Assembly: GCF_014697025.1 (NCBI RefSeq)
Contig: NZ_JACJRC010000009.1
Span: 1-64,000, forward strand
DNA from: Alkalinema sp. FACHB-956
GTDB lineage: Bacteria > Cyanobacteriota > Cyanobacteriia > Leptolyngbyales > Leptolyngbyaceae
DNA: 64,000 nucleotides
Reading direction: 5' to 3'
In this document: piece by piece, positions 1-64,000 of the stretch
How positions within the stretch are numbered: position 1 is the stretch's first letter
Layout of the letters: each line of letters opens with the position of its first letter
The notes under the pieces: generated by a model
The model's database searches: none
What the model saw: only the letters and a program-made list of their open reading frames with translations
Told to the model about the DNA's origin: nothing
Translations under genes and position numbers: made by a program

Positions 1-101
1 GAGCTGGATGGGTTGAAGCGCAGGTTTACTCACAGATTCAATCTCTAGTCCCTAATAGAATGCTAAATTAACTGCTTTTTCTGGATTCTTGTAAAAACTC
101 T

Positions 102-242
102 CTATTTTTTTAAGCCTGAGTAGTTACCTGTAGACTTGGATCTCAACTGCAAATAGCTCCAATAACCGATCCCTGCTAAAGCTAGCAATAGACCCGAACT
201 CATGATCCAACGAGTCCCCCTTCGGGTGAATGTCTCCTTCAT
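102..242 (-). CDS. small single-span membrane protein, 46 aa
   Basis: This short ORF reads from an ATG at 242 to a TAG at 102. The product has a basic N-terminus (KETFTRRGTRW), one hydrophobic segment at about residues 13-32 (SSGLLLALAGIGYW), then a short basic tail, as in a type II single-pass membrane peptide. An A/G-rich stretch (AGGGAAA) lies just upstream of the ATG. I do not recognise the family. The longer ORF in another frame on the same strand (124-333) has no hydrophobic or domain logic and is probably a shadow. Existence of the gene is inferred from protein character only. Confidence 0.4.
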   Translation of the reverse strand: MKETFTRRGTRWIMSSGLLLALAGIGYWSYLQLRSKSTGNYSGLKK

Positions 243-382
243 TAGTTTTCCCTGAACCAAATATCTCGATTGTATGATCCTTAAAATTCTTTATAAGACA
301 ATTTATGGTGTTCAGGTGACTACGATCACTCAATCGATCTGATTTCTAGAGAAATGTCTACTTTGTGGAGGTGGACACGTAC

Positions 383-412
383 TCACTATCACCCTTATAC
401 GGGTGATAGTGA
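383..412. other. perfect 12-bp hairpin
   Basis: A 12-bp perfect inverted repeat (TCACTATCACCC, loop TTATAC, GGGTGATAGTGA) lies in the spacer between the small membrane ORF and tyrS. No T-run follows on either strand, so it is not a standard terminator. It could be a dyad operator or an RNA stem. The rest of 413-711 shows no convincing gene. Confidence 0.5.
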
Positions 413-711
413 TTGATCGACGATTCTTTTCAGAGTGCTATCTACATGATATGAATGTAATTTTATTACCTTCTTTATAGCTATTTTTACGGATACACGG
501 ATATAACTTACCCAATATTTCGTACATTGCGCAAAATTCAATTGCAATTTATACTTCCAAATTCATGCTTCTCTTTGTGTAATGCTGGAGAAGCAGCCTG
601 GTAGGGCTTAGTTGGTTCTATCGTGGTTTTGCCCACAATTCAAATTTTTGCTCTTTGGATCTATATGGTTTGGATCTAATTTTGATCGAATACTGAGGCA
701 TAAATAAACAT

Positions 712-750
712 GCTAGGCCAAAATCAAGCATTGATTGATTTTGGCCTAGC
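712..750 (-). terminator. likely terminator of tyrS
   Basis: A 16-bp perfect inverted repeat (712-727 and 735-750, 7-nt loop) lies about 95 bp past the tyrS stop. On the minus strand the stem is followed by the moderately T-rich ATGTTTATTTATG, so a rho-independent terminator is plausible, though the U-tract is weak. Confidence 0.55.
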
Positions 751-843
751 CCAGCGATCGCGCCCTGCCTAACAAGTTTCCCTGTAGGAAGTTTACAATC
801 GCTATTGGGTGACCCATTTAAAAGGCCAATTTCAGGCTCAAAG

Positions 844-2046
844 CTAAGGCACAAAGCGGACGAATTTGTTTTTACCGAATTGCAATACCTGGCCATACAA
901 TTCCGCTGCGCTGTCGAAGCTCAGGTTGGGGTCGCTGGCCTTTTCCCCACTCAGCTTGACGCCCCCCCCTTGGATTTGCCGACGGGCATCGGAACTGCTT
1001 TTGCACAGCCCCGCCGCACTGGTCAAGTAAAACAACTTCACCGGAAATTCAATCGCCGCCAAGGAAAATTCCGGCACCGATTCCGCCTGGGTACTGCCCC
1101 CGACCAAATTGGCCGCATCCCGCTGCGCCTGTTCCGCCGCTGCTGCCCCGTGGTACTGACTCACCACGTCCAAGGCCAGCAATTTCTGTTGCTCGCGGGG
1201 ATTGTCCGGCAAGGTTGAGCGATCGAGCTTGGTCAGCAACGTGAAATAGTTTGCCAACAAACTATCGGGCGTCTTTTCCAGCTTGGAGTACATGGTTAAC
1301 GCATCTTCCGTCAGGGCCACGTAGTTGTTGAGGGATTTCGACATCTTCTGGACGCCATCCGTGCCCAACAAAATTGGCATCAGCAAACCAAACTGAGGTC
1401 GCTGCCCAAAATGCCGTTGCAAATCCCGACCCACAGCAATATTGAACTTCTGATCCGTCCCGCCCAGTTCCACATCCGCCTGCACCGCCACAGAGTCAAA
1501 CCCCTGCATCAACGGATAGAGAAATTCATGGAGAAAAATCGGATTCCCCTTTTCGTAGCGTTCGGAAAAGCCTTCCTTGGCTAACATTTGACCGACGGTC
1601 ATCGTGCCCAGCAGTTCTAAAATCTTGCTCAGATCCAACCCTGATAACCATTCAGAGTTGTAACGAATTTCTAAGCGACCGGGGGTATCAAAATCGAGAA
1701 TTGGTCGCACTTGATCCAGGTATGTCTTGGCATTGGCCGCGACATCCGCTTCCGTCAACTGCTTCCGCACCTCTGATTTGCCCGTCGGATCCCCGATGCG
1801 CGCCGTAAAGTCCCCAATAATCAGCACTGCGGTATGGCCCGCGTCCTGAAACGCCCGCAGTTTGCGCACCGGAATGCTATGTCCTAGGTGAATATCTGAT
1901 CCCGTCGGATCGATGCCTAGCTTGATTCGCAAAGGCCGATCGCTCTGCAAAAGGCGCTGTTCTAAATTCTCATCCGGATTTGTGGAGTCCGGTTGCGAAG
2001 GAAAAATTTCACTGGTGCCACGATGAAGCCAAGCAAAGTCGGTCAT
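844..2046 (-). CDS. tyrS: tyrosine--tRNA ligase
   Basis: This cytosolic class I aminoacyl-tRNA synthetase charges tRNA-Tyr with tyrosine using ATP. The 400-residue product carries the HIGH-type signature as HLGH at residues 53-56 and the KMSKS loop at 234-238. Tyrosine-site elements include GIDPTGSD near 44 and [10 protein letters not shown] near 193. The last 70 residues form an S4-like RNA-binding domain ([16 protein letters not shown]). Length and order match the roughly 400-residue TyrRS of many bacteria. The ATG at 2046 is used because the following residues ([14 protein letters not shown]) look like a normal TyrRS N-terminus. It stands alone on this strand, divergent from the penicillin-binding protein gene across a 556-bp spacer. 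Confidence 0.97.
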
Positions 2047-2602
2047 AGCCGTTCCGATCGAAAGTAAACGCTGTATAGTTCTAAACCCATGGAGTAGGCG
2101 GAGTAGTAGGCGGACTGCTGACCCATGGCTCGCAGGTGTCTGCCGAGCGAATAACCGCCTGACTGCATTCCCTTAGCCAGCCTACTATAATTAGTGCAAG
2201 CTTTCGTGAAAGCTAGTCAGTGCAAGCTGTGAGAACCAACCCACCTGGTAAACGCACAACGGGTCAACCAATCATGATGAGACGAGGGGGCAGACGAAGG
2301 GGGCGATTACCATTTGGGACAGTGAACGGCCCTGCGATCGACCCTCACCCAAAGGCCGATCCACCCTGTGTTCCCCGTAAAAAACTGTGCCGAGCCTTCC
2401 ACCTTCGTCTATCCTACTGTCACCCCACCTAAACTGTCCCTGTGCTGAGCTCCCCTGCCTGAATGCCACTAACCATCGGAGTTAGCCACCAGCGAGATGA
2501 CTTAGCCACCAGCGCAATTATTGGCGCAATCATTAGCGATCAGCGCATCTAGCCAGCGTGTAGCCGCTTGTTCAACCCGACATTGCTAAGAGAGAAACCA
2601 TC
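2047..2602. other. divergent spacer, no gene seen
   Basis: This spacer separates the divergent tyrS and PBP genes and should hold both promoters. Two opposed ORFs of about 65-70 codons overlap here, but they encode Arg/Pro/Gly-rich sequence with no recognisable domain and are taken as chance. Short local repeats (TAGCCACCAGCG at about 2484-2515) are visible. I could not assign -35/-10 boxes with confidence. Confidence 0.5.
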
Positions 2603-4510
2603 GTGTCGTCCAACACCTTTCCCAGCCAACCCCAAAACAGTGATTCCCCCTTCCAATTTCTGGGAGCAGTCACCAAGGTTACGGGTGCCACGTTGTTGGG
2701 CATTACCATGCTAACCAGTTCTGTGATTGCGGGTGGGCTGGTCGGACTCGCAATCAGTTTTCGCAATTTGCCCGATGTCCGGGTGCTGCGGAACTATACC
2801 CCCAGCGAAACCACCCACATCTACGATATCAAAGGCAAACCCTTGGCCAGCTTGCACGGAGAAGCTAACCGAGAGGTCATGCCACTCAACCATTTTTCGC
2901 CTCACTTGAAGCGGGCCGTGCTGGCGATCGAAGATAGCTATTTTTTCACCCATAAAGGGGTTAATCCCAGTTCCGTGGGTCGGGCACTGAAGGCCAATTT
3001 TTCCAAGGGCGAAACCGTGGAAGGGGGATCAACCCTGACGATGCAGTTGGTGAAGAACCTGTTTCTCTCGCCGCAGCGGGCCTTTAGTCGGAAAGTTGCG
3101 GAAGCAGTGCTGGCATTGCGGATTGAACAGGTGTTCTCTAAAGATCAAATTTTTGAAATGTACCTCAATCAGGTCTATTGGGGTCATAACACCTATGGTG
3201 CAGAAACCGCAGCCCGGAGTTACTTTGGGAAATCAGCCTCGGAGTTGAATCTGGCAGAATCGGCGATGATGGCGGGACTGATTCAGGCTCCTGAAGCGCT
3301 GAGCCCCTTTCTGGATATGAAGGCGGCGACGCGGCGACAACACATCGTGTTGCAACGGATGAAGGATCTCCAGTGGATTACGGAAGCGGAAGAAAAGGAA
3401 GCGCGTAATTATTCCATTAAGCTTGGCAAAATTACCTCCTTCCAACGCAGCGAAATTCCCTACGTAACCGAGGCGATCGTCCAAGAACTCACGAAAAAAT
3501 TTGGCCGAGATATGATCCTCAAGGGAGGACTTCGGATCCAAGCAACGATCGATACTAAGTTGCAACGGATTGCCGAAGAAACGGTGCGGCGAGGAATTCA
3601 AAACCTGAATGGCAGCGGAGTCTATGCCGATCAAATGGCGTTGGTTTCGGTCGATCCCCGGACTCATTACGTGAAGGCGATGGTCGGCGGTGTGGACTAC
3701 AAGAAGAGTCAATACAACCGAGCCACCCAAGCGCTGCGCCAACCGGGATCTTCGTTCAAGCCCTTTGTGTACTACGCGGCCTTCGCCAGTGGGAAATATG
3801 CACCAGATTCTACGGTGATGGATACCCCCGTTGGCTATCCCGATGGCTATGACATGTACTATCCCCAGAACTACGATCGCACCTTCTCCGGGGCGATCAG
3901 CATTCGGCGAGCGCTGGAAGTGTCCCGCAACATCCCGGCGGTGCGCCTTGGCCAAGAGGTGGGGTTAAATAAGGTGGTGGAAATCTGCCGCAGCATTGGG
4001 ATTAAAAGTCCGATCGATCCGGTGATTTCCCTGCCCCTCGGCTCAGTGGATATCACCCCACTGGAAATGGCCAATGCCTACGCGACCTTTGCTAGCAACG
4101 GTTGGTATGCTGATCCGACGTTAATTGCGCAGGCGACGGATAGTCGAGGGGCGATCGTGTTAGACAACCGCCCGAAACCCCGCTTAGTGCTGGATTCCTG
4201 GTCAGCGGCAGCGGTAAATGACGTGTTGCAAGGGGTGATTACCCGAGGGACTGCCACTTCGGCCAACATTGGCCGTCCAGCGGCGGGTAAAACAGGAACC
4301 ACCTCATCGGAACGGGATATCTGGTTTGTTGGTTATGTCCCGCAGCTTTCCACCGCCGTTTGGGTTGGGAATGATGACTATTCACCCTTGGGGTATGGAG
4401 CGACCGGGGGAACGTTTGTCGCCCCGATTTGGCGGGACTTTATGGCCCAAGCGGTGAAGGATCTGCCTGTGGAACGCTTTAGACCGCCTTCGGATTTTCC
4501 CCGGCCTTAG
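2603..4510 (+). CDS. class A penicillin-binding protein (PBP1A-like)
   Basis: This bifunctional peptidoglycan synthase polymerises glycan strands (GT51) and cross-links peptides (transpeptidase) at the periplasmic face of the inner membrane. The 635-residue protein has one N-terminal membrane span (about 25-52). The GT51 domain has the catalytic Glu in AIEDSYFF (E110) and GGSTLTMQLVKN at 141-152. The transpeptidase domain has SSFK (S383-K386), SRN in EVSRNIPAV and KTGT at 563-566. All catalytic motifs are intact. The start is a GTG at 2603 with AGAGAGA just upstream, because no better ATG precedes the membrane span. It is a single gene on +, followed after 179 bp by the NurA-domain gene. Whether it corresponds to ponA or mrcA cannot be told here. 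Confidence 0.95.
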   Translation: MSSNTFPSQPQNSDSPFQFLGAVTKVTGATLLGITMLTSSVIAGGLVGLAISFRNLPDVRVLRNYTPSETTHIYDIKGKPLASLHGEANREVMPLNHFSPHLKRAVLAIEDSYFFTHKGVNPSSVGRALKANFSKGETVEGGSTLTMQLVKNLFLSPQRAFSRKVAEAVLALRIEQVFSKDQIFEMYLNQVYWGHNTYGAETAARSYFGKSASELNLAESAMMAGLIQAPEALSPFLDMKAATRRQHIVLQRMKDLQWITEAEEKEARNYSIKLGKITSFQRSEIPYVTEAIVQELTKKFGRDMILKGGLRIQATIDTKLQRIAEETVRRGIQNLNGSGVYADQMALVSVDPRTHYVKAMVGGVDYKKSQYNRATQALRQPGSSFKPFVYYAAFASGKYAPDSTVMDTPVGYPDGYDMYYPQNYDRTFSGAISIRRALEVSRNIPAVRLGQEVGLNKVVEICRSIGIKSPIDPVISLPLGSVDITPLEMANAYATFASNGWYADPTLIAQATDSRGAIVLDNRPKPRLVLDSWSAAAVNDVLQGVITRGTATSANIGRPAAGKTGTTSSERDIWFVGYVPQLSTAVWVGNDDYSPLGYGATGGTFVAPIWRDFMAQAVKDLPVERFRPPSDFPRP

Positions 4511-4689
4511 CGTTTTTACCCAGCATTTCCCATGGGAGAACCGTTTTGCCGGGGAGAACCGTCTTGCTGACATCCTGACCCAGCAGGTGAAGGAGAGCGA
4601 AGGTTAATGTTAGGCTTAATCCAGCAAAACTAATGTACTTCTTTTGGGCAGTCTGTCCTCAAGTTACTGGGTGGGGAGGGTGTTGAGCC

Positions 4690-6063
4690 ATGCTGGACTT
4701 TAATCAACTTGCGCGGCAAATGCAGGGCATCAGCCAACATCTCGTCACGGAGTCTACGGCGCTGCGGCAGAAGTTGGACTATGCCAAGATATTGATGGAG
4801 CAAGCGCAACTCTGCCAAACGGAATTGGTGGAACGGCAGGCCCAATGGCACGATCGCTTAGTTTTTACCGCCGCCGTGCCGATCGAACCCTTGGAGACTC
4901 GGCAGGAAATTGCGATCGCCCCGTCGGCCCACACGGTGATTGCCACGGATGGTTCCCAAATTTCCCCCAGCCACCATGAAATTGCCTATTGCTATCTGAT
5001 TAACATTGGCCGAATTATTTTGTATTACGGCCAGGGAAAACAGCCCTTACTAGATAGCTTGCCGGAAGTCTTTTATCGTCCCGAAGATCTCTACGTTTCC
5101 CGGCAGTGGGGCATTCGCACAGAGGAGTGGATGGGCTATTGTCGCACAGTTTCCGAGACCCAGGTATTGGCGGAATTGGCCCAGGCGATCGTGCATCCCG
5201 CCTCAATGCAGATGGATGATTGGGGCGAGATCGATCGGGTGACGGGTGATGTAGACAACCATCAGCTTTCTCTGTTGAATGCCATTGAGGGCGCTAGCTT
5301 AGATGCCCTATCTCACCCAAAACCGCTGGAAGCTCAGCCAAGCCAGCCATCGAGTCCCATCGAGTCCCAAAGTCCCAAAGTCCCATCGAGTCTGCAAGTG
5401 CCGACGATCGCACTCGTGGACGGGTCGTTAATTTACTGGTTTTTGGAACCCTTACCCACGGAAGCACGCGATCGCATTCTGCAACCGATTTTGCAGGCAT
5501 GGCAGCAGTTGCGATCGCTGAAGATTCCGCTGGTGGGTTATGTCAGTGCCTCCCGCAGTGGCGAAGCGCTGAATTTCCTACGGTTACAAACCTGTCCCTA
5601 CCAGACGCCGGATTGTTTAAACCATTGCAGCCAGTTGCCGGATAAATTGCCCTGCCAAGTGCTTGATCCGGTGCGGGATGTCGCCCTGTGGTCGCAGCTA
5701 TTGGAACCGGGGCAGCGCAGTCCCCTGTGGCGTAGTTCTGCGCGAATTCAGGACTTCTATGGAGACCAAGGCATTTATTTTTGTTACCTGCATGTGGGCA
5801 GTGAGGTGGCACGGGTGGAAGTGCCGGAATGGGTGGCGATCGAGCCTGAAATGCTCAATACGGCGTTGAGTTTGGTGCTCACCCAAGTACAAAAGGGCTA
5901 TGGCTATCCGGTGGCGCTGGCCGAAGCCCACAATCAGGCGGTGGTGCGTGGGGGCGATCGATCGCGTTTTTTTGCGTTGTTAGAGCAGCAAATGATTAAA
6001 GCAGGGCTGCGTAACGTGGGAACGTCCTATAAGGAAGCCCGCAAACGGGGCAGTATTGCCTAG
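4690..6063 (+). CDS. NurA-domain nuclease-like protein
   Basis: This is a 457-residue member of the NurA-domain family. Archaeal NurA is a 5'-3' nuclease that works with HerA helicase in double-strand break end resection; the role of the cyanobacterial proteins is not established. The family's first acidic motif appears as IATDGSQI (D87), the second as IALVDGSLIYW near residue 243, and a late conserved stretch as ALAEAHNQAVVRGGDRSRF near 410-430. Residues about 210-240 are a low-complexity Ser/Pro/Gln linker (SQPSSPIESQSPKVPSS) encoded by direct repeats. No herA-like ATPase gene is adjacent. The start ATG at 4690 is preceded by GGGAGGG. Confidence 0.8.
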   Translation: MLDFNQLARQMQGISQHLVTESTALRQKLDYAKILMEQAQLCQTELVERQAQWHDRLVFTAAVPIEPLETRQEIAIAPSAHTVIATDGSQISPSHHEIAYCYLINIGRIILYYGQGKQPLLDSLPEVFYRPEDLYVSRQWGIRTEEWMGYCRTVSETQVLAELAQAIVHPASMQMDDWGEIDRVTGDVDNHQLSLLNAIEGASLDALSHPKPLEAQPSQPSSPIESQSPKVPSSLQVPTIALVDGSLIYWFLEPLPTEARDRILQPILQAWQQLRSLKIPLVGYVSASRSGEALNFLRLQTCPYQTPDCLNHCSQLPDKLPCQVLDPVRDVALWSQLLEPGQRSPLWRSSARIQDFYGDQGIYFCYLHVGSEVARVEVPEWVAIEPEMLNTALSLVLTQVQKGYGYPVALAEAHNQAVVRGGDRSRFFALLEQQMIKAGLRNVGTSYKEARKRGSIA

Positions 6064-6169
6064 CCTCCATTGATCCTGAAGTAAGACCGTATGATTCTGA
6101 AGCAAGACCGCAGTCCCATTAATGCTTGAAATTGCAGATCAATAAAATTGCAGATCAACAAAGCTAGGG

Positions 6170-6324
6170 TAATACCAAATCAACCTGTGATTGCAACCCA
6201 TGACGATCCCCCTAAATCCCCCTTAAAAAGGGGGACTTTGAAAGAATTTGACTAAATTCCCCCCTTTTTAAGGGGGGCTAGGGGGGGATCGGATCTGTAG
6301 CATTGATAAATCAATTTGGTATAA
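6170..6324. mobile_element. MITE-like element with terminal inverted repeats
   Basis: A roughly 150-bp non-coding element is bounded by inverted termini TACCAAAT (6173-6180) and ATTTGGTA (6314-6321). TAA flanks both sides (6170-6172 and 6322-6324) and may be a 3-bp target duplication. The interior is itself a long imperfect palindrome of CCCCCTTAAAAAGGGGG-type arms. It has no ORF, so it would be non-autonomous. Such A/T-ended, C/G-tract palindromes are common in cyanobacterial spacers. The parent transposase is not identifiable here. Confidence 0.6.
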
Positions 6325-6387
6325 GGCGATCGCAGTCTCAACCATTCGATCTCGCTTACCCTAGTTGTTTCTAGGCTTTTGTAATCA

Positions 6388-6472
6388 CTTTACCGATGTA
6401 GTTGCTTTACCAATGTAGTTGCTTTACCAATGTAGTTACTTTACCAATGTAGTTACTTTACCGAAGTCAGTC
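6388..6472. repeat. 17-bp tandem array, five units
   Basis: Five contiguous 17-bp units of the form CTTTACCAATGTAGTTG run from 6388 to 6472. The middle units differ by only one base and the last is more diverged. The period is not a multiple of three and no ORF crosses it. It fits the class of short tandem repeats found in cyanobacterial spacers. It lies just downstream of the small protein gene at 6495-6647, which reads toward it. Confidence 0.85.
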
Positions 6473-6494
6473 GCGGTAACTTGTAACATTTACG

Positions 6495-6647
6495 CTACCA
6501 ATTTGAAGCGTGGGAATCGTCGTTGCTATCTCCACTATAGGGTTGTACCCCCGTTGCAGGATAATCATCATCATTCAGGCCAAACACACGACTGAGCGCA
6601 TCGGACATAAAACTAATCACGTTAGCGAACATTTTAGAGATGCCCAT
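6495..6647 (-). CDS. small conserved-looking cyanobacterial protein, 50 aa
   Basis: This gene is too short for routine ORF listing. It starts at the ATG at 6647 with GAGG seven bases upstream and ends at the TAG at 6495. The 50-residue product has an amphipathic N-terminal helix (FANVISFMSDALSRVFG) and then an acidic, Pro/Tyr motif (NDDDYPATGVQPYSGD). I recall similar short cyanobacterial proteins with a D/N-rich DDYPxxGVQPY motif, but no function. It has no membrane span or signal peptide. It is flanked by the 17-bp repeat array and a long gene-free stretch. Confidence 0.65.
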   Translation of the reverse strand: MGISKMFANVISFMSDALSRVFGLNDDDYPATGVQPYSGDSNDDSHASNW

Positions 6648-7214
6648 AGCAAACCTCAACGACAGTAAAGAGTGAACAGTAACAATGACAGTTAGAAGAT
6701 TGCAAAACCATCGAGTTGAAACACCCGATCGAGATTGCTAGATGATTCTGCTAATTATCAGGACACCTCCCCCGATTCGTTCGCGAAGAACGTGATTTTT
6801 TAAGCTTTTTCAAAGTACGTTGTGAAGTGAAATACTTCGCAATGTGGATTGTTGCTGTTTGTAATGAAATCGATCGATACAATCAACATGTTGTGGTCTG
6901 TTGACTTACCTCATAGTTTAAACCGATCGATTGGGGTTTGGGGAATTCGTTGTGATTCTTGATATCCGATCCCCTAGGCACGGCTACAAGCTCCTAGCTC
7001 AATGAGGTCTTCAGTCTGTTTTGATAGATCACACCAAAATTATGGCGCGATCGCCCCCTTAGACTCCGCTTGCTTTTGCGTCTACGACTTGTCCCTACCC
7101 TGGAGTAATCTGGGTGCTGACCTAGGCGAAAATACTAGGATGACAGGTTAAATAAGCAAAGATGCTCCTCCCAAGGGTTCTCTAGCAACTTCACCAGATC
7201 CTCAAAAATCCTCC
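6648..7214. other. gene-free spacer upstream of pncB
   Basis: More than 500 bp without a supportable gene on either strand. The segment holds several CGATCG cores, one HIP1-like octamer near 7048 and a weak short dyad near 6781-6795. No tRNA or recognised small RNA was seen. The promoter of the minus-strand 50-aa gene should lie at its left end. Confidence 0.5.
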
Positions 7215-7243
7215 TTGACAGTTTTGGTGATATTAACTATAAA
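7215..7243 (+). promoter_or_regulatory. sigma70-type promoter of pncB
   Basis: TTGACA at 7215-7220 is separated by exactly 17 bp from TATAAA at 7238-7243, close to the consensus for the vegetative sigma factor. Transcription would start near 7250 and give a leader of about 160 nt before the pncB ATG. An NrtR operator might overlap this site, but I could not identify a palindrome with confidence. Confidence 0.7.
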
Positions 7244-7411
7244 TAGAAAGTAAGGAGGGTGCTCCCGAGGGTGCTCCCACTCTGAACCCATCTAGCACAC
7301 TGCTGGGATGCCGTTTGAAGACAGTTCTGTTCAATTCAGTTCTGTTTAATGCAGTTGCCATGCAGCCTTGAAAGCAGTCTTGAATATCATGATCCTAAAG
7401 AGAGCAATATT

Positions 7412-8779
7412 ATGCCAGTTTTAGAAATGCGATCGGAGGACACCAGTCTCCTAACTGATTTATATCAACTGACGATGGCAGCTTGCTATGTGGGGGAGGG
7501 GCTTGATCAGCGCACCGCGAGCTTTGAACTGTTTGTGCGGCGGTTGCCAGCGGGATTTGGCTACTTAATTGCCATGGGCTTAGAGGAAGCATTAGCCTAT
7601 TTGGAATCGCTCCAGTTCACTCCCCAACACATTGCAGCGCTTCAGCAAACGGGGATTTTTGACCATGCACCCGATCGGTTTTGGCAACTGTTGGAAAGTG
7701 CCAAATTTACGGGGGAGATCTGGGCGGTGCCAGAAGGAACAGCAGTCTTTGCCAATGAACCGTTATTACGGGTGGAAGCCCCCCTCTGGCAAGCGCAACT
7801 GGTGGAAACCTATTTGCTGAATGTGATTAATTATCAAACCTTAATTGCCAGTCGATCGACCCGAATTCGGGATGCGGCAGGGCCAGAGGCGCATTTACTG
7901 GAGTTTGGGACCCGCCGCGCGTTTAGTCCCCAGGCGGCTCTGTGGGCTGCCCGAGCCGCTATCGCCGCAGGATTTGATGCAACCTCGAATGTGCTAGCGG
8001 CCATGAAAATGGGACAGAAGCCAGTGGGAACCATGGCCCATGCGTTAGTGATGGCATTGGGGGCGATCGAAGGCAGTGAGCAGGAAGCCTTTTCAGCCTT
8101 TCACCGTTATTTTCCCAATGCTCCTCTTTTGATTGACACCTACGATGTGATTCATGCCGCAGAAGCCTTGCGCGATCGCATTGCTAACCATGATATAAGT
8201 CTATCGGGCGTGCGGATTGATTCCGGTGATTTAGTTACCCTATCCCAAAAGGTACGGGAACTGCTGCCGACGGTCAATATCTTTGCCAGTGGGGACTTGG
8301 ATGAATTTCGGATTACAGAATTGCAAGCCGCAGGTGCGTGCATTGACGGTTATGGCATTGGCACGCAATTGGTGACTGGAGCTCCAGTGAATGGCGTGTA
8401 TAAGCTGGTGGACATCGACGGCATTCCCGTGATGAAAGAATCCGCTGGCAAGATGACCTATCCAGGTCGCAAACAAATTTTCCGTTCCTACGAACATGGA
8501 TTAATCCACCACGATCGCCTGGGTTTAATCACGGAAGCACCACTGTCTGGAGAAGTCCCGCTCTTGCAACCGGTTATGAAGCAGGGAGAACGGTTACAGC
8601 CAGTCAAGTCATTAGCAGAGATTGCAGAAACAACCGCTCGATCGATGACAAGCCTCCCGCCAGAAGTTCGTCAGATTCAGCAGCCCAGCCCTGTCATTCC
8701 CCAACTGTCAGAAGCATTGCAGCATTTACTGAGTCAAACCCAAAATCGTCTCCAAGCGACTCATGCAAGTCCCGCTTAA
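7412..8779 (+). CDS. pncB: nicotinate phosphoribosyltransferase
   Basis: It converts nicotinate and PRPP to nicotinate mononucleotide, the entry step of the Preiss-Handler NAD salvage route. The 455-residue product begins DTSLLTDLYQLTMAACY, a typical NAPRTase N-terminus. It contains LEFGTRRAFSPQAALWAARA near residue 170, SGVRIDSGDL near 265 and ASGDLDEFRI with DGYGIGTQLVTG near 290-330. The ATG at 7412 is chosen over an upstream in-frame start at 7349 because AAAGAGAG precedes it and the upstream 21 codons do not resemble the family. It heads the co-directional NAD block pncB-nadD-nrtR-nadE and has its own strong promoter at 7215-7243. Confidence 0.95.
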   Translation: MPVLEMRSEDTSLLTDLYQLTMAACYVGEGLDQRTASFELFVRRLPAGFGYLIAMGLEEALAYLESLQFTPQHIAALQQTGIFDHAPDRFWQLLESAKFTGEIWAVPEGTAVFANEPLLRVEAPLWQAQLVETYLLNVINYQTLIASRSTRIRDAAGPEAHLLEFGTRRAFSPQAALWAARAAIAAGFDATSNVLAAMKMGQKPVGTMAHALVMALGAIEGSEQEAFSAFHRYFPNAPLLIDTYDVIHAAEALRDRIANHDISLSGVRIDSGDLVTLSQKVRELLPTVNIFASGDLDEFRITELQAAGACIDGYGIGTQLVTGAPVNGVYKLVDIDGIPVMKESAGKMTYPGRKQIFRSYEHGLIHHDRLGLITEAPLSGEVPLLQPVMKQGERLQPVKSLAEIAETTARSMTSLPPEVRQIQQPSPVIPQLSEALQHLLSQTQNRLQATHASPA

Positions 8780-9024
8780 CCCAGAAATTAACAGTCACTC
8801 GTGCAATACAATAATCAGATTGGTTAGAATGTTAAGCCCGATGGATAAATTGCTTCTCTAGGAATTGTTGAACTGATCTCTTAGAGTTCTATGGAATGAA
8901 TCGTGATTGCCTCGCATTCGTCTGTTCCATATAGTTTTCAAAACGATCTTTCAATCTATATCTTCTAATTCATCTTCTAATCTGCCCTCTCATCTGTATT
9001 ACTATTTGTCCTTGAAGCATTCCC

Positions 9025-9636
9025 ATGAAAATTGCTCTATTTGGTACTAGTGCAGACCCACCTACCTTTGGACACCTAGCAATTTTGCGTTGGTTAGTGC
9101 AACGGTTTGATCATGTTGCCGTGTGGGCTTCGGATAATCCGTTTAAAGCAAAGCAGGTAGAGCTATACCACCGAACTCGGATGATGCAATTGCTGGTTCA
9201 GGAATTGCAGTTGCCAGCTACACAGGTGCGGGTCTACCCTGAGCTGAGTTATCCGAGAACCCTGTTTACCCTTGCCAAGGCAAAGGAGTACTGGCCGGAG
9301 GGTGAATTTACCCTGACGATCGGGGCGGATATCGTGCCGCAGATCCCGACCTGGTACCAAGCTCAGCAGCTTCTCTCGCAGGTGCATCTCGTGGTGATTC
9401 CTCGGTCTGGGTATGCCTTGGAACCCCAAGCGATCGAACAGCTGAGGCAACTGGGCACGACGGTAGAAATTGCAGATCTGGAAACTCCTGATGTCTCATC
9501 AACCGCTTATCGCACCTACCCCCAAGCCGATAGCGTGCCTCCCAGTATCCAATCCTATATCCAACAGGAGCAACTGTACGAATGGCCGGACGAAACTCAA
9601 AAGCCCCTAGCACTTCAGCAGCCAGTGGCAAATTAG
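9025..9636 (+). CDS. nadD: nicotinate-nucleotide adenylyltransferase
   Basis: It transfers AMP from ATP to nicotinate mononucleotide, giving deamido-NAD, the common step of de novo and salvage NAD synthesis. The 203-residue product has the nucleotidyltransferase signature near the N-terminus as GTSADPPTFGH (residues 8-18) and a late SSTAYR motif near 160 in place of the usual ISSTxIR. The length is normal for NadD. It lies 245 bp after pncB and overlaps the start of the NrtR gene, so translational coupling with the regulator is likely. Confidence 0.92.
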   Translation: MKIALFGTSADPPTFGHLAILRWLVQRFDHVAVWASDNPFKAKQVELYHRTRMMQLLVQELQLPATQVRVYPELSYPRTLFTLAKAKEYWPEGEFTLTIGADIVPQIPTWYQAQQLLSQVHLVVIPRSGYALEPQAIEQLRQLGTTVEIADLETPDVSSTAYRTYPQADSVPPSIQSYIQQEQLYEWPDETQKPLALQQPVAN

Positions 9637-10520
9637 TGAGTGAGCAATTAGCGGGTGAGCAGCCATTAGCAAGTGAACCACTCGTGAGTGAACCATTAGC
9701 GAGCGAGCAATTCGCGAATGACCCATTAATCCGCGACAAGCCAGCTAGTGAGAAATCAACGGTGCGATCGACCCAGCGGGCTGCGCGATCGTCGGGTCGC
9801 TGGACTTCCCGGAAGGGGGAACCCTTAGCGGATTTTCGGGTTGGGGTTGATAACGTGATTTTTTCCGTAGACACTGACCTGCATCGATTATTTGTGCTGT
9901 TAGTGATGCGTCAAGATCAGCCCTTCGCAGGCTATTGGAGCTTGCCGGGAACGCTGGTGCGGGAAGGTGAATCGCTAGAAAAAGCAGCCTATCGCATTCT
10001 GGCGGAAAAAATTCGCGTCCAAAATCTCTACCTAGAACAACTCTATACCTTTGGAGGCCCCCACCGAGATCCCAGGGAGGCTGAGGCAAGTTATGGTGTG
10101 CGGTATTTGTCTGTGAGCTATTTCGCCCTTGTGCGCTATGCCGAAGCGGAACTGATTGCCGATGGCGTTAGTGGAATTGCTTGGTATCCCGTAGACCAGT
10201 TGCCTTCCCTAGCGTTTGATCACCATCGCATTGTGGACTATGGTCATTGTCGCTTGAAGAATAAGTTGGAATATAGTCCGGTGGCCTTTGACGTATTGCC
10301 AGAACTGTTTACGCTAGGTGATCTCTACCAATTCTATACTACGATTTTAGGTGAAAATTTTTCTGACTATTCCAATTTCCGATCGCGGTTACTTAAGCTA
10401 GGATTCCTCTCGGATACGGGCATCAAAACCTCTCGAGGAGCCGGACGTCCCGCCAGTTTATACCGCTTCGATAGTGCAGCGTTTGCCCCCTTTAAAGATA
10501 AACCCCTGATTTTTATTTAA
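9582..10520 (+). CDS. nrtR: NrtR-type Nudix-related transcriptional regulator
   Basis: This protein has a Nudix domain (about residues 83-210) and a C-terminal winged helix (about 240-312, with YSNFRSRLLKLGFL and GAGRPASLYRF), the architecture of NrtR repressors of NAD genes that respond to ADP-ribose or NAD metabolites. The Nudix box is degenerate: the REUxEE core reads RILAEK, so hydrolase activity is doubtful, as in many NrtR proteins. The first 60 or so residues are a low-complexity stretch of SE(P/Q)LA-like repeats encoded by imperfect tandem DNA repeats (about 9636-9730). The ATG at 9582 lies inside nadD with AGGAG 11 bp upstream. A GTG at 9636, overlapping the nadD stop by one base, is an alternative start. 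Its position between nadD and nadE supports a local regulatory role. Confidence 0.85.
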   Translation: MAGRNSKAPSTSAASGKLVSEQLAGEQPLASEPLVSEPLASEQFANDPLIRDKPASEKSTVRSTQRAARSSGRWTSRKGEPLADFRVGVDNVIFSVDTDLHRLFVLLVMRQDQPFAGYWSLPGTLVREGESLEKAAYRILAEKIRVQNLYLEQLYTFGGPHRDPREAEASYGVRYLSVSYFALVRYAEAELIADGVSGIAWYPVDQLPSLAFDHHRIVDYGHCRLKNKLEYSPVAFDVLPELFTLGDLYQFYTTILGENFSDYSNFRSRLLKLGFLSDTGIKTSRGAGRPASLYRFDSAAFAPFKDKPLIFI

Positions 10521-10673
10521 CAACAATCAGCATTTAGCAAGAATTAGTATTTAACAAAAATCAGTAGATCCCAATGTGGGTTGAGATCACCATGTGGAGA
10601 TCTCCCCTCCCCCTCGTAATCAAGGGGGAACTGGACAAAATAGATTCAAATTCCCCTTACTTCCCGGAGCATT

Positions 10674-12419
10674 ATGAAAATTGCGATCGCACAACTGAAC
10701 CCCACCGTCGGAGATCTGGCCGGAAATGCCCAAGCGATCGTGCAAGCGGCCCAGCAAGCCGCAACCCAAGGTGCAAGGTTACTGCTGACGCCGGAATTGT
10801 CGCTCTGTGGCTATCCCCCACGGGATTTATTACTCAATCCCAGTTTTATCGCGGAGTTATCGGACACATTGACCACGATCGCCCAGCAACTGCCCAACGG
10901 ATTGGCCGCGTTAGTCGGTACTGTAGAACCCAATCCCCAAGCCAGTCAGCAAGGCGGTAAACCGTTGTTTAATTCCGTGGCTTTGTTAGATAACGCTCAG
11001 ATTAAACAAGTCTTCCATAAGCGGCTGTTACCGACCTATGACGTTTTTGATGAAGATCGCTATTTTGAACCGGGCAATCAACCCAACCATTTTTATCTAG
11101 ATGATATCCATATTGGTCTAACGGTTTGCGAAGATCTGTGGAATGACGAAGAATTCTGGGGCAAGCGGAATTACTCGGATAACCCGATCGCGGATTTAGC
11201 GGACCTGCAAGTGGCGTTTACGGTGAACCTGTCGGCCTCGCCCTACAGCATCGGCAAGCAACGGATTCGGGAACGGATGCTGCAACACACTGCCCAACGG
11301 TTTAATCAGGCGATCGTGTATGCCAATCAAGTGGGTGCAAATGATGACTTGATTTTTGATGGCGGCAGCTTTGCGGTCAATCGGGATGGCAGTCTGGTCA
11401 GTCGTGCCCAATGTTTTGCCCCCGATTTATTGCTATTGGAATACGATGCAGCTACGCAGACCCTCAGCTCCCAAATTCCTGCCAGTCCAACGGCATTACC
11501 GACCTCAGCGGATGCAGAAATCTGGCCAGCTTTGGTGCTGGGGGTGCGGGACTATGCCCGGAAATGTGGCTTTAGCAAGGCGGTTTTAGGCTTGAGCGGG
11601 GGGATTGATTCGGCGTTAGTGGCGGCGATCGCGGCGGCAGCTTTGGGGGCGGATAATGTCCTGGGAATTCTGATGCCGTCGCCCTACAGTTCCGATCACT
11701 CCATTACCGATGCATTGGATCTGGCCCATAACTTGGGTATTAAAACCCAAACGATTCCAATCGGGGATGCAATGGCAGCCTTCGATCGATCCCTAGCGGA
11801 AATCTTTACCGGAACAGAGTTTGGGGTAGCGGAGGAAAACATTCAATCTCGGATTCGTGGCACTTTGCTGATGGGGGTGGCGAATAAGTTTGGCTACCTG
11901 TTGATTTCAACCGGGAACAAGTCTGAAATGGCGGTGGGGTATTGTACGCTCTACGGTGATATGAATGGGGGCTTAGCCGCGATCGCGGATGTTCCAAAAA
12001 CACGGGTGTATTCCCTATGCGAATGGTTAAATCAACAGGTAAAACAAGGCCAAATTCCTGCTAACTTACCCGCTACGATCGGCCCTGAAATTATTCCCAC
12101 CCACATTCTGACGAAACCCCCTAGTGCAGAACTGAAGCCAGGACAGGTCGATCAGGATTCGCTACCGCCCTACGATGTGCTGGATGACATTCTGGCGAGG
12201 TTGGTGGAAAACCATGAATCCGCTGAACAAATTATCGCCACCGGTTTCGATCGCGCAGTGGTTCAGAAAATTGCCCGCCTGGTTAAAATTGCCGAATTCA
12301 AACGCCGACAGGCCGCACCGGGACTCAAGATTACCGATCGGGCCTTTGGTACCGGTTGGCGCATGCCGATCGCCCAACGCTGGCTCCCTACTGGTCAGGT
12401 GGTGAACCCGACTTCATAG
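10674..12419 (+). CDS. nadE: glutamine-dependent NAD+ synthetase
   Basis: It amidates deamido-NAD to NAD with ATP, drawing ammonia from glutamine. The 581-residue product fuses a nitrilase-type glutaminase domain (catalytic triad E41 in TPELSLCGYPPR, K116 in VFHKRLLP, C152 in TVCEDLWN) to a synthetase domain with the P-loop LSGGIDSALV near 307-316 and STGNKSEMAVGYCTLYGD further on. Both active sites are complete. It is the last gene of the NAD block. The 150-bp gap after nrtR leaves room for a separate promoter. The start ATG at 10674 has CCGGAG upstream. Confidence 0.96.
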   Translation: MKIAIAQLNPTVGDLAGNAQAIVQAAQQAATQGARLLLTPELSLCGYPPRDLLLNPSFIAELSDTLTTIAQQLPNGLAALVGTVEPNPQASQQGGKPLFNSVALLDNAQIKQVFHKRLLPTYDVFDEDRYFEPGNQPNHFYLDDIHIGLTVCEDLWNDEEFWGKRNYSDNPIADLADLQVAFTVNLSASPYSIGKQRIRERMLQHTAQRFNQAIVYANQVGANDDLIFDGGSFAVNRDGSLVSRAQCFAPDLLLLEYDAATQTLSSQIPASPTALPTSADAEIWPALVLGVRDYARKCGFSKAVLGLSGGIDSALVAAIAAAALGADNVLGILMPSPYSSDHSITDALDLAHNLGIKTQTIPIGDAMAAFDRSLAEIFTGTEFGVAEENIQSRIRGTLLMGVANKFGYLLISTGNKSEMAVGYCTLYGDMNGGLAAIADVPKTRVYSLCEWLNQQVKQGQIPANLPATIGPEIIPTHILTKPPSAELKPGQVDQDSLPPYDVLDDILARLVENHESAEQIIATGFDRAVVQKIARLVKIAEFKRRQAAPGLKITDRAFGTGWRMPIAQRWLPTGQVVNPTS

Positions 12420-12441
12420 CGCTATCGATACTAGCCAGCAC

Positions 12442-13062
12442 TTAACGACTCTCCATCATGGCCTTGAGATGCCGCAGACGAGCTTGGTTTAACCGAGGGA
12501 TGCAGGATTGACTGCGCGGTAATTGGCGGAAAGACTGGGCTTCAAATTGGCAGTATTCCGCTTGATAGCGATTCCAAATGCGCTGCACCTGATCCTGCTT
12601 GAGTTCTGCGATGAGGGACTGCATTGGAGTATCTTCCGAGGGTTCTGAAGCTGGGGCAAGCCCTTGGAGGTCAGCAATGCGATCGTTGGTCACGGTTGCT
12701 AAACAACGGTGATAGAGCATCGGTGCCATGGAAGCCCCCGCAAAGGGTTCAATCACTGCGTCACAATGCATCTGACGATATTGCCGCCAATGGCTTTCAG
12801 CGAGTGCAAATTTCGATCGATGCGGTTGCGGGAGAAGGGGCATCTCGTCCTGATACACCTGGGTTTTCAGAAAATCCGTGGTTTTTGACCAATAGACAGC
12901 ACAGCGATTCAAGGAGATTTGGCCATCATCCGGGCAATTGAGGGCTGGAATACCAACGCTTGCATGGTCGTCCGAGTGCGCGGGTTGGGCGCAAGTCGCC
13001 ACACTCAAAACGAGGGTAATTCCTGAGATAAACCTGACAAAGGCACGATCGTCATTCACCAT
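12442..13062 (-). CDS. secreted LprI-like (DUF1311) protein
   Basis: A 206-residue exported protein. The N-terminus has a hydrophobic signal region (FISGITLVLSVATCAQPAHS). The middle matches the LprI-like pattern: a Cys in SLNRCAVYWSK, a helix with LAESHWRQYRQMHC, then MLYHRCLATVTNDRIADL. A second Cys-bearing helical stretch (RYQAEYCQFEAQ) follows. LprI of mycobacteria inhibits lysozyme, but most members are uncharacterised, so no inhibitor role is claimed. The ATG at 13062 is preferred to an upstream start at 13101 because it puts the signal peptide at the N-terminus. It starts 5 bp after the stop of the broken gene upstream, so the two were probably one transcript. Confidence 0.65.
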   Translation of the reverse strand: MVNDDRAFVRFISGITLVLSVATCAQPAHSDDHASVGIPALNCPDDGQISLNRCAVYWSKTTDFLKTQVYQDEMPLLPQPHRSKFALAESHWRQYRQMHCDAVIEPFAGASMAPMLYHRCLATVTNDRIADLQGLAPASEPSEDTPMQSLIAELKQDQVQRIWNRYQAEYCQFEAQSFRQLPRSQSCIPRLNQARLRHLKAMMESR

Positions 13063-13067
13063 GGTTC

Positions 13068-13528
13068 TTACCAATCCTGACTCGCTCGAAACCAATACCA
13101 CTGATCGATTACAACTTGGTAGGTATAGGAGTCTTGCCCAAACCGTTGACTTCCCTCAGGATTGGGCTGATAGACAAACCCATAGGCTGATGTGACCATA
13201 AAGCCATGCCACCCGGTGAGAAAGTAAATGCCCCCACGGGGATCGCGATCGCAGTCTTCCACTTTGCACCGATCGCCGCCGGGTCGGTTGGGGCAGTGGG
13301 TGAGACGATTGATTCCGCTGCCGCCAGCTTGCGCGACCCGATCTCCCACCCTAACAGGACTAGTGTGACGACCATAGGAATGTACCCATACTGTGTCAGG
13401 AAGACGTACGGAACTATGATGAGTATCTATGACGTATCGACTAACAGACCTGGAAAGCAACTGATCCACAGGAGTCCTAGACAAGTCAATTGGATAGTAA
13501 TCAAGACCAGAATCACAATGAATGCCAT
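13068..13528 (-). pseudogene. probable decayed small membrane protein gene
   Basis: From an ATG at 13528 the frame encodes a hydrophobic segment (MAFIVILVLITIQLTCLG), then an in-frame TAG at 13427-13429. The same frame continues as a second hydrophobic segment (ILIIVPYVFLTQYGYIP, MVVTLVLLGW). Near 13310-13375 the protein-like signal moves to another frame, which runs to the TAA at 13068. It carries a Cys/aromatic-rich tail (GIYFLTGWHGFMVTSAYGFVY; YQVVIDQWYWF) resembling C-termini of cyanobacterial membrane proteins of unknown function. Read together, this suggests one gene with two membrane spans and a soluble tail, broken by a nonsense codon and a frameshift. Alternatively the tail frame alone (13068-13484, from a TTG) is expressed. 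Confidence 0.45.
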
Positions 13529-13593
13529 GGTGTGATCTCTCTGTGGAATCAGGCTCACAAGCATCAGCCCAGCGGTCTAAGCAAGTGGATTAA

Positions 13594-13887
13594 TTACGGA
13601 AACTTGATACAGCCATTTTTGATTTCAATCTTTGTATCATCTTTGACTTCGACTCTACCGCAAGCCGTTTCGATCGTAGCTACTTTGCCACTGCCCTGAA
13701 TGGTTGCTGCACCTGTTGTACGAGCCTCAAAGGTGACTTCCTTCGACTGTCCATCCATTTGCACTTTCATGACGTGCTTTTGGGAGTCTGTATTGGAATA
13801 CTTAATGTAAACGGCTGCCAGGGAGGGAGCTGCCAGGGCGATCGTGGGGACTGCCGACAGAGCGATCATTAGCAATGCTTTTTTCAT
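13594..13887 (-). CDS. small secreted protein, unknown function
   Basis: A 97-residue protein with a clear Sec signal peptide (MKKALLMIALSAVPTIALAA, cleavage around AAPSLAA). The mature part of about 70 residues is polar and beta-rich (HVMKVQMDGQSKEVTFEA; KVATIETACGRVEVKDD) with two cysteines. The start is supported by GGAG eight bases upstream of the ATG. I do not recognise the family. It is monocistronic, with 205 bp to the TAG-interrupted gene on the same strand. Confidence 0.7.
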   Translation of the reverse strand: MKKALLMIALSAVPTIALAAPSLAAVYIKYSNTDSQKHVMKVQMDGQSKEVTFEARTTGAATIQGSGKVATIETACGRVEVKDDTKIEIKNGCIKFP

Positions 13888-14186
13888 TGTCTAACTCCAG
13901 AGGATTGATATCTGTGATATTTGCTACACAGGTTGAATACGTAGTATTCCTATCACTCGCTTGTAGAACCTATGCAGTTTTTATAGACTGTTGTCTAGAA
14001 CTTTAATCTCAGTGTTCATACGTATTTTAATTTTTTAATATGAACTCAGTGTTGGGATGGCAGATGAAATTCTGTTTTGCCAATTATGATGTACCCTACA
14101 GTGATGCCGCTCTACAGTGATGGAGTATGAGGGTAGAGACTGCGATTCCTACAATGATAATTTACAACCCTAGATAATTTACAACC

Positions 14187-14678
14187 CTACCGCCACTCTA
14201 TACCCAAGTCGTCTGGCATCGTTCCCTCAAACGTCCAATCCGCATCGTCGATGTGAGCAACCGCAGCCACCCTGACAAACCTCGGGTCGCCTTGCTATTT
14301 TCCACCGATACTGCCTTAGGCCCAGAACGCTTGTATGAATATTACAAAGCACGGTTTCACATTGAGTTCATTTTTCGTGATGCTAAGCAATTTACAGGTT
14401 TGAGTGATTGTCAATCCCGACAGCAAGATGCGTTAGATTTTCACTTTAATGTCTCCCTGGCCGCACTCAATTTAGCCAAGCTTGAACAAATGCAATCTCA
14501 GCAACAGTCCACCTATGATGCTCAACCGATCTCTTTCTCCATGGCAACTTACAAACGTCAGACCTTCAATCAGCATTGCCTGGAGCGCTTTATTGCAAGG
14601 TTAGACCTTGACCCAACTTTGATTAAATCCCACCCCAACTACCCTAGCCTTCTCCAGTACGGGGTGTTGGCTCCATAA
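14187..14678 (+). pseudogene. C-terminal fragment of a DDE transposase
   Basis: The reading frame open from 14178 shows transposase-like sequence from about 14187 (YTQVVWHRSLKRPIRIVDVS) and continues past a GTG at 14253 to a TAA at 14676. The block LYEYYKARFHIEFIFRDAKQ with GLSDCQSRQQ is the Glu-bearing C-terminal part of an IS4-type DDE transposase. The N-terminal two thirds, with the first two catalytic Asp residues, is absent. Upstream is a duplicated ATAATTTACAACCCTA. This is a dead insertion-sequence remnant between the secreted protein and the alpha-2-macroglobulin gene. Confidence 0.75.
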
Positions 14679-14988
14679 ATCTGTCCGGACTATTGCTGAG
14701 GGATTTGCTCAGAAATCCCAGCCCCGATGCATCTCCCTATCTCCCTATTCACCGATCTATCCATCCTGCCCATGTATTATTCATTACATCATCGATACGG
14801 ATAATCTTTCTGCACCCATTCGGTCAATTTGTAACCTACCTGTGAAGATCTCTAACAGCATATGACTAGACCTTAAGAATTTCAGTCCCCAGAATTAAGA
14901 ATTGTGGGAATTACAACCGTCCCCCAACCTCCTCAGTTACCAAGAAAGAAAGCCACGATCGAACCGAGGGAGTTTGGGGAGTTTAGCC
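14679..14988. other. spacer upstream of the macroglobulin gene
   Basis: About 310 bp with no supportable gene. It contains pyrimidine-rich stretches (CATCTCCCTATCTCCC near 14730) and the leader of the macroglobulin gene. In-frame non-ATG codons extend that ORF to 14902, but the GGGGAG-preceded ATG at 14989 is the better start. Confidence 0.45.
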
Positions 14989-17900
14989 ATGCCAATTCGC
15001 CGCATTATTCGTGCATGGAACGTTCGTGCATGGAAGTATTTTGTCCTATCACTATTGGTCGTGCTCCTAACCATCGCCGTCGGGCCCTCTCACCCTGGAC
15101 TTCAGCCCCTCGTCAGCCAAGCCCAACCCGCAGGGCCAGGGGCGATCGTGGCTCCCCTGCCCAACCCCACTCTGCCCGATTGGATCAGCCAAATCAGCCC
15201 CACCGGAGCCGTTGATCCCCTCGCGCAAATTCGCATTCAATTTAAGAACCCCTTAATTCCCCTAGAAGCCCTCGGCAGTCCAGCCCAGCAGGAATTACTG
15301 AAAAAATTTGAAATCACCCCCAACCTCCCCGGACGATTTCGCTTCCTGACCCCGCGCATGGTCGGATTTCAAGCCGATCGCGCCCTCCCCAAGGCCACCC
15401 GCATTAAAGTCACCCTCAAAGCTGGTTTAGCCGATTTAAATAACCACCAACTAACCCAAGAGATTGCTTGGACATTCAACACCGAAGCCATTCGCCTCAC
15501 CGATTTACCCACCCTACCCTCCGACCCCGATGCATTCATAGAACCCTTGGGCCTTGAACCGACTTTAGAAATCACCTCCAATGTCGAATTAGATCTCAAT
15601 TCCGTCAACGTTAAATTAATTGCTGAGAACTCCGGTTCCATAGTCCCGGTCAAAATCGCACTGAAATCCGATCAATCCTCCCGAAATCGCTTCGATCGCT
15701 TTAGCGATCCCCAGGAAGACTTCAACCCTGCCGCCAAAGCTTGGATTTACACCCTCACGCCCCAGAACCGACTGAATAAAGCTACGCGCTATCGTTTGGA
15801 ATTTGCACCGGGAATGCGTCCCAAGGAAGGCAACCTCGTCAGCGAAACGGCCTTTATCGGCAGCCTCATGACCTATAGCCCCCTACAATTTCAAGGATTC
15901 GCCCGCGTCAATCTACCGGACGCCAGCGGAGCCTACGGTCGCTTCGTTACAGGCAACGCACAACTCAAATTTAACAATGGCCTGCTGGCCGAGTCTGCCC
16001 GCAGCGCGATCGCGATCGACCCCGCCCCCAAACCCAACACCCGCTGGCTCCAGGTGTATGACGACGATCGGGTGATTAACCTCAATCCCTGGGCCTTGGA
16101 ACCGCACAAAAAATACCGCATTACGATCGCTGCAACCCTTAAGGATCAGTTTGGGCAAACCTTGGATAAACCCGTGACCGTGGACTACGAAACCGGAGAA
16201 GTCGCAGCGGATTTTTGGGCCCCGTCGGGATTAAACATCTTTCCCACAAGCAAAAACCTACAACTGAATCTCTCAGCCATCAACCTGCCTAAACCGGAAT
16301 ATAAAGCGGCCTACCGCGTTGTGCAACCGACGGATTTAGTCTATTACGACTCCGCCGAAGCCCAGGAAAACCAGCCCGGTTTACTCGCCGATAGCAAGAC
16401 CTGGCAACCGATCGCCCTACCCGTTGCCCAACCCAACACCAGCCAAACCATCCCCATCCCCATCCAGGACAAGTTGGGGGGCTCTACGGGAATGCTGGCC
16501 TACGGCGTCCAAGCGCGCACCTATCAATATGAGGAAGACGGGCGCAAGCAATGGCGTGACCCAACCTACTCCGGGCTAGTGCAATTGACCAATTTGGGCG
16601 TCTTTTCCCAGTGGTTCCCAGATTCTGGCCTGGTTCGGGTACATCATTTGTCCGACGGTTCAGCGGTGAAAAACGCCAAAGTAGCGGTGTATCGATCGCG
16701 CCTCGCTGCCAAATCCCGCCCCGCCCCCACGCCCTGCGCCAACGGCACCACCGATCAAACTGGCCTAGTGCAATTCAACGCCGCCGATCTACAAGCCTGT
16801 ATGTCCACGGGAGCCACTGTTTTCGCCGATGCCCCGGAATTACTGACGATCGTTCGAGAAGACAAAGACTGGGCCTTTTCCCGTAGCCAGGAATGGAGCG
16901 GCAGTTACGGCTATGGCATCTACGCCGGATGGAGCGGCAGCCAACCGGAATCACGCGGTACGATTTTCTCCGATCGGCAACTCTACCAACCCGGCGAAAC
17001 CGCTTGGTTCACTGGAGCGGCCTATTATCTGAAAGCAGGGCAACTCAAGCAGGATAAAAATACGCGCTACACCTTGACCCTCAAAGATCCCAACGATAAG
17101 GCAACGGATCTGGGAACGCAGACAACTAATGAGTTTGGCACATTTTCGATCGAAGTGCCGATCGCGAAAACGCAACCCTTGGGAATCTACACGATCGAAG
17201 CTAAAAATCGCAACGGGGTAGAAATTTTAGGAACGTTCCGCGTGGCAGAATTTAAACCACCGAATTTCAAAGTGGATCTCGCATTAGATCACGAAATGGC
17301 TCGGGCGGGAGATACGATTAAGGCCCAAGTCCAAAGCAACTATCTCTTTGGTGCGCCTGTCGAAGGGGGGCAGGTGGACTATTACGCTACCCGTGAGAAA
17401 GTGGACTTTATCCCCAAGGGCTGGGAGAACTGGAACTTTGGGCGGCAGTGGTTCTGGCCAGAAGAAGAACCTAGCGTCGAATCCGATGTCTTGCAAACCC
17501 AAGCGGCCTTAGATCCCAAAGGTCAGGGTCAACAAAGCTTTACGATCGCTCCGGATCTGCCCTATCCCATGGCCTATCGTCTCGATGCGCAAGTCAAAGA
17601 TGTCTCCAACCTGGCGGTGGCTAATTCCAAAACAGTGATTGCCTTACCCAGCGATCGGTTAATTGGCTTGAAAGGTTCCTTCGTAGCCGATGCGGGGAAA
17701 CCCTTTGAGCTGCAAGTCGTCGTGACCGATGCCAAGGGGGGCGTGGTTGCAGGACAAGCCGTCAAACTGGAATTACAACAAATTATCTACAGTAATGTGA
17801 CTCAGGTGATCGAAGGGAGCCGACGGGGACGGAATCAGGTGGAGTATAAAACCGTTGGTCAGAGGGAAGTTCGATCGGGCGATCAAGCCCAAACTGTTTC

Positions 17901-20778
17901 CCTAACGCCACCGGAATCGGGCTCCTATCGTATTCGTGCTAATTTCGCCAATGCAAAAGACGAAATTGCAGCAACGGATCTGCAAATTTGGGCTACCGGA
18001 GAACGATCGGTCTTTTGGGGGAGTCGTTACCGCAATAATCGACTGGAACTGAAGCTGGATAAGAAGACCTACCAACCGGGTGAAACGGCCAATGTGGTGA
18101 TTCAGTCGCCCTACCCTGAAGCGAATCTCTATTTTGCAGTGATTCGCCACAAGACCTTGTACAAAACCATCACTAAAGTCAAAGGGGGTGCCCCTCAAAT
18201 TCAATTTAAGGTCACACCGGAGATGCTGCCCAACGCAGCGATCGAGGCAGTTTTGGTACGCCAAGGGGAGCCGCTGGAGAAATTGCAACCGGGAAGTTTG
18301 GACAACCTCGTCCACATTGGCTTTGCGCCCTTTAAAACCAGCCTAGACCAGCAGTATCTCAAACTGCAAATCCAACCGGAACAACCCACGATCGCCCCCG
18401 GTGGCGAAGCCAAGGTGCAATTCACCCTGCAAAACGCCCAGGGCAAACCCACCCAGGGACAACTGACGGTCATGGTTGTTAACGAAGCGGTGTTGCAACT
18501 GACAGGCTACCGTCCGCCGGATTTGGTCAAAACTGTCTACGCAGAGCAGGCTATTTCCACCCGCTTTGCCGATAATCGTCCCGATGTGGTGCTAGAACCC
18601 TTGGCCTCCCCGATCGATAAGGGGTGGGGCTTTGGAGGTGGCTTGTCCAACGGGTCGGGGGATACGCGCATTCGGAAGGAATTCAAACCGATCGCTTACT
18701 ATAACGGTTCGCTCATCACTGATAGCAATGGGAAAGCCAGCATTCGCTTTAAGGTGCCGGATGACTTAACGACTTGGCGGGTTTTAGCCGTCGCCACCGA
18801 TGGAGCTATGCATTTTGGCAATCAGGATGCAACGCTAATGGCAACCCAGCCCTTAGTGACTAATCCGCTCTTGCCGCAATTTGCCCGCGTGGGCGATCGC
18901 TTCGCAGCGGGAATTGCCGTCACCAATAACACGGGTAAACCAGGTAGCTTCAGCAGTCAGGGTAGCTTCGCCGGGGCACTACAACCGCTGAATAATCAAG
19001 CCACCACGGTACAGGACACCTTGGAGTCGGCGACGAAAGCCTATCGCTTCCCGATCGTTGCCACCCGTCCCGGCAATGGCACGATGCAGTTCCAAAGCAT
19101 GCTGAATGGTAAGACCGATGCCTTTGAGTTGCCGTTGCTGGTGAAGCCGTTAGAGATGACGGAACAGGTGGTGGAAACGGGAGCCACGGAGCAACGGGCG
19201 GCCATTCCCCTACAAATCGACGGTAATGTCGCGCCGAATGTGGGCGGTCTTGAGATTGCCCTCGCCAGTACGCTGATTCCGGAACTCAAGGAACCCGCTC
19301 GCCAAGCCTTGGAAGATCGGGAGTTCCCCCTGTTGGAACCTGCCGCCAGCCAATTATCGATCGCGGCTAGTTTGCAGGTGCTCAGTCGAACCTACGGTCA
19401 AAGCTTTGAGGGATTTAATCCGTCGAACCATGCGGCCCAAGCTTTGGAACGCTTGACTAAACTTCAGCGCTCCGATGGCGGATTTGCAACCTTCCCCGGC
19501 GATGCCACGTCCGATCCCTTTGTCTCGCCCTATGTAGCGGAAGCGCTAGGACAGGCGATCGAGGCAAAATTACCCGTCAATGCTGAGATGATTAGCCGAC
19601 TACAAGGCTATTTACAAAAGACCTTAACTAATCCAGGACAGTATCAATTCTGTTCCGGACAACGCTGTAAGGATCAGGTACGGTTACGTGCCTTGATTGG
19701 GTTGGCGGCACTGGGGGAGAAACGTAAGGATTTCCTAGGCGATTTGTACGATCGACGGGAACAGTTTGACTTAATCGATCGCATCAAACTAGCCCGCTAT
19801 TTATCACAGTTCCCCGATTGGCAAACGGAATCAAAAACGCTAGCGACTAAGATCCAGGAAACCGTCTACGAAACAGGTCGATCGGCGGCGGTCAATCTAC
19901 CTCGACGCTGGTGGTGGTTCAGTTCACCCACAACGGCTCAGGCGGAGGCCACCCGCTTATTCATTACCCGTAAGGCTTCGCCGGAACTGTTAAATAAACT
20001 CGTTTCGAGTCTGTTGGCACTGCGGCGGCAGGGAACCTGGGGCTGCACTTACTACAATGCCCAAGCGTTAACAGCCTTGGTGGACTATAGCCAACTGTTA
20101 CCCACCCCACCGAACTTTACAGCCACGGCAGCGTTAAATAACCAAACGCTCCTGGCGCACAAGTTCCAAGGCTACGAAACCCCCAGCGTCGATCGCACCA
20201 TTCCCATGGCAGAGCTGCCGCGCGGACGGCAAACGGTGCAACTGGAAAAATCGGGGACAGGCACCTTGCATTACCTTGCAGCCTATCGCTATCGGCCCCA
20301 GGGCAATCCCCCCGGTCGCTTCAATGGCTTAAGTGTCCTACGATCGATTCATCCCGCCAACCAATCCACCACGATCGGTACAATGGGACTGGCTGCAACT
20401 GAGCAACCCCTAGTGGTCAACTCGGGTCAGGTATTTGATATTGAATTGCAAATCACGACCGATCACCCGATCGATCATGTTGTGATTACCGATCCCTTAC
20501 CCGCAGGCTTTGAAGCGGTTGATACTGAGTTCCGCACTTCTACGCCCTACTTTGCGGCTCAGTCCGATAGTTGGCAGATCAACTATCAAACGATTTATCG
20601 CGATCGCATCATGGCCTATGGCAGTCATTTTGAGGCGGGGGTTTACACGCTGCATTATCTCGCGCGATCGGTCACACCGGGAACCTTTACCTATCCGGGT
20701 TCAGAGGTGCATCTACAGTACGCGCCGGAGGAATTCGGACGATCGGCCACGGCCACTTTGCAAATTCAGGGGTCTTAA
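14989..20778 (+). CDS. alpha-2-macroglobulin-like protein without thioester
   Basis: A 1929-residue exported or membrane-anchored protein of the bacterial alpha-2-macroglobulin family, thought to trap proteases in the periplasm. The N-terminus has a signal/anchor (YFVLSLLVVLLTIAVG). A long series of beta-sandwich (MG-like) domains follows, with SDRQLYQPGETAWFTGAAYY near 660 and KKTYQPGETANVVIQSPYP near 1025. A bait/ANA region has DLTTWRVLAVATDG near 1260. A helical thioester-like domain has QRSDGGFATFPGD near 1490 and LARYLSQFPDW. Where thioester-type members carry CxEQ, this one reads FPLLEPAASQL, so the thioester is missing, as in YfaS-type proteins. No pbpC is adjacent. The ATG at 14989 follows GGGGAG. 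Confidence 0.88.
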   Translation: MPIRRIIRAWNVRAWKYFVLSLLVVLLTIAVGPSHPGLQPLVSQAQPAGPGAIVAPLPNPTLPDWISQISPTGAVDPLAQIRIQFKNPLIPLEALGSPAQQELLKKFEITPNLPGRFRFLTPRMVGFQADRALPKATRIKVTLKAGLADLNNHQLTQEIAWTFNTEAIRLTDLPTLPSDPDAFIEPLGLEPTLEITSNVELDLNSVNVKLIAENSGSIVPVKIALKSDQSSRNRFDRFSDPQEDFNPAAKAWIYTLTPQNRLNKATRYRLEFAPGMRPKEGNLVSETAFIGSLMTYSPLQFQGFARVNLPDASGAYGRFVTGNAQLKFNNGLLAESARSAIAIDPAPKPNTRWLQVYDDDRVINLNPWALEPHKKYRITIAATLKDQFGQTLDKPVTVDYETGEVAADFWAPSGLNIFPTSKNLQLNLSAINLPKPEYKAAYRVVQPTDLVYYDSAEAQENQPGLLADSKTWQPIALPVAQPNTSQTIPIPIQDKLGGSTGMLAYGVQARTYQYEEDGRKQWRDPTYSGLVQLTNLGVFSQWFPDSGLVRVHHLSDGSAVKNAKVAVYRSRLAAKSRPAPTPCANGTTDQTGLVQFNAADLQACMSTGATVFADAPELLTIVREDKDWAFSRSQEWSGSYGYGIYAGWSGSQPESRGTIFSDRQLYQPGETAWFTGAAYYLKAGQLKQDKNTRYTLTLKDPNDKATDLGTQTTNEFGTFSIEVPIAKTQPLGIYTIEAKNRNGVEILGTFRVAEFKPPNFKVDLALDHEMARAGDTIKAQVQSNYLFGAPVEGGQVDYYATREKVDFIPKGWENWNFGRQWFWPEEEPSVESDVLQTQAALDPKGQGQQSFTIAPDLPYPMAYRLDAQVKDVSNLAVANSKTVIALPSDRLIGLKGSFVADAGKPFELQVVVTDAKGGVVAGQAVKLELQQIIYSNVTQVIEGSRRGRNQVEYKTVGQREVRSGDQAQTVSLTPPESGSYRIRANFANAKDEIAATDLQIWATGERSVFWGSRYRNNRLELKLDKKTYQPGETANVVIQSPYPEANLYFAVIRHKTLYKTITKVKGGAPQIQFKVTPEMLPNAAIEAVLVRQGEPLEKLQPGSLDNLVHIGFAPFKTSLDQQYLKLQIQPEQPTIAPGGEAKVQFTLQNAQGKPTQGQLTVMVVNEAVLQLTGYRPPDLVKTVYAEQAISTRFADNRPDVVLEPLASPIDKGWGFGGGLSNGSGDTRIRKEFKPIAYYNGSLITDSNGKASIRFKVPDDLTTWRVLAVATDGAMHFGNQDATLMATQPLVTNPLLPQFARVGDRFAAGIAVTNNTGKPGSFSSQGSFAGALQPLNNQATTVQDTLESATKAYRFPIVATRPGNGTMQFQSMLNGKTDAFELPLLVKPLEMTEQVVETGATEQRAAIPLQIDGNVAPNVGGLEIALASTLIPELKEPARQALEDREFPLLEPAASQLSIAASLQVLSRTYGQSFEGFNPSNHAAQALERLTKLQRSDGGFATFPGDATSDPFVSPYVAEALGQAIEAKLPVNAEMISRLQGYLQKTLTNPGQYQFCSGQRCKDQVRLRALIGLAALGEKRKDFLGDLYDRREQFDLIDRIKLARYLSQFPDWQTESKTLATKIQETVYETGRSAAVNLPRRWWWFSSPTTAQAEATRLFITRKASPELLNKLVSSLLALRRQGTWGCTYYNAQALTALVDYSQLLPTPPNFTATAALNNQTLLAHKFQGYETPSVDRTIPMAELPRGRQTVQLEKSGTGTLHYLAAYRYRPQGNPPGRFNGLSVLRSIHPANQSTTIGTMGLAATEQPLVVNSGQVFDIELQITTDHPIDHVVITDPLPAGFEAVDTEFRTSTPYFAAQSDSWQINYQTIYRDRIMAYGSHFEAGVYTLHYLARSVTPGTFTYPGSEVHLQYAPEEFGRSATATLQIQGS

Positions 20779-20785
20779 TTGGAAC

Positions 20786-20841
20786 GCTTAATCGGGATAG
20801 CTGAATTGGGATAACTTAATTGGGATAGCTGAATTGGGATA
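20786..20841. repeat. 14-bp tandem array, four units
   Basis: Four contiguous 14-bp units alternating between GCTGAATTGGGATA and (G/A)CTTAAT(C/T)GGGATA run from 20786 to 20841, directly after the stop of the macroglobulin gene and before the convergent gene at 20873. Confidence 0.85.
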
Positions 20842-20872
20842 GTTTTATCGATCGCCATCCCATGGTGGCCTA

Positions 20873-21145
20873 TCAAGCACGATTCTTCCAGGCCTGATAG
20901 GCTGCCAAACTTGGGCCTAGGGGAATCCCTTCCTGTTCAAGTCTTGTATTGACCTTCTGGCTCAAGTGTTGGAGCTGACTGATCCAAAGCGGCATTTCAT
21001 ATCCAGATAGCATTCTAAATTCCAATAATCCATCGCGCCAAGTGAGCTTTTCCAAGCGATCGCAGAGACTTTCAACGGATTGATTACAGCTAGCGGCAAT
21101 GGTTTGGACTTCTTTCAATTCTTCTTTTGTAAGTTGTAGTTCCAT
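20873..21145 (-). CDS. small helical protein, unknown function
   Basis: A 90-residue soluble protein, Leu/Glu-rich and probably all helical (LTKEELKEVQTIAASCN; LCDRLEKLTWRDGLLEF; WISQLQHLSQKVNTRLEQEG). There is no signal peptide or membrane span. The family is not recognised. It is the last in a minus-strand series with the JAMM peptidase, nuclease and methyltransferase genes, 101 bp after the peptidase gene, so a functional tie is possible but unproven. Confidence 0.6.
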   Translation of the reverse strand: MELQLTKEELKEVQTIAASCNQSVESLCDRLEKLTWRDGLLEFRMLSGYEMPLWISQLQHLSQKVNTRLEQEGIPLGPSLAAYQAWKNRA

Positions 21146-21246
21146 GGTTAGGATTTTCTAGGGTACTGTGTTGGGGTACGGATGCAGTCTGAATTCAAGT
21201 GACCAAGACTTGATCTGTCCCTTTCAGATACTATGCGGGAGATTCT

Positions 21247-21699
21247 TCACGATCGAGTGATTTGGATCACCTCTGGTTCAAACTGGTGCTGCCCATTCAG
21301 CTTCCAGCACTGGAGATCGGTCACATTGCCTTGACTGACGGAGGCAATCACGTAGGAATAGTCTGCCCAAGCTAATCGCCGATCGCACTCCGATGGAATG
21401 GCAGGATGATCAGGATGGGAATGGTAAACACCAACAATCTCTAACTGTCGCGATCGGGCTTTCTTCATCGCTTGAAACATGACTGCGGAATCGATCCAAT
21501 AGCGATCGGTCTTTCCAGTTCCTGCGCCAATTAATTCTGCTACTGCTGCGTTCCAGCCATTTTCCGTCGGGTAAAGCTCAACCACGATCGTACAATCTTG
21601 CTGTCTTTTTCCTAGCAATAACCCACAACCTTCCTGGGGATAGGCTTGTTCTAACCAATCTGTGAGTTGATAGATGTAGTTTTGGGAGATTTGTAGCAT
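21247..21699 (-). CDS. JAMM/MPN (M67-type) metallopeptidase
   Basis: A 150-residue single-domain protease of the JAB1/MPN family, zinc enzymes that cut isopeptide or peptide bonds next to ubiquitin-like modifiers. The JAMM signature is complete: GVYHSHPDHPAIPSECD gives the two His, Ser and Asp ligands, and an upstream Glu is in PQEGCGLLLG. The start is set at the ATG at 21699 with GAGAG upstream. A longer frame to 21879 would overlap the nuclease gene and adds low-complexity residues from a repeated KQNYF-type motif. No ubiquitin-like or E1-like gene is visible nearby. Its neighbour upstream is the PD-(D/E)XK gene, 94 bp away. Confidence 0.8.
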   Translation of the reverse strand: MLQISQNYIYQLTDWLEQAYPQEGCGLLLGKRQQDCTIVVELYPTENGWNAAVAELIGAGTGKTDRYWIDSAVMFQAMKKARSRQLEIVGVYHSHPDHPAIPSECDRRLAWADYSYVIASVSQGNVTDLQCWKLNGQHQFEPEVIQITRS

Positions 21700-21793
21700 A
21701 GCGTTCTCTCGTGCTGAAGACTGCAAGATTGCCATTACCGACGATCGTCTATTCGCTTGTTCGTTTGAAGCATTCTGTTTAAAGTAATTCTGT

Positions 21794-22312
21794 TTAAAGT
21801 AATTCTGTTTGATTAATTTCGATCGATTCCAGTTCGATCGGGCGCGATCGCCAAGGTTTTTTTCCCGCCACCAACACATCCCACCAATGGAAATGCATGG
21901 CTAACAAGTGATCCAATTCCCGCGTATCCTTACTGGAACTCAAGTTTTGCGCATCTGGTAAACAATAGGCTGCAATTTCCGACGCCTGCAACATGTGCAA
22001 GACACCCACCGAAAAACCACTGCCCGCATAGACAATACAGCCCCCCATGGGCAATGCTTTCATATTGGCTAAGGCGTAGGGAATTTTTTCGTCGGCGGTA
22101 CCGGGACTGTCCTGAAACTTACATTCGATCGCAAAGGCCGTTTGCGAAGCTTCCCGAATCAGCAACATATCAAGTCGGCGATTCTTCCCAATGATCGATT
22201 TACCAATATTGACTTCTCGATAAACCGTAATCCCCCGATCGCTAAAATTCCGATACACATAATCTGCAATTAAATTGGCATATTCATGGCCAGTCATCGG
22301 TTTCTTAATCAC
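21794..22312 (-). CDS. PD-(D/E)XK-type endonuclease
   Basis: The product (172 residues from a GTG at 22312) has a restriction-endonuclease-like core: RRLDMLLI supplies the first Asp, and AFAIECKFQ supplies the E-x-K pair about 15 residues later. PYALANMKALPMGGCIVYAG follows. Such folds occur in restriction enzymes and other DNA nucleases. The GTG is favoured because AGGAGG lies 12 bases upstream; an ATG at 22297 or 22369 is also possible. It lies just downstream of the DNA methyltransferase gene on the same strand, which suggests a type II restriction-modification pair. Target sequence unknown. Confidence 0.7.
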   Translation of the reverse strand: MIKKPMTGHEYANLIADYVYRNFSDRGITVYREVNIGKSIIGKNRRLDMLLIREASQTAFAIECKFQDSPGTADEKIPYALANMKALPMGGCIVYAGSGFSVGVLHMLQASEIAAYCLPDAQNLSSSKDTRELDHLLAMHFHWWDVLVAGKKPWRSRPIELESIEINQTELL

Positions 22313-22381
22313 AATCTCTGAACGCCTCCTGTCTGAATACCTGCTTGCAGTCTCCTGGCCGCTGGGCATGAATACTAGGTG

Positions 22382-23110
22382 CTAATCTAGACTTGAATCT
22401 GCACTGAAATCCACACTGCAATTCACGGGATATAAAAACTCAGTGATCCGCTGCTGTGTGATATGAATTGCTTCCTCACAAATATCATTGCCCCAGAAAT
22501 TGCAAGCCTGCCTCAGCGCCGCTAAACCCACACTGCCAGCCCCCATAAACGGATCAATCACCAACTCCCCCGGTACCGTACTTTGGCGCACCAGTACTTC
22601 TGAGACCTCGATCGGTTTTTCCGTGGGATAGCCGCGAAAAATTCGGGGGTGTTCGATAATATCGGCGATCGACAAGTCGTTCAGTTTGCGTTTGCCCTTT
22701 TCAAAAAACAAAATGAACTCATAGCGCGATCGATAGTGATATCCCATGCCAATTTTTTGTTTATCCCAGACGATCGGCTTCCAGAATTTAAATCCCACCT
22801 GCTCTGCCATGGGCTTAATCACGAACATCGTTTCCGCATCGCAAAATAGATACAAATGGCGATGGTTCTTCAACACACGATAGATTTCTGGGAGCAATTC
22901 TGTAAAGCGATGGTTGGGAAAGATTTGAAACCAGTTATTACTCGATGCTTTGCTATGTTTGAGTCGTGTGGTTGTCCCTACACTGCGATGTTTTTCCAAG
23001 GACTCATAGGGCGGATCGGTAATGACCAAATCCACAGAACTATCCGGCAACGATCGCAGCCATGCCACCGCATCCGCTTGATGTAACGTAAAGGTGACCG
23101 GAGCGCCCAT
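22382..23110 (-). CDS. DNA methyltransferase (DPPY, beta class)
   Basis: An S-adenosylmethionine-dependent DNA amino-methyltransferase of about 242 residues. The catalytic motif IV is DPPY (ITDPPYES, about residue 32), followed by a target-recognition stretch and then motif I near the C-terminus as VIDPFMGAGSVGLAA. This order marks the beta class, which methylates adenine N6 or cytosine N4. The ATG at 23110 is chosen; a GTG at 23131 is an alternative and neither has a good ribosome-binding site. The nuclease gene follows within 70 bp. Cyanobacteria also carry solitary methyltransferases tied to their CGATCG/GATC-rich genomes, so a non-restriction role cannot be ruled out. Confidence 0.85.
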   Translation of the reverse strand: MGAPVTFTLHQADAVAWLRSLPDSSVDLVITDPPYESLEKHRSVGTTTRLKHSKASSNNWFQIFPNHRFTELLPEIYRVLKNHRHLYLFCDAETMFVIKPMAEQVGFKFWKPIVWDKQKIGMGYHYRSRYEFILFFEKGKRKLNDLSIADIIEHPRIFRGYPTEKPIEVSEVLVRQSTVPGELVIDPFMGAGSVGLAALRQACNFWGNDICEEAIHITQQRITEFLYPVNCSVDFSADSSLD

Positions 23111-23166
23111 AGCAGAAGAAGAATAGAACACCTGTATTTTACAGCCTGCCGAATTTCACAGCCTGT

Positions 23167-24951
23167 TTAACGGGGAATCATTTCTAAACTTTCTTCTTCG
23201 ATCGCCAGTTGTTCGGCTTCCCTGAGTTCTGATTCCGGTAAACCATCGGCACGATCGAGACTGAGCGTTGGACTCTGGTTGGGTAGATTGAGACGGTGCC
23301 GGACTTGGAGGGGTTGCAACTCGGCACGTTGTAACTCTGCACTGGGCAATGCGATCGTTCCCTCAGTTCCCTCTGGGGCTGCTGCGCTATCTACTGCACT
23401 GCCCACTGCGCTATCTACTGTGCCATCGCTTGCACGCTCTATTATTCTGGCTACAGGATTGACCTCAGCAGCTGCGGTAGCCAGGGGTTGCAGGGGTTGC
23501 GCCAGTTGTTTGGCGGATTGCGGGTCGGCCATCAGTTTATCGATCGCTTGTTTGACAAAGCCTTGGATAAACGCCGATCGTTGATTTTGCTGGAAAACTT
23601 GCTTGAGGATATCTTGCAGGCGATCCTTGCGAATCGTCGTCGTCTCACCTTCCCCCTCAAAATAATTGACCAACGCCAGTCCCGCAATGCGCGTTAAATA
23701 AGCCGCACTGACGCCCTGTAACGCCCCCCCCGCCACATAGGTAATCGCATTGGTTTTCAGCACCACCCCGATCGCCTGGGTGGAAACTTCCACAATCCCC
23801 AGCTTCACCATCAATTCCGCCAGGGTTTTCGCGATCGTTTTGCCCTGCTCTAGGGAGAATTTTTTCTGGTAGAGATGGCTCAGTTCTACAACCATTTGGC
23901 CGCTAATGGCGGCTGTTGCCAGCAGATCCAGAGCCGGAAAGGGATTGGCAAAGGCCGTTCCCGCAATCACCCACTGTGCTCGCTCAATAATCGGCATGGC
24001 CCGATCGCGCCGCACTTGATTGAGCTTAATTTTGGCATCCACCTTCAGGGCTTCCACATTGCCCAGGGAACTGGCCAGGATTAACTTCTGGCCCTCCGTT
24101 GCCAAAATCGTTTCCAACCGTGTTGTTAGATCCGTAATTTGCGGTTCCGGCTCCTCCAGCCATTCTTGAATGGAGCCATCGGCTTGGTGTTGGCGCACCT
24201 TCATCGGTCGAGGTTGCCCCGCCACACTGACCACATCCTCCGGCGCAACCATCCCCCGCAACCGATCGCGAATTTTGCTCAGAATTTCCGCCTGCTCCTT
24301 GGGTAAATACTGGTCTTGTTTGTTAAACACCACCACGGTGCGGCGATGGGCTTCGGTGAGCTTTTTAATCGCTTGGATCTGACTCTCGGTGAGGTCACCC
24401 TCCGTTACAAACAGCACCAGATCGCCCGCCTTGGCCAACTGCCAAGCTTCCGCTTCCATGGACAATCCAGCCTCCGCTGCGGCAAACAGCTCTGGGCTAT
24501 CCTGGAGGTGAATTTTGTGGGAAATGTCCGTCGCCCATTGGGTTTGCAACAATTGCGTCAACGTGGTTTTGCCAACCCGCTTGCCCCCCATGGCCACCAA
24601 GCGAATGTCTTCCCGTTTCAGTTCCGCCAAAATTTCATGGAGCTGCGTACGAAACTCCGACACCTGTTGGGCACTGCCCTCGATCGCCAGCTCTTTCACC
24701 TCGGCGGCCAATTGGTTCACCACGGCCTCCGCCTCCACCAACGCCGTTTTGACCCGCTCTACTGTGACGGGGCGTCGATAGACCAATTGACGTTGGGGTT
24801 TGGCAAAACTCAGATACGCCCAAGCAGCACCACTTCCGAGCACGATCGCAGGAACCCATTCCCCCAACCAATCGGTGATGCCATCTAAAATCCAAATGGA
24901 AGCCGCTAGACCCAACCCGCCTAGCACCCACGAGCGTAACGATAATGCCAT
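23167..24951 (-). CDS. membrane-associated GTPase (YcjF/DUF697-like)
   Basis: A 594-residue protein with two N-terminal hydrophobic segments (about 7-48). A GTPase domain has the P-loop AMGGKRVGKTTL near 122 and an NKxD-type motif in FNKQDQYLP near 208. A hydrophobic C-terminal domain resembles DUF697 (GIVEVSTQAIGVVLKTNAIT; GGALQGVSAAYLTRIAGLAL). The tail beyond about 500 is low complexity (VDSAVGSAVDSAAAPEG). Proteins of this kind occur throughout cyanobacteria with no firm role. It lies 67 bp after cdaA on the same strand and may be cotranscribed with it. Confidence 0.75.
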   Translation of the reverse strand: MALSLRSWVLGGLGLAASIWILDGITDWLGEWVPAIVLGSGAAWAYLSFAKPQRQLVYRRPVTVERVKTALVEAEAVVNQLAAEVKELAIEGSAQQVSEFRTQLHEILAELKREDIRLVAMGGKRVGKTTLTQLLQTQWATDISHKIHLQDSPELFAAAEAGLSMEAEAWQLAKAGDLVLFVTEGDLTESQIQAIKKLTEAHRRTVVVFNKQDQYLPKEQAEILSKIRDRLRGMVAPEDVVSVAGQPRPMKVRQHQADGSIQEWLEEPEPQITDLTTRLETILATEGQKLILASSLGNVEALKVDAKIKLNQVRRDRAMPIIERAQWVIAGTAFANPFPALDLLATAAISGQMVVELSHLYQKKFSLEQGKTIAKTLAELMVKLGIVEVSTQAIGVVLKTNAITYVAGGALQGVSAAYLTRIAGLALVNYFEGEGETTTIRKDRLQDILKQVFQQNQRSAFIQGFVKQAIDKLMADPQSAKQLAQPLQPLATAAAEVNPVARIIERASDGTVDSAVGSAVDSAAAPEGTEGTIALPSAELQRAELQPLQVRHRLNLPNQSPTLSLDRADGLPESELREAEQLAIEEESLEMIPR

Positions 24952-25018
24952 AGGTCACCCTACTGAGCTGTGCATTCAGGATAGAGCATTTTACAATCGA
25001 TCCGGGGCAGATGCAGGA

Positions 25019-25978
25019 CTAATCTCGCGATCGCCCACGACCCTCCACAGGGGGCAGTCGTTTCTGTGGGTTCAGCCGATGGCGAACGGTGGTTTTGATC
25101 TGTCCGACAATCTGATTCCACACCCCCTTCAAATCCCTCGGGACTTCCCGTTCATTGACGTGACTAAACTTTGACTCCAAAATCTCTCGGAGTTTGGTGC
25201 TGGTTAAAGGCCGATTCAAGAGCCCCCGTTCCGCCACCGAAATCGACCCCGTTTCCTCCGATACCACAATGCACAGGCAGTTCTCCACCCGTTCGGTAAT
25301 GCCCATGGCGGCTCGGTGGCGGGTCCCTAACTGGCGCGAGGCCGATCGCTCGGATAACGGCAAGATAATCCCCGCTGCAATAATGCGAGATTCCCGAATG
25401 AACATTGCACCATCATGGAGCAAGGTCGAAGTTTGAAAAATAGTTTGAATCAGTTCGCGGGACACCGCCGCATCTAGTTTAACTCCCGGAACCGAAAAAT
25501 CCCGTTCATCGATCGTGCCATCGGTTTCTAAAATTAACAGCGCGCCGGTGCGATTTTGGGACAGATCTTTAATCGCATCGACAATTTCGTCAATGATGCT
25601 GTCTGAACTGACGGGAGTGCGCCGAATTGGCTGGAAGAGTTGGGCCAATTCCCCTCGGCCTAGCAGTTCCAAAAAACGGCGAAACTCGGCTTGCAAAATA
25701 AAGGCCATTGCAACCGCCGAGCCAATCACCAAGTTATCGAGTACGAAACTGAGTAGCCGTAGTTGTAGTTGCCGACTCAAGGCCGCTGCGAGCATCAAGG
25801 CGATAAAACCCCGCACCATCCAAAGGGTACGGCGTTCGCCAATGATCAGAAGCATCACATAAATTAAGCTGAGAACCAGCCCAATATCAATCAGCGACCG
25901 TAGATTTTGCCAGAGAAAAATCAATAAAGACCCCATCAAGCCATGGTTTGCCAGCCACTGCTCTACCGTATCTGCCAT
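25019..25978 (-). CDS. cdaA: diadenylate cyclase CdaA
   Basis: It makes cyclic di-AMP from two ATP, the second messenger controlling potassium and osmotic balance. The 319-residue product has an N-terminal membrane part of about three helices (10-80: LMGSLLIFLWQ, IGLVLSLIYVMLLIIG, GFIALMLAAAL). The DAC domain has the catalytic DGA in LLHDGAMFIRE and RHR in LGTRHRAAMG, both intact. A basic C-terminal extension of about 40 residues (VRHRLNPQKRLPP) follows. It lies downstream of lysA on the same strand, a neighbour pair seen in cyanobacteria. In genomes I recall, an uppS often follows; here a GTPase gene does. Confidence 0.92.
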   Translation of the reverse strand: MADTVEQWLANHGLMGSLLIFLWQNLRSLIDIGLVLSLIYVMLLIIGERRTLWMVRGFIALMLAAALSRQLQLRLLSFVLDNLVIGSAVAMAFILQAEFRRFLELLGRGELAQLFQPIRRTPVSSDSIIDEIVDAIKDLSQNRTGALLILETDGTIDERDFSVPGVKLDAAVSRELIQTIFQTSTLLHDGAMFIRESRIIAAGIILPLSERSASRQLGTRHRAAMGITERVENCLCIVVSEETGSISVAERGLLNRPLTSTKLREILESKFSHVNEREVPRDLKGVWNQIVGQIKTTVRHRLNPQKRLPPVEGRGRSRD

Positions 25979-26217
25979 TGCCTCTGGAGTCGCGAACTAC
26001 AAGTTTTGAATAGGGAGCACAGGTGTCAGTCACCAATTCAGCCAACAGGAACGTTGCTCGAAAGAAGTTCCTCAGAATCGTTTCGATTGGAGGCTCTTGG
26101 TAGACTGACAAACTGCTTCCCCATTCTTAAGCGTTCTTTTCCCGATCAAGTCATGATTTTAAGAGGGGGAGATTGCCCACATCCGTGAATCACATCATCC
26201 AGGAAAAAGCCTACTGA

Positions 26218-27591
26218 CTAGCCTCGTAATCGTTCCGGTAGTCGATCCTGACGCAGTAAATCTTCAAGAGTTTCCCGCTCCAGGATCACGTTCGCCTCTC
26301 CATTGTTCACCAAGACGGCTGCCGGACGAGCAATGCGGTTGTAATTGGAGGACATGCTGTAATTGTATGCACCCGTGTCCATGATGATCAGGATATCTCC
26401 CTGTTCTGTCTTAGGGAGTAGAGCATCCTTAATCAAAACATCTCCCGATTCGCAGTGCTTCCCGGCGATCGTCATTGTCTCCGTCAAGTCCGACGACATC
26501 CGGTTCGCAATCAAGGCCCGATAGAGGGATTGGTAGGTAATGGGCCGGGGGTTATCAGACATACCGCCATCGACGCTGAGGTAGGTGCGAATGTCGGGGA
26601 TCACCTTCTGGCCGCCAACGGTGTAGGCCGTGATGCAGGAGGTGCCCACCAGCGATCGACCGGGTTCCGATAACAGTTTGGGCAGGGGAATCTTTGCCGA
26701 CTGGCAGGCTGCCACCACGGATTCGCAAACGGTCTTCACCCATGCATCAATGCTGGGGGGATCATCCTGCTCCGTATAACGAATGCCTAGTCCACCGCCG
26801 ATGTTGAGTTCAGAAATGCTGAGGCCATACTTCGTGGCCTTGGACAGCCAACCCACCATGACCGCACCCAAATCTTCGTGGGGCTTCAGTTCAAAAATCT
26901 GGGATCCAATATGGGCATGGAGGCCGACAAAGTTTAATCCGGGCTGCTGGCTGACGAATTCAAAGACCTGCTCCACTTGGTTGGGATCAAAGCCAAACTT
27001 GCTGTCTAGGTGTCCGGTTTTGATGTACTCGTGGGTGTGGCATTCAATCCCCGGTGTCAGGCGCAGCATGATACGCACAGACTGCCCCTCGGATAGTTTC
27101 GCCAGGGTTTGCAGTTCTTCCCAGTTGTCAACAATGACGGTGACTTGGCTAGCGATCGCCCGTTGCAGCTCTTCGATCGACTTGTTGTTGCCATGCATGT
27201 AGATCTTGGTCGGATCCATACCTGCTTGCAGGGCCGTCACCAGTTCACCACCGGAAACCACATCAATCCCCAACCCTTCGCTGGCGACGATCGCGCAGAT
27301 AGCTAAACAGTTCCAAGCCTTAGATGCAAACAGAACGAGCGATTCGCCGGGGTAATACTGCCGAAATCCCTCGCGGTACTGTTGACAAGCGGTACGAATT
27401 GTCTGCTCATCCACAATATATAGAGAAGTGCCAAAGCGCTGGGCTAACTCCACCACATCACAACCGCCCACCTCAAGGTGATCCTTGCTATTTACCTTCG
27501 CGGTGATGGGTAAGAGAGACTGATTAGGAGAGGTGGCATTCACCAAATAACGATGTGCCGTGTTTTGAGTAGGGATTGGAGTCGCAACCAT
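26218..27591 (-). CDS. lysA: diaminopimelate decarboxylase
   Basis: This PLP enzyme (fold type III) removes CO2 from meso-diaminopimelate to give lysine, the last step of that pathway. The 457-residue product shows the PLP lysine in LFASKAWNC, the glycine-rich phosphate-binding IGGGLGIRY, the substrate Arg region LSEPGRSLVG, and the second-subunit Cys in KHCESGDVL. The ATG at 27591 is preferred to the ORF start at 27672, because the extra 27 codons have no family resemblance and would run under the divergent rimI promoter. It is transcribed divergently from rimI, 79 bp apart, and precedes cdaA on the same strand. Confidence 0.94.
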   Translation of the reverse strand: MVATPIPTQNTAHRYLVNATSPNQSLLPITAKVNSKDHLEVGGCDVVELAQRFGTSLYIVDEQTIRTACQQYREGFRQYYPGESLVLFASKAWNCLAICAIVASEGLGIDVVSGGELVTALQAGMDPTKIYMHGNNKSIEELQRAIASQVTVIVDNWEELQTLAKLSEGQSVRIMLRLTPGIECHTHEYIKTGHLDSKFGFDPNQVEQVFEFVSQQPGLNFVGLHAHIGSQIFELKPHEDLGAVMVGWLSKATKYGLSISELNIGGGLGIRYTEQDDPPSIDAWVKTVCESVVAACQSAKIPLPKLLSEPGRSLVGTSCITAYTVGGQKVIPDIRTYLSVDGGMSDNPRPITYQSLYRALIANRMSSDLTETMTIAGKHCESGDVLIKDALLPKTEQGDILIIMDTGAYNYSMSSNYNRIARPAAVLVNNGEANVILERETLEDLLRQDRLPERLRG

Positions 27592-27670
27592 CGCTTTGTC
27601 CGAATTTTTTGCACAGGATTCTAGTGTATCGTCGTTTGCACACGCTATTGGTAGGAAAAGATTGGAACCC

Positions 27671-28312
27671 ATGGCCGAGCAACGGTTGGATCGGGATGTC
27701 TCCCCAGAACTTACCCTAGAACTTCAGGCAGCAACGCCCGAATTACTACCCGCGATCGTCGATCTCGATCGCCGCTGCTTCGGCAAACTTTGGACGAGCG
27801 ATCAGTACCAACGGGAAATGGACAGTCCCAACAGCGATCTCTGGGTTCTGCGCCCCGTGGGTGATCCCCGTACTGGTGATCCCCGTACTGGTGATTTTCA
27901 TACTACCGAGGCAACGCCTTTGGTGGGATACGGCTGTCTCTGGTCGATCGTCGATGAAGCCCACATCACGATTCTGGCCGTGCATCCCGACTATCGCGGG
28001 CATGGCCTGGGGCAGCGGCTGCTATGGGCGTTACTGAAGTCAGCCGTGGCCCGTGGGCTGACCCGATCGACCCTAGAGGTGCGAGTTTCCAACACCGCCG
28101 CGATCGGCCTCTACAAAAAATTTGGCTTCCAGGAAGTGGGTTTGCGCAAAAAATACTATTCCGATAACCAGGAAGACGCTCTAATTCTTTGGAAAAATAA
28201 ATTGCAAGATCCAGAATTCTCAGCGATTTTGGCCACATTTGAGCGATCGTGGGCCACCCCAACTACGGAAAGTGAGCAATGGGTAAATGTAACTTTTAAT
28301 ACATTTCACTAG
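27671..28312 (+). CDS. rimI: ribosomal protein S18-alanine N-acetyltransferase
   Basis: A GNAT-fold enzyme that uses acetyl-CoA to acetylate the N-terminal alanine of ribosomal protein S18 (RimI family). The acetyl-CoA motif is VHPDYRGHGLGQRLLWALL, and the RimI-type tail is LEVRVSNTAAIGLYKKFGF with RKKYYSDNQEDALILW. Residues near 65-80 contain a repeated GDPRT motif from a direct DNA repeat (about 27861-27892), an insertion in a loop. The ATG at 27671 is preferred to one at 27596, which would sit almost on the lysA start. It is followed by clpC on the same strand. Confidence 0.82.
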   Translation: MAEQRLDRDVSPELTLELQAATPELLPAIVDLDRRCFGKLWTSDQYQREMDSPNSDLWVLRPVGDPRTGDPRTGDFHTTEATPLVGYGCLWSIVDEAHITILAVHPDYRGHGLGQRLLWALLKSAVARGLTRSTLEVRVSNTAAIGLYKKFGFQEVGLRKKYYSDNQEDALILWKNKLQDPEFSAILATFERSWATPTTESEQWVNVTFNTFH

Positions 28313-28533
28313 AAATTTTTTTAAGGTAAATCCCCTTGACGAAAGGTGGGATTCCCTAGCACAATTTCCCCTCGGTGGCGAAATCGATCGGGCGCAGAAT
28401 TCCAAGGGTTGATCCCCTCACGTCCTTGGGTTCGGTAATTGCGACCGGCTTTGGCTGCTACAAAATCACAACTGGCCAAATTCACTGTGTTAGAATCTCC
28501 ATACCGGCACGCAGCAGGTAATGGAAAAACGCC

Positions 28534-31017
28534 ATGTTTGAACGCTTCACAGAAAAAGCCATTAAGGTGATCATGCTTGCCCAAGAGGAGGCTCGCCGCT
28601 TGGGTCACAACTTTGTGGGTACCGAGCAAATCCTTTTGGGTTTGATCGGCGAAGGAACAGGCGTTGCCGCCAAGGTTCTCAAGTCCATGGGTGTGAACCT
28701 TAAGGATGCTCGCATCGAAGTTGAGAAAATCATCGGACGGGGCTCCGGCTTCGTCGCGGTTGAGATTCCATTTACACCACGGGCTAAACGAGTTCTGGAA
28801 CTCTCCCTGGAGGAAGCTCGCCAACTTGGACATAACTATATCGGAACGGAACACTTGCTCCTGGGGCTGATCCGGGAGGGTGAGGGTGTCGCCGCCAGAG
28901 TTTTAGAAAACCTCGGCGTTGATCTCTCCAAGGTGCGCACCCAAGTGATTCGGATGCTGGGCGAAACAGCAGAGGTTGGCGCAGGGGGCGGTCAAAGTGG
29001 TCGAACAAAGACCCCAACCCTGGACGAGTTTGGGGTAAATCTGACCCAGCTTGCTGCCGACGGCAAACTTGATCCCGTTGTCGGTCGTCAAAAAGAAGTG
29101 GAACGGGTGATCCAAATTCTGGGTCGCCGAACGAAAAATAATCCGGTTCTCATTGGGGAACCCGGTGTCGGTAAGACTGCGATCGCAGAAGGTCTGGCCC
29201 AACGCATTGCCAACCAAGATGTCCCCGATATCCTGGAAGAAAAGCGGGTTGTCACCTTGGATGTGGGTCTCCTGGTCGCTGGAACCAAGTATCGCGGTGA
29301 ATTTGAAGAGCGCCTGAAAAAAATCATGGATGAGATTCGTTCCGCTGGGAATGTGATCCTCGTGATTGATGAAGTCCACACCCTCATTGGGGCGGGGGCT
29401 GCGGAAGGCGCGATCGATGCCGCCAATATCCTGAAGCCTGCCTTGGCTCGGGGTGAGCTGCAATGTATTGGTGCCACCACCTTGGATGAGTACCGCAAGC
29501 ACATTGAGCGGGACGCAGCCCTGGAACGGCGTTTTCAGCCTGTCATGGTGGGTGAGCCGACCGTTGAAGAAACGATCGAAATTCTGCGCGGATTGCGGGA
29601 ACGGTACGAGCAGCACCACAAGCTGCAAATTTCCGACGAAGCGCTGGATGCGGCTGCCAAACTGGCCGATCGCTATATTTCCGATCGCTTCCTGCCCGAT
29701 AAGGCGATCGACTTGATCGACGAAGCGGGATCTCGGGTGCGCTTGCTGAAGTACCAACGCACTCCGGCTGAGAAGGAGTTGGATGAGGAACTGCGTCAAG
29801 TCCTGAAGGAAAAGGACGATGCAGTTCGTACCCAAGACTTCGACAAAGCAGGACAACTGCGCGATCGGGAAATGGAAGTGCGCGAACAACTGAAAGCGCT
29901 CAGCCAAACCCGCAAGAACGAATCAGCTACGGATACAGCGCCTCCACCCGTGGTGACGGAAGAGGATATCGCCCAAATCGTAGCCTCTTGGACGGGCGTT
30001 CCCGTGAACAAACTCACGGAAACCGAGTCCGAGAAACTTCTGCACATGGAAGAAACGCTGCATACCCGCTTGATTGGCCAAGACGAAGCGGTGAAGGCCG
30101 TTTCCCGCGCCATTCGTCGGGCACGGGTGGGCTTGAAAAACCCCAACCGTCCGATCGCCAGCTTTATCTTCTCTGGGCCAACCGGGGTTGGTAAAACCGA
30201 GCTGACTAAAGCGCTAGCAGCCTACTTCTTCGGGTCTGAAGAAGCCATGATCCGACTGGATATGTCGGAATACATGGAGCGCCATACGGTTTCGAAGTTG
30301 GTGGGTTCGCCTCCTGGGTATGTCGGTTACAACGAGGGCGGCCAGTTAACCGAAGCGGTTCGCCGTCGTCCTTACACTGTCGTGCTGTTCGACGAAATCG
30401 AGAAAGCCCACCCCGATGTCTTTAACCTACTGTTGCAAATCCTGGAAGATGGTCGTCTGACCGATTCCAAGGGCCGTACGGTAGACTTCAAAAACACCTT
30501 GATCATCATGACTTCGAACATCGGGTCTAAGGTGATTGAGAAAGGGGCCAATACCCTCGGATTTGACTTCTCCACCGAGGATCCCAACGAATCTCAGTAC
30601 AACCGTCTGCGATCGCTGGTGAACGAAGAGTTGAAGCAATACTTCCGCCCAGAGTTCTTAAACCGTCTGGATGAAATCATTGTCTTCCGTCAATTGACGA
30701 AGGACGAAGTCAAGGAAATTGCCGAAATTCTCCTCAAGGAAGTCTTCAAGCGGCTCATTGATCAGGGAATTACCCTCGAAGTCACCGATCGCTTCAAGGA
30801 TCGGCTGATCGAAGAAGGTTACAACCCCAGCTATGGGGCACGGCCTCTGCGTCGCGCCATTATGCGCCTCTTAGAGGATTCTCTAGCAGAAGAAATTCTT
30901 TCTGCGCGGATCCGTGAAGGAGATACCGCCATCGTTGATGTGGATGAAGCGGGTCAGGTGAAAGTGCTGAAAGGTCAGGACAACCGTGAATTGTTACCGC
31001 AGGGAGCGGACTCCTAG
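28534..31017 (+). CDS. clpC: Clp protease ATPase subunit ClpC
   Basis: An 827-residue HSP100 unfoldase that feeds substrates to the ClpP/ClpR protease in the cytosol. It has two Clp N-terminal repeats ([22 protein letters not shown] and [14 protein letters not shown]), AAA+ domain 1 with [13 protein letters not shown] near 207, and a UVR/coiled-coil middle segment ([20 protein letters not shown] near 430-450). AAA+ domain 2 has [12 protein letters not shown] near 550, and a D2-small domain ends [15 protein letters not shown]. Both Walker A and B ([24 protein letters not shown]) motifs are intact. A TTAGAAT box preceded by TGTG near 28489 could be the -10. A strong terminator follows at 31092. 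Confidence 0.97.
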
Positions 31018-31091
31018 TGCAGATTCCTGCCCAGGGTAACAGTTTGGTTGCTAATGACTTAATTTAGATACCTTCTAGGTACCTTCCTACG

Positions 31092-31122
31092 AAAAGCGGA
31101 GCTAGCAATAGCTCCGCTTTTT
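31092..31122 (+). terminator. rho-independent terminator of clpC
   Basis: A 13-bp perfect stem (31092-31104 and 31109-31121) with a GCAA tetraloop and T-run at its 3' side, 75 bp after the clpC stop. Confidence 0.9.
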
Positions 31123-31224
31123 AGTGGTCAGGAATAGTTCTTATCAGAAATAGTTTGTGTCAACTTTGTGTCAACTTTGTGTCAACGGTAGGTTGTCAGT
31201 GGGTTGTCAGTAAAATGGCCCGTC

Positions 31225-32055
31225 TCAAGTGTCCGCTGTCAGGGTCGCCCGCGCCGTTTGGGCCAGTTTCCGCAGTTCTTCAAGGCCCGGTGCAGCTTGC
31301 AAGCCCTGCATACTCAGCCACAACAAGTATTCAATGTTGCCCGCTGGCCCTGTAATCGGCGAGTAGGTCAACCCACAGTACTGCCAACCGAGTGCCTGGG
31401 CTGCGGCTAAAACCTGGGCGATCGCATCGGCTTGATCCTTCGGATCGCGCACCACGCCTTTTTTACCAATCCGTTCTCGGCCCACTTCAAATTGTGGTTT
31501 GACCAGTAGCACCACTTCACGGGGCTCACTGAGCAAGGCCCATAGGGCTGGTAGAACTTTGACCAACGAAATAAAAGACACATCCACAACGCCTAAATTG
31601 GGGCGGGGGGCCTCTGCGGCATATAAGTCCTCAGGGGTCAGGCTACGGAGATTGGTGCGTTCTCGCAAAATAACGCGAGGATCCTGCTGGAGCTTCCAGG
31701 CCACCTGTCCATAGCCCACGTCAATGCCATAGACCTGCTGCGCACCGAATTGCAGTAGACAGTCTGTGAACCCCCCCGTGGAAATTCCCCCATCCAAGCA
31801 GACGCGATCGGTCACTGGGATTTCAAACCGTTCCAGGGCCTTGCTGAGCTTTTCACCGCCCCTTGAGACGAAACGGGAGCGGGCCTTAATGTCGATCGTT
31901 GCATTAATATCAACCTCTGTTCCAGCCTTATCCACAACCTGCTGATTCACCATGACTTCTCCGGCCTGAATGAGGCGCTGTGCCTGCTGCCGGGATTCGC
32001 ACAGGGCACGATCGACCAAAAGACTATCAAGGCGTTGTTTGGGCATGGGTTGCAA
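31225..32055 (-). CDS. tlyA: TlyA-family rRNA 2'-O-methyltransferase
   Basis: A 276-residue protein with an N-terminal S4 RNA-binding domain (RLDSLLVDRALCESRQQAQRL at about residues 8-28) and an FtsJ-like methyltransferase domain. The KDKE-type Lys is in SRGGEKLSKALE, the SAM-binding motif is CLDGGISTGGFTDCLL, and a late motif is VVLLVKPQFEVGRE. TlyA of mycobacteria methylates 16S and 23S rRNA; related proteins were once named hemolysins. It reads toward clpC and is separated from it by the terminator. Confidence 0.9.
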   Translation of the reverse strand: MQPMPKQRLDSLLVDRALCESRQQAQRLIQAGEVMVNQQVVDKAGTEVDINATIDIKARSRFVSRGGEKLSKALERFEIPVTDRVCLDGGISTGGFTDCLLQFGAQQVYGIDVGYGQVAWKLQQDPRVILRERTNLRSLTPEDLYAAEAPRPNLGVVDVSFISLVKVLPALWALLSEPREVVLLVKPQFEVGRERIGKKGVVRDPKDQADAIAQVLAAAQALGWQYCGLTYSPITGPAGNIEYLLWLSMQGLQAAPGLEELRKLAQTARATLTADT

Positions 32056-32266
32056 CAGATAAAACGCGAGAATCCATCATCCCATGAGTTGGGACTGGAT
32101 CGTTCAGAGCACATACTTCAGAGTGCAGCAACGATCGGTTAGGGCAAATGGCTAAGTGAATGTGAATACACGATATATAACTAAAACTTTGCCGAGAAAG
32201 TCCCTAGGAGAATGCTAGAGATGTAACTTTACTATTCCCTGAAGTTTACTATTCCCTGAGGGAGAA

Positions 32267-32455
32267 ATGTATACTCTCGAAGAGGTGATGATCGCTGTTT
32301 TTTGTTGTGTGAGTGATTGGTTCAAAGGGGTGAGGCAGTTAGTCTGTAGGCAGTGTGATCCCCCTGGTCTTGAACCCATGGTGGATTACAAATTAACAAC
32401 GCCGATTAAGGTCAGTGAAGGAACTGTCTATCCCAAATTAGACAAGCTACAGTAA
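32267..32455 (+). pseudogene. IS982-like transposase N-terminal remnant
   Basis: The 62-codon ORF starts with MYTLEEVMIAVFCCVSDWFK, which resembles the N-terminus of IS982-family transposases (family pattern LEEFxxxxFCxVDD). The similarity fades after about 40 residues. The tail VSEGTVYPKLDKLQ instead recalls the SEGTxYPxLxxLE turn of PadR regulators, though that may be chance. A good ribosome-binding site (GAGGGAG) precedes the ATG, and a 17-bp direct repeat (TTTACTATTCCCTGA core) lies at about 32230-32263. No DDE catalytic residues remain, so this is a remnant. Confidence 0.45.
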
Positions 32456-32492
32456 AGCCAGTCTTCGCGCTCCAAGATGGAGGAGATATTGG

Positions 32493-32939
32493 ATGAATCG
32501 TCGTGAGTTTGTTAGTTGGGTGGGTCTAGGTTGGATTGCTAGTTCATTACCCGTTGCGATCGCTGCTTGCTCGTCCCAACCCTCTGCGTCCACTACGCCT
32601 TCCACGGGGGCCAGCCAGTTACCGCCTCCACCTGCTACCACCAATGCGATCGCGATCGGGGAAGCCGCAGATCTGGACAAAGCGGGTTTTATCAAAGGTC
32701 AAGCGGGTGATAAGCCTGTTGTGGCTGTTAAGGTCAAAGATAAAATCATCGCCGTCAATCCCACCTGTACCCATAAGGGCTGTGTCGTTGATTGGAAGGC
32801 TGACCAGCAGAAATTTGTCTGTCCCTGCCATGGAGCCACCTACGCTGCCGATGGTAGTGAACCTACGAAACCCGCAGGTAAACCCCTTGCTACCTATGCC
32901 GTCAAAGTGGAAGGGGGTAAGGTTTTGGTCGAAACCTAA
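32493..32939 (+). CDS. Rieske [2Fe-2S] lipoprotein-like protein
   Basis: A 148-residue exported iron-sulfur protein. The N-terminus has a twin-arginine signal (NRREFVSWVGLG) and a lipobox-like IAACSS near residue 24-29, so it may be Tat-exported and lipid-anchored. A Ser/Thr/Pro linker follows. The cluster-binding motifs are CTHKGC near 91 and CPCHGATY near 108, which give the 2 Cys + 2 His ligands. It is shorter than PetC of the b6f complex and lacks PetC's long membrane helix, so it is a separate Rieske protein. Electron partner unknown. A strong hairpin terminator follows at 32961. Confidence 0.85.
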   Translation: MNRREFVSWVGLGWIASSLPVAIAACSSQPSASTTPSTGASQLPPPPATTNAIAIGEAADLDKAGFIKGQAGDKPVVAVKVKDKIIAVNPTCTHKGCVVDWKADQQKFVCPCHGATYAADGSEPTKPAGKPLATYAVKVEGGKVLVET

Positions 32940-32960
32940 TCCATCGATCGCGCCTCGCCC

Positions 32961-32993
32961 AAAAACCGGGATTTTTTAAAAATCCCGGTTTTT
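32961..32993. terminator. bidirectional terminator
   Basis: A 16-bp perfect stem (AAAAACCGGGATTTTT and its complement, one-base loop), with A/T tracts on both sides. It lies between the Rieske gene (+) and the convergent small ORF (-), so it can end both transcripts. Confidence 0.9.
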
Positions 32994-33001
32994 AAATCGA
33001 C

Positions 33002-33229
33002 TTACTCCGTCGCCCGATCGCGCTCCATCATGCTGATGTATTTCCAGTCGGAACCGAGGACGGGGATGGGGGGACTCCAACGAATGCGCTCGCAGAATCG
33101 CACCACTTGCAGTTGGTTAATGGTGGATTGGATCTCTTCGCGGGTGCCGAGGAGGTAGATTTGGAAGGGTCTGCGGGAATCGTCGATCGAAGTTTCGGGG
33201 CGATCGGTGCCGCCAAAGCCAGTAAACAT
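33002..33229 (-). CDS. small soluble protein, unknown function
   Basis: A 75-residue protein whose start at 33229 is fixed by AGGAGAAATCCC directly before the ATG; a longer frame to 33268 lacks such a site. The central part RRPFQIYLLGTREEIQSTIN, then CERIRWSPPIPVLGS, looks like a compact alpha/beta fold. It resembles short conserved cyanobacterial proteins but I assign no function. Convergent with the Rieske gene. Confidence 0.65.
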   Translation of the reverse strand: MFTGFGGTDRPETSIDDSRRPFQIYLLGTREEIQSTINQLQVVRFCERIRWSPPIPVLGSDWKYISMMERDRATE

Positions 33230-33634
33230 GGGATTTCTCCTGGGTGTAGATGGGGGAGGAAATCCCAAAAATTAAAGCCACCCTTTTGCGCAGGACAAGT
33301 AGGGTGGCCCGATCGAATGTTAAAATCCGTGTCAGACCGCCTAGCTGCCGTAATCAGCTCGGGGTTTAGCTACCCTTTGTTGGTGCAAACAACGCTGGGT
33401 AGCGCCTTAATTTTTGGGGTCGTAGCTGATTCAATCGGGACTTAACGCACACGGTTTCATTCAGCTATGAAAAACAAGCCTAGGGGTAAACTAAGGCGCT
33501 GTCAACTATTTTGCGATTGTTTGCAAGGTTGTGATGTTTGGTAACGTGGCATCTGGCAACAGCTTGGGAAATTGGCACCCTTCAAAACCTACGATTTGCC
33601 AACGCTTTATGGCTGTTTTGGGGTAGGGACAGAA
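33230..33634. other. spacer, no convincing gene
   Basis: About 400 bp. It contains an imperfect stem-loop (CTACCC ... GGGTAG with an inner GTTG/CAAC, about 33370-33407). A 42-codon hydrophobic-ish ORF lies at 33317-33445 without a ribosome-binding site. Neither is strong enough to call. Confidence 0.4.
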
Positions 33635-34064
33635 TTACTGGGTGTTTGAGGGAGGATGCCAGCCAGCTTTGACCCAGTTGCTTCGCACCCTAATTGCTAG
33701 GGAATTATTGAGCTTTAAGGCTTCTACAGTGACTCGTCCGCAAGCCGTTAATCCGATAATTTCGGTGCCATCTTGACTCCAAGTAAAATGGTCAGACCAC
33801 AACTGCTGACGGGGATTGAACAAATCGATCGTGATTTGCGTTTGTGGATCGATCGCTGTTGTTTGATTCCATTTATACTGATTACATAGCTCACACGCTA
33901 AGCATAGGTTTTCATCATTAGTCAGTGCCACCCTTTGAGAGAGGGTAGATATGATCAACTTGGAGCCAGCCCATTAGATAATCTTGATGGCTTAAGCAAT
34001 ATTCACAGCGATTTTTTGCGGTTGCTCTAACGCGACGTTTGGTGGCATCTGAAAAGCGACTCAT
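33635..34064 (-). pseudogene. HNH endonuclease gene broken by one frameshift
   Basis: From the ATG at 34064 the frame encodes the N-terminal half of an HNH nuclease: KRRVRATAKNRCEYCLSHQ, then LQVDHIYPLSKGGTD, with the CxxC and DH motifs. A TAA at 33918-33920 stops it after 48 residues. The next frame picks up exactly there: NDENLCLACELCNQYKW, then IDLFNPRQQLWSDHFTW, to a stop at 33635. Removing one T near 33920 would restore GGTD-NDENLCLAC, the usual family sequence. The product would be about 140 residues. The ATG overlaps the stop of the upstream gene (ATGA), so it was translationally coupled to that partner. Confidence 0.8.
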
Positions 34065-34456
34065 GCTTCTAAAGTCAAGGGCAATTGGCGTTGCTTGGCT
34101 TCTGCGATCGCTTCTGATTTGCGTAGCAGCCCTAGTTGATAGATTTGCAGCAAGGCCAGTAATTCGTAACGTTCTGATTCAGTTAATCCCGCTTCTTTCC
34201 CTTTCGCTTGCAGGTCGCCGAGACGCTCATGCTGCTCGGGAGACATTTTGGCTAGGGCTAGGGCAATGATTTCAGAATCAGAGAGTGTGGCGATCGGTCG
34301 GGGTAGATGTTCTTCAGATAGGGAATCCCACGTTAAACTCACCATTTCTAGGGCGTCCCCCAGTACGGATTCAACCTGCTGCTGGGTCATGTTTCCCACT
34401 CGTTTTGCCTGCTCGACGAGGCGATCGGAGAGTTGAAGGGTAATCGGGGTGGCCAT
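34061..34456 (-). CDS. partner protein of the HNH gene, antitoxin-like
   Basis: A 131-residue acidic, helical protein. The N-terminus ITLQLSDRLVEQAKRVG resembles a ribbon-helix-helix-type segment, followed by SDSEIIALALAKMSPEQHERLGDL and a Leu-rich C-terminus. I recall proteins of this type directly upstream of HNH genes in other cyanobacteria; the four-base overlap with the HNH ATG here fits a coupled pair. The frame is intact although the partner is broken. A toxin-antitoxin relation is inference from layout only. Start at ATG 34456. Confidence 0.65.
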   Translation of the reverse strand: MATPITLQLSDRLVEQAKRVGNMTQQQVESVLGDALEMVSLTWDSLSEEHLPRPIATLSDSEIIALALAKMSPEQHERLGDLQAKGKEAGLTESERYELLALLQIYQLGLLRKSEAIAEAKQRQLPLTLEA

Positions 34457-34516
34457 AGTGGTTCACGGCTGCGCAAGACTTTCTTCTAGGATAATTGAAG
34501 ATGGCAGACAAGAGGA

Positions 34517-34891
34517 TTATGAGGTGAGAGCGATCGTGGGTGTTTTAGGTGACTCTGTGGCAAAGCCTGTATAGGGTTGCATTTGGGGATCTTGGAAAGC
34601 GAGGATAATATCTTCTTTGGGAACGCCTGCTTCCAGAAGATCGTTGGCAATGCCATTTTCTGTCCAGTCTTCTTCGATCGAAAATTTGCCGTTTTGGAGG
34701 CGGACGTAGACGGTCATACCTGTGGTGCGGTTGCCATTTTGCCAGCCGAGGGTCATCCAGATGTAGTGACCTTGGTCGCGATCGGCGATCAGAAAGGTTT
34801 CGAGGGGGCGGTTGGGGTTACGGTTGCAGAGGCTGATGTAGTCGGTGAGGATGCGTTCGATGAGTTGTGGGTAGTCGGTTAGTTTATCCAT
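34517..34891 (-). CDS. XisI-family protein
   Basis: A 124-residue protein of the XisI family, named after the fdxN-element excision controlling factor. Family traits visible are KLTDYPQLIERILTDYISLC at the N-terminus, VYVRLQNGKFSIEEDWTENG in the middle and LLEAGVPKEDIILAF with PYTGFA at the end. XisI normally follows xisH, an endonuclease-like gene; no xisH is present. Instead the start codon is fused to the truncated PIN-toxin remnant at 34884-34961. Family members are widespread in genomes without the fdxN element, so no excision role is claimed. Confidence 0.85.
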   Translation of the reverse strand: MDKLTDYPQLIERILTDYISLCNRNPNRPLETFLIADRDQGHYIWMTLGWQNGNRTTGMTVYVRLQNGKFSIEEDWTENGIANDLLEAGVPKEDIILAFQDPQMQPYTGFATESPKTPTIALTS

Positions 34892-34961
34892 TGATTACAT
34901 TTGTATCCAGGACAAAGATTACATTTGTATCCAGGACAAAGCGCCGTAAACTATTCGTCAT
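34884..34961 (-). pseudogene. VapC/PIN toxin remnant with internal duplication
   Basis: An ATG at 34961, overlapping the end of the antitoxin-like gene in another frame, begins MTNSLRR followed by FVLDTNVI twice, then NG and a stop. FVLDTNVI is the signature N-terminal strand of PIN-domain toxins, carrying the first catalytic Asp. The duplication is a perfect 24-bp tandem repeat (34893-34916 and 34917-34940). The remaining 110 or so residues of a PIN toxin are missing and the frame runs into the xisI start. The toxin is therefore dead. Confidence 0.8.
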
Positions 34962-35193
34962 TCAAAATTGACTCCAACATTTCCGGTGTCAATCCATTCT
35001 GCTGTGCTTCAGCCGCTAGCTTATCCATCGATCGCTGAAGTTGCTGATAAGCTTCGACTGGCTGACTAAAGTTCTGGCGCAAAATTGCACCAATCCGCAT
35101 GGCTAATTGTTGCCGCTCCTCCAATGAAGATTGGCGATAGGCTTGGGCAATATCTGGGGGCACCTGGACAGAAATTTCATCGATCGCTGGCAT
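34951..35193 (-). CDS. antitoxin-like protein (partner of lost PIN toxin)
   Basis: An 80-residue protein: VQVPPDIAQAYRQSSLEERQ, then a helical part ending GLTPEMLESILNDE. This matches the layout of short cyanobacterial antitoxins placed directly before PIN-domain toxins. The toxin start overlaps its last codons. The ATG at 35193, preceded by GAGGGAG, is preferred to a start at 35217. The frame is intact, so a solitary antitoxin may still be made. Confidence 0.7.
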   Translation of the reverse strand: MPAIDEISVQVPPDIAQAYRQSSLEERQQLAMRIGAILRQNFSQPVEAYQQLQRSMDKLAAEAQQNGLTPEMLESILNDE

Positions 35194-35268
35194 GGCGAAC
35201 TCCCTCAAGTCCAACAACTCTTATCCTAGCGTAACCCACGATCGGATTAGGGTATTGGGCTGACAGAG

Positions 35269-35451
35269 TTAGCTGAGGCAGGCTCGGATGTCTTCGGGGG
35301 GAGTCCTGGGTAGTTACGGAGGATTTCGTCGGTGCTAAGTGCCTTGGGTGAGGAGGTCGATGATGAATTCGACGGCGAGGCGGGTGCCTTGGATGATGGG
35401 TTTGCCGACAAGGATGTTGGAATCGATGGCGATGCAGATTTGGTAATTCAT
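35269..35451 (-). pseudogene. DUF433 gene with two frameshifts
   Basis: From the ATG at 35451 the frame reads MNYQICIAIDSNILVGKPII, then GTRLAVEFIIDLLTQGT, a clear DUF433 N-terminus, and stops at TAG 35335-35337. The next frame continues STDEILRNYPGLPP, and a third frame ends PEDIRACLS and a stop at 35269. Joined, these give the usual DUF433 order of about 70 residues (GTRLAVEFI..., DEIL..YPGL, EDI.ACL). Two small indels have killed it. DUF433 proteins are often antitoxin-like partners of a PIN-like gene, which is absent here. Confidence 0.8.
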
Positions 35452-35528
35452 ATAAATCTTCAGAGTTGATTCCGCTATTCAAATGGCTAAAACGAATATC
35501 TAGTAAAATACTAATAAAACTGCTATTG

Positions 35529-38078
35529 CTATTTCGGAAGTTTCCAGACTTCAATCCCGTTGTCACTTTGTGCAAATAGATATTTATTATCTGAGCTGAA
35601 AGATATTGAGCTAATCTTCCTCGTTTTCAGATGGTGAGTAAGTATTCCACTATTTAGATCCAAAAGTTGAATACTACTTCCATTACCCATACTAGAATTG
35701 ATCGCAATGACTTTCCGATCATGACTAATATAAAGTTCATTATCTCCATAATCATTACCTTGGACTTTAAGAAGTGCAAGACTTTCTGCTGTTTGGAGAT
35801 TATGAACTGTTAGATAGCATGTTTTGGACAAGACGTATACAGCATCGTGAAAACTTGCATCATTAGACTCACATGCAAAAAGAAACAGTCTTTGTCCATT
35901 CAAGCTGGTTTGAACATGCTTAACGTAATTGGGGATATCTACAGAATCTGCTTGAATAGTAGCAGTTAAGACACCATCTCTAAGTCTGTAAATTCTAATT
36001 CTGGGCTGGGAACCGGGCTGAATACCAAGAATCTGTTTATGCTCTTTATCAAAGTAAAAAGTTTTTGATTCCTTATCACCAATAATACTGTTATTCTGAG
36101 AGCTTTTTAAGTAATATTCTTCATTAGTTCTTAGATTTAAAATTTTGAAATCATTACGTTGAATAATATATCCACTTCTTTCATCATAGTAACAATTTTT
36201 ATTAGGGCAAATAGGCTCTCCAAGTTGATTTTCAAGATTGTATATCATATCTTGCTCAAGAGTATTTATTTGACAAACTACGTTGTCACTACTACAAAAA
36301 TTTCGACGTTCTAGAAAATTACCTTCTGAAGATAATTTTCTAGAACTAAGTATTTTTTTTGTATTTTCTAAATCCCATAATTTAACTGTTAGATTTTTGT
36401 AATTATGAGCAATTAAATATTTGTCATTGTATTTTACAATATCGCCCTTATCAAGAATTAAATTGCCAAGTAATTGATCTGGTCTACTCCAGTTCCACAA
36501 TGATACCTCTTGATCTTTACGAGTGATTAAATACTTGAAATCTGAACTGACCTGAATATCATCATTCTCGGAAATCTTAATTGGCAACAATCGTTTCTTT
36601 GGTTTTTCTAAAGTTTTCTCAGTTAAAGCTGGCAATTCCCAAATTATGTTTTTGCTATCATGACGACTAATCAAATATTTAAAGTCTGGGCTGATCGCAA
36701 TAATTTCATCATAGCTAGAAGTTATTGGTCGAAGTTCTTTGACTAGTATATTTGTCAATAATTCACCCGTGTAAAAATTCCAAATCTTAATACTATCTTT
36801 ATTCAAATCTGCCAATAATTTTCCATTCTCTTGAACAATCATCTGACCACGATTATTATTCGATTTTGACTCTAGCATTCTTTCTAAACTAAAGCCATTG
36901 AAAGCCTGAATTAATGGCAGATTTAGATTTATAAAATTCCCTTGAACTGATTGAACCCATTTAGTGATGGGCTGTTGGAAAAATATAATTACAAGAATAA
37001 TTGTCAAACCCACTGGGTAGTACCATTTGACTCTAACTATGATTTTTATCATAGTCTGAAGAGAGTTGATGAGTCTTACTAAACAGCGTCCAAAATCTTG
37101 CACTTTGTGAACGATATTCTGCTGTACATTTAAGAAAATAGATTTTTGATGATGCCTATCGCTACTATTCGGTGGTAGGCTTACCTGCTCACCTGATAAT
37201 GTTAAAGTTCTCTCTTCATTTGGCGTCACCTTCTCCCCCAACAACCGCCCTAACCACTGCCCCACCGACTGAGGCCGCAACCGCCCATCCAACCGCAACC
37301 CCTCCATCACCGCCTCACAAACCCGATCGCTCACTCCCAGATTCATCAACTGTAACGGCTGCATCTCATCTTTTTGCAACCGCGCCCAAGATACCTGCGG
37401 ATGCACCCTCGACAACAACTCATACAACGTTGCCGCCAACGCATACACATCCGTAAACGGCCCCCGCTGCGCCCGCTCATCATGCTGCTCCGGCGGTGCA
37501 TATCCCTCCGAACCCATCACCGTATGAGTTTGTGCGGTCAATTCCGGTCTAAACTCCCTCGCAATCCCAAAATCAATCAGCACTGCCGACCCATCCGATC
37601 GCAGCATGATATTCTCCGGCTTAATATCCCGATGCAAAACCCCCTCCCGATGCACCAACTCCAAAGCTCTTCCCACTTGCTCAATCCAGCGCACCGCATC
37701 CGCCTCTGGGATCACACCTGCACTCAAGCGATCGGCCAAAGACTCCCCATCCAAATACTCCATCGCAAAACAAGGTACATCCCCTTCCCGAAACAAATGC
37801 GTCACTTGCACCACATGACGTATCCAAGGATTGTTCTGATGGGCCTGATGTAACTTGAATAAATGATTGGCTTCATCATAAAAAGCCTGCGTTAATTTAT
37901 CCCGGTTTGGATGGTAGAGAATTTTGTCATTTAGTGTTTTAATGACTTCCTGCTTTCCTTGAAGATTCGTCGCTAGGTAAGTTTTACCAAATCCCCCTTC
38001 ACCTAGCTCATCCACGATCGTGTAATGGCCATTAAAAATCTGTTGATCTGGCATCCACACCATCGGAATATCCCCCAA
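35529..38078 (-). CDS. Ser/Thr protein kinase with C-terminal beta-propeller-like region
   Basis: An 849-residue membrane kinase. The kinase domain (about 17-275) has the glycine loop GEGGFGKTYLA, catalytic VLHRDIKPEN, DFGIAREF and SEGYAPPE, all intact. A single membrane span (about 352-372, VGLTIILVIIFF) links it to an extracytoplasmic region with repeated beta-strand blocks (SPDFKYLISRHDSKNIIWEL; SSDFKYLITRKDQEVSLWNW; SSDNKYLFAQSDNGIEVWKL) like degenerate WD40 repeats. The region encoding the C-terminal part is strikingly AT-rich (35530-37190), while the kinase part is GC-rich, so the gene may be a fusion or the 3' part may be imported. Activating signal unknown. Confidence 0.88.
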   Translation of the reverse strand: MGDIPMVWMPDQQIFNGHYTIVDELGEGGFGKTYLATNLQGKQEVIKTLNDKILYHPNRDKLTQAFYDEANHLFKLHQAHQNNPWIRHVVQVTHLFREGDVPCFAMEYLDGESLADRLSAGVIPEADAVRWIEQVGRALELVHREGVLHRDIKPENIMLRSDGSAVLIDFGIAREFRPELTAQTHTVMGSEGYAPPEQHDERAQRGPFTDVYALAATLYELLSRVHPQVSWARLQKDEMQPLQLMNLGVSDRVCEAVMEGLRLDGRLRPQSVGQWLGRLLGEKVTPNEERTLTLSGEQVSLPPNSSDRHHQKSIFLNVQQNIVHKVQDFGRCLVRLINSLQTMIKIIVRVKWYYPVGLTIILVIIFFQQPITKWVQSVQGNFINLNLPLIQAFNGFSLERMLESKSNNNRGQMIVQENGKLLADLNKDSIKIWNFYTGELLTNILVKELRPITSSYDEIIAISPDFKYLISRHDSKNIIWELPALTEKTLEKPKKRLLPIKISENDDIQVSSDFKYLITRKDQEVSLWNWSRPDQLLGNLILDKGDIVKYNDKYLIAHNYKNLTVKLWDLENTKKILSSRKLSSEGNFLERRNFCSSDNVVCQINTLEQDMIYNLENQLGEPICPNKNCYYDERSGYIIQRNDFKILNLRTNEEYYLKSSQNNSIIGDKESKTFYFDKEHKQILGIQPGSQPRIRIYRLRDGVLTATIQADSVDIPNYVKHVQTSLNGQRLFLFACESNDASFHDAVYVLSKTCYLTVHNLQTAESLALLKVQGNDYGDNELYISHDRKVIAINSSMGNGSSIQLLDLNSGILTHHLKTRKISSISFSSDNKYLFAQSDNGIEVWKLPK

Positions 38079-38394
38079 ACTTACCGCTAATCCCTAACAG
38101 CAGCCTTAGAACTACCATACAAGGCGATTCCGTAGAATTTCGGATAAACCATCAACTTTTCCCAAATATTTCTGCCCTCATTTCCTTCCCCTAACACTCA
38201 TGATTTACTGGATCCATATACCGTTTCTCCCGTCCGCCCCGAAACTCCATCCTTAACTCTAATTAAGTGCCGCGTAGGGCAAGGGGTGAACGTGATGGAG
38301 ATCCCCCAGACTCCTCTGGGGTTCCCCCTTCATCCCCTGCCAGAATGCTCTACACTGAACCATGGTCTATTGAGCTTTCTAGAAAAGGGCACCT
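38079..38394. other. spacer upstream of proS
   Basis: This divergent spacer holds the proS promoter and leader. It contains a perfect 7-bp hairpin with a 4-base loop (CCCCAGA, CTCC, TCTGGGG at 38304-38321). ORFs that run through it in other frames overlap proS and show no domain. Confidence 0.5.
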
Positions 38395-40203
38395 ATGCGA
38401 CTTTCTCAAATGCTGTTCGTCACCCTGCGCGAGGATCCGGCGGATGCAGAAATTCCCAGCCACAAGTTACTGGTGCGGGCGGGGTTTATTCGGCGGATTG
38501 GTAGCGGCCTCTACACCTACCTACCGCTGATGTGGCGGGTCTTGCAAAAGGTGTCCACCATCGTGCGCGAGGAAATGAACGCAGCCGGTGCCCAGGAATT
38601 GCTGATGCCCCAGTTGCAGCCCTCGGAACTCTGGAAAGAATCGGGCCGCTGGGATGTCTACACCAAAGCAGAAGGCATCATGTTTTCCCTGGTCGATCGC
38701 CAGGAGCGGGAAGTCGGCCTCGGCCCCACCCACGAAGAAGTCATCACCGCGATCGCGCGGGATATGGTGCGCTCCTACCGCCAGTTGCCCGTCAACTTAT
38801 ACCAGATTCAAACCAAGTTCCGGGATGAAATTCGGCCTCGCTTTGGCCTGATGCGCGGTCGGGAATTCATCATGAAGGACTCCTATTCCTTCCACGTCGA
38901 TGAAGCCAGCCTCAAAGATACCTACGCCAAAATGCACGATGCCTACTGCAATATTTTCCGGCGCAGTGGTCTGAAGTTCCGAGCAGTCGATGCAGACTCC
39001 GGCGCGATCGGCGGTTCCGGTTCCCAGGAGTTCATGGTGCTGGCGGAAGCAGGCGAAGATGAAGTGCTGTACACGGAAGATGGCAAATACGCCGCCAACG
39101 TGGAAAAAGCTATTTCCTTACCCATCGATGCAGTAGCGTCTAGCTTTACAAGCTTTGAAAAACGGGAAACACCGGGCACAGACACGATCGAAAAACTCTG
39201 CAAATTCCTGGATTGTTCCGCCACCCAGATCGTCAAAAACGTGCTCTACCAGGTGGTGTTTGACAATGGTGTGATTGCCGCCGCGATCGTCAGCATCCGC
39301 GCCGACCAGGACGTGAACGAAGTCAAATTGCAAAATGAACTGACCAAGCTAGCTGCAACTTACAAAGCCACGACGGTGATTGGCTTGACGGTCCCGGAAG
39401 CCGAAGCCCAGAAGAAATGGACGGCGCAACCGTTACCGTTGGGCTATCTGTCCCCCGCGATCGGCGATGACTATCTGCAAAAGGCCGAGGGCATTGTGCC
39501 GCAGTTCATCCGAGTGCTGGATCAAACCGCAGCGGATCTGCAAAACTTCGTCACGGGTGCCGATGAAGTCGGCTACCACGTCGTTGGAGCCAATTGGGGC
39601 AGCGATTTCGCCCAGCCCAAATTAGTCGTGGATGTGCGCAAAGCCCAAGCGGGCGATCGGGCTAGCCATGATGCCAGCCAAACCCTACAAACGGCGCGGG
39701 GCATTGAAGTAGGCCATATCTTCCAATTGGGTACCAAGTACTCCAAGGCCATGGGCGCAACCTTCACCAACGAACAGGGTGAAGATAAACCCTTCGTCAT
39801 GGGTTGCTACGGCATTGGCGTATCCCGGTTAGCCCAGTCCGCCGTGGAGCAGTCCTACGACAAAGACGGTATCATCTGGCCCGTAGCGATCGCGCCCTAC
39901 CATGCCGTGGTCGTGATTCCGAACATTAACGACACCACCCAAGTGGAAACAGCGGAACGGCTCTACGCGGAACTCAATGCAGCCGGGGTGGAAACGATTC
40001 TGGACGATCGGGATGAACGGGCAGGCGTCAAGTTCAAGGATTCCGAGTTGATTGGCATTCCGTTCCGAGTCGTGACGGGGAAGGCCCTGAAGGAGGGCAA
40101 GGTGGAAGTGGTTAAACGTGCCACCAAGGAAGCCCAGGAAGTCCTGGTGACGGAAGTGGTGGCAACCTTGAAGCAATGGGTCAATGAAGCGCTGTCACAG
40201 TAA
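38395..40203 (+). CDS. proS: proline--tRNA ligase
   Basis: This class II synthetase charges tRNA-Pro in the cytosol. The 602-residue product is of the bacterial type: a catalytic core with [17 protein letters not shown] (motif 1 region) and [10 protein letters not shown], motif 2 around [17 protein letters not shown], and an editing (INS, YbaK-like) insertion at about 240-390 ([15 protein letters not shown]). Motif 3 is [11 protein letters not shown], followed by an HGTP anticodon-binding domain. The ATG at 38395 starts [13 protein letters not shown], as usual in the family. The stop codon lies within a 15-bp tandem repeat. Confidence 0.96.
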
Positions 40204-40230
40204 GTGCTGTCACAGTAAGTGCTGTCACAG
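40191..40230. repeat. 15-bp tandem repeat spanning the proS stop
   Basis: The unit GCTGTCACAGTAAGT occurs 2.7 times. The first copy holds the last codons and the TAA of proS. The repeat's period is three codons plus two... it is 15 bp, so every copy would present the same in-frame TAA. Confidence 0.85.
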
Positions 40231-40336
40231 CCATTCACATAGTGATTCTGGATAGCGTTTGCTTGATCATGTTGTTCACGTTACTCAGTGCTTTTCGATC
40301 GATGTGAAATAGCACTTGAAATAGCACTTTGAAATA

Positions 40337-40377
40337 GCGATAAACCCTGAAACGAGACACAGGGTTTATCGCTTTAT
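40337..40377 (+). terminator. terminator between proS and the deaminase gene
   Basis: A 13-bp perfect stem (40337-40349 and 40360-40372, 10-nt loop) is followed by TTTATTG. It lies between convergent genes about 135 bp past the proS stop. Confidence 0.8.
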
Positions 40378-40439
40378 TGTTGATTGATTACCATTGGCAG
40401 ATCGCAATTACCCGATCGCAATTGCCGGTTGATTGGCCA

Positions 40440-41480
40440 TTACACCATCTGCATCGATCGCTGGGATTTTGCCTGCAAGAGGCTATGCAGCAGCGTTGCT
40501 GGACGCTCCCCGTAGGACCAGGCAAAGGCATGGCGGAAGGCCGCTTCCTGGCAGGCTTGTAGCTCATCAAAGCCGATAATATCCAGCGTCAACAGGTTTT
40601 CGTATTCCTGGGTCAGCCGTACATTGTGCAAGCCCGCATTATCGGTACAAATGGCAATGTCTACCCCTGCGTCAAAGCAACGATCGAACACTTGCTTCAA
40701 CTCAGAGAGATCCGGTAAGGTTCCCGTTTTGGGATAGGTAGAGGGACAGACCTCTAAACACTGACGATTCGCGGCAACTTCCTTGAGTAACTCCGGATGG
40801 CGTAAAGGAATTTGAATGCCATGGCCAATGCGCATGAGGTAGGGCAGCAATTCGGGGTAACAGCCATTGGGGGTCTCATACAGATGACCCGTCGTGTTAA
40901 TGCCATGGGATCGGGCATAGGCATAGAGTTTAATGAATTCCTCCATGCGTTCCCCATAGAGCCGATCGCTGCCTGCTAGGTCAATCCCGCAGATAAAATG
41001 GGGCTGTTCGATCGCCAAATCGACGATCGCCCGATTCACTTCGTAGGGCAACTGCGCGTGCATACAGACGATTTGGCTGGTTACGATGGGATATTCCACC
41101 TGTTTACTCGCCTTGCCGACAATGTTAACGATCTCGGCCATTTGCGCAATGCGATCGGATTGGCTGAGATGTTCGTCGGTACGCAGATAGGGTGTGTAGC
41201 GCAGTTCCAAATAGGCCAAATTTTCAAACACGTAGGCCCCGCGCAGCAGGCGATAGACAAAGTAGGGCAAGGTTTCCGCTGTTTGGACGCTTTCCACTAA
41301 GCTGTGGAGTTCTAGGTATTCTTCCAGCGTGTTGCGCGGACGGGTGTAGTAATCTTCAAAGTTGGGATAGTCGGAAAAACGTTGCAATAAGTGCGATTCG
41401 CTGCGTTGCAAATAGCGCCAGAGAATTCTAGGTACGACGGAGCCGCCTAAGTGGCGGTGGAGTTCTGCATACAGAGCCAC
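40440..41480 (-). CDS. adenosine deaminase family protein
   Basis: A 346-residue zinc amidohydrolase of the adenosine/AMP deaminase superfamily. Metal ligands appear as ELHRHLGGS at residues 7-15. Later family blocks are CGIDLAGSDRLYG, a His in NTTGHLYETPNG, CLEVCPSTYP near the C-terminal third, and AICTDNAGLHN, where the metal Asp lies. Typical adenosine deaminases have HLHGA/HLDGS, HAGE and STDDP; here HAGE reads GHLYE and DDP reads DNA, so the true substrate is uncertain. Monocistronic on -. Confidence 0.8.
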   Translation of the reverse strand: MALYAELHRHLGGSVVPRILWRYLQRSESHLLQRFSDYPNFEDYYTRPRNTLEEYLELHSLVESVQTAETLPYFVYRLLRGAYVFENLAYLELRYTPYLRTDEHLSQSDRIAQMAEIVNIVGKASKQVEYPIVTSQIVCMHAQLPYEVNRAIVDLAIEQPHFICGIDLAGSDRLYGERMEEFIKLYAYARSHGINTTGHLYETPNGCYPELLPYLMRIGHGIQIPLRHPELLKEVAANRQCLEVCPSTYPKTGTLPDLSELKQVFDRCFDAGVDIAICTDNAGLHNVRLTQEYENLLTLDIIGFDELQACQEAAFRHAFAWSYGERPATLLHSLLQAKSQRSMQMV

Positions 41481-41867
41481 GATGACCTCTCAGGTAATTC
41501 AAAATATAGGTTTTAATTGGCGAATTCCGTAGACCGATAGGTTAGCCGAAGCAGACGGTGCGCAATCTCAGCGATCGTCCAGCCCATCGTGAATCAGAGT
41601 TGCCAAAGGTTCAATTTGCAATGCAGGGGTTTTCTTGGGCCTAACGGACAGCGGCCATTCGTCGCACCTCTGTCAAAAACCTTGCCGCAAACAGTTCTGT
41701 AGACGAAAAATATGGATAGTCTCTTAGTTAGTAATTGATCATAATCAATATTTTTGATTTTGACCGTCTACCAGAAGACAGCAATCTTTTAAAACATCCC
41801 GTAACCTATCTAAGCTTGCATGAATTCTGCTGGAATAAATGCTCGATCGCGAATTAAAAACCGCTAA
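41481..41867. other. spacer, nothing recognised
   Basis: About 390 bp between two minus-strand genes. The right half is AT-rich (TTGATCATAATCAATATTTTTGATTTTGACC near 41735, which is partly palindromic in TTGATCATAATCAA). It should hold the promoter of the deaminase gene. No ORF or RNA was recognised. Confidence 0.4.
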
Positions 41868-42809
41868 TTACCACCGTTGCATTAGCGCGTCGAGTAACGG
41901 TTGCAAAATTTCCTGCCCCCGGAGTTGTTGTTGCCAGCGATCGGGAATGCCCTGAATCCCATGGTGTAATCCTGCTAAGCCTCCCGCAACGCAGGCCGTC
42001 GTATCGGTGTCGTTGCCCAAGGCGATCGCGGTTTTCACCACTTCCTCAAAATGATCTCTTTGTAAAGCTAATCGCGCCGATCGTAAACAATCTACCACGT
42101 AGCCACTGCCCTGACCCACGATCGCGGCCTCCGGCTGCACGGACGTTTCCAAATCTGCTAGATGATCTGCCCAATCCGTGGGATTATCTGCGTACATTTG
42201 CCGTAATTGTCCCACCGCCGCTGGCCAGGGATTGGAGATCGCTTCCAGAATGGCGCGACCCCAGAGGCAATACAACGCACAACAGACCTGACAGGTGATT
42301 GCCCCGTGGGTGACTTGGGATTGCCCATGGGCCAGTTCCACCAGTTCCCGATCGCTCCCCTGGCACCAGAGCACGATCGGCAGCGATCGCATCAACGACC
42401 CATTGCCCTTAGCGTTGGGATCCATCATGCCTGCCTGCAACGGGTTGACCCCTCGGCGAATCTGGCTTAAGACCCGCCCGGTGTGAATGCCCACATCAAA
42501 GACATGGCTGTCCACCGCCAGGTAGCCATCGTCGTACCAGGCCAGCAAACGACGGCCAAAGTCATCGGGATCAAAGCGATCGCACTCCAACAGCGACGCT
42601 AGCAAACACAAAGCCTGCGCTCCATCGTCTGACCAAGTACCGGGCGCAATTCCCGCGTAGGTGCGGTGAAATCCCTGGGGGGGGTTGAACTCAATCTGGT
42701 CGATCGGGGGCAGATTTTCCGGCGGATGGAACTCGTAGGGCACCCCCAAGGCGTCCCCCACCAGCAGTCCCAATAAACCTCCGGCAATCCGATCGGCGCG
42801 ATCGACCAT
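41868..42809 (-). CDS. ADP-ribosylglycohydrolase family protein
   Basis: A 313-residue protein of the DraG/ARH family, which removes ADP-ribose from proteins or small molecules with a binuclear magnesium centre. The blocks are present: GGLLGLLVGDALGVPYEF at the N-terminus, GTWSDDGAQALCLLASL (the usual TDDT/SDDG metal site), KGNGSLMRSLPI in the middle and LGNDTDTTACVAGGLAGL with the C-terminal metal Asp residues. It lies 59 bp after glyQ on the same strand and may be cotranscribed. The target is not deducible; nothing ties it to nitrogenase here. Confidence 0.88.
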   Translation of the reverse strand: MVDRADRIAGGLLGLLVGDALGVPYEFHPPENLPPIDQIEFNPPQGFHRTYAGIAPGTWSDDGAQALCLLASLLECDRFDPDDFGRRLLAWYDDGYLAVDSHVFDVGIHTGRVLSQIRRGVNPLQAGMMDPNAKGNGSLMRSLPIVLWCQGSDRELVELAHGQSQVTHGAITCQVCCALYCLWGRAILEAISNPWPAAVGQLRQMYADNPTDWADHLADLETSVQPEAAIVGQGSGYVVDCLRSARLALQRDHFEEVVKTAIALGNDTDTTACVAGGLAGLHHGIQGIPDRWQQQLRGQEILQPLLDALMQRW

Positions 42810-42868
42810 CTTCCGCTCACTCCATGGCGCAACGTTAATTGAATGAGCCAGCTACACTAATGAGCCAG

Positions 42869-43759
42869 CTACACCTTAGCCACTTCTCCCTTGAGTAAGG
42901 GGAATCCCAAAGCTTCCCGCTGCTTGAGATACAGCGTGGCCACCTGGCGGGAGAGATTGCGCACCTTACCAATGTAGCGAGTCCGCTCCGTTACGGAAAT
43001 CACGCCCCGCGCATCCAGCAGGTTAAACGTATGGGAGCACTTCAGCACATAGCCAAAGGCCGGCAGCACCAATTCTCGCTCCATCAAGCGCACGGCTTCT
43101 TGCTCGTACAGCTTGAACAGGTTGAACAGCAAATCAGCATCGGAGGCTTCAAAGTTATAGGTCGATTCCTCAATTTCCCCTTGCAGGTGCACGTCGCCGT
43201 AGGTCAGCTTGTCGTTCCACTGGATGTCGAAGATCGAGTCCACGCCTTGCAGGTACATGGTCAGCCGTTCCAAGCCGTAGGTGATTTCAACGGAAACGGG
43301 CTTACAGTCGATACCGCCGCATTGTTGGAAGTAGGTGAACTGGGTGACTTCCATGCCGTCCAGCCAGACTTCCCAGCCGACGCCCCACGCACCCACGGCG
43401 GCATCTTCCCAGTTATCTTCCACAAAGCGGATGTCGTGATCCTCCGGCTGAATACCCAGCACCCGCAGGGAGTCGAGGTAGATTTCTTGAATATTTTCTG
43501 GAGAGGGTTTGATCAGTACTTGGTACTGGTAGTAGTGCTGGACACGGTTGGGGTTTTCACCATAGCGGCCATCCCCTGGGCGACGGCAGGGTTCTGCGTA
43601 GGCCACTGACCAAGGTTCCGGCCCGATCGCGCGTAAAAAGGTGTGGGGACTCTTGGTTCCAGCGCCCTTTTCGGTGTCGTAGGGCTGCACGATCAAGCAC
43701 CCCCGATCGCTCCAAAATTGATGCAATGCCGCAATCACCGACTGGAAATTCACAACCAA
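42869..43759 (-). CDS. glyQ: glycine--tRNA ligase alpha subunit
   Basis: The catalytic subunit of the bacterial alpha2beta2 glycyl-tRNA synthetase. The 296-residue product is typical: [20 protein letters not shown] at the N-terminus, [41 protein letters not shown] and [20 protein letters not shown]. All conserved blocks are present and the length is normal. The beta subunit gene glyS is not in the window, so the genes are separated, as in many cyanobacteria. Confidence 0.96.
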
Positions 43760-44047
43760 ACCTCTCCAAGCAACGCTAACCGTTCGTGTTTAACCGTCAA
43801 TTTTTGACGTTCATTCATTGTGACGCAAATTGTGACGTAAATTGTGACCGCCAAGGCACGGGAGAGGCCAGCCCTTCCCCGGAATCGAGATCGGGAACCT
43901 GACACAAACCTGACACAATAGATTTGGATCAGTCCGGATTGGGTAATTCCCGCGATCGGGATTGCAGTTTTTCACCCCGAAACACTTGCCCAAACGACAT
44001 CCCATTTTTCAATCCCCTACGATTCAACCTTAATTCAACAAATCGCT

Positions 44048-44773
44048 ATGACCGCACTGCCTAACACCCTCGAAGACGCGATCGTCCAAGCCCAAGACGC
44101 AACGAAAGCGGCCATTGCTGCGGGATACACTCGCCTATCCGTTGAGTTCCTCTTTCCGGAACTAAAGGTGATGCCGATCGCGCAAACTTTTGTGGAGGCG
44201 TTTAGCGAGTTTGGTGCAGGGATTAAGGTCTTTTTCACCGATGCGGGAACGGCAGCTTGGGCAAAGCGGAATTGGGGTGACGTGCCCTACCAGTTCCGCA
44301 GCATTGACGTGGCGGGATCCCGGCAAACCACAACGGTACAGGAACAGGTAGACGGTGAAGATAAGCTCTATCTGGTGGTATCCCCCACTTCCGTGGAAGT
44401 CAATCCGCTGGAGGAAATTTGCAATGCAGCGCCAGGGGTGCCGGTTATTTTGCTCAACCCACGGCTGGAGGATATCAGCATCGTTGGGATTGGCTATGCG
44501 GGACGGATGTTGCGGGAGCGCTTTTTAAACACGATCGAACCTTGCTATTACCTACGACCCTTGGATGACGAAACGGCCCTGACTCGGTTCTATCCCACCC
44601 CCTGGCAAGTCTGGCTAGAACGGGAAGGCACCTGGCAAGCCATTGCTGAAGAACGGGAAAAACCGGACTCTGAACAATTAGAGGCAATTTTAAATTCCGC
44701 TACAGGAAATACTCGCAAAAAGCTGGGTTGGGCCGCAGAACTACAGCAATTTTTGAAAGCCCTCGGTCGATAA
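44048..44773 (+). CDS. DUF1995 family protein
   Basis: A 241-residue soluble protein of the DUF1995 family, found in cyanobacteria and chloroplasts (plant LPA3 belongs to the family). Visible traits are LEDAIVQAQDATKAAIAAGY at the N-terminus, RLSVEFLFPELKVMPIA, LVVSPTSVEVNPLEEIC and the late YLRPLDDETALTRFYPTPW. Plant LPA3 helps photosystem II assembly; the bacterial role is unknown. It is divergent from glyQ with about 290 bp between, in which a TTGTGACG(C/T)AAA-like motif recurs (about 43815-43850). Confidence 0.85.
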   Translation: MTALPNTLEDAIVQAQDATKAAIAAGYTRLSVEFLFPELKVMPIAQTFVEAFSEFGAGIKVFFTDAGTAAWAKRNWGDVPYQFRSIDVAGSRQTTTVQEQVDGEDKLYLVVSPTSVEVNPLEEICNAAPGVPVILLNPRLEDISIVGIGYAGRMLRERFLNTIEPCYYLRPLDDETALTRFYPTPWQVWLEREGTWQAIAEEREKPDSEQLEAILNSATGNTRKKLGWAAELQQFLKALGR

Positions 44774-45009
44774 TGCCGTAATGGAACCGGAACCTGACCC
44801 AAAGTTCTGCCAAATGACGGAGTTTTTTCTGCCAAATCCTTGTATTAAAATGCTCGCGGCAGATTGAACGTAAATCCCTGAACTCTTCCGGGAACAATGG
44901 ATGAGCCAGAGTAGAATTGCTAGCTGCCTGATTGCGTTCAAGAAATCGCGGTTAAGGTTGCACGACTTTTCTCAGTGTTCCAGTTGTCACCCCGTTTGTG
45001 CAGAATTGA

Positions 45010-45765
45010 ATGAGTCAGGTTCCTCGACGTATTGTGATTGGTGATGTGCACGGCCACTACGATGGGCTGATGCAGCTGTTTGAGACGCTTGCACCCACGA
45101 CTCTCGATGAAATTTATTTCTTGGGAGACCTGATCGATCGTGGCCCCAAGAGCGCTCAAGTAGTGGAATTTGTGCGCAATCATGGTTATGGCTGTGTTTT
45201 AGGCAACCATGAGCAAATGCTCCTGGAATCGTTTCCCCAGGGCCAGGTATTTGCCCCTGCTCTCCAAGCATGGCTCCAGAGTGGGGGGAAGGCCACCATG
45301 GCCAGCTATGAAAATGCTGAAACTCTTTTGGATCACTTGGGTTGGTTGCAAACGTTACCCACGTATTTGGATTTAGGGGATCTCTGGCTCGTCCATGCCG
45401 GGGTTCATCCGGAAATCCCCCTCCAGCAACAGACACCCCATCAATTCTGCTGGATCCGTGAGGAATTCCACACTATCCTGCGTCCTTACTTCCCTGACAA
45501 ATTAATTATCACTGGGCACACCATCACCTTTACCTTCTCAGGGGTGTCTCCGGGGGAGATTGTGGGAGGTAATGGTTGGCTGGATATTGATACGGGAGCC
45601 TACCATCCCAAAAGTGGTTGGCTAACGGCTTTGGATACGACTGCCCAAAAGGTCTATCAAGTCAACGTTCAAACCCTGGCAGTTCGGGTGAGACCCCTCG
45701 CGGAAATGCTGGTGCAAATTCAGCCAGAGTCCATGAGTCGGCGACGATCGGTGCTGGTTCTTTAG
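45010..45765 (+). CDS. PPP-type serine/threonine phosphatase-like protein
   Basis: A 251-residue calcineurin-like metallophosphoesterase. The PPP signature is complete: IGDVHGHYDGLM at residues 9-20, FLGDLIDRGPKS near 38 and VLGNHEQMLL near 66, followed by His-bearing LVHAGVHPE and ITGHTITF. The size and motifs match small bacterial PPP phosphatases (PrpA-like); diadenosine polyphosphatase activity is also possible in this family. Monocistronic, preceded by a T-rich leader. Confidence 0.88.
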   Translation: MSQVPRRIVIGDVHGHYDGLMQLFETLAPTTLDEIYFLGDLIDRGPKSAQVVEFVRNHGYGCVLGNHEQMLLESFPQGQVFAPALQAWLQSGGKATMASYENAETLLDHLGWLQTLPTYLDLGDLWLVHAGVHPEIPLQQQTPHQFCWIREEFHTILRPYFPDKLIITGHTITFTFSGVSPGEIVGGNGWLDIDTGAYHPKSGWLTALDTTAQKVYQVNVQTLAVRVRPLAEMLVQIQPESMSRRRSVLVL

Positions 45766-45865
45766 CAGCTTTCCCGACCACTCAAGCCGTTCTGGACGAC
45801 CGTGCCCAACCTCTGACAACGGCATTTTAAATCTGACAACTGGATTTTTAAGCGACGACTTTTTT

Positions 45866-45909
45866 AAGCGGCGACATTATGAACCGAAAGGCCCCTAATG
45901 TCGCCGCTT
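45866..45909. terminator. hairpin between convergent genes
   Basis: A 14-bp perfect stem (45866-45879 and 45896-45909) with a 16-nt loop lies between the phosphatase and M48 genes. A T-run precedes rather than follows it on the + strand, so it is only terminator-like. Confidence 0.5.
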
Positions 45910-45946
45910 GCCTATTGCAATGGCTAGAACGATCGCGGGATCAGAG

Positions 45947-46792
45947 CTATCGCAGAGCTTGCAGTTTAGATTTATAGCCCGCTCCATCGAGGCCATCTTT
46001 GCCATTGGTAGGAGCTTTATCAATTTGTTTCTTCAGTTCTGCAACCCGATCGGCGGTGTTAGGGTGGGTGCTCAGGAAGGTGGGAATGCTGGATTTGCCA
46101 CTGAGCAACTTTTGCATAAAGGCTACCATTTCCGATTGGGCATACCCTGCTTTGCTCAGGTTAATCAAGCCCCGGCGATCGGCATCAAATTCATCCCGGC
46201 GGCTGTGGGGACGGCGGAGCGCCAACTCTACACCAATTTGTACAGCGGCACTCCTTTTCAGTCCTGCCGCCCCAATCAAACCTTGGGCAACTGCGGCCTC
46301 TCTCATTTGCTTCAGGGCGTGCTTCCCGGTAATGTGGCCAATTTCATGGCCAATCACACTGGCTAGTTGGGCTTCATTGTCGGCTGTCTTTAACAGCCCC
46401 TTGTTGACATAGACAAAGCCCCCTGCGGTGGCAAAGGCATTGATCCCATCGTCGTCCACAACTTGGAAGGTGTAGGGCAGATTCGGTCGATCGCTTTTGG
46501 TGGCGAGCCGTTGACCAATTTGATTCACGTAGTTAGTCACTTCAGCATTTCTGAGAATGCGGACTTCCTGGGTCACTTGGTCATTAATTTGTTTGCCCAG
46601 TTCCACTTCCTGCTTATCGGACATACTGGACAGTTGAACGACTTGGATCCCTTTAATGATCAGTTCAGCCCAGTTTAAAGCATGGGATACGGTCGGTGTT
46701 GCCAGAGTAAAGGTCACTGCGGACAGCAGAGCCAGCACCGGATAGAACCAACGACGGGGATAATAACGACGATTGAGCTTAGTACCTAACAT
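45947..46792 (-). CDS. M48-family metalloprotease
   Basis: A 281-residue secreted or membrane-anchored zinc protease. A signal/anchor lies at about 15-38 (WFYPVLALLSAVTFTLATPTV). The HExxH site is in SVIGHEIGHITGKHALKQ near residue 150, and the downstream Glu is in RRDEFDADRRGLINLSKAG. The pattern (M48, BepA/LoiP-like) suggests protein quality control in the periplasm. There are no TPR repeats, so it is the short form. Confidence 0.88.
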   Translation of the reverse strand: MLGTKLNRRYYPRRWFYPVLALLSAVTFTLATPTVSHALNWAELIIKGIQVVQLSSMSDKQEVELGKQINDQVTQEVRILRNAEVTNYVNQIGQRLATKSDRPNLPYTFQVVDDDGINAFATAGGFVYVNKGLLKTADNEAQLASVIGHEIGHITGKHALKQMREAAVAQGLIGAAGLKRSAAVQIGVELALRRPHSRRDEFDADRRGLINLSKAGYAQSEMVAFMQKLLSGKSSIPTFLSTHPNTADRVAELKKQIDKAPTNGKDGLDGAGYKSKLQALR

Positions 46793-47182
46793 GGGTCACC
46801 CGAGCAAATTTCTAGTAAGGGAGGGCTAGATGAAGGGATTATTACGACTGGAAGCAGTAGAGGCTATGACTCATTGCTTGAATTGTTTGGAATCCTTGAG
46901 AGGCAATTTAGGCAATTATCAATTTAGGCAATTATTTAGGCAATTATGTTGTGAGACGCGATCGACGCTGACTTAGTTTCAGGAATTACCAAGTTTCAGG
47001 AATTACCAGTTCAGGAATCCCCGGTTCAAGAATCCCCAGTTCAAGAATCCCCAAGTTTGTCATGCAGCGCTCATGCTCCCCGATCATGGTAATCTGTCTC
47101 ATGACGATCGGCGATGAATGCTACAAAAGGCTTAATTTCTTGCCCAGCGTGGTTTCCGCCTTCCTCTTCAAGGATTTCCGGT
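46793..47182. other. repeat-rich spacer
   Basis: About 390 bp between divergent genes. It carries AATTTAGGCAATTAT-type repeats (about 46905-46946) and then the TTCAGGAAT-type array annotated separately. No gene was seen. Confidence 0.5.
46975..47053. repeat. 15-17-bp imperfect tandem array
   Basis: Five units of the form AGTTTCAGGAATTACC / AGTTCAAGAATCCCC run from 46975 to 47053. The later three units are 15 bp and nearly identical. They resemble a tRNA T-arm sequence by chance, but no tRNA fold exists. Confidence 0.75.
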
Positions 47183-47686
47183 ATGGCTATTCTCGATTCC
47201 CAAGGGCGCTTATTTGGTAAGTTCAGCATCCTCGATGTGGGTGCGGCGCTGATTATTTTGATGGTCATTGGCGGCATCTTCCTACTTCCAGGTAAAACCA
47301 GTAGTTTTGCCCAAGGTACCCCGATCGAAGTGGATGTTTTGGTGCGGGGCCTCAGTTCTGCGACCCCCAAGGAACTGCTCAAGGAAGGACAACGGATTAA
47401 CGTCATCATTCGGAATGAGCCATCGGGTTCGGTTGACTTGAAAAAAGTAGAATTTCTCTCCCGAACAGTCGCTGTTTCTCAACCAGATGGATCTGTTAAA
47501 GCCTTGCCCGATCCCCGGCCAGAGATGGCATTTTCTAACGATCTGCGCCTAACGCTGGCTGGAAATGCCAAGATGACAGAAGATGGGCCGGTGTTTGGGA
47601 ACAAGAAAGTCAAAGTGGGTACTTCCTTGGAACTAGAAGGCCCGGAGTACAACTTCAACAGCACTGTGATTGCCATTCGCAAATAA
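47183..47686 (+). CDS. DUF4330 membrane-anchored protein
   Basis: A 167-residue protein of the DUF4330 family. It begins AILDSQGRLFGKFSILDVGA and has one membrane span (ALIILMVIGGIFLLP, about residues 19-34) with a periplasmic C-terminal domain (VDVLVRGLSSATPKELLKEG; LRLTLAGNAKMTEDGPVFGN). The ATG at 47183 is preferred to one at 47114 because AAGGA precedes it and family members start at this point. It is followed after 52 bp by a membrane protein gene on the same strand, so the two may form an operon. Function unknown. Confidence 0.85.
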   Translation: MAILDSQGRLFGKFSILDVGAALIILMVIGGIFLLPGKTSSFAQGTPIEVDVLVRGLSSATPKELLKEGQRINVIIRNEPSGSVDLKKVEFLSRTVAVSQPDGSVKALPDPRPEMAFSNDLRLTLAGNAKMTEDGPVFGNKKVKVGTSLELEGPEYNFNSTVIAIRK

Positions 47687-47738
47687 GCACTTTAAACAAG
47701 CGCTTTGCCCTTTACTTATTCTCTCTAGGAGATCTATC

Positions 47739-48707
47739 GTGGCCCCCGCTTCCCGATCGCATACCCAGCAGTTTCTGCGCCACTTGCTAAGGGAGATTGC
47801 TGAACTGGAAATTTCGCCTCAGGTACTTCAGACGTTGCAGCGTAAGTGGTTGTCTGGAGCCAAGGGATGGAGTTTGGTGGCGGTGGGCACCACGGCGTTG
47901 ATCTTTTGGAATGGTCGGTTGGTACTGGCCACGACGATCGGGGCGGCAGTCATGATGGCTGTCTACTATGGCCAAACCTCCTGGCAAAATTCCGCTTGGC
48001 AGCAGCAGCTTGCCACTTGGAAATCCACGTTAGCGGGCTGGAACAAGACGTTTCTGTTAGCAGCGGCTAGTGGCGTTGGGGCAACGTTTTTGGCTTACCT
48101 GGGCTTTGCAGTCTGGGCGGAAACGGAGCAGCACTGGGTGGCCACGGCTCTGTTGTTACAGGGCATGACCTCGCTGGGACTGCTGGGACTCGGGCTAGGG
48201 CAGCGGGTGAAGCTGACGCCCGATCGCCCAGCGTTGAATTATTCAGATTGGATCCACAAGCTGGTCGATGCCGATGCAGTACGGCGACTGATGGCGGTAC
48301 GGGAGCTAACAGCGGCGATCGCGGCTCAAACCTTAACGCCAGAACAAACCCGCCAAGTCGCGGACTATTTCCGGTTAATGCTGAATCAAGAATCGGAGGA
48401 AATCATTCTAGAAGAGGTCTGGCAAGGACTCCAAGCCATTAGCCAGAGCCAAGCCTTGACCGATCGGCAGCAACTGGATCAGCAACACCTGAATCAGCAA
48501 CAGATAAATCAGCAACAGATAGATCAGCAACAACTATCGCCCAGTGCGCTGCAATCCTTACAGACTGTAGCGCAGCCGATCCAGCAGCCTGCTGATACAG
48601 AACCGCTACTAGAACTCTCTCCAGCGGAAATCTTAGAAGAGCAGCCCATCTCGGTGAGTCCGAAGAAACGCCAGAGACGGGCGGTGTTAATGGAAGATGA
48701 GGGTTAG
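47739..48707 (+). CDS. multi-span membrane protein, unknown function
   Basis: A 322-residue protein from a GTG at 47739, chosen because AGGAG lies 8 bases upstream; an ATG-type start at 47670 would overlap the previous gene. There are four probable membrane spans in two pairs (about 42-80 and 105-155; AVGTTALIFWNGRLVLATTIG, FLLAAASGVGATFLAYLGFA). A soluble helical domain follows (VRRLMAVRELTAAIAAQTL, PEQTRQVADYFRLML), like an ARM/HEAT-type segment. A Gln-rich stretch (about 246-272) comes from repeats of CAGCAA(C/A). It resembles proteins conserved in cyanobacteria; no function known to me. Confidence 0.7.
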   Translation: MAPASRSHTQQFLRHLLREIAELEISPQVLQTLQRKWLSGAKGWSLVAVGTTALIFWNGRLVLATTIGAAVMMAVYYGQTSWQNSAWQQQLATWKSTLAGWNKTFLLAAASGVGATFLAYLGFAVWAETEQHWVATALLLQGMTSLGLLGLGLGQRVKLTPDRPALNYSDWIHKLVDADAVRRLMAVRELTAAIAAQTLTPEQTRQVADYFRLMLNQESEEIILEEVWQGLQAISQSQALTDRQQLDQQHLNQQQINQQQIDQQQLSPSALQSLQTVAQPIQQPADTEPLLELSPAEILEEQPISVSPKKRQRRAVLMEDEG

Positions 48708-48719
48708 GCTGTCAGGGAA

Positions 48720-50129
48720 TTATGACTGCCATTCCGTGTGGAAGACCCCTGCTTTGTCGATCCGTTCGTAGGTGTGCGCCCCGAAGTAATCGCGCTGGGC
48801 TTGGGTCAGGTTTTGCGGTAGGCGATCGCGGCGGTAGCTGTCGAAGTAATCCAACGATGCACTGAAGGCCGGAACTGCGATCCCAGACTTGGCCGCTTCG
48901 ATAATCACATCCCGCCAAGCGGACTGGCGATCGAGGATGCTTTGCTTGAACTCCGGAGCCAGCAACAGGTTGGCCAGATTGGGATCCTCACTAAAGGCCG
49001 CCCGGATCTTGTCTAGGAATCCCGCCCGAATGATGCATCCTCCTTTCCAAATTCGTGCACATTCGCTCAGATTCAAATTGAAGTTGTAGGCCGTGGACGC
49101 CGCGCTGAGCAACGCCATGCCCTGGGCGTAGGAACACATCTTGGAGCAGTAAAGCGCGTCCCGGACCTTATCCACAAAGGCCGCTTGATCTCCGGTAAAG
49201 CTCGCGATCGGGCCCGAGAGAATTTGCGCTGCGCTGACCCGTTCCTGCTTGATGGAAGAGAGGATCCGCGCATTCACCGCTGCGGTAATCGTCGGGATCG
49301 CCACCCCTAGTTCCAGGGCATTATTCACCGTCCAGCGTCCGGTGCCCTTTTGCCCTGCGGCATCCAGGATCACTTCCACGAGCGGCTTGCCGGATCCGTT
49401 GTCCGACTTGCGGAAAATATCAGCGGTGATCTCGATGAGATAGGAATTTAATTCATCGGTGGCATTCCAGGCAGAAAAGACCTCGTGTAGCTGCTCCCCG
49501 TTTAAGCCGGCCACGTTTTTCAGCAGGTCGTAGGCTTCAGCGATCAACTGCATATCGCCGTACTCGATGCCGTTGTGCACCATCTTGACGTAGTGGCCCG
49601 CACCGCCGGGGCCAATGTAGGTGACGCAGGGGCCATCGTCTACCTGGGCCGCAATTTTGGTCAGAATCGGTTCTAGGTATTGGTAGGCACTCTTCGTTCC
49701 CCCCGGCATCAAGCTCGGCCCATTCAGTGCCCCTTCTTCGCCGCCGCTGACGCCCATGCCAATAAAGGTGAACTTGGCCGATTCCAAGTCCTTGGCTCGC
49801 CGCTCGGTGTCCGTAAACAGCGAATTTCCTCCGTCAATTAAAATATCGCCTTCATCCAGCAGCGGCTTGAGTTGTTCAATCACTGCATCCACGGGTGCAC
49901 CCGCCTTCACCATAATCAAGATCTTGCGGGGGCGCTCCAGCAAACCCACAAATTCTTCCAGGGTGTATCCCGCTTTCACATTCTTGCCCACGGCCCTTGT
50001 GGCCATGAATTCGTCGGTTTTTTCCCGACTGCGGTTGTAGACTGCGATCGGAAATCCGTTGCGCTCAACATTCAGCGCCAAGTTTTCGCCCATCACAGCG
50101 AGTCCAATTACTCCAAAGCTCTGAGTCAT
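48720..50129 (-). CDS. gnd: 6-phosphogluconate dehydrogenase (decarboxylating)
   Basis: It oxidises 6-phosphogluconate to ribulose 5-phosphate and CO2 with NADP, in the oxidative pentose phosphate pathway that supports cyanobacteria in the dark. The 469-residue product has the dinucleotide motif [15 protein letters not shown] at residues 5-19, the signature [21 protein letters not shown], the catalytic Lys in [17 protein letters not shown], and GQKGTGRWT near 260. Length and motifs are standard. Divergent from ycf66 with about 215 bp between. Confidence 0.97.
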
Positions 50130-50344
50130 AAGTTTTGTTTCACTCTATAAACGTTGGGTACGATCGCAATTTAATTTCAGGGTAACGTGCCCTTTATGGG
50201 ACAACGCTGAAGAGAGGATTAAATCTGATCGAGAGAGAAGGTCTATCGGGCGGTTTGGGAACCCTATTTTTCGGAAACCTCTACTGTGCCCCAGAGTCTT
50301 TCCTTCGACATCCTTTAAGAAATGACCGTTTTAGGAGCAGCGAT

Positions 50345-51418
50345 ATGCTGACATATCTTTTAGCATTGGCAGTGGGTCTTAGCAGTCTTGGGCTATACGG
50401 TGCATCTTTTGTTGTACCCGCGATCGCCCGCAAAAATGACATGATTTGGAGCGGGGTAGGGCTGTTCTACGCCCTGGTGCTCTGGGTCTGTGCGGGGCGA
50501 ATTACAGGGGGCGTCTTGCTGGGCCAAATCGCCAGCGTCGCGCTGATCGGTTGGTTGGGCTGGCAGGCCATGCAGGCTCGCTGGGAGGATGTACCGGAAG
50601 ATCAACGGGCTAGTGCTGAAAAAGTGTCACAAATTCGCGATCGTATTCAGGGCTTAGTGGATCCTGAGAGCTTAAATAAACTGAAGGATCAAGCTCAAGG
50701 GGCTTTCAGTAAAGTCCAAGAAAAGGTTCAGGAAGTTGCCAGCAAGGTGGACAGCGATAAAACGGATACCTCCAGCGAGGCTTCTACTGAGGCTTCTACT
50801 ACGGTTGTAGAAAAACCTCTAACCCGAGAAGATTTTGCTAAGCCGCCGATCGTTCAAGACGCTTCCAATGGGCCGTCCAATCGCGAGGGAAAAGCTAGTT
50901 CATTTGGATCCATGCTGGACAAGGCAAAATCCTTTGCGGGAGGACTCAGCACACCGAAGAACAAGGAAACCTACGTGCGGAAGGATTTCCAGGAGAAGGA
51001 GCCTCCAGTAACCGATGTGGATGATGACTTCGATTTTGGTGAGGTGTCGGAGAAAGCGAGTGAAGTCAGCGAAGCCATCGCGGACAGCCTCAAAGACACT
51101 GGGGCAACCCTGCAAGCAAAAGCCAGCGACACTGCCGAAGCCGTCCAAGAGGTCGTGACGGAAAAAGTGGAGCAGGGGGCAACCACCGTTGAGGCGATCG
51201 TGGAAACTGTGGTGGAGCAAGTAGATACCGCAGTTGAGGGGATAGCGGACGTTGTGGAAGAAACGAGCGAGGCCGTACAAGACAGCGAGGCCGTACAAGA
51301 CAAAGTACAGGACAAACTGGAGGATGTTGCGGAAGCGGCTCAAGACGTCGTGGCTGAGGTGGTGGAAGAACAACCTAACCTGAAACGTCCTAAACCTCGA
51401 TCCCAGGATGAAGCGTAA
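50345..51418 (+). CDS. ycf66: Ycf66 family protein with long acidic tail
   Basis: The first 85 residues are the Ycf66 domain known from cyanobacteria and plastids: three hydrophobic segments (LTYLLALAVGLSSLGLYGA, WSGVGLFYALVLWVCAG, GQIASVALIGWLGW), then WEDVPEDQR. The start at ATG 50345 is set by AGGAG upstream; the frame extends to 50255 without support. The remaining 270 residues are hydrophilic, Glu/Asp/Val/Ala-rich and probably coiled coil, with heptad-like repeats (ASDTAEAVQEVVTEKVEQ; VETVVEQVDTAVEGIADVV; SEAVQD repeated). Family function is unknown; it is probably a thylakoid or plasma membrane protein. Confidence 0.85.
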   Translation: MLTYLLALAVGLSSLGLYGASFVVPAIARKNDMIWSGVGLFYALVLWVCAGRITGGVLLGQIASVALIGWLGWQAMQARWEDVPEDQRASAEKVSQIRDRIQGLVDPESLNKLKDQAQGAFSKVQEKVQEVASKVDSDKTDTSSEASTEASTTVVEKPLTREDFAKPPIVQDASNGPSNREGKASSFGSMLDKAKSFAGGLSTPKNKETYVRKDFQEKEPPVTDVDDDFDFGEVSEKASEVSEAIADSLKDTGATLQAKASDTAEAVQEVVTEKVEQGATTVEAIVETVVEQVDTAVEGIADVVEETSEAVQDSEAVQDKVQDKLEDVAEAAQDVVAEVVEEQPNLKRPKPRSQDEA

Positions 51419-51499
51419 TCTGCCACTGTAGCGTGAAGGCTCACAACGGATCCTTTGTCTGTGAGGGCTAATCGGTTTAGCGAATTCCATTGACCAAAC

Positions 51500-51537
51500 A
51501 GGAGGGCCGATCGAACCAAGATTCGATCGGCCCTCCT
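51500..51537. terminator. 16-bp perfect hairpin after ycf66
   Basis: Arms at 51500-51515 and 51522-51537 form a 16-bp stem with a 6-nt loop and a CGATCG core, between ycf66 and the convergent secreted protein gene. The following bases (AGTTTCAC) are only weakly T-rich. Confidence 0.7.
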
Positions 51538-51657
51538 AGTTTCACGGCCTATGATTTCACAGCTGACTCCCTTCCTGCCGTCTTGCGACCGGATTGACGC
51601 GGTGCAGCCAGTAGAACAAGTAGGACAGTTAGTAGGACGCAGGACTGACTACCAGGA

Positions 51658-52041
51658 CTAATTAGCAGGGCACTCGTTGGCTCGCAGTCCATCAAAAATT
51701 GTGGTGACACGATCGACGGCGGCTACAAAGCCTGAGCGATCCATGGCATGCCACGCTTGATCCATCTCTTCGACTGCATCATAGAGCGCCTGGTTACCTT
51801 CAATCTTAGCGGCATCAGACAATGCATCCACGACCGATCGCAGGGCTTTATCTTCCGGGCTGTCTTGTTTGATTTCCACGCCGGATTCCATGGCATCGGA
51901 CAGTTCGTCTAAACTATTAGCCATTTCTACTAGATCATCACAGGCAAATTTTTCGGCTCTGGCTGGACTTGCCAAGGGCACCAGCAGAGAACCCACCATC
52001 AACCCAGCGATAACCAATCTCGGCAAAACACGCATCGTCAT
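51658..52041 (-). CDS. small secreted helical protein, unknown function
   Basis: A 127-residue protein with a Sec signal peptide (VLPRLVIAGLMVGSLLVPLA, cut after SPARA). The mature part of about 98 residues is acidic and helical (VEMANSLDELSDAMESGVEI; YDAVEEMDQAWHAMDRSGF) with one Cys near each end (KFACDD; NECPAN), which could form a disulfide. It resembles cyanobacterial secreted proteins without known role. Monocistronic, convergent with ycf66. Confidence 0.7.
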   Translation of the reverse strand: MTMRVLPRLVIAGLMVGSLLVPLASPARAEKFACDDLVEMANSLDELSDAMESGVEIKQDSPEDKALRSVVDALSDAAKIEGNQALYDAVEEMDQAWHAMDRSGFVAAVDRVTTIFDGLRANECPAN

Positions 52042-52352
52042 AGAATTCCTTAAAGTGCATTTTGAGGGATCTAAGCGAAGATGATCCCTACGGTTCTAAG
52101 GTGGTTATAGGCCAGGGTAAATTGGCTCGTCACCCGTAGAACTGCTGTTTATTTTGTTGCGATCGTAAAAGCTGAGGTGATGAATAACTGTCCGATCAAT
52201 AACTGTCAACTGTGGCTACTCAATATCATGGTCACTGATAATGATGACTGAGGCAATGATGACTGAGGCAACTTTTGTGCAGTCTGTACGATCAAACGAG
52301 ATTCTCTGTGCAAAAAGTCACCTTCTACACTGTGTATAACTGGAGGGATCCC
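52042..52352. other. divergent spacer with short repeats
   Basis: About 310 bp. ATAACTGTC and GATGACTGAGGCAA(T/C) each recur nearby (about 52180-52270). No gene was seen. The TGGAGGGATCCC ribosome-binding site of the Uma2 gene is at its right end. Confidence 0.45.
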
Positions 52353-52946
52353 ATGGTCGCAGCAAGAGAGAACGATCGGTACTTTACGCCGGAAGAGTAT
52401 TTCGCCTGGGAAGCGCAGCAGTTAGAGCGGCACGAGCTCATTGATGGTCGCGTTTATGCGATGGCGGGTGGAACTCAAAATCATAGTGCGATTAAGTTGA
52501 ATATCGTTACTTTAGTGAAATCCCATTTGCGAGGTAGTCAGTGCAATGTTTTTAATTCAGATTTAAAGGTTAATATTCTCAATACGCCTAACTATACTTA
52601 TCCTGATCTCAGTGTGACTTGTGACGATCGTGATCGGGAGAATGCCTTTTATATTACTTATCCCTGTTTAATTGTGGAGGTTTTGTCGAGTAGTACTGAA
52701 GCGTACGATCGAGGTAAGAAGTTTGAGAAGTATCGCCGCAACCCAAATTTAGTAGATTATGTTTTAGTGAGTTCCGAAGAAATCGCGATCGATATTTACC
52801 ATAAGAATGAGGCAGGTGATTGGCTGATTTTAAGCTATCGATCGGGTGATCTCGTAGAGCTGAAAAGCATTGGTTTAAGTTTACCGATCGAGCAATTTTA
52901 TGAGGAAATTGTGTTTGATATTCAGCATGGAGAAGCAATGTCTTAA
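52353..52946 (+). CDS. Uma2 family (DUF820) putative endonuclease
   Basis: A 197-residue member of the Uma2/DUF820 family, abundant in cyanobacteria and predicted to have a PD-(D/E)XK nuclease fold. Typical elements are RYFTPEEYFAWEAQQLERHE, LIDGRVYAMAGGTQNHSAI, VFNSDLKVNI and YPDLSVTCDDRD, then PCLIVEVLSSSTEAYDRGKK with the E-V-L core, and KFEKYRRNPNLVDYVLVSSE. The ATG at 52353 with AGGGA upstream is used, not the ORF start at 52275. The role of Uma2 proteins is unproven and copy number is usually high. Confidence 0.9.
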   Translation: MVAARENDRYFTPEEYFAWEAQQLERHELIDGRVYAMAGGTQNHSAIKLNIVTLVKSHLRGSQCNVFNSDLKVNILNTPNYTYPDLSVTCDDRDRENAFYITYPCLIVEVLSSSTEAYDRGKKFEKYRRNPNLVDYVLVSSEEIAIDIYHKNEAGDWLILSYRSGDLVELKSIGLSLPIEQFYEEIVFDIQHGEAMS

Positions 52947-53056
52947 TAGATAGGCATCATAGATTTGTTGGGCAGTCTTTTTAGTTTTCAACTATGCTTC
53001 TTCCAGCTTTCTAAAATGTTATTTTTTATGTTTGTAGATCTTACATTGTGTGAGCC

Positions 53057-53848
53057 ATGAGTGATCTCTATTCCCAGTTCCAGGTGTTGCAACTCCAGCG
53101 GGTGAGTGATGGCGCAATCGTACCTGTATTAGATGTGTCTGCATTAGCATCCACTCCTTCACGAGTGTTGGTACTAGTGTGGCCGCAATTGGGAGACTTT
53201 GATAGTGTGGAATATGCCAGTTGGCTAAAGCGGGAACGGGAACTTTTGGAGGCTCGAAAGATTGTCGTTCGCGCGATCGCGATTGGCGATCGTGAAGGAG
53301 GCCAGCGCTTTTGCAATTACACCAATTTTCCATCTGAAAATTTGTTTCTCGATCCCATCGCCTCCATTCATCAAGACTTGGGACTTTATCCGGGGCTAAC
53401 ATTGAAACTTCCAGGGGTGTCTCCGGCGGGGAATGCTTGGGTCAATTTCTTACTCATGTGTGCAGGCATTGGCAGTCCAGGGACGTTGCGGGAGGTGTTT
53501 CGTGGGTATTTAGGCGATCGATCGGCTCCCCAGTTGATTGCGGATGATGAGGTGATTCATGCTAAACCGTTGCCGCCAATTCAGGGACGCTTTTTCCAAA
53601 GGGCGGGGGGCAGTGGGTTTCAGCGGCCCTTTGAACTGGCGACGGTGCGGCTAAAAAATATGGTGGAAGTGCTGGGTCATTGGCAGACCTATGTGCCCGA
53701 TGTGCAATGGATTACCCAACGGGGAGGCACTTTTTTATTTGACAGCGAGGGGACGTTGATTTATGAACACCGCGATCGGGGTATTCTCGGCTTTGCAAAG
53801 AATATGAGCCAGCCATTGTCGTTCTTAGAGTCTTTAGAGCTTTCCTGA
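53057..53848 (+). CDS. peroxiredoxin-like (AhpC/TSA) protein without active Cys
   Basis: A 263-residue protein with a thioredoxin-like layout similar to the AhpC/PRXL2 group: strands RVLVLVWPQLGDFDSVEYAS, KIVVRAIAIGDREGG, ENLFLDPIASIHQDLGLYPG and a late VQWITQRGGTFLFDSEGTLI. The usual peroxidatic CxxC after the first strand is replaced by PQLGDF, so peroxidase activity is not supported. Cys occurs only at RFCNY and LLMCAG. The start at ATG 53057 is the only one near; its upstream region is AT-rich. Convergent with the GarR-type gene, 3 bp apart. Confidence 0.7.
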   Translation: MSDLYSQFQVLQLQRVSDGAIVPVLDVSALASTPSRVLVLVWPQLGDFDSVEYASWLKRERELLEARKIVVRAIAIGDREGGQRFCNYTNFPSENLFLDPIASIHQDLGLYPGLTLKLPGVSPAGNAWVNFLLMCAGIGSPGTLREVFRGYLGDRSAPQLIADDEVIHAKPLPPIQGRFFQRAGGSGFQRPFELATVRLKNMVEVLGHWQTYVPDVQWITQRGGTFLFDSEGTLIYEHRDRGILGFAKNMSQPLSFLESLELS

Positions 53849-53851
53849 AGT

Positions 53852-54748
53852 CTAATCGATCGATTCAGGATCTTGCATTCCACTCAGCATTTCATAGAGC
53901 GTTAAAACTGATAGAAAGTCCAAGTTTCCTTTACCTTGGGCTTGTAATGCGTTCATCAATTCTGTGACTTGTGCGCTTCCTAAGAGGGCTAGCTGTTCTT
54001 CCCGTGCAGTTTGCAGAACTAAATTCATGTCCTTACGAAACAAATCTAACTTAAAGCCAGGGTTGAAATTCCGATCGAGCATTTTTTGGCCGTGGACTTC
54101 CAGGACTCGACTTTGGGCAAACCCACCCAGCAGGGCTTCCCGGACTTTGGCGGGGTCAACGCCGGATTTTTGCGCGAGGGTGAATGCTTCGGCCACAGCC
54201 TGAACGGTAAGGGCTACGACGATTTGGTTACAAGCCTTGGTGACTTGTCCCGCGCCCGCATCGCCAATCCGCACGATGTTTTTACCCAGAACTTGCAGAA
54301 TCGGTAAAGCCCGATCGAAGGCAGTTTGCTCCCCCCCGACCATGATCGATAAGGTGCCCTGCTGTGCGCCAATATCTCCGCCGGAAACCGGTGCATCCAA
54401 TGCGCTGACTCCCTTCGCTTGTAAGGCCGTGTAGAGCTTGCGGGAGGTGGCTGCCGCGATCGTGGACATGTCGATGTAGAGCATGCCCGATCGCACACCG
54501 TGAATGACACCCCGATCTCCCAGGACGATCGCTTCCACATCCGGCGAATCGGGGACGCAGGTAATGACGACATCCACCTGTTCTGCTAGGTGTTGGGGCG
54601 ATGTTGCAGCGATCGCGCCTTCGGTGACCAATTCCGCGATCGGCTCTGGGCTGCGATTGTACACCGTGACTGTGTAACCTGCCTTCAGCAAGTTGCGCGT
54701 CATCGGTTTACCCATAATGCCTAAGCCAATAAAGCCAATCCGTTCCAT
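53852..54748 (-). CDS. beta-hydroxyacid dehydrogenase (GarR/HIBADH family)
   Basis: A 298-residue NAD(P)-dependent oxidoreductase. The Rossmann motif is FIGLGIMGKPMTRNLLKAG at residues 5-23, followed by VYNRSPE. The substrate motif DAPVSGGDIGAQQGTLSIMV lies near 120, and the catalytic Lys is in GAGQVTKACNQIVV near 171. It is closest by motif to 2-hydroxy-3-oxopropionate (tartronate semialdehyde) reductase, which would fit glycolate/photorespiratory glycerate metabolism, but 3-hydroxyisobutyrate or succinic semialdehyde reductase activity is also possible. Confidence 0.88.
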   Translation of the reverse strand: MERIGFIGLGIMGKPMTRNLLKAGYTVTVYNRSPEPIAELVTEGAIAATSPQHLAEQVDVVITCVPDSPDVEAIVLGDRGVIHGVRSGMLYIDMSTIAAATSRKLYTALQAKGVSALDAPVSGGDIGAQQGTLSIMVGGEQTAFDRALPILQVLGKNIVRIGDAGAGQVTKACNQIVVALTVQAVAEAFTLAQKSGVDPAKVREALLGGFAQSRVLEVHGQKMLDRNFNPGFKLDLFRKDMNLVLQTAREEQLALLGSAQVTELMNALQAQGKGNLDFLSVLTLYEMLSGMQDPESID

Positions 54749-54818
54749 AACTTTTGCAGTTGTAGACTTACAGTTGCGTTACACCTGAAAAATTATAGAT
54801 CAATCCACAAAGCAACTT

Positions 54819-55532
54819 CTAAATAGAATCTGACCCTTGACTGACCTCGCTAATAATTTTAGATTGGCGTTTTTCAAGATTGGCTTTTATCATTGCTTTT
54901 ACTTCCTCAATGGTGCGCGTGACACCACCTAAATGAATCACTGCATGGCAATTAGCACAGACGGGGCATAGATCGTTAATGGGATCAACTGTATATTCTT
55001 GCTTGATTTCCGATAAAGGTATGATGTGGTGAACATGAATAAAGCCTTCAGCCGTTTCGCCATAGTAATCTTTGAAGTTGAATTTACAAGCAAAACAACT
55101 GTAGCCGTGTTTTTCAAGACAGCGTCTACGGGCTTCGGGATTACGTTCATAGGCATTAATAGTAACCTTATGAACTGCACCTTCTAATAAATTTGAATCA
55201 GAGGCGGTCGATACTTCTTCTGCTAACTGACCGCCTGATATGAGATTGATTCGTTGCCGTGCGACTTGTAATTCTTCCTTCGTAAATAGGCTTGACCAGG
55301 GTTCCTGTAGAACAAAAACTTCTAAGGATAAATCTAAGCGATTGACTGCTGCTAGTCGTTGCAATCCACGGGTTGGACTACTGGTTGGCTTTAACCAATC
55401 CTTGGCAGCTTGTAACCCACCCACTTTTCTGACCCGTTGTAAATACCGATGTGCCCAGTAACCAATCTCACGCCCCACATTATAGTACATAGCCAACATT
55501 TCTTCATGCAGTTGCGTTTCCAAAGACATCAT
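54819..55532 (-). CDS. HNH endonuclease
   Basis: A 237-residue protein with a C-terminal HNH nuclease domain: YSCFACKFNF (first CxxC), FIHVHHIIPLSEI with the catalytic His, and DLCPVCANCHAVIH (second zinc pair and final His). The N-terminal 120 residues are helical and may contact DNA or a partner. The layout resembles McrA-like restriction nucleases that cut modified DNA, but no specificity can be read. It is solitary, AT-richer than its neighbours, and lies in a region of accessory genes. Confidence 0.85.
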   Translation of the reverse strand: MMSLETQLHEEMLAMYYNVGREIGYWAHRYLQRVRKVGGLQAAKDWLKPTSSPTRGLQRLAAVNRLDLSLEVFVLQEPWSSLFTKEELQVARQRINLISGGQLAEEVSTASDSNLLEGAVHKVTINAYERNPEARRRCLEKHGYSCFACKFNFKDYYGETAEGFIHVHHIIPLSEIKQEYTVDPINDLCPVCANCHAVIHLGGVTRTIEEVKAMIKANLEKRQSKIISEVSQGSDSI

Positions 55533-55647
55533 TATTACCCGTTAACAACATAGGTTTATAATGCCCAACTGTGTTGAGAAGTATGATGGCACTGCAAAAT
55601 TTATCGACACATATACTGATAGATTTTGGAAGAATCAAATCAAGTTG

Positions 55648-56151
55648 CTATTGTTCCATTAAGCTGGGCATCCAGGGCAAATCCGTTGAACCGATGTCAT
55701 GGCCCAATTGCGTTAGGAGGGTTGTGACTTGGCCACGATGGTGGGTTTGATGATTAAAAAAATGGGTGACCAGAATCCAAGCCGTATGCGATCGGATCTG
55801 ACCATCCAACCCACTCCGCCAAGTAAAAACTTGATTCAGCCATTCCGGGGTCAGCGTTTCCGCCCAGGCCACAATGGCTCGATCGGTGATGAATCGTTGC
55901 TGTTGCAAATCCTCAAAATTTGGATAGAGTAATTCTCCTAACTTGACTGCTGGAGGCGTTTGCTGCATAAAGCGAGAAAGCCACATTCGATCGGCCCATA
56001 GAATATGATCCAGCGTTCCATGAATCGATTGGAAAAACGCGCCCCGATCGACCTTGCGATCGGCATCAGCAATCAATTCACCAATGGCATAAAGCTTCTG
56101 ATTCATCCATTGGTTGTACTCCGCCATGGTGGTGTAGTAAGTTCTATCCAT
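55648..56151 (-). CDS. DinB family protein
   Basis: A 167-residue four-helix-bundle protein of the DinB/YfiT superfamily, putative metal-dependent thiol-related enzymes. The three-His pattern is visible: FQSIHGTLDHILWADRMW (about 43-60) and THFFNHQTHHRGQVTTLL (about 130-148). The start MDRTYYTTMAEYNQWMNQKL is typical. The name derives from a damage-induced Bacillus gene; the enzymatic role is unknown. Confidence 0.9.
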   Translation of the reverse strand: MDRTYYTTMAEYNQWMNQKLYAIGELIADADRKVDRGAFFQSIHGTLDHILWADRMWLSRFMQQTPPAVKLGELLYPNFEDLQQQRFITDRAIVAWAETLTPEWLNQVFTWRSGLDGQIRSHTAWILVTHFFNHQTHHRGQVTTLLTQLGHDIGSTDLPWMPSLMEQ

Positions 56152-56193
56152 GATTGCTACTCAGCGATTGATGCTTAAGAAGGGAACACACAA

Positions 56194-56547
56194 CTAGCGA
56201 TAATGAGCCTTAACCTGAATCACTAACCCCTGATCATTGAGAACCATTAACTCTGCGGCAAGCAATTGATTAACACTGCGGTAATACAGCACCAAACTAT
56301 CTAGACCAAAAAGAGTCTGAATCGGCTCAAAATGCAAGTCAGGATAAGCTTGTAATCCCTTCGCAAAATAGTCTCTCAGGGCTACTTTTCCGGTAATCTT
56401 ACCCGATGGCTCATCCAATAACTTAGTAATAAAGGGAGACTGAAATTCCACATCCTCCGCATAGTGGGACAGAATTGCATCTAAATCATGATTATTCCAT
56501 GCAGCAAACCATGCTTGGACTAACTGACTTGCCATTGCTTCATCCAT
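56194..56547 (-). CDS. NTF2-like / SnoaL-type protein
   Basis: A 117-residue protein with the NTF2-like cone fold pattern: LVQAWFAAWNNHDLDAILSH, YAEDVEFQSPFI, KVALRDYFAKGLQAYPDLHF and VIQVKAHYR at the end. Such proteins include small isomerases and ligand-binding proteins; the substrate is unknown. It lies 42 bp after the next small gene's end on the same strand and 42 bp before the DinB gene, so the three may be cotranscribed. Confidence 0.8.
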   Translation of the reverse strand: MDEAMASQLVQAWFAAWNNHDLDAILSHYAEDVEFQSPFITKLLDEPSGKITGKVALRDYFAKGLQAYPDLHFEPIQTLFGLDSLVLYYRSVNQLLAAELMVLNDQGLVIQVKAHYR

Positions 56548-56598
56548 ATAGCTTCACAATTGCACAGAGATTAGGAAGATAATTGAATTGAAATCCTA

Positions 56599-56784
56599 TC
56601 AGTGATGTTGATCAAGCCAAATTCGAATTTCTCGTGAAGAACTAAAAGAACTGACTTTACTATCGACAGGATCGTACACTTCAAAATAACTATCGCCTGT
56701 TAAATTATGCTTCGTGACGACTTGCGGGTAGCGATTGCCCTCGATCGATCGTCGTAGGTTTACCCAAATCTGCTTAAGATTCAT
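56599..56784 (-). CDS. small protein, 61 aa, unknown function
   Basis: This gene has a near-perfect Shine-Dalgarno (AGGAGGTGACC) directly before its ATG at 56784, which argues that it is real. The product begins NLKQIWVNLRRSIEGNRYP and ends in a short helix (SSREIRIWLDQHH). No family recognised. Confidence 0.65.
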   Translation of the reverse strand: MNLKQIWVNLRRSIEGNRYPQVVTKHNLTGDSYFEVYDPVDSKVSSFSSSREIRIWLDQHH

Positions 56785-56931
56785 CGGTCACCTCCTGAAC
56801 GTTTTTCCTAAACGTTGTTTCCTGGTTTCATCATGACAAAGTTTCCTCCGTCCAAACAGATGCAGTTTTGCTAAATTGTAATGGGTACAGTTGAGAAAAA
56901 TAGAACTGTACTGGTTGAAAATGCTAGTAAC

Positions 56932-57035
56932 TGTAATGCGTGATTGTGATGCATGACTGTGATGCGTGATTGTGATGTGTGATTGTGATGCGCGTCTGTA
57001 ATGCGCGTCTGTGAAATTCATCTGTGATTTTCGTC
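56932..57035. repeat. 13-bp tandem array, eight units
   Basis: Eight contiguous 13-bp units of the form TGTGATGCGTGAT run without gap from 56932 to 57035, ending 25 bp before the ATG of the MocR-type gene. Units 1-6 share TGT(A/G)ATG(C/T)(G/A)(T/C)G; units 7-8 are more diverged but keep TGTGA and TC ends. The array occupies the expected promoter/operator/leader position of that gene. Confidence 0.9.
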
Positions 57036-57060
57036 AGCCAACTGTGAGGAGCCGAGCCCC

Positions 57061-58509
57061 ATGAACCTGCAACTGATTGAGCCGTCTGCAACCAAAACGC
57101 TGTACGAACAAGTCGCCCAACGCATCCAGGACTTAATCACCGAAGGCACCCTGCAACCCGGCGATCGCCTGCCCTCTGTGCGCAAATTGCATCGACAACT
57201 CTCCGTCAGTATCTCCACCGTGCTGGAAGCCTATCGGGTGCTGGAAGACCAGGGTTGGATTATGGCTCGGCCCCAGTCCGGCTACTTCGTTAAGCGATCG
57301 CCCCTCACCGTTCCCGCAGAACCCGACGCGATCGCCCAACCGAAACAGATTACGCCCGTCAAAATTTCCCTCGCCTTTCGCATCAGTGCCACCCTACGCG
57401 ATCCGCAAAATGTGACCTTGGGAGCTGCCGTACCCTGCTTGGATTTGCTACCAATTTCGGCGATTAACCGTCTGATGGGACAGGTGCTGCGGGCCAATCC
57501 CACGATCGCCCATGGTTACGGTCAGCCGGAGGGACGGCCCGAACTGCGCCAAGCGATCGCCCGTCGGTTGCTTAATGCGGGCTGTTCCCTGACGCCGGAA
57601 GATGTGATTATCACCAATGGCACCGCAGAAGCGCTGTATCTGTCCCTACGGGCGGTCACGCAACCGGGAGATACCGTCGCGATCGAATCCCCCACCTACT
57701 ACGGCTTACTGGAAATTCTGGAATCCCTACACCTGCGAGCCTTGGAAATTCCCACCCATCCCAAGGACGGCATTTCCCTAGCCCACTTGGAAACCGCACT
57801 ACAACAACAGCAAATAGCCACCTGCGCGATCGTGTCCAACTTCAGCAATCCCCTCGGCAGTTGTATAGACGATCACCAAAAAAAGCAATTGCTGGATTTA
57901 TTTAATCGCTATGACAAACCGTTAATTGAAGATGATGTCTATGGCGATCTGGCCTTTGATGGCGTGCGCCCCAAGGCAATCAAAGCCTTTGATACAGAAA
58001 ATCGGGTTCTGTACTGTGCCTCTGCGAGCAAAACCATGTCCCCTGGTCTGCGGATTGGCTGGGTTCTACCGGGACGCTATCACCTGCAAATTGCCCAACT
58101 GAAAATGGCCATGAATTGGACCACCGGAATTCCTCCACAACTGGCGATCGCGGCTTTTTTGGGCAATGGTGGCTACGATCGTCACCTGCGCCAGATGCAA
58201 CGAGCCTACCAGCAACAAGTTGCGCGGATGACCCAAGCCATTTGTGAGTATTTCCCAGCAGGGACTAAGGTTTCGCGCCCGAAAGGGGGCTATGTTCTCT
58301 GGCTAGAATTACCGCCGAGTTTTGACGCTATGCAATTATTTGAAGACGCCCTCAGCCATCACATTAGCGTCGCTCCTGGCAATCTATTTTCCCCGACCGG
58401 GCATTTTCAAAACTGTCTCCGGCTCAGTTGTGCCTCCCCGTGGTCAGAGACAATCGATCGAGCTATGCAGACTTTGGGGCGCTTGATCCAACAGCAATCC
58501 CATCACTAG
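57061..58509 (+). CDS. MocR-type regulator (GntR DNA-binding + aminotransferase fold)
   Basis: A 482-residue fusion. Residues about 10-75 form a GntR-type winged helix (LYEQVAQRIQDLITEGTLQPG; LPSVRKLHRQLSVSISTVLEAY). Residues about 115-480 form a fold type I PLP-dependent aminotransferase domain with IAHGYGQPEGRPELRQAIAR, TNGTAEALYLSLRAV and the PLP Lys in YCASASKTMSPGLRIGW. MocR proteins such as PdxR and GabR regulate PLP or amino-compound genes; the domain is often non-catalytic. The ATG at 57061 follows GAGGAG. The 13-bp tandem array directly upstream may hold its own binding sites. Start and both domains are intact. Confidence 0.88.
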   Translation: MNLQLIEPSATKTLYEQVAQRIQDLITEGTLQPGDRLPSVRKLHRQLSVSISTVLEAYRVLEDQGWIMARPQSGYFVKRSPLTVPAEPDAIAQPKQITPVKISLAFRISATLRDPQNVTLGAAVPCLDLLPISAINRLMGQVLRANPTIAHGYGQPEGRPELRQAIARRLLNAGCSLTPEDVIITNGTAEALYLSLRAVTQPGDTVAIESPTYYGLLEILESLHLRALEIPTHPKDGISLAHLETALQQQQIATCAIVSNFSNPLGSCIDDHQKKQLLDLFNRYDKPLIEDDVYGDLAFDGVRPKAIKAFDTENRVLYCASASKTMSPGLRIGWVLPGRYHLQIAQLKMAMNWTTGIPPQLAIAAFLGNGGYDRHLRQMQRAYQQQVARMTQAICEYFPAGTKVSRPKGGYVLWLELPPSFDAMQLFEDALSHHISVAPGNLFSPTGHFQNCLRLSCASPWSETIDRAMQTLGRLIQQQSHH

Positions 58510-58680
58510 CCTACGGGTTGATCCTAGCGCGATCGGCTCAACCCCGCGTCAGGTCTATCATTTCAAGCATCTGTTCGCAGCTCAGATCTAAAACTTTTAA
58601 GCTCTAACCGGAGTATGACAAGAAATTTATCACTCATTGGTATAGTGATGACACATGACACGGTGCAGGAATACTCTCGC

Positions 58681-60147
58681 ATGGAAATTAAAACTGTGGA
58701 TGACGCTGCTGTAGATAGTTCTACTGTGGGCAATACAACCGGCAATACAACCGTAGATAACAGCAACCCTTTACCTAATCGCCTTCCCAAACCGCCCATT
58801 CAGCAACTCATTGATTGGATCGTTGATCCAGTCCGCTATCAAGTTCAAGGTCGTCAGCAATTCGGAGATGTTTTCACGGCTAACCTGAGTGGGTTGGGTT
58901 CCATGGTGGTCATCAGTGATCCCAAGATGATTCAGGAACTGCTGAGTTGCGATCCGAATAAGTTTGATATTGGTCGCGGCAATACCCTCATTTCACCGTT
59001 ATTAGGCACGACAACCCTCTTAATGCTGGATGGCGAGGCGCACCGCAATAAACGGAAACTGTTGATGCCATCCTTCCATGGAGAGCGGTTGCAAACCTAT
59101 GCCCAGCAAATTGAAGAGAGCATTGCTAGCACGACCCAGCAATGGCAGCCCGGAAAGCCCTTCGCGATGCTGACTGCTGCCCGCCAACTGGGTTTAAAGA
59201 TCATTATTAAAGTGGTGTTTGGAGTACGGGAAGGGGAGCGCTACGACGAGTTAACACCCCTCATGCGGGCATGGCTCCATGTTTTGGATTCTCCCTTTCG
59301 AGCCAGCTTTATTTTTCTCAAGTTTTTGCAGCGGGATTTTGGACAGTGGTATCCTTGGACCCGCATTCAAAAACGCCAGCAGAGATTGCATGAGTTGCTT
59401 CAGGCAGAAATCGATGAGCGTCGCGCCTCAGAAGACAGCGATCGCACAGACATTCTGAGTTTGCTCATGGCTGCACGGGATGAAAACGGCCAGGGGATGC
59501 ATGATGAGGAACTGCGGTCAGAGTTGCTGATGCTATTGCTAGCTGGCCATGAAACGACAGCCATCAGCATTTCCTGGATGCTCTACCAGGTTTATCAAAA
59601 TCCTGCCATTATCGATCGTCTGCGCCAAGAGATTGCTAGCCTAGGTGACAATGCCAATCCATTAGCAATTTTACAGTTGCCCTATTTAAATGCCGTTTGC
59701 CAGGAGACCTTGCGGATGTATCCGGTGGCTACGCTACTGTTTCCCCGCATTCCCAAAGAGCCGATTACGCTGGCAGGACAAACCTTTCCAGAGGATGTTC
59801 CCCTGGTGCCCAGTATTTACCTCGTCCATTACCGCGAAGACTTGTATCCCAACCCCCATGAGTTTCGCCCAGAGCGCTTTTTAGAGCGGCAGTATGCCCC
59901 ATCGGAGTATTTCCCCTTTGGGGGCGGGAATCGTCGTTGTATTGGTTCTGCCCTCGCGCAAATGGAGATGAAATTGGCATTAGCCCATGTGGTACAGCGC
60001 TATGAAATGCTCTCGGTCGATTCTCGGCCAGTAGCACTTGGTCGGCGTGGGTTTACCTTTGGGCCACAGACGGATGTGGGAATGGTTGTCACAAGTCGTC
60101 GAAAGGCTCCCAATTCTGTTTCCGTTGCCTCGGGGCAGGTGCAGTAG
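58681..60147 (+). CDS. cytochrome P450 (CYP110-like)
   Basis: A 488-residue haem monooxygenase. The canonical motifs are intact: I-helix LLAGHETTAISISW, K-helix ETLRMYP (ExxR), the PERF-like FRPERFLERQYAP and the haem loop FPFGGGNRRCIGSA with the axial Cys. LPNRLPKPPIQQLIDW at the N-terminus and the overall look fit CYP110, a cyanobacterial group acting on fatty acids, alkanes and terpenoids. There is no membrane anchor. The start is uncertain: the ATG at 58681 with AGGA upstream is used, and the frame is open to 58615. A repeated TTVGNTTGNTT stretch precedes the conserved part. Confidence 0.9.
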   Translation: MEIKTVDDAAVDSSTVGNTTGNTTVDNSNPLPNRLPKPPIQQLIDWIVDPVRYQVQGRQQFGDVFTANLSGLGSMVVISDPKMIQELLSCDPNKFDIGRGNTLISPLLGTTTLLMLDGEAHRNKRKLLMPSFHGERLQTYAQQIEESIASTTQQWQPGKPFAMLTAARQLGLKIIIKVVFGVREGERYDELTPLMRAWLHVLDSPFRASFIFLKFLQRDFGQWYPWTRIQKRQQRLHELLQAEIDERRASEDSDRTDILSLLMAARDENGQGMHDEELRSELLMLLLAGHETTAISISWMLYQVYQNPAIIDRLRQEIASLGDNANPLAILQLPYLNAVCQETLRMYPVATLLFPRIPKEPITLAGQTFPEDVPLVPSIYLVHYREDLYPNPHEFRPERFLERQYAPSEYFPFGGGNRRCIGSALAQMEMKLALAHVVQRYEMLSVDSRPVALGRRGFTFGPQTDVGMVVTSRRKAPNSVSVASGQVQ

Positions 60148-60372
60148 GGCGTTAGGGGGGGCGGGAACTAGGTCGTCGGGACACTAGGTCGTCGGGAACT
60201 TTTCAGGCTGGCCGATCGCGGTGATTCTGGGCGAAATCAGACAGGCAGTTCTCCAGTGAGGTTTTCTACACCGGAATACCTACGGAGAACCGTCCGGAAA
60301 TTTCTCGAAATTCCTGGGTCCGTTTGCGAAGATGACGATGTAAGCAAACAACACAACCCAAGGACTTCATCG

Positions 60373-60672
60373 ATGGCCAGCTTTTCCCTAGAGTCGATCT
60401 ACAACTGGTACCGCAACCTAGTCGCAAATCCTAAATATCGTTGGTGGGTGATTGGCGGCACGATGCTGTATCTCCTAAGCCCGATCGATATTGCGCCGGA
60501 TTTCCTGCCCTTCATTGGTCAAATTGATGATGCAGTGGTGATTACATTACTAGCAACGGAGATGGCACAATTGTTAAAGGATCGTGCAGCTAAAGTGAAA
60601 CAGCAAAAGGCAGAGAAGGCCACCGCTGCGGCTAACGCTGTAGTGGATGCAGAAGTTGTAGAAGTGAAGTAA
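60373..60672 (+). CDS. YkvA-like (DUF1232) membrane protein
   Basis: A 99-residue protein with the DUF1232 signature YLLSPIDIAPDFLPFIGQIDDA in two short hydrophobic segments, preceded by LYNW-type N-terminal residues and followed by a Lys/Ala-rich tail (KQQKAEKATAAANAV). The ATG at 60373 has AAGGA upstream; the longer frame from 60256 has no family resemblance. Function of the family unknown. Confidence 0.85.
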   Translation: MASFSLESIYNWYRNLVANPKYRWWVIGGTMLYLLSPIDIAPDFLPFIGQIDDAVVITLLATEMAQLLKDRAAKVKQQKAEKATAAANAVVDAEVVEVK

Positions 60673-60833
60673 TTAGGTCATGGATCGTTCGACTGGTGTC
60701 CTCCTCTAGGGTGATCTCCGTGATGCCGATCGGTCGCTAGTCAACGGGCTCCCCCTTGTTCTCGTGGCTCTGAACAGCTAAGGATGAGGGGGATTTTAAT
60801 GGCTGAAGCTTGCAGATAAGTATAAATATAGGA

Positions 60834-61907
60834 TTACGGGGACGGAGAAATGACCGGTTGCCGCCGGACTTCTGTAACCTGGCTGATTGCAAAAACCAAC
60901 GTAAATGGCTGTCCCATAGATTTTTCAAGAAATTCTTCGAGTAGCTCGACTTGTCTAGGGGTTATCGTTTCTTGACTCCGAACGGTTAAGCGAATTTCCG
61001 GTGGTTGCACTAGCCAATTGGTTTCTGCCTGAATCAAATCCATACGCTGGAATGTGACCGTTCGATTGACTAATGCTTGCCGGATACTTGCTTCTAAGCG
61101 GTTTTGCTTGACCAGATCTACAGAACTAATCCCTAAAGGAATCATTAAACCACTCGTTAAAATAGCTGCTAATAGCAATGCTTTACGGGCTTGAGTAAAG
61201 AGGGTGTATCCCATCAAGAGAAACGCAACCATACAAGAAAGGGTAATTCCTAAGAGGTTGGTTAAATAAAGTAATAATGCACCTAGACTGAGAAGCCAGT
61301 TGGAATAAGCTAACCCTAATCCGATAACACAAATAGGTGGCATCAATGCCACAGCGATCGCGGTACCCGCCAACGTACCCGAAATTTTGGGTTCGGTTTT
61401 GGCATAACCACTAATGCAGCCAGCAGCGATCGCAATGCCCAAATCTAGCAAAGTAGGCTTCGATCGGGCTAAAATTTCGCTTCCGAACGAAGAAATCCCA
61501 ACGATGATCCCTAGACCCCAAGTCAACACAACCGCCAAGAGGGTGCCCACCATCACCGCTACAAGCCCTCGCCGAAACAGAAAAATATCCCCTTCTAGGG
61601 CACCAAAGGCTAAACTGCGAATGGGCAACATGAGGGGTGCAATAATCATGGCTCCAATAATGACGGCAGCACTGTTAGACAGCAGCCCCAGCGTTGCAAT
61701 AATGCAGGAACCTACCACTAAAATTAGGTAACTGAAGCTTAGGGCAGATTCTTCTATCAATTCCTCCAGCAGTTCATCAGATTTTTTGAACCTAGCATGT
61801 CTTCTAGCAAACAGTTGAAAGCGCCTTTGCGCTTTAAGGAGAAATGGGATCGCACCCCTTAATACACGTTTCTTAACCATAGATAGCCGATACGGAGTTT
61901 TAGACAT
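60834..61907 (-). CDS. DUF389 family membrane protein
   Basis: A 357-residue integral membrane protein of the DUF389 family. Typical is LSFSYLILVVGSCIIATLGL, then SAAVIIGAMIIAPLMLPIRS near residue 82, and GYAKTEPKISGTLAGTAIAVALMPP near 165. About six to seven spans are followed by a soluble C-terminal domain of about 90 residues (RQALVNRTVTFQRMD...). The usual N-terminal cytoplasmic domain is replaced by a short basic stretch (KKRVLRG; KAQRRFQLFARRHARFKK). The ATG at 61907 lies 2 bp from the ATG of the divergent exchanger gene; an ATG at 61880 is an alternative. Confidence 0.82.
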   Translation of the reverse strand: MSKTPYRLSMVKKRVLRGAIPFLLKAQRRFQLFARRHARFKKSDELLEELIEESALSFSYLILVVGSCIIATLGLLSNSAAVIIGAMIIAPLMLPIRSLAFGALEGDIFLFRRGLVAVMVGTLLAVVLTWGLGIIVGISSFGSEILARSKPTLLDLGIAIAAGCISGYAKTEPKISGTLAGTAIAVALMPPICVIGLGLAYSNWLLSLGALLLYLTNLLGITLSCMVAFLLMGYTLFTQARKALLLAAILTSGLMIPLGISSVDLVKQNRLEASIRQALVNRTVTFQRMDLIQAETNWLVQPPEIRLTVRSQETITPRQVELLEEFLEKSMGQPFTLVFAISQVTEVRRQPVISPSP

Positions 61908-61909
61908 TG

Positions 61910-62848
61910 ATGGGTGATTATATTGTTCTCATAATAGGCGTTCTCAGCGCCGGAATTGGCGGAGAATTATTTGTTCGTGGCGTCATTGGAATGGCTCACT
62001 GGATGCGAGTTTCCCCAGGGATTATTGGAGCGACCGTGGCAGCCTTTGCCACTTCTAGTCCAGAACTCTCTGTGGCGATTAACGCGGCTATAGAACGGCA
62101 ACCCCAGATTTCTCTAGGCGATGTTTTAGGCAGTAATATCGTGAATGTTGGACTGGTTCTAGGACTATCGCTCGTCATTTCAGGGATTCAAAGTCCTCGA
62201 GATAGCGTTAGGCGAGATTTTCCCATTGCCCTAATTACACCGATCGTCATAGGGGTACTGGCTCTGGATGGAATTCTTTCACGCCTAGATGGATTCATTC
62301 TTTTGGGAATGTTCGGAACTTGGATGATTACCGTACTGGTTGAAGTGCGTAAACAACAAAGTGCTGCCGAGGAAATGCTAGGAGAACCTCGGTTCAAGTT
62401 TGCCATTGCATTTTCTGTTGTCGGCTTGTGCTTTCTAATCACAGCAGGACATTTGATTGTGATTGCGGCTAAGGGTATTGCCCTTTCATTTGGCATTGAT
62501 GAATTTGTGATTGGAGCCACGCTCGTCGCCATGGGTACCTCCGTTCCAGAATTAGCAACCGCTATTATTTCTAAGGTGCGAGGCCACGAGGAAATTGGTT
62601 TGGGAACTATTTTGGGTAGCAATATTTTTAATAGCCTGTGGGTGGTGGGTATTGCTGCTATCCTGTTTCCCATTACTGTAAATTGGCAGGAAGTTGCGAT
62701 CGCACTTGTATTTGGCTTGCTGTCAATCGCGTTTACCTTTCCCTCTAGCAATGGACTTATTGAACGGCGACGGGGTGTTTTATTACTCTTACTCTATGCA
62801 GTCTATGTAGTGGCTATTCTACAAAAGATTTCTACTCCTATCAATTAA
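61910..62848 (+). CDS. Ca2+/cation antiporter (YrbG-like)
   Basis: A 312-residue exchanger of the CaCA superfamily with about ten membrane spans. The two alpha repeats are visible: ATVAAFATSSPELSVAINAA with LGDVLGSNIVNVGLVLG near 40-80, and ATLVAMGTSVPELATAIIS with GLGTILGSNIFNSLWVVG near 205-250. The repeat Glu residues are intact. It would move Ca2+ outward against Na+ or H+. The ATG at 61910 has GGAG 12 bases upstream; a TTG directly before it is possible. Divergent from the DUF389 gene. Confidence 0.9.
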   Translation: MGDYIVLIIGVLSAGIGGELFVRGVIGMAHWMRVSPGIIGATVAAFATSSPELSVAINAAIERQPQISLGDVLGSNIVNVGLVLGLSLVISGIQSPRDSVRRDFPIALITPIVIGVLALDGILSRLDGFILLGMFGTWMITVLVEVRKQQSAAEEMLGEPRFKFAIAFSVVGLCFLITAGHLIVIAAKGIALSFGIDEFVIGATLVAMGTSVPELATAIISKVRGHEEIGLGTILGSNIFNSLWVVGIAAILFPITVNWQEVAIALVFGLLSIAFTFPSSNGLIERRRGVLLLLLYAVYVVAILQKISTPIN

Positions 62849-63036
62849 TCTATTCTTACAAATTTAAGGAGCAATCAGCGCACACAGCAGTCTAGTCTGG
62901 GAAAGCAGTGATCGATTAAGATGGGTATCGAAGTTAGTCATTTATTGCCGGATGAATTCCTGGAGAATACGAGCCTATTTCTCAAGAGTTTACGCATAAT
63001 GATCAGTAAGGACATTCCGATGGAGTGGTGTTGCTT

Positions 63037-63324
63037 ATGATCGAAGTGGTGCTGGTTCTGGTTTTAGGCTTGTTGCCCTGGTTTGGGTCGCTTCTATTCA
63101 TGCGGAAATTTGAGGCGCAGGCTAGGGACGATTTGCAGCGGGCGATCACGCTAGCCAATCGTCGTCAAATTCGTCATGTACTCAACGGCCCGCAATCTGA
63201 AACAGCACGCACCAGGCTGACGATCGGGGATTTGAACTGTCGGCATAATGCCCATTCGGCCTATTTACGCTGCGCAATTAATCCGATCGGCCCCTGTGAG
63301 GGCTGTCTGCATTACGAACCATGA
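63037..63324 (+). CDS. DUF6464-like small membrane protein
   Basis: A 95-residue protein with an N-terminal membrane span (VVLVLVLGLLPWFGSLLFM) and a Cys-rich C-terminus: IGDLNCRHNAHSAYLRCAIN, then PCEGCLHYEP. Four cysteines in this spacing suggest metal or disulfide binding. The tail matches a cyanobacterial family I know as DUF6464. The ATG at 63037 with GGAG upstream is used; the frame also opens at 63025. Function unknown. Confidence 0.72.
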   Translation: MIEVVLVLVLGLLPWFGSLLFMRKFEAQARDDLQRAITLANRRQIRHVLNGPQSETARTRLTIGDLNCRHNAHSAYLRCAINPIGPCEGCLHYEP

Positions 63325-63479
63325 TGGCTGAGCGATCGCACCTAGAGCTGAGAGAGAGCCAGGATGAAAGGGGCCGATCTCCAAGCTTCATCAGATGGGG
63401 GGCACTATTTGATTATGTTGAGATCTCAATAGCATTGAGGGATTCCCTATGGGTGCTCCACAGAGTGACCTGGAATTTA

Positions 63480-63522
63480 TTAGAACTAGATAGATTAGAA
63501 CTAGATAGCGTTAGAACTAGAT
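63480..63522. repeat. TTAGAACTAGAT repeated three times
   Basis: Three copies of the 12-mer TTAGAACTAGAT at 63480, 63495 and 63511, with 15- and 16-bp spacing. The array lies over the end of a doubtful ORF (63321-63524), which weakens that ORF. Confidence 0.8.
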
Positions 63523-63598
63523 GAACTTAGGAATAGATAGATATAAGAATATATTTAGAGATTGAAAGCTAAATTTCGGGAATATCGTTGATTTTTGA

Positions 63599-63847
63599 TT
63601 ATGCGGCGTAGTTCAGTTGACCGATCGGACGATCCAGAATCGTGACATCAGCTTGACTGACTAACATAAGGTCGGCTTGGCTGGATAGGAATTCTGTGTA
63701 GTCAGCCAGGGTATCTAGCCCGACGGAACCGAGTAGCCATTCCGTTGCAAGAAATAATGTGGTTTTAATCGTTAACTTAGCAACTGTTTGGAACCATTGG
63801 GGGCCGATTTGCTGGTGCGTTTGATGGTGCGTTTGATGGTGCAACAT
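63599..63847 (-). CDS. small protein, 82 aa, unknown function
   Basis: The ORF has GAGGG about ten bases before its ATG at 63847. It begins with a His/Gln/Thr-rich repeat (HHQTHHQTHQQ) made by a 12-bp DNA repeat, followed by an amphipathic part (TLFLATEWLLGSVGLDTLAD; MLVSQADVTILDRPIGQL). No family recognised. Codon use and protein look are plausible but not decisive. Confidence 0.45.
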   Translation of the reverse strand: MLHHQTHHQTHQQIGPQWFQTVAKLTIKTTLFLATEWLLGSVGLDTLADYTEFLSSQADLMLVSQADVTILDRPIGQLNYAA

Positions 63848-63891
63848 TAGGGGTAACCCTCATCACTTGCTCAATCTCTCTGGTGATATAT

Positions 63892-64000
63892 ATGGAGCAA
63901 GGGGTAGGCGTTATGCAGGTTAGACTAGAACAAACACGATCCCTAGTTGCGACCTATGCTGGAATTGCACTGCCATACGACGTTTTCCGATGGAACCCTC
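63892..64000 (+). CDS. partial ORF running off the right edge
   Basis: An open frame begins at ATG 63892 or, with AGGGG upstream, at ATG 63913, and stays open to the window end. It encodes QVRLEQTRSLVATYAGIALP and beyond. Too short to assign a family. Confidence 0.4.
   Translation, partial: MEQGVGVMQVRLEQTRSLVATYAGIALPYDVFRWNP

Follow-up and report, generated by a model that had tools for sequence, protein, structure and literature searches.

A Putative Type II Restriction-Modification Gene Pair and an Apparently Displaced JAMM Peptidase Gene as Neighbors in Alkalinema sp. FACHB-956

Organization of the Locus

The window, by which we mean the whole 64,000-nucleotide stretch of DNA analyzed here, belongs to a genome of 6.16 Mb in 59 contigs, and the genes described below are located on its contig C9. 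As had originally been predicted, the open reading frames and their Pfam matches were shown to place a DNA methyltransferase, a nuclease, and a JAMM metallopeptidase in this order on the minus strand (Table 1), and since each of the three has many homologs, they are not chance frames. The methyltransferase comprises 249 aa when read from a GTG start, an in-frame ATG at 23110 being the end assigned to it in the original prediction, and its DPPY motif is followed by DPFMGAGS. Only 12 bases separate its gene from that of the nuclease. The longest JAMM frame (210 aa) overlaps the nuclease gene; similarity to the relatives begins near either of the two in-frame ATG codons listed, and the gap between the nuclease and JAMM genes is thus likely to be 58 or 94 bases. 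At 21772-21816, a 15-base unit is present twice exactly and once imperfectly, and these copies extend over the 3' end of the nuclease gene and the spacer preceding the JAMM gene.

Table 1. Features of the locus in the window
Feature	Position	Strand	Basis
DNA methyltransferase, N6_N4_Mtase family	22382..23131	-	Pfam N6_N4_Mtase 5.9e-32, DPPY
PD-(D/E)XK nuclease, probable restriction endonuclease partner	21794..22369	-	191 aa, Pfam PDDEXK_11 2e-42
JAMM/JAB metallopeptidase	21247 to 21735 or 21699	-	Pfam Prok-JAB 2e-25
slr1306-family protein (DUF697)	23167..24951	-	family match; adjoins pair
Small ORF, 90 aa	20873..21145	-	open frame

No terminator-like site was called between the methyltransferase-nuclease pair and the JAMM gene, and this, together with the shared strand and the short spacing, makes read-through transcription from the pair into the JAMM gene possible. 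Promoter and terminator scans yielded no more sites than in shuffled sequence. The GC3 values were 0.51-0.52 for the pair, 0.48 for the JAMM gene, and 0.57-0.60 for the three larger flanking genes, and the pair was not clearly marked as foreign by this measure of base composition. For the small helical ORF, neither a homolog in the 75 other genomes searched nor a family match over the cut-off in Pfam, NCBIfam, PADLOC, or PHROGs was found, and it is either a lineage-specific gene or no gene at all. Likewise, PADLOC, NCBIfam, and PHROGs assigned no named system to the three genes.

Conserved Linkage of the Methyltransferase and Nuclease Genes

Among 42 genomes of the window's family, in which the window's genus is represented by the window's genome alone, the methyltransferase and the nuclease were both found in the same seven genomes, and in all six relatives the nuclease gene lies directly 3' of the methyltransferase gene on the same strand. 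Three of these relatives, all of one genus (G295, G296, and G297), share with the window the order slr1306-family gene, methyltransferase, nuclease. The slr1306-family gene was thus located beside the pair in four of the seven genomes including that of the window; it was not found in the pair stretches of G304 and G320, and the contig of G300 ends at that point. Its product is not thought to be part of the pair and would be functionally separate from it.

A wider scan of one genome per species gave 164 confirmed candidate methyltransferase loci, the best 80 of which were compared as stretches of 3.1-10.7 kb (18 of them shorter than 7 kb). Judged by their titles, these derive mostly from Myxococcota/Deltaproteobacteria and Gammaproteobacteria, with some from Cyanobacteria, Acidobacteria, and others. 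In 36 of these 80 loci, the methyltransferase gene was followed by the nuclease gene in the same orientation, order and strand being constant wherever both genes were present; the nuclease gene was absent from the remaining 44. The distance between the match ends ranged from -6 to 311 bases over 43 loci, namely the 36 two-gene loci, the six family loci, and L090, some of which are the same contig counted twice (L130/L090, L118/L229, and L132/L091 are apparently such double entries). Meanwhile, a search of 292 genomes of the phylum detected a methyltransferase 67-70% identical to that of the window in two others, G013 and G041, the next best match being 41% identical. Over the family and phylum searches together, the close relatives of the methyltransferase had identities of 67-80%. 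The nuclease had a strong match solely in G013, and 14 further matches were weak; in G041, the methyltransferase gene adjoins a DUF3644 gene, not the nuclease gene.

The linkage of the two genes is therefore conserved, both across the 36 loci and within the window's family, and this supports the original view that they resemble a Type II restriction-modification pair. The methyltransferase and the nuclease are a probable Type II restriction-modification unit. The 44 loci lacking the nuclease gene indicate that the methyltransferase can also be solitary or have other partners.

Features of the Nuclease

An alignment of 35 nucleases revealed that D67, E82, K84, and Q86 are invariant and that the PD-(D/E)XK residues are intact in the window's protein. 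Its structure was modeled with confidence (mean pLDDT 90.6, pTM 0.80), and the model matched solved structures weakly, with a best E of 4.9e-4, four matches with E of 0.001 or less, and TM-scores of at most 0.42 among the 50 structure matches listed. These weak matches, which we take to be largely PD-(D/E)XK nucleases, include repair nucleases. No solved chain matched the nuclease by sequence at a significant level, and the sequence and fold searches of solved structures found no characterized relative; nor did the phage and plasmid collections contain a match, and our literature search found nothing linking PDDEXK_11 with a restriction endonuclease. The pairing and the catalytic residues are observed features, and restriction activity and specificity are predicted for the pair.

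A nuclease 49% identical to that of the window was observed on a viral contig (L189:2434-2889), which also carries a terminase-like gene, as judged by eye, and in which tblastn detected no methyltransferase.

It is conceivable that the methyltransferase is in effect solitary and that the PDDEXK_11 nuclease has a different task, for example in repair or as a function of a mobile element. The loci devoid of the nuclease gene, the viral nuclease without a methyltransferase, and the repair nucleases among the structure matches would all fit such a division, but the presence of both genes in the same seven family genomes and their constant arrangement in the 36 loci speak against it, and we regard it as unlikely.

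Other Neighbors of the Methyltransferase Relatives

Matches to the methyltransferase in phages were below 60% identity, and at least seven plasmid records matched at 60-80% identity. In five plasmid matches inspected, four of them from the latter set, neither an annotated nuclease partner nor a JAMM gene was found beside the methyltransferase gene in a gene table that is incomplete. By our reading of the neighbors, 12 of the 80 loci have next to the methyltransferase gene a module of a DUF6575 protein and a small partner of ~130 aa (128 aa in one case), which is on the opposite strand in four of these 12. The domains of this module were checked in two loci, L125:5001-7390 and L157, in both of which the methyltransferase relative stands beside a DUF6575 gene and a small protein. 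In addition, the relative in L132 adjoins a DUF3644 protein, and that in L129 a DUF6996/DUF6997/DUF7226 protein. PMC9519451 lists DUF6575 with the anti-phage candidates of E. coli, and no literature joining DUF3644 with a methyltransferase was found in our search. The DUF6575 module and the DUF3644 and DUF6996/6997/7226 proteins may be candidate alternative restriction partners, and these further uncharacterized neighbors are to be taken as a lead, not as a result.

Identity of the JAMM Protein and Its Linkage to moeB

A JAMM match was obtained in 136 genomes, and the neighbors were examined in 115 of them including that of the window; the 21 left out of this count comprise 19 weak matches in one family (f19), G064, and the fragmentary G327. 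Clustering of the neighbors revealed one recurrent partner 3' of the JAMM gene, which encodes a 390-aa E1-like (moeB-like) protein whose C-terminal part is presumably rhodanese-like. Measured between match ends, moeB was located on the same strand no more than 400 bp 3' of the JAMM gene in 81 of the 114 other genomes, and no more than 2.3 kb 3' of it in 90. It was not found in the JAMM stretch of the other 24, where the sequence covers 8 bases 3' of the JAMM gene in G313 and ~1.5-2.6 kb in the other 23, so that a more distant moeB would escape. The link between the JAMM gene and moeB is accordingly strong, though not universal.

In the window's genome, moeB is located on contig C4, apart from the JAMM gene on C9. 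This moeB is 73% identical to that of G060, and no JAMM match was found within 11 kb around it; the window's JAMM protein, used as a query, matched only itself in its own genome. E36, H106, H108, S116, and D119, i.e., the E, H-x-H, S, and D residues of the zinc site, were present in the window's protein and in all 115 aligned sequences (the alignment has 115 rows, L020 from G099 being dropped for a stop in the match and G109 giving two rows). The best NCBIfam match was to desampylase, at 67.8 bits far below the cut-off of 130. By its matches in the other genomes and within its own, the window's JAMM protein is an ortholog of the cyanobacterial JAB whose gene usually precedes moeB, and its gene is displaced here.

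No E1- or ubiquitin-like gene was found in the gene group of the three genes, the ThiF and ThiS matches of this genome lying elsewhere, and no E2-like match was obtained among the seven window proteins scanned. The original prediction that such genes are lacking was thus correct for the neighborhood; it does not extend to the JAMM protein as such, since in most relatives its gene adjoins an E1-like gene, of which the window's genome has its own copy on another contig. The ThiS-family genes of the window's genome comprise two on contig C2, flanking what we take to be a threonine synthase gene, and one at C9:166874. By analogy with Mec+ (see below), the most likely substrate of the JAMM protein would be a small sulfur carrier.

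The window's JAMM protein departs from the others at G37, S84, and F88 (alignment numbering), positions conserved in 90-98% of the alignment, and its terminal branch is 0.57 versus a median of 0.17, as might be expected if the gene were a decaying remnant left after parting from moeB. Its frame is nevertheless open with every active-site residue kept, and its divergence is about what that of the moeB of the same genome predicts (residual rank 48 of 82, z 0.22), which renders such decay quite improbable.

Distribution of the JAMM Gene Relative to the Pair

The JAMM gene was found in 103 of the 292 genomes of the phylum and in 37 of the 42 of the family, and 7 of these 42 carry the pair. Four of the seven pair-bearing family genomes have a JAMM gene, and that of the window is the one case in which it adjoins the pair. 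G300, G304, and G320 carry the two on different contigs, and the JAMM gene was absent from the pair loci examined from these genomes. No JAMM match was obtained in the other three, G295, G296, and G297, and since these all belong to one genus, their lack of it may be a single loss. Furthermore, neither tblastn nor a profile of 115 JAMM sequences detected a JAMM gene in the stretches of the 80 methyltransferase loci, and conversely, the pair was present in none of the JAMM loci examined from the 114 other genomes. When 18 JAMM loci of other genomes (11-18 kb) were compared with the 57 window frames of at least 80 aa, the JAMM protein was the sole match, bar one weak unrelated match in L233. Adjacency of the JAMM gene and the pair is hence a single case among the 115 genomes examined.

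These observations bear directly on the original prediction that the peptidase is an added part of a defense locus, in which it would act on the restriction enzyme, or else on a tagged protein, by processing or regulating it. Such a three-part locus is suggested by the common strand, the short spacing, and the lack of a called terminator-like site, by the JAMM domains known in tag-based conflict systems, and by weak PADLOC matches to JAB and E1-E2 components. Nonetheless, the adjacency was restricted to one of the seven pair-bearing and one of the 37 JAMM-bearing family genomes (G327 left out), it was not seen at the 80 methyltransferase loci or at the JAMM loci of the 114 other genomes, three pair-bearing genomes have no JAMM match, and the usual neighbor of the JAMM gene is moeB. 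In other genomes, the order of the three genes is maintained for the methyltransferase and the nuclease in the 36 loci and the six relatives, and not for the JAMM gene beside them. The original prediction had itself named a JAMM gene found mostly elsewhere in relatives as the observation that would speak against it, and this is what we found. A three-part defense locus is consequently very improbable, and the three genes, which had been put forward as the best candidate for an undescribed arrangement in the window, do not form one unit. It is likewise very improbable that, in the window's lineage alone, the restriction-modification operon captured the JAMM gene after its separation from moeB and is now tuned by it, for instance because the peptidase trims the nuclease or the methyltransferase of a tag derived from a sulfur carrier.

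We therefore favor, with a probability of about 0.88, the explanation that the locus comprises two unrelated neighbors, a Type II-like restriction-modification unit and a displaced JAMM gene, with no functional link between them. Of the two enzymes of the unit, the PD-(D/E)XK nuclease would cleave incoming DNA that lacks the modification by which the methyltransferase would protect the sites of the host. The JAMM protein, its gene parted from moeB, would act on a sulfur carrier of the ThiS/MoaD/CysO type, e.g., by releasing an adduct from the carrier C-terminus, as Mec+ does for CysO-cysteine, and the JAMM gene and the pair would have become neighbors by a rearrangement in the window's lineage. 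The JAMM gene beside restriction genes would then be a displaced gene of another module rather than a new ubiquitin-like defense, which removes a false lead, and the uncharacterized methyltransferase-PDDEXK_11 pair itself extends across several phyla.

Comparison with Known Systems

The pair is similar to Type II restriction-modification systems in domain content, kept gene order, and patchy spread across phyla, and differs from them in that its nuclease matches solved nucleases weakly. A literature search on JAMM, cyanobacteria, and restriction-modification returned nothing judged related.

Bil and similar systems are defense systems of the E1/E2/Ubl/JAB type. Two other JAB-containing groups were observed in the window's genome, both on contig C15. 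One, of operon-like layout (L096:8111-10728), encodes what looks to be a protein of tandem ubiquitin-like repeats and an E2-like part, along with a JAB-E1 fusion of 498 aa and a small cysteine-bearing protein. The other (L097:7211-9448) is a second E1-like and JAB pair, whose gene group presumably resembles the PRTRC plasmid clusters. The former is similar to the polyUbl type of PMC1779556 (row 6e), its parts beyond JAB and ThiF being judged by eye. The window's JAMM protein shares the JAB peptidase fold with the E1/E2/Ubl/JAB operons (rows 6a-6e in the same source), but its gene has no adjoining E1, E2, or ubiquitin-like gene and is of the moeB-neighbor kind.

Another counterpart is the JAB and E1-rhodanese pair that Iyer and colleagues (PMC1779556, 2006; Table 1, row 4b) recorded for cyanobacteria. 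The window's JAMM protein is an ortholog of the JAB of this operon with the same active-site residues, and the window differs from the operon so described in having the E1-like gene on another contig.

Mec+ is itself a JAMM protein, known from Mycobacterium. There, according to PMC3227635, the rhodanese-bearing E1-like enzyme MoeZR charges the sulfur carrier CysO, and Mec+ sets cysteine free from this carrier. The likeness to this CysO-CysM-Mec+ pathway lies in the combination of a peptidase with a small sulfur carrier and an E1-like enzyme that bears a rhodanese domain, and by this analogy, we infer that the window's JAMM protein may act on a cysteine adduct in the manner of Mec+.
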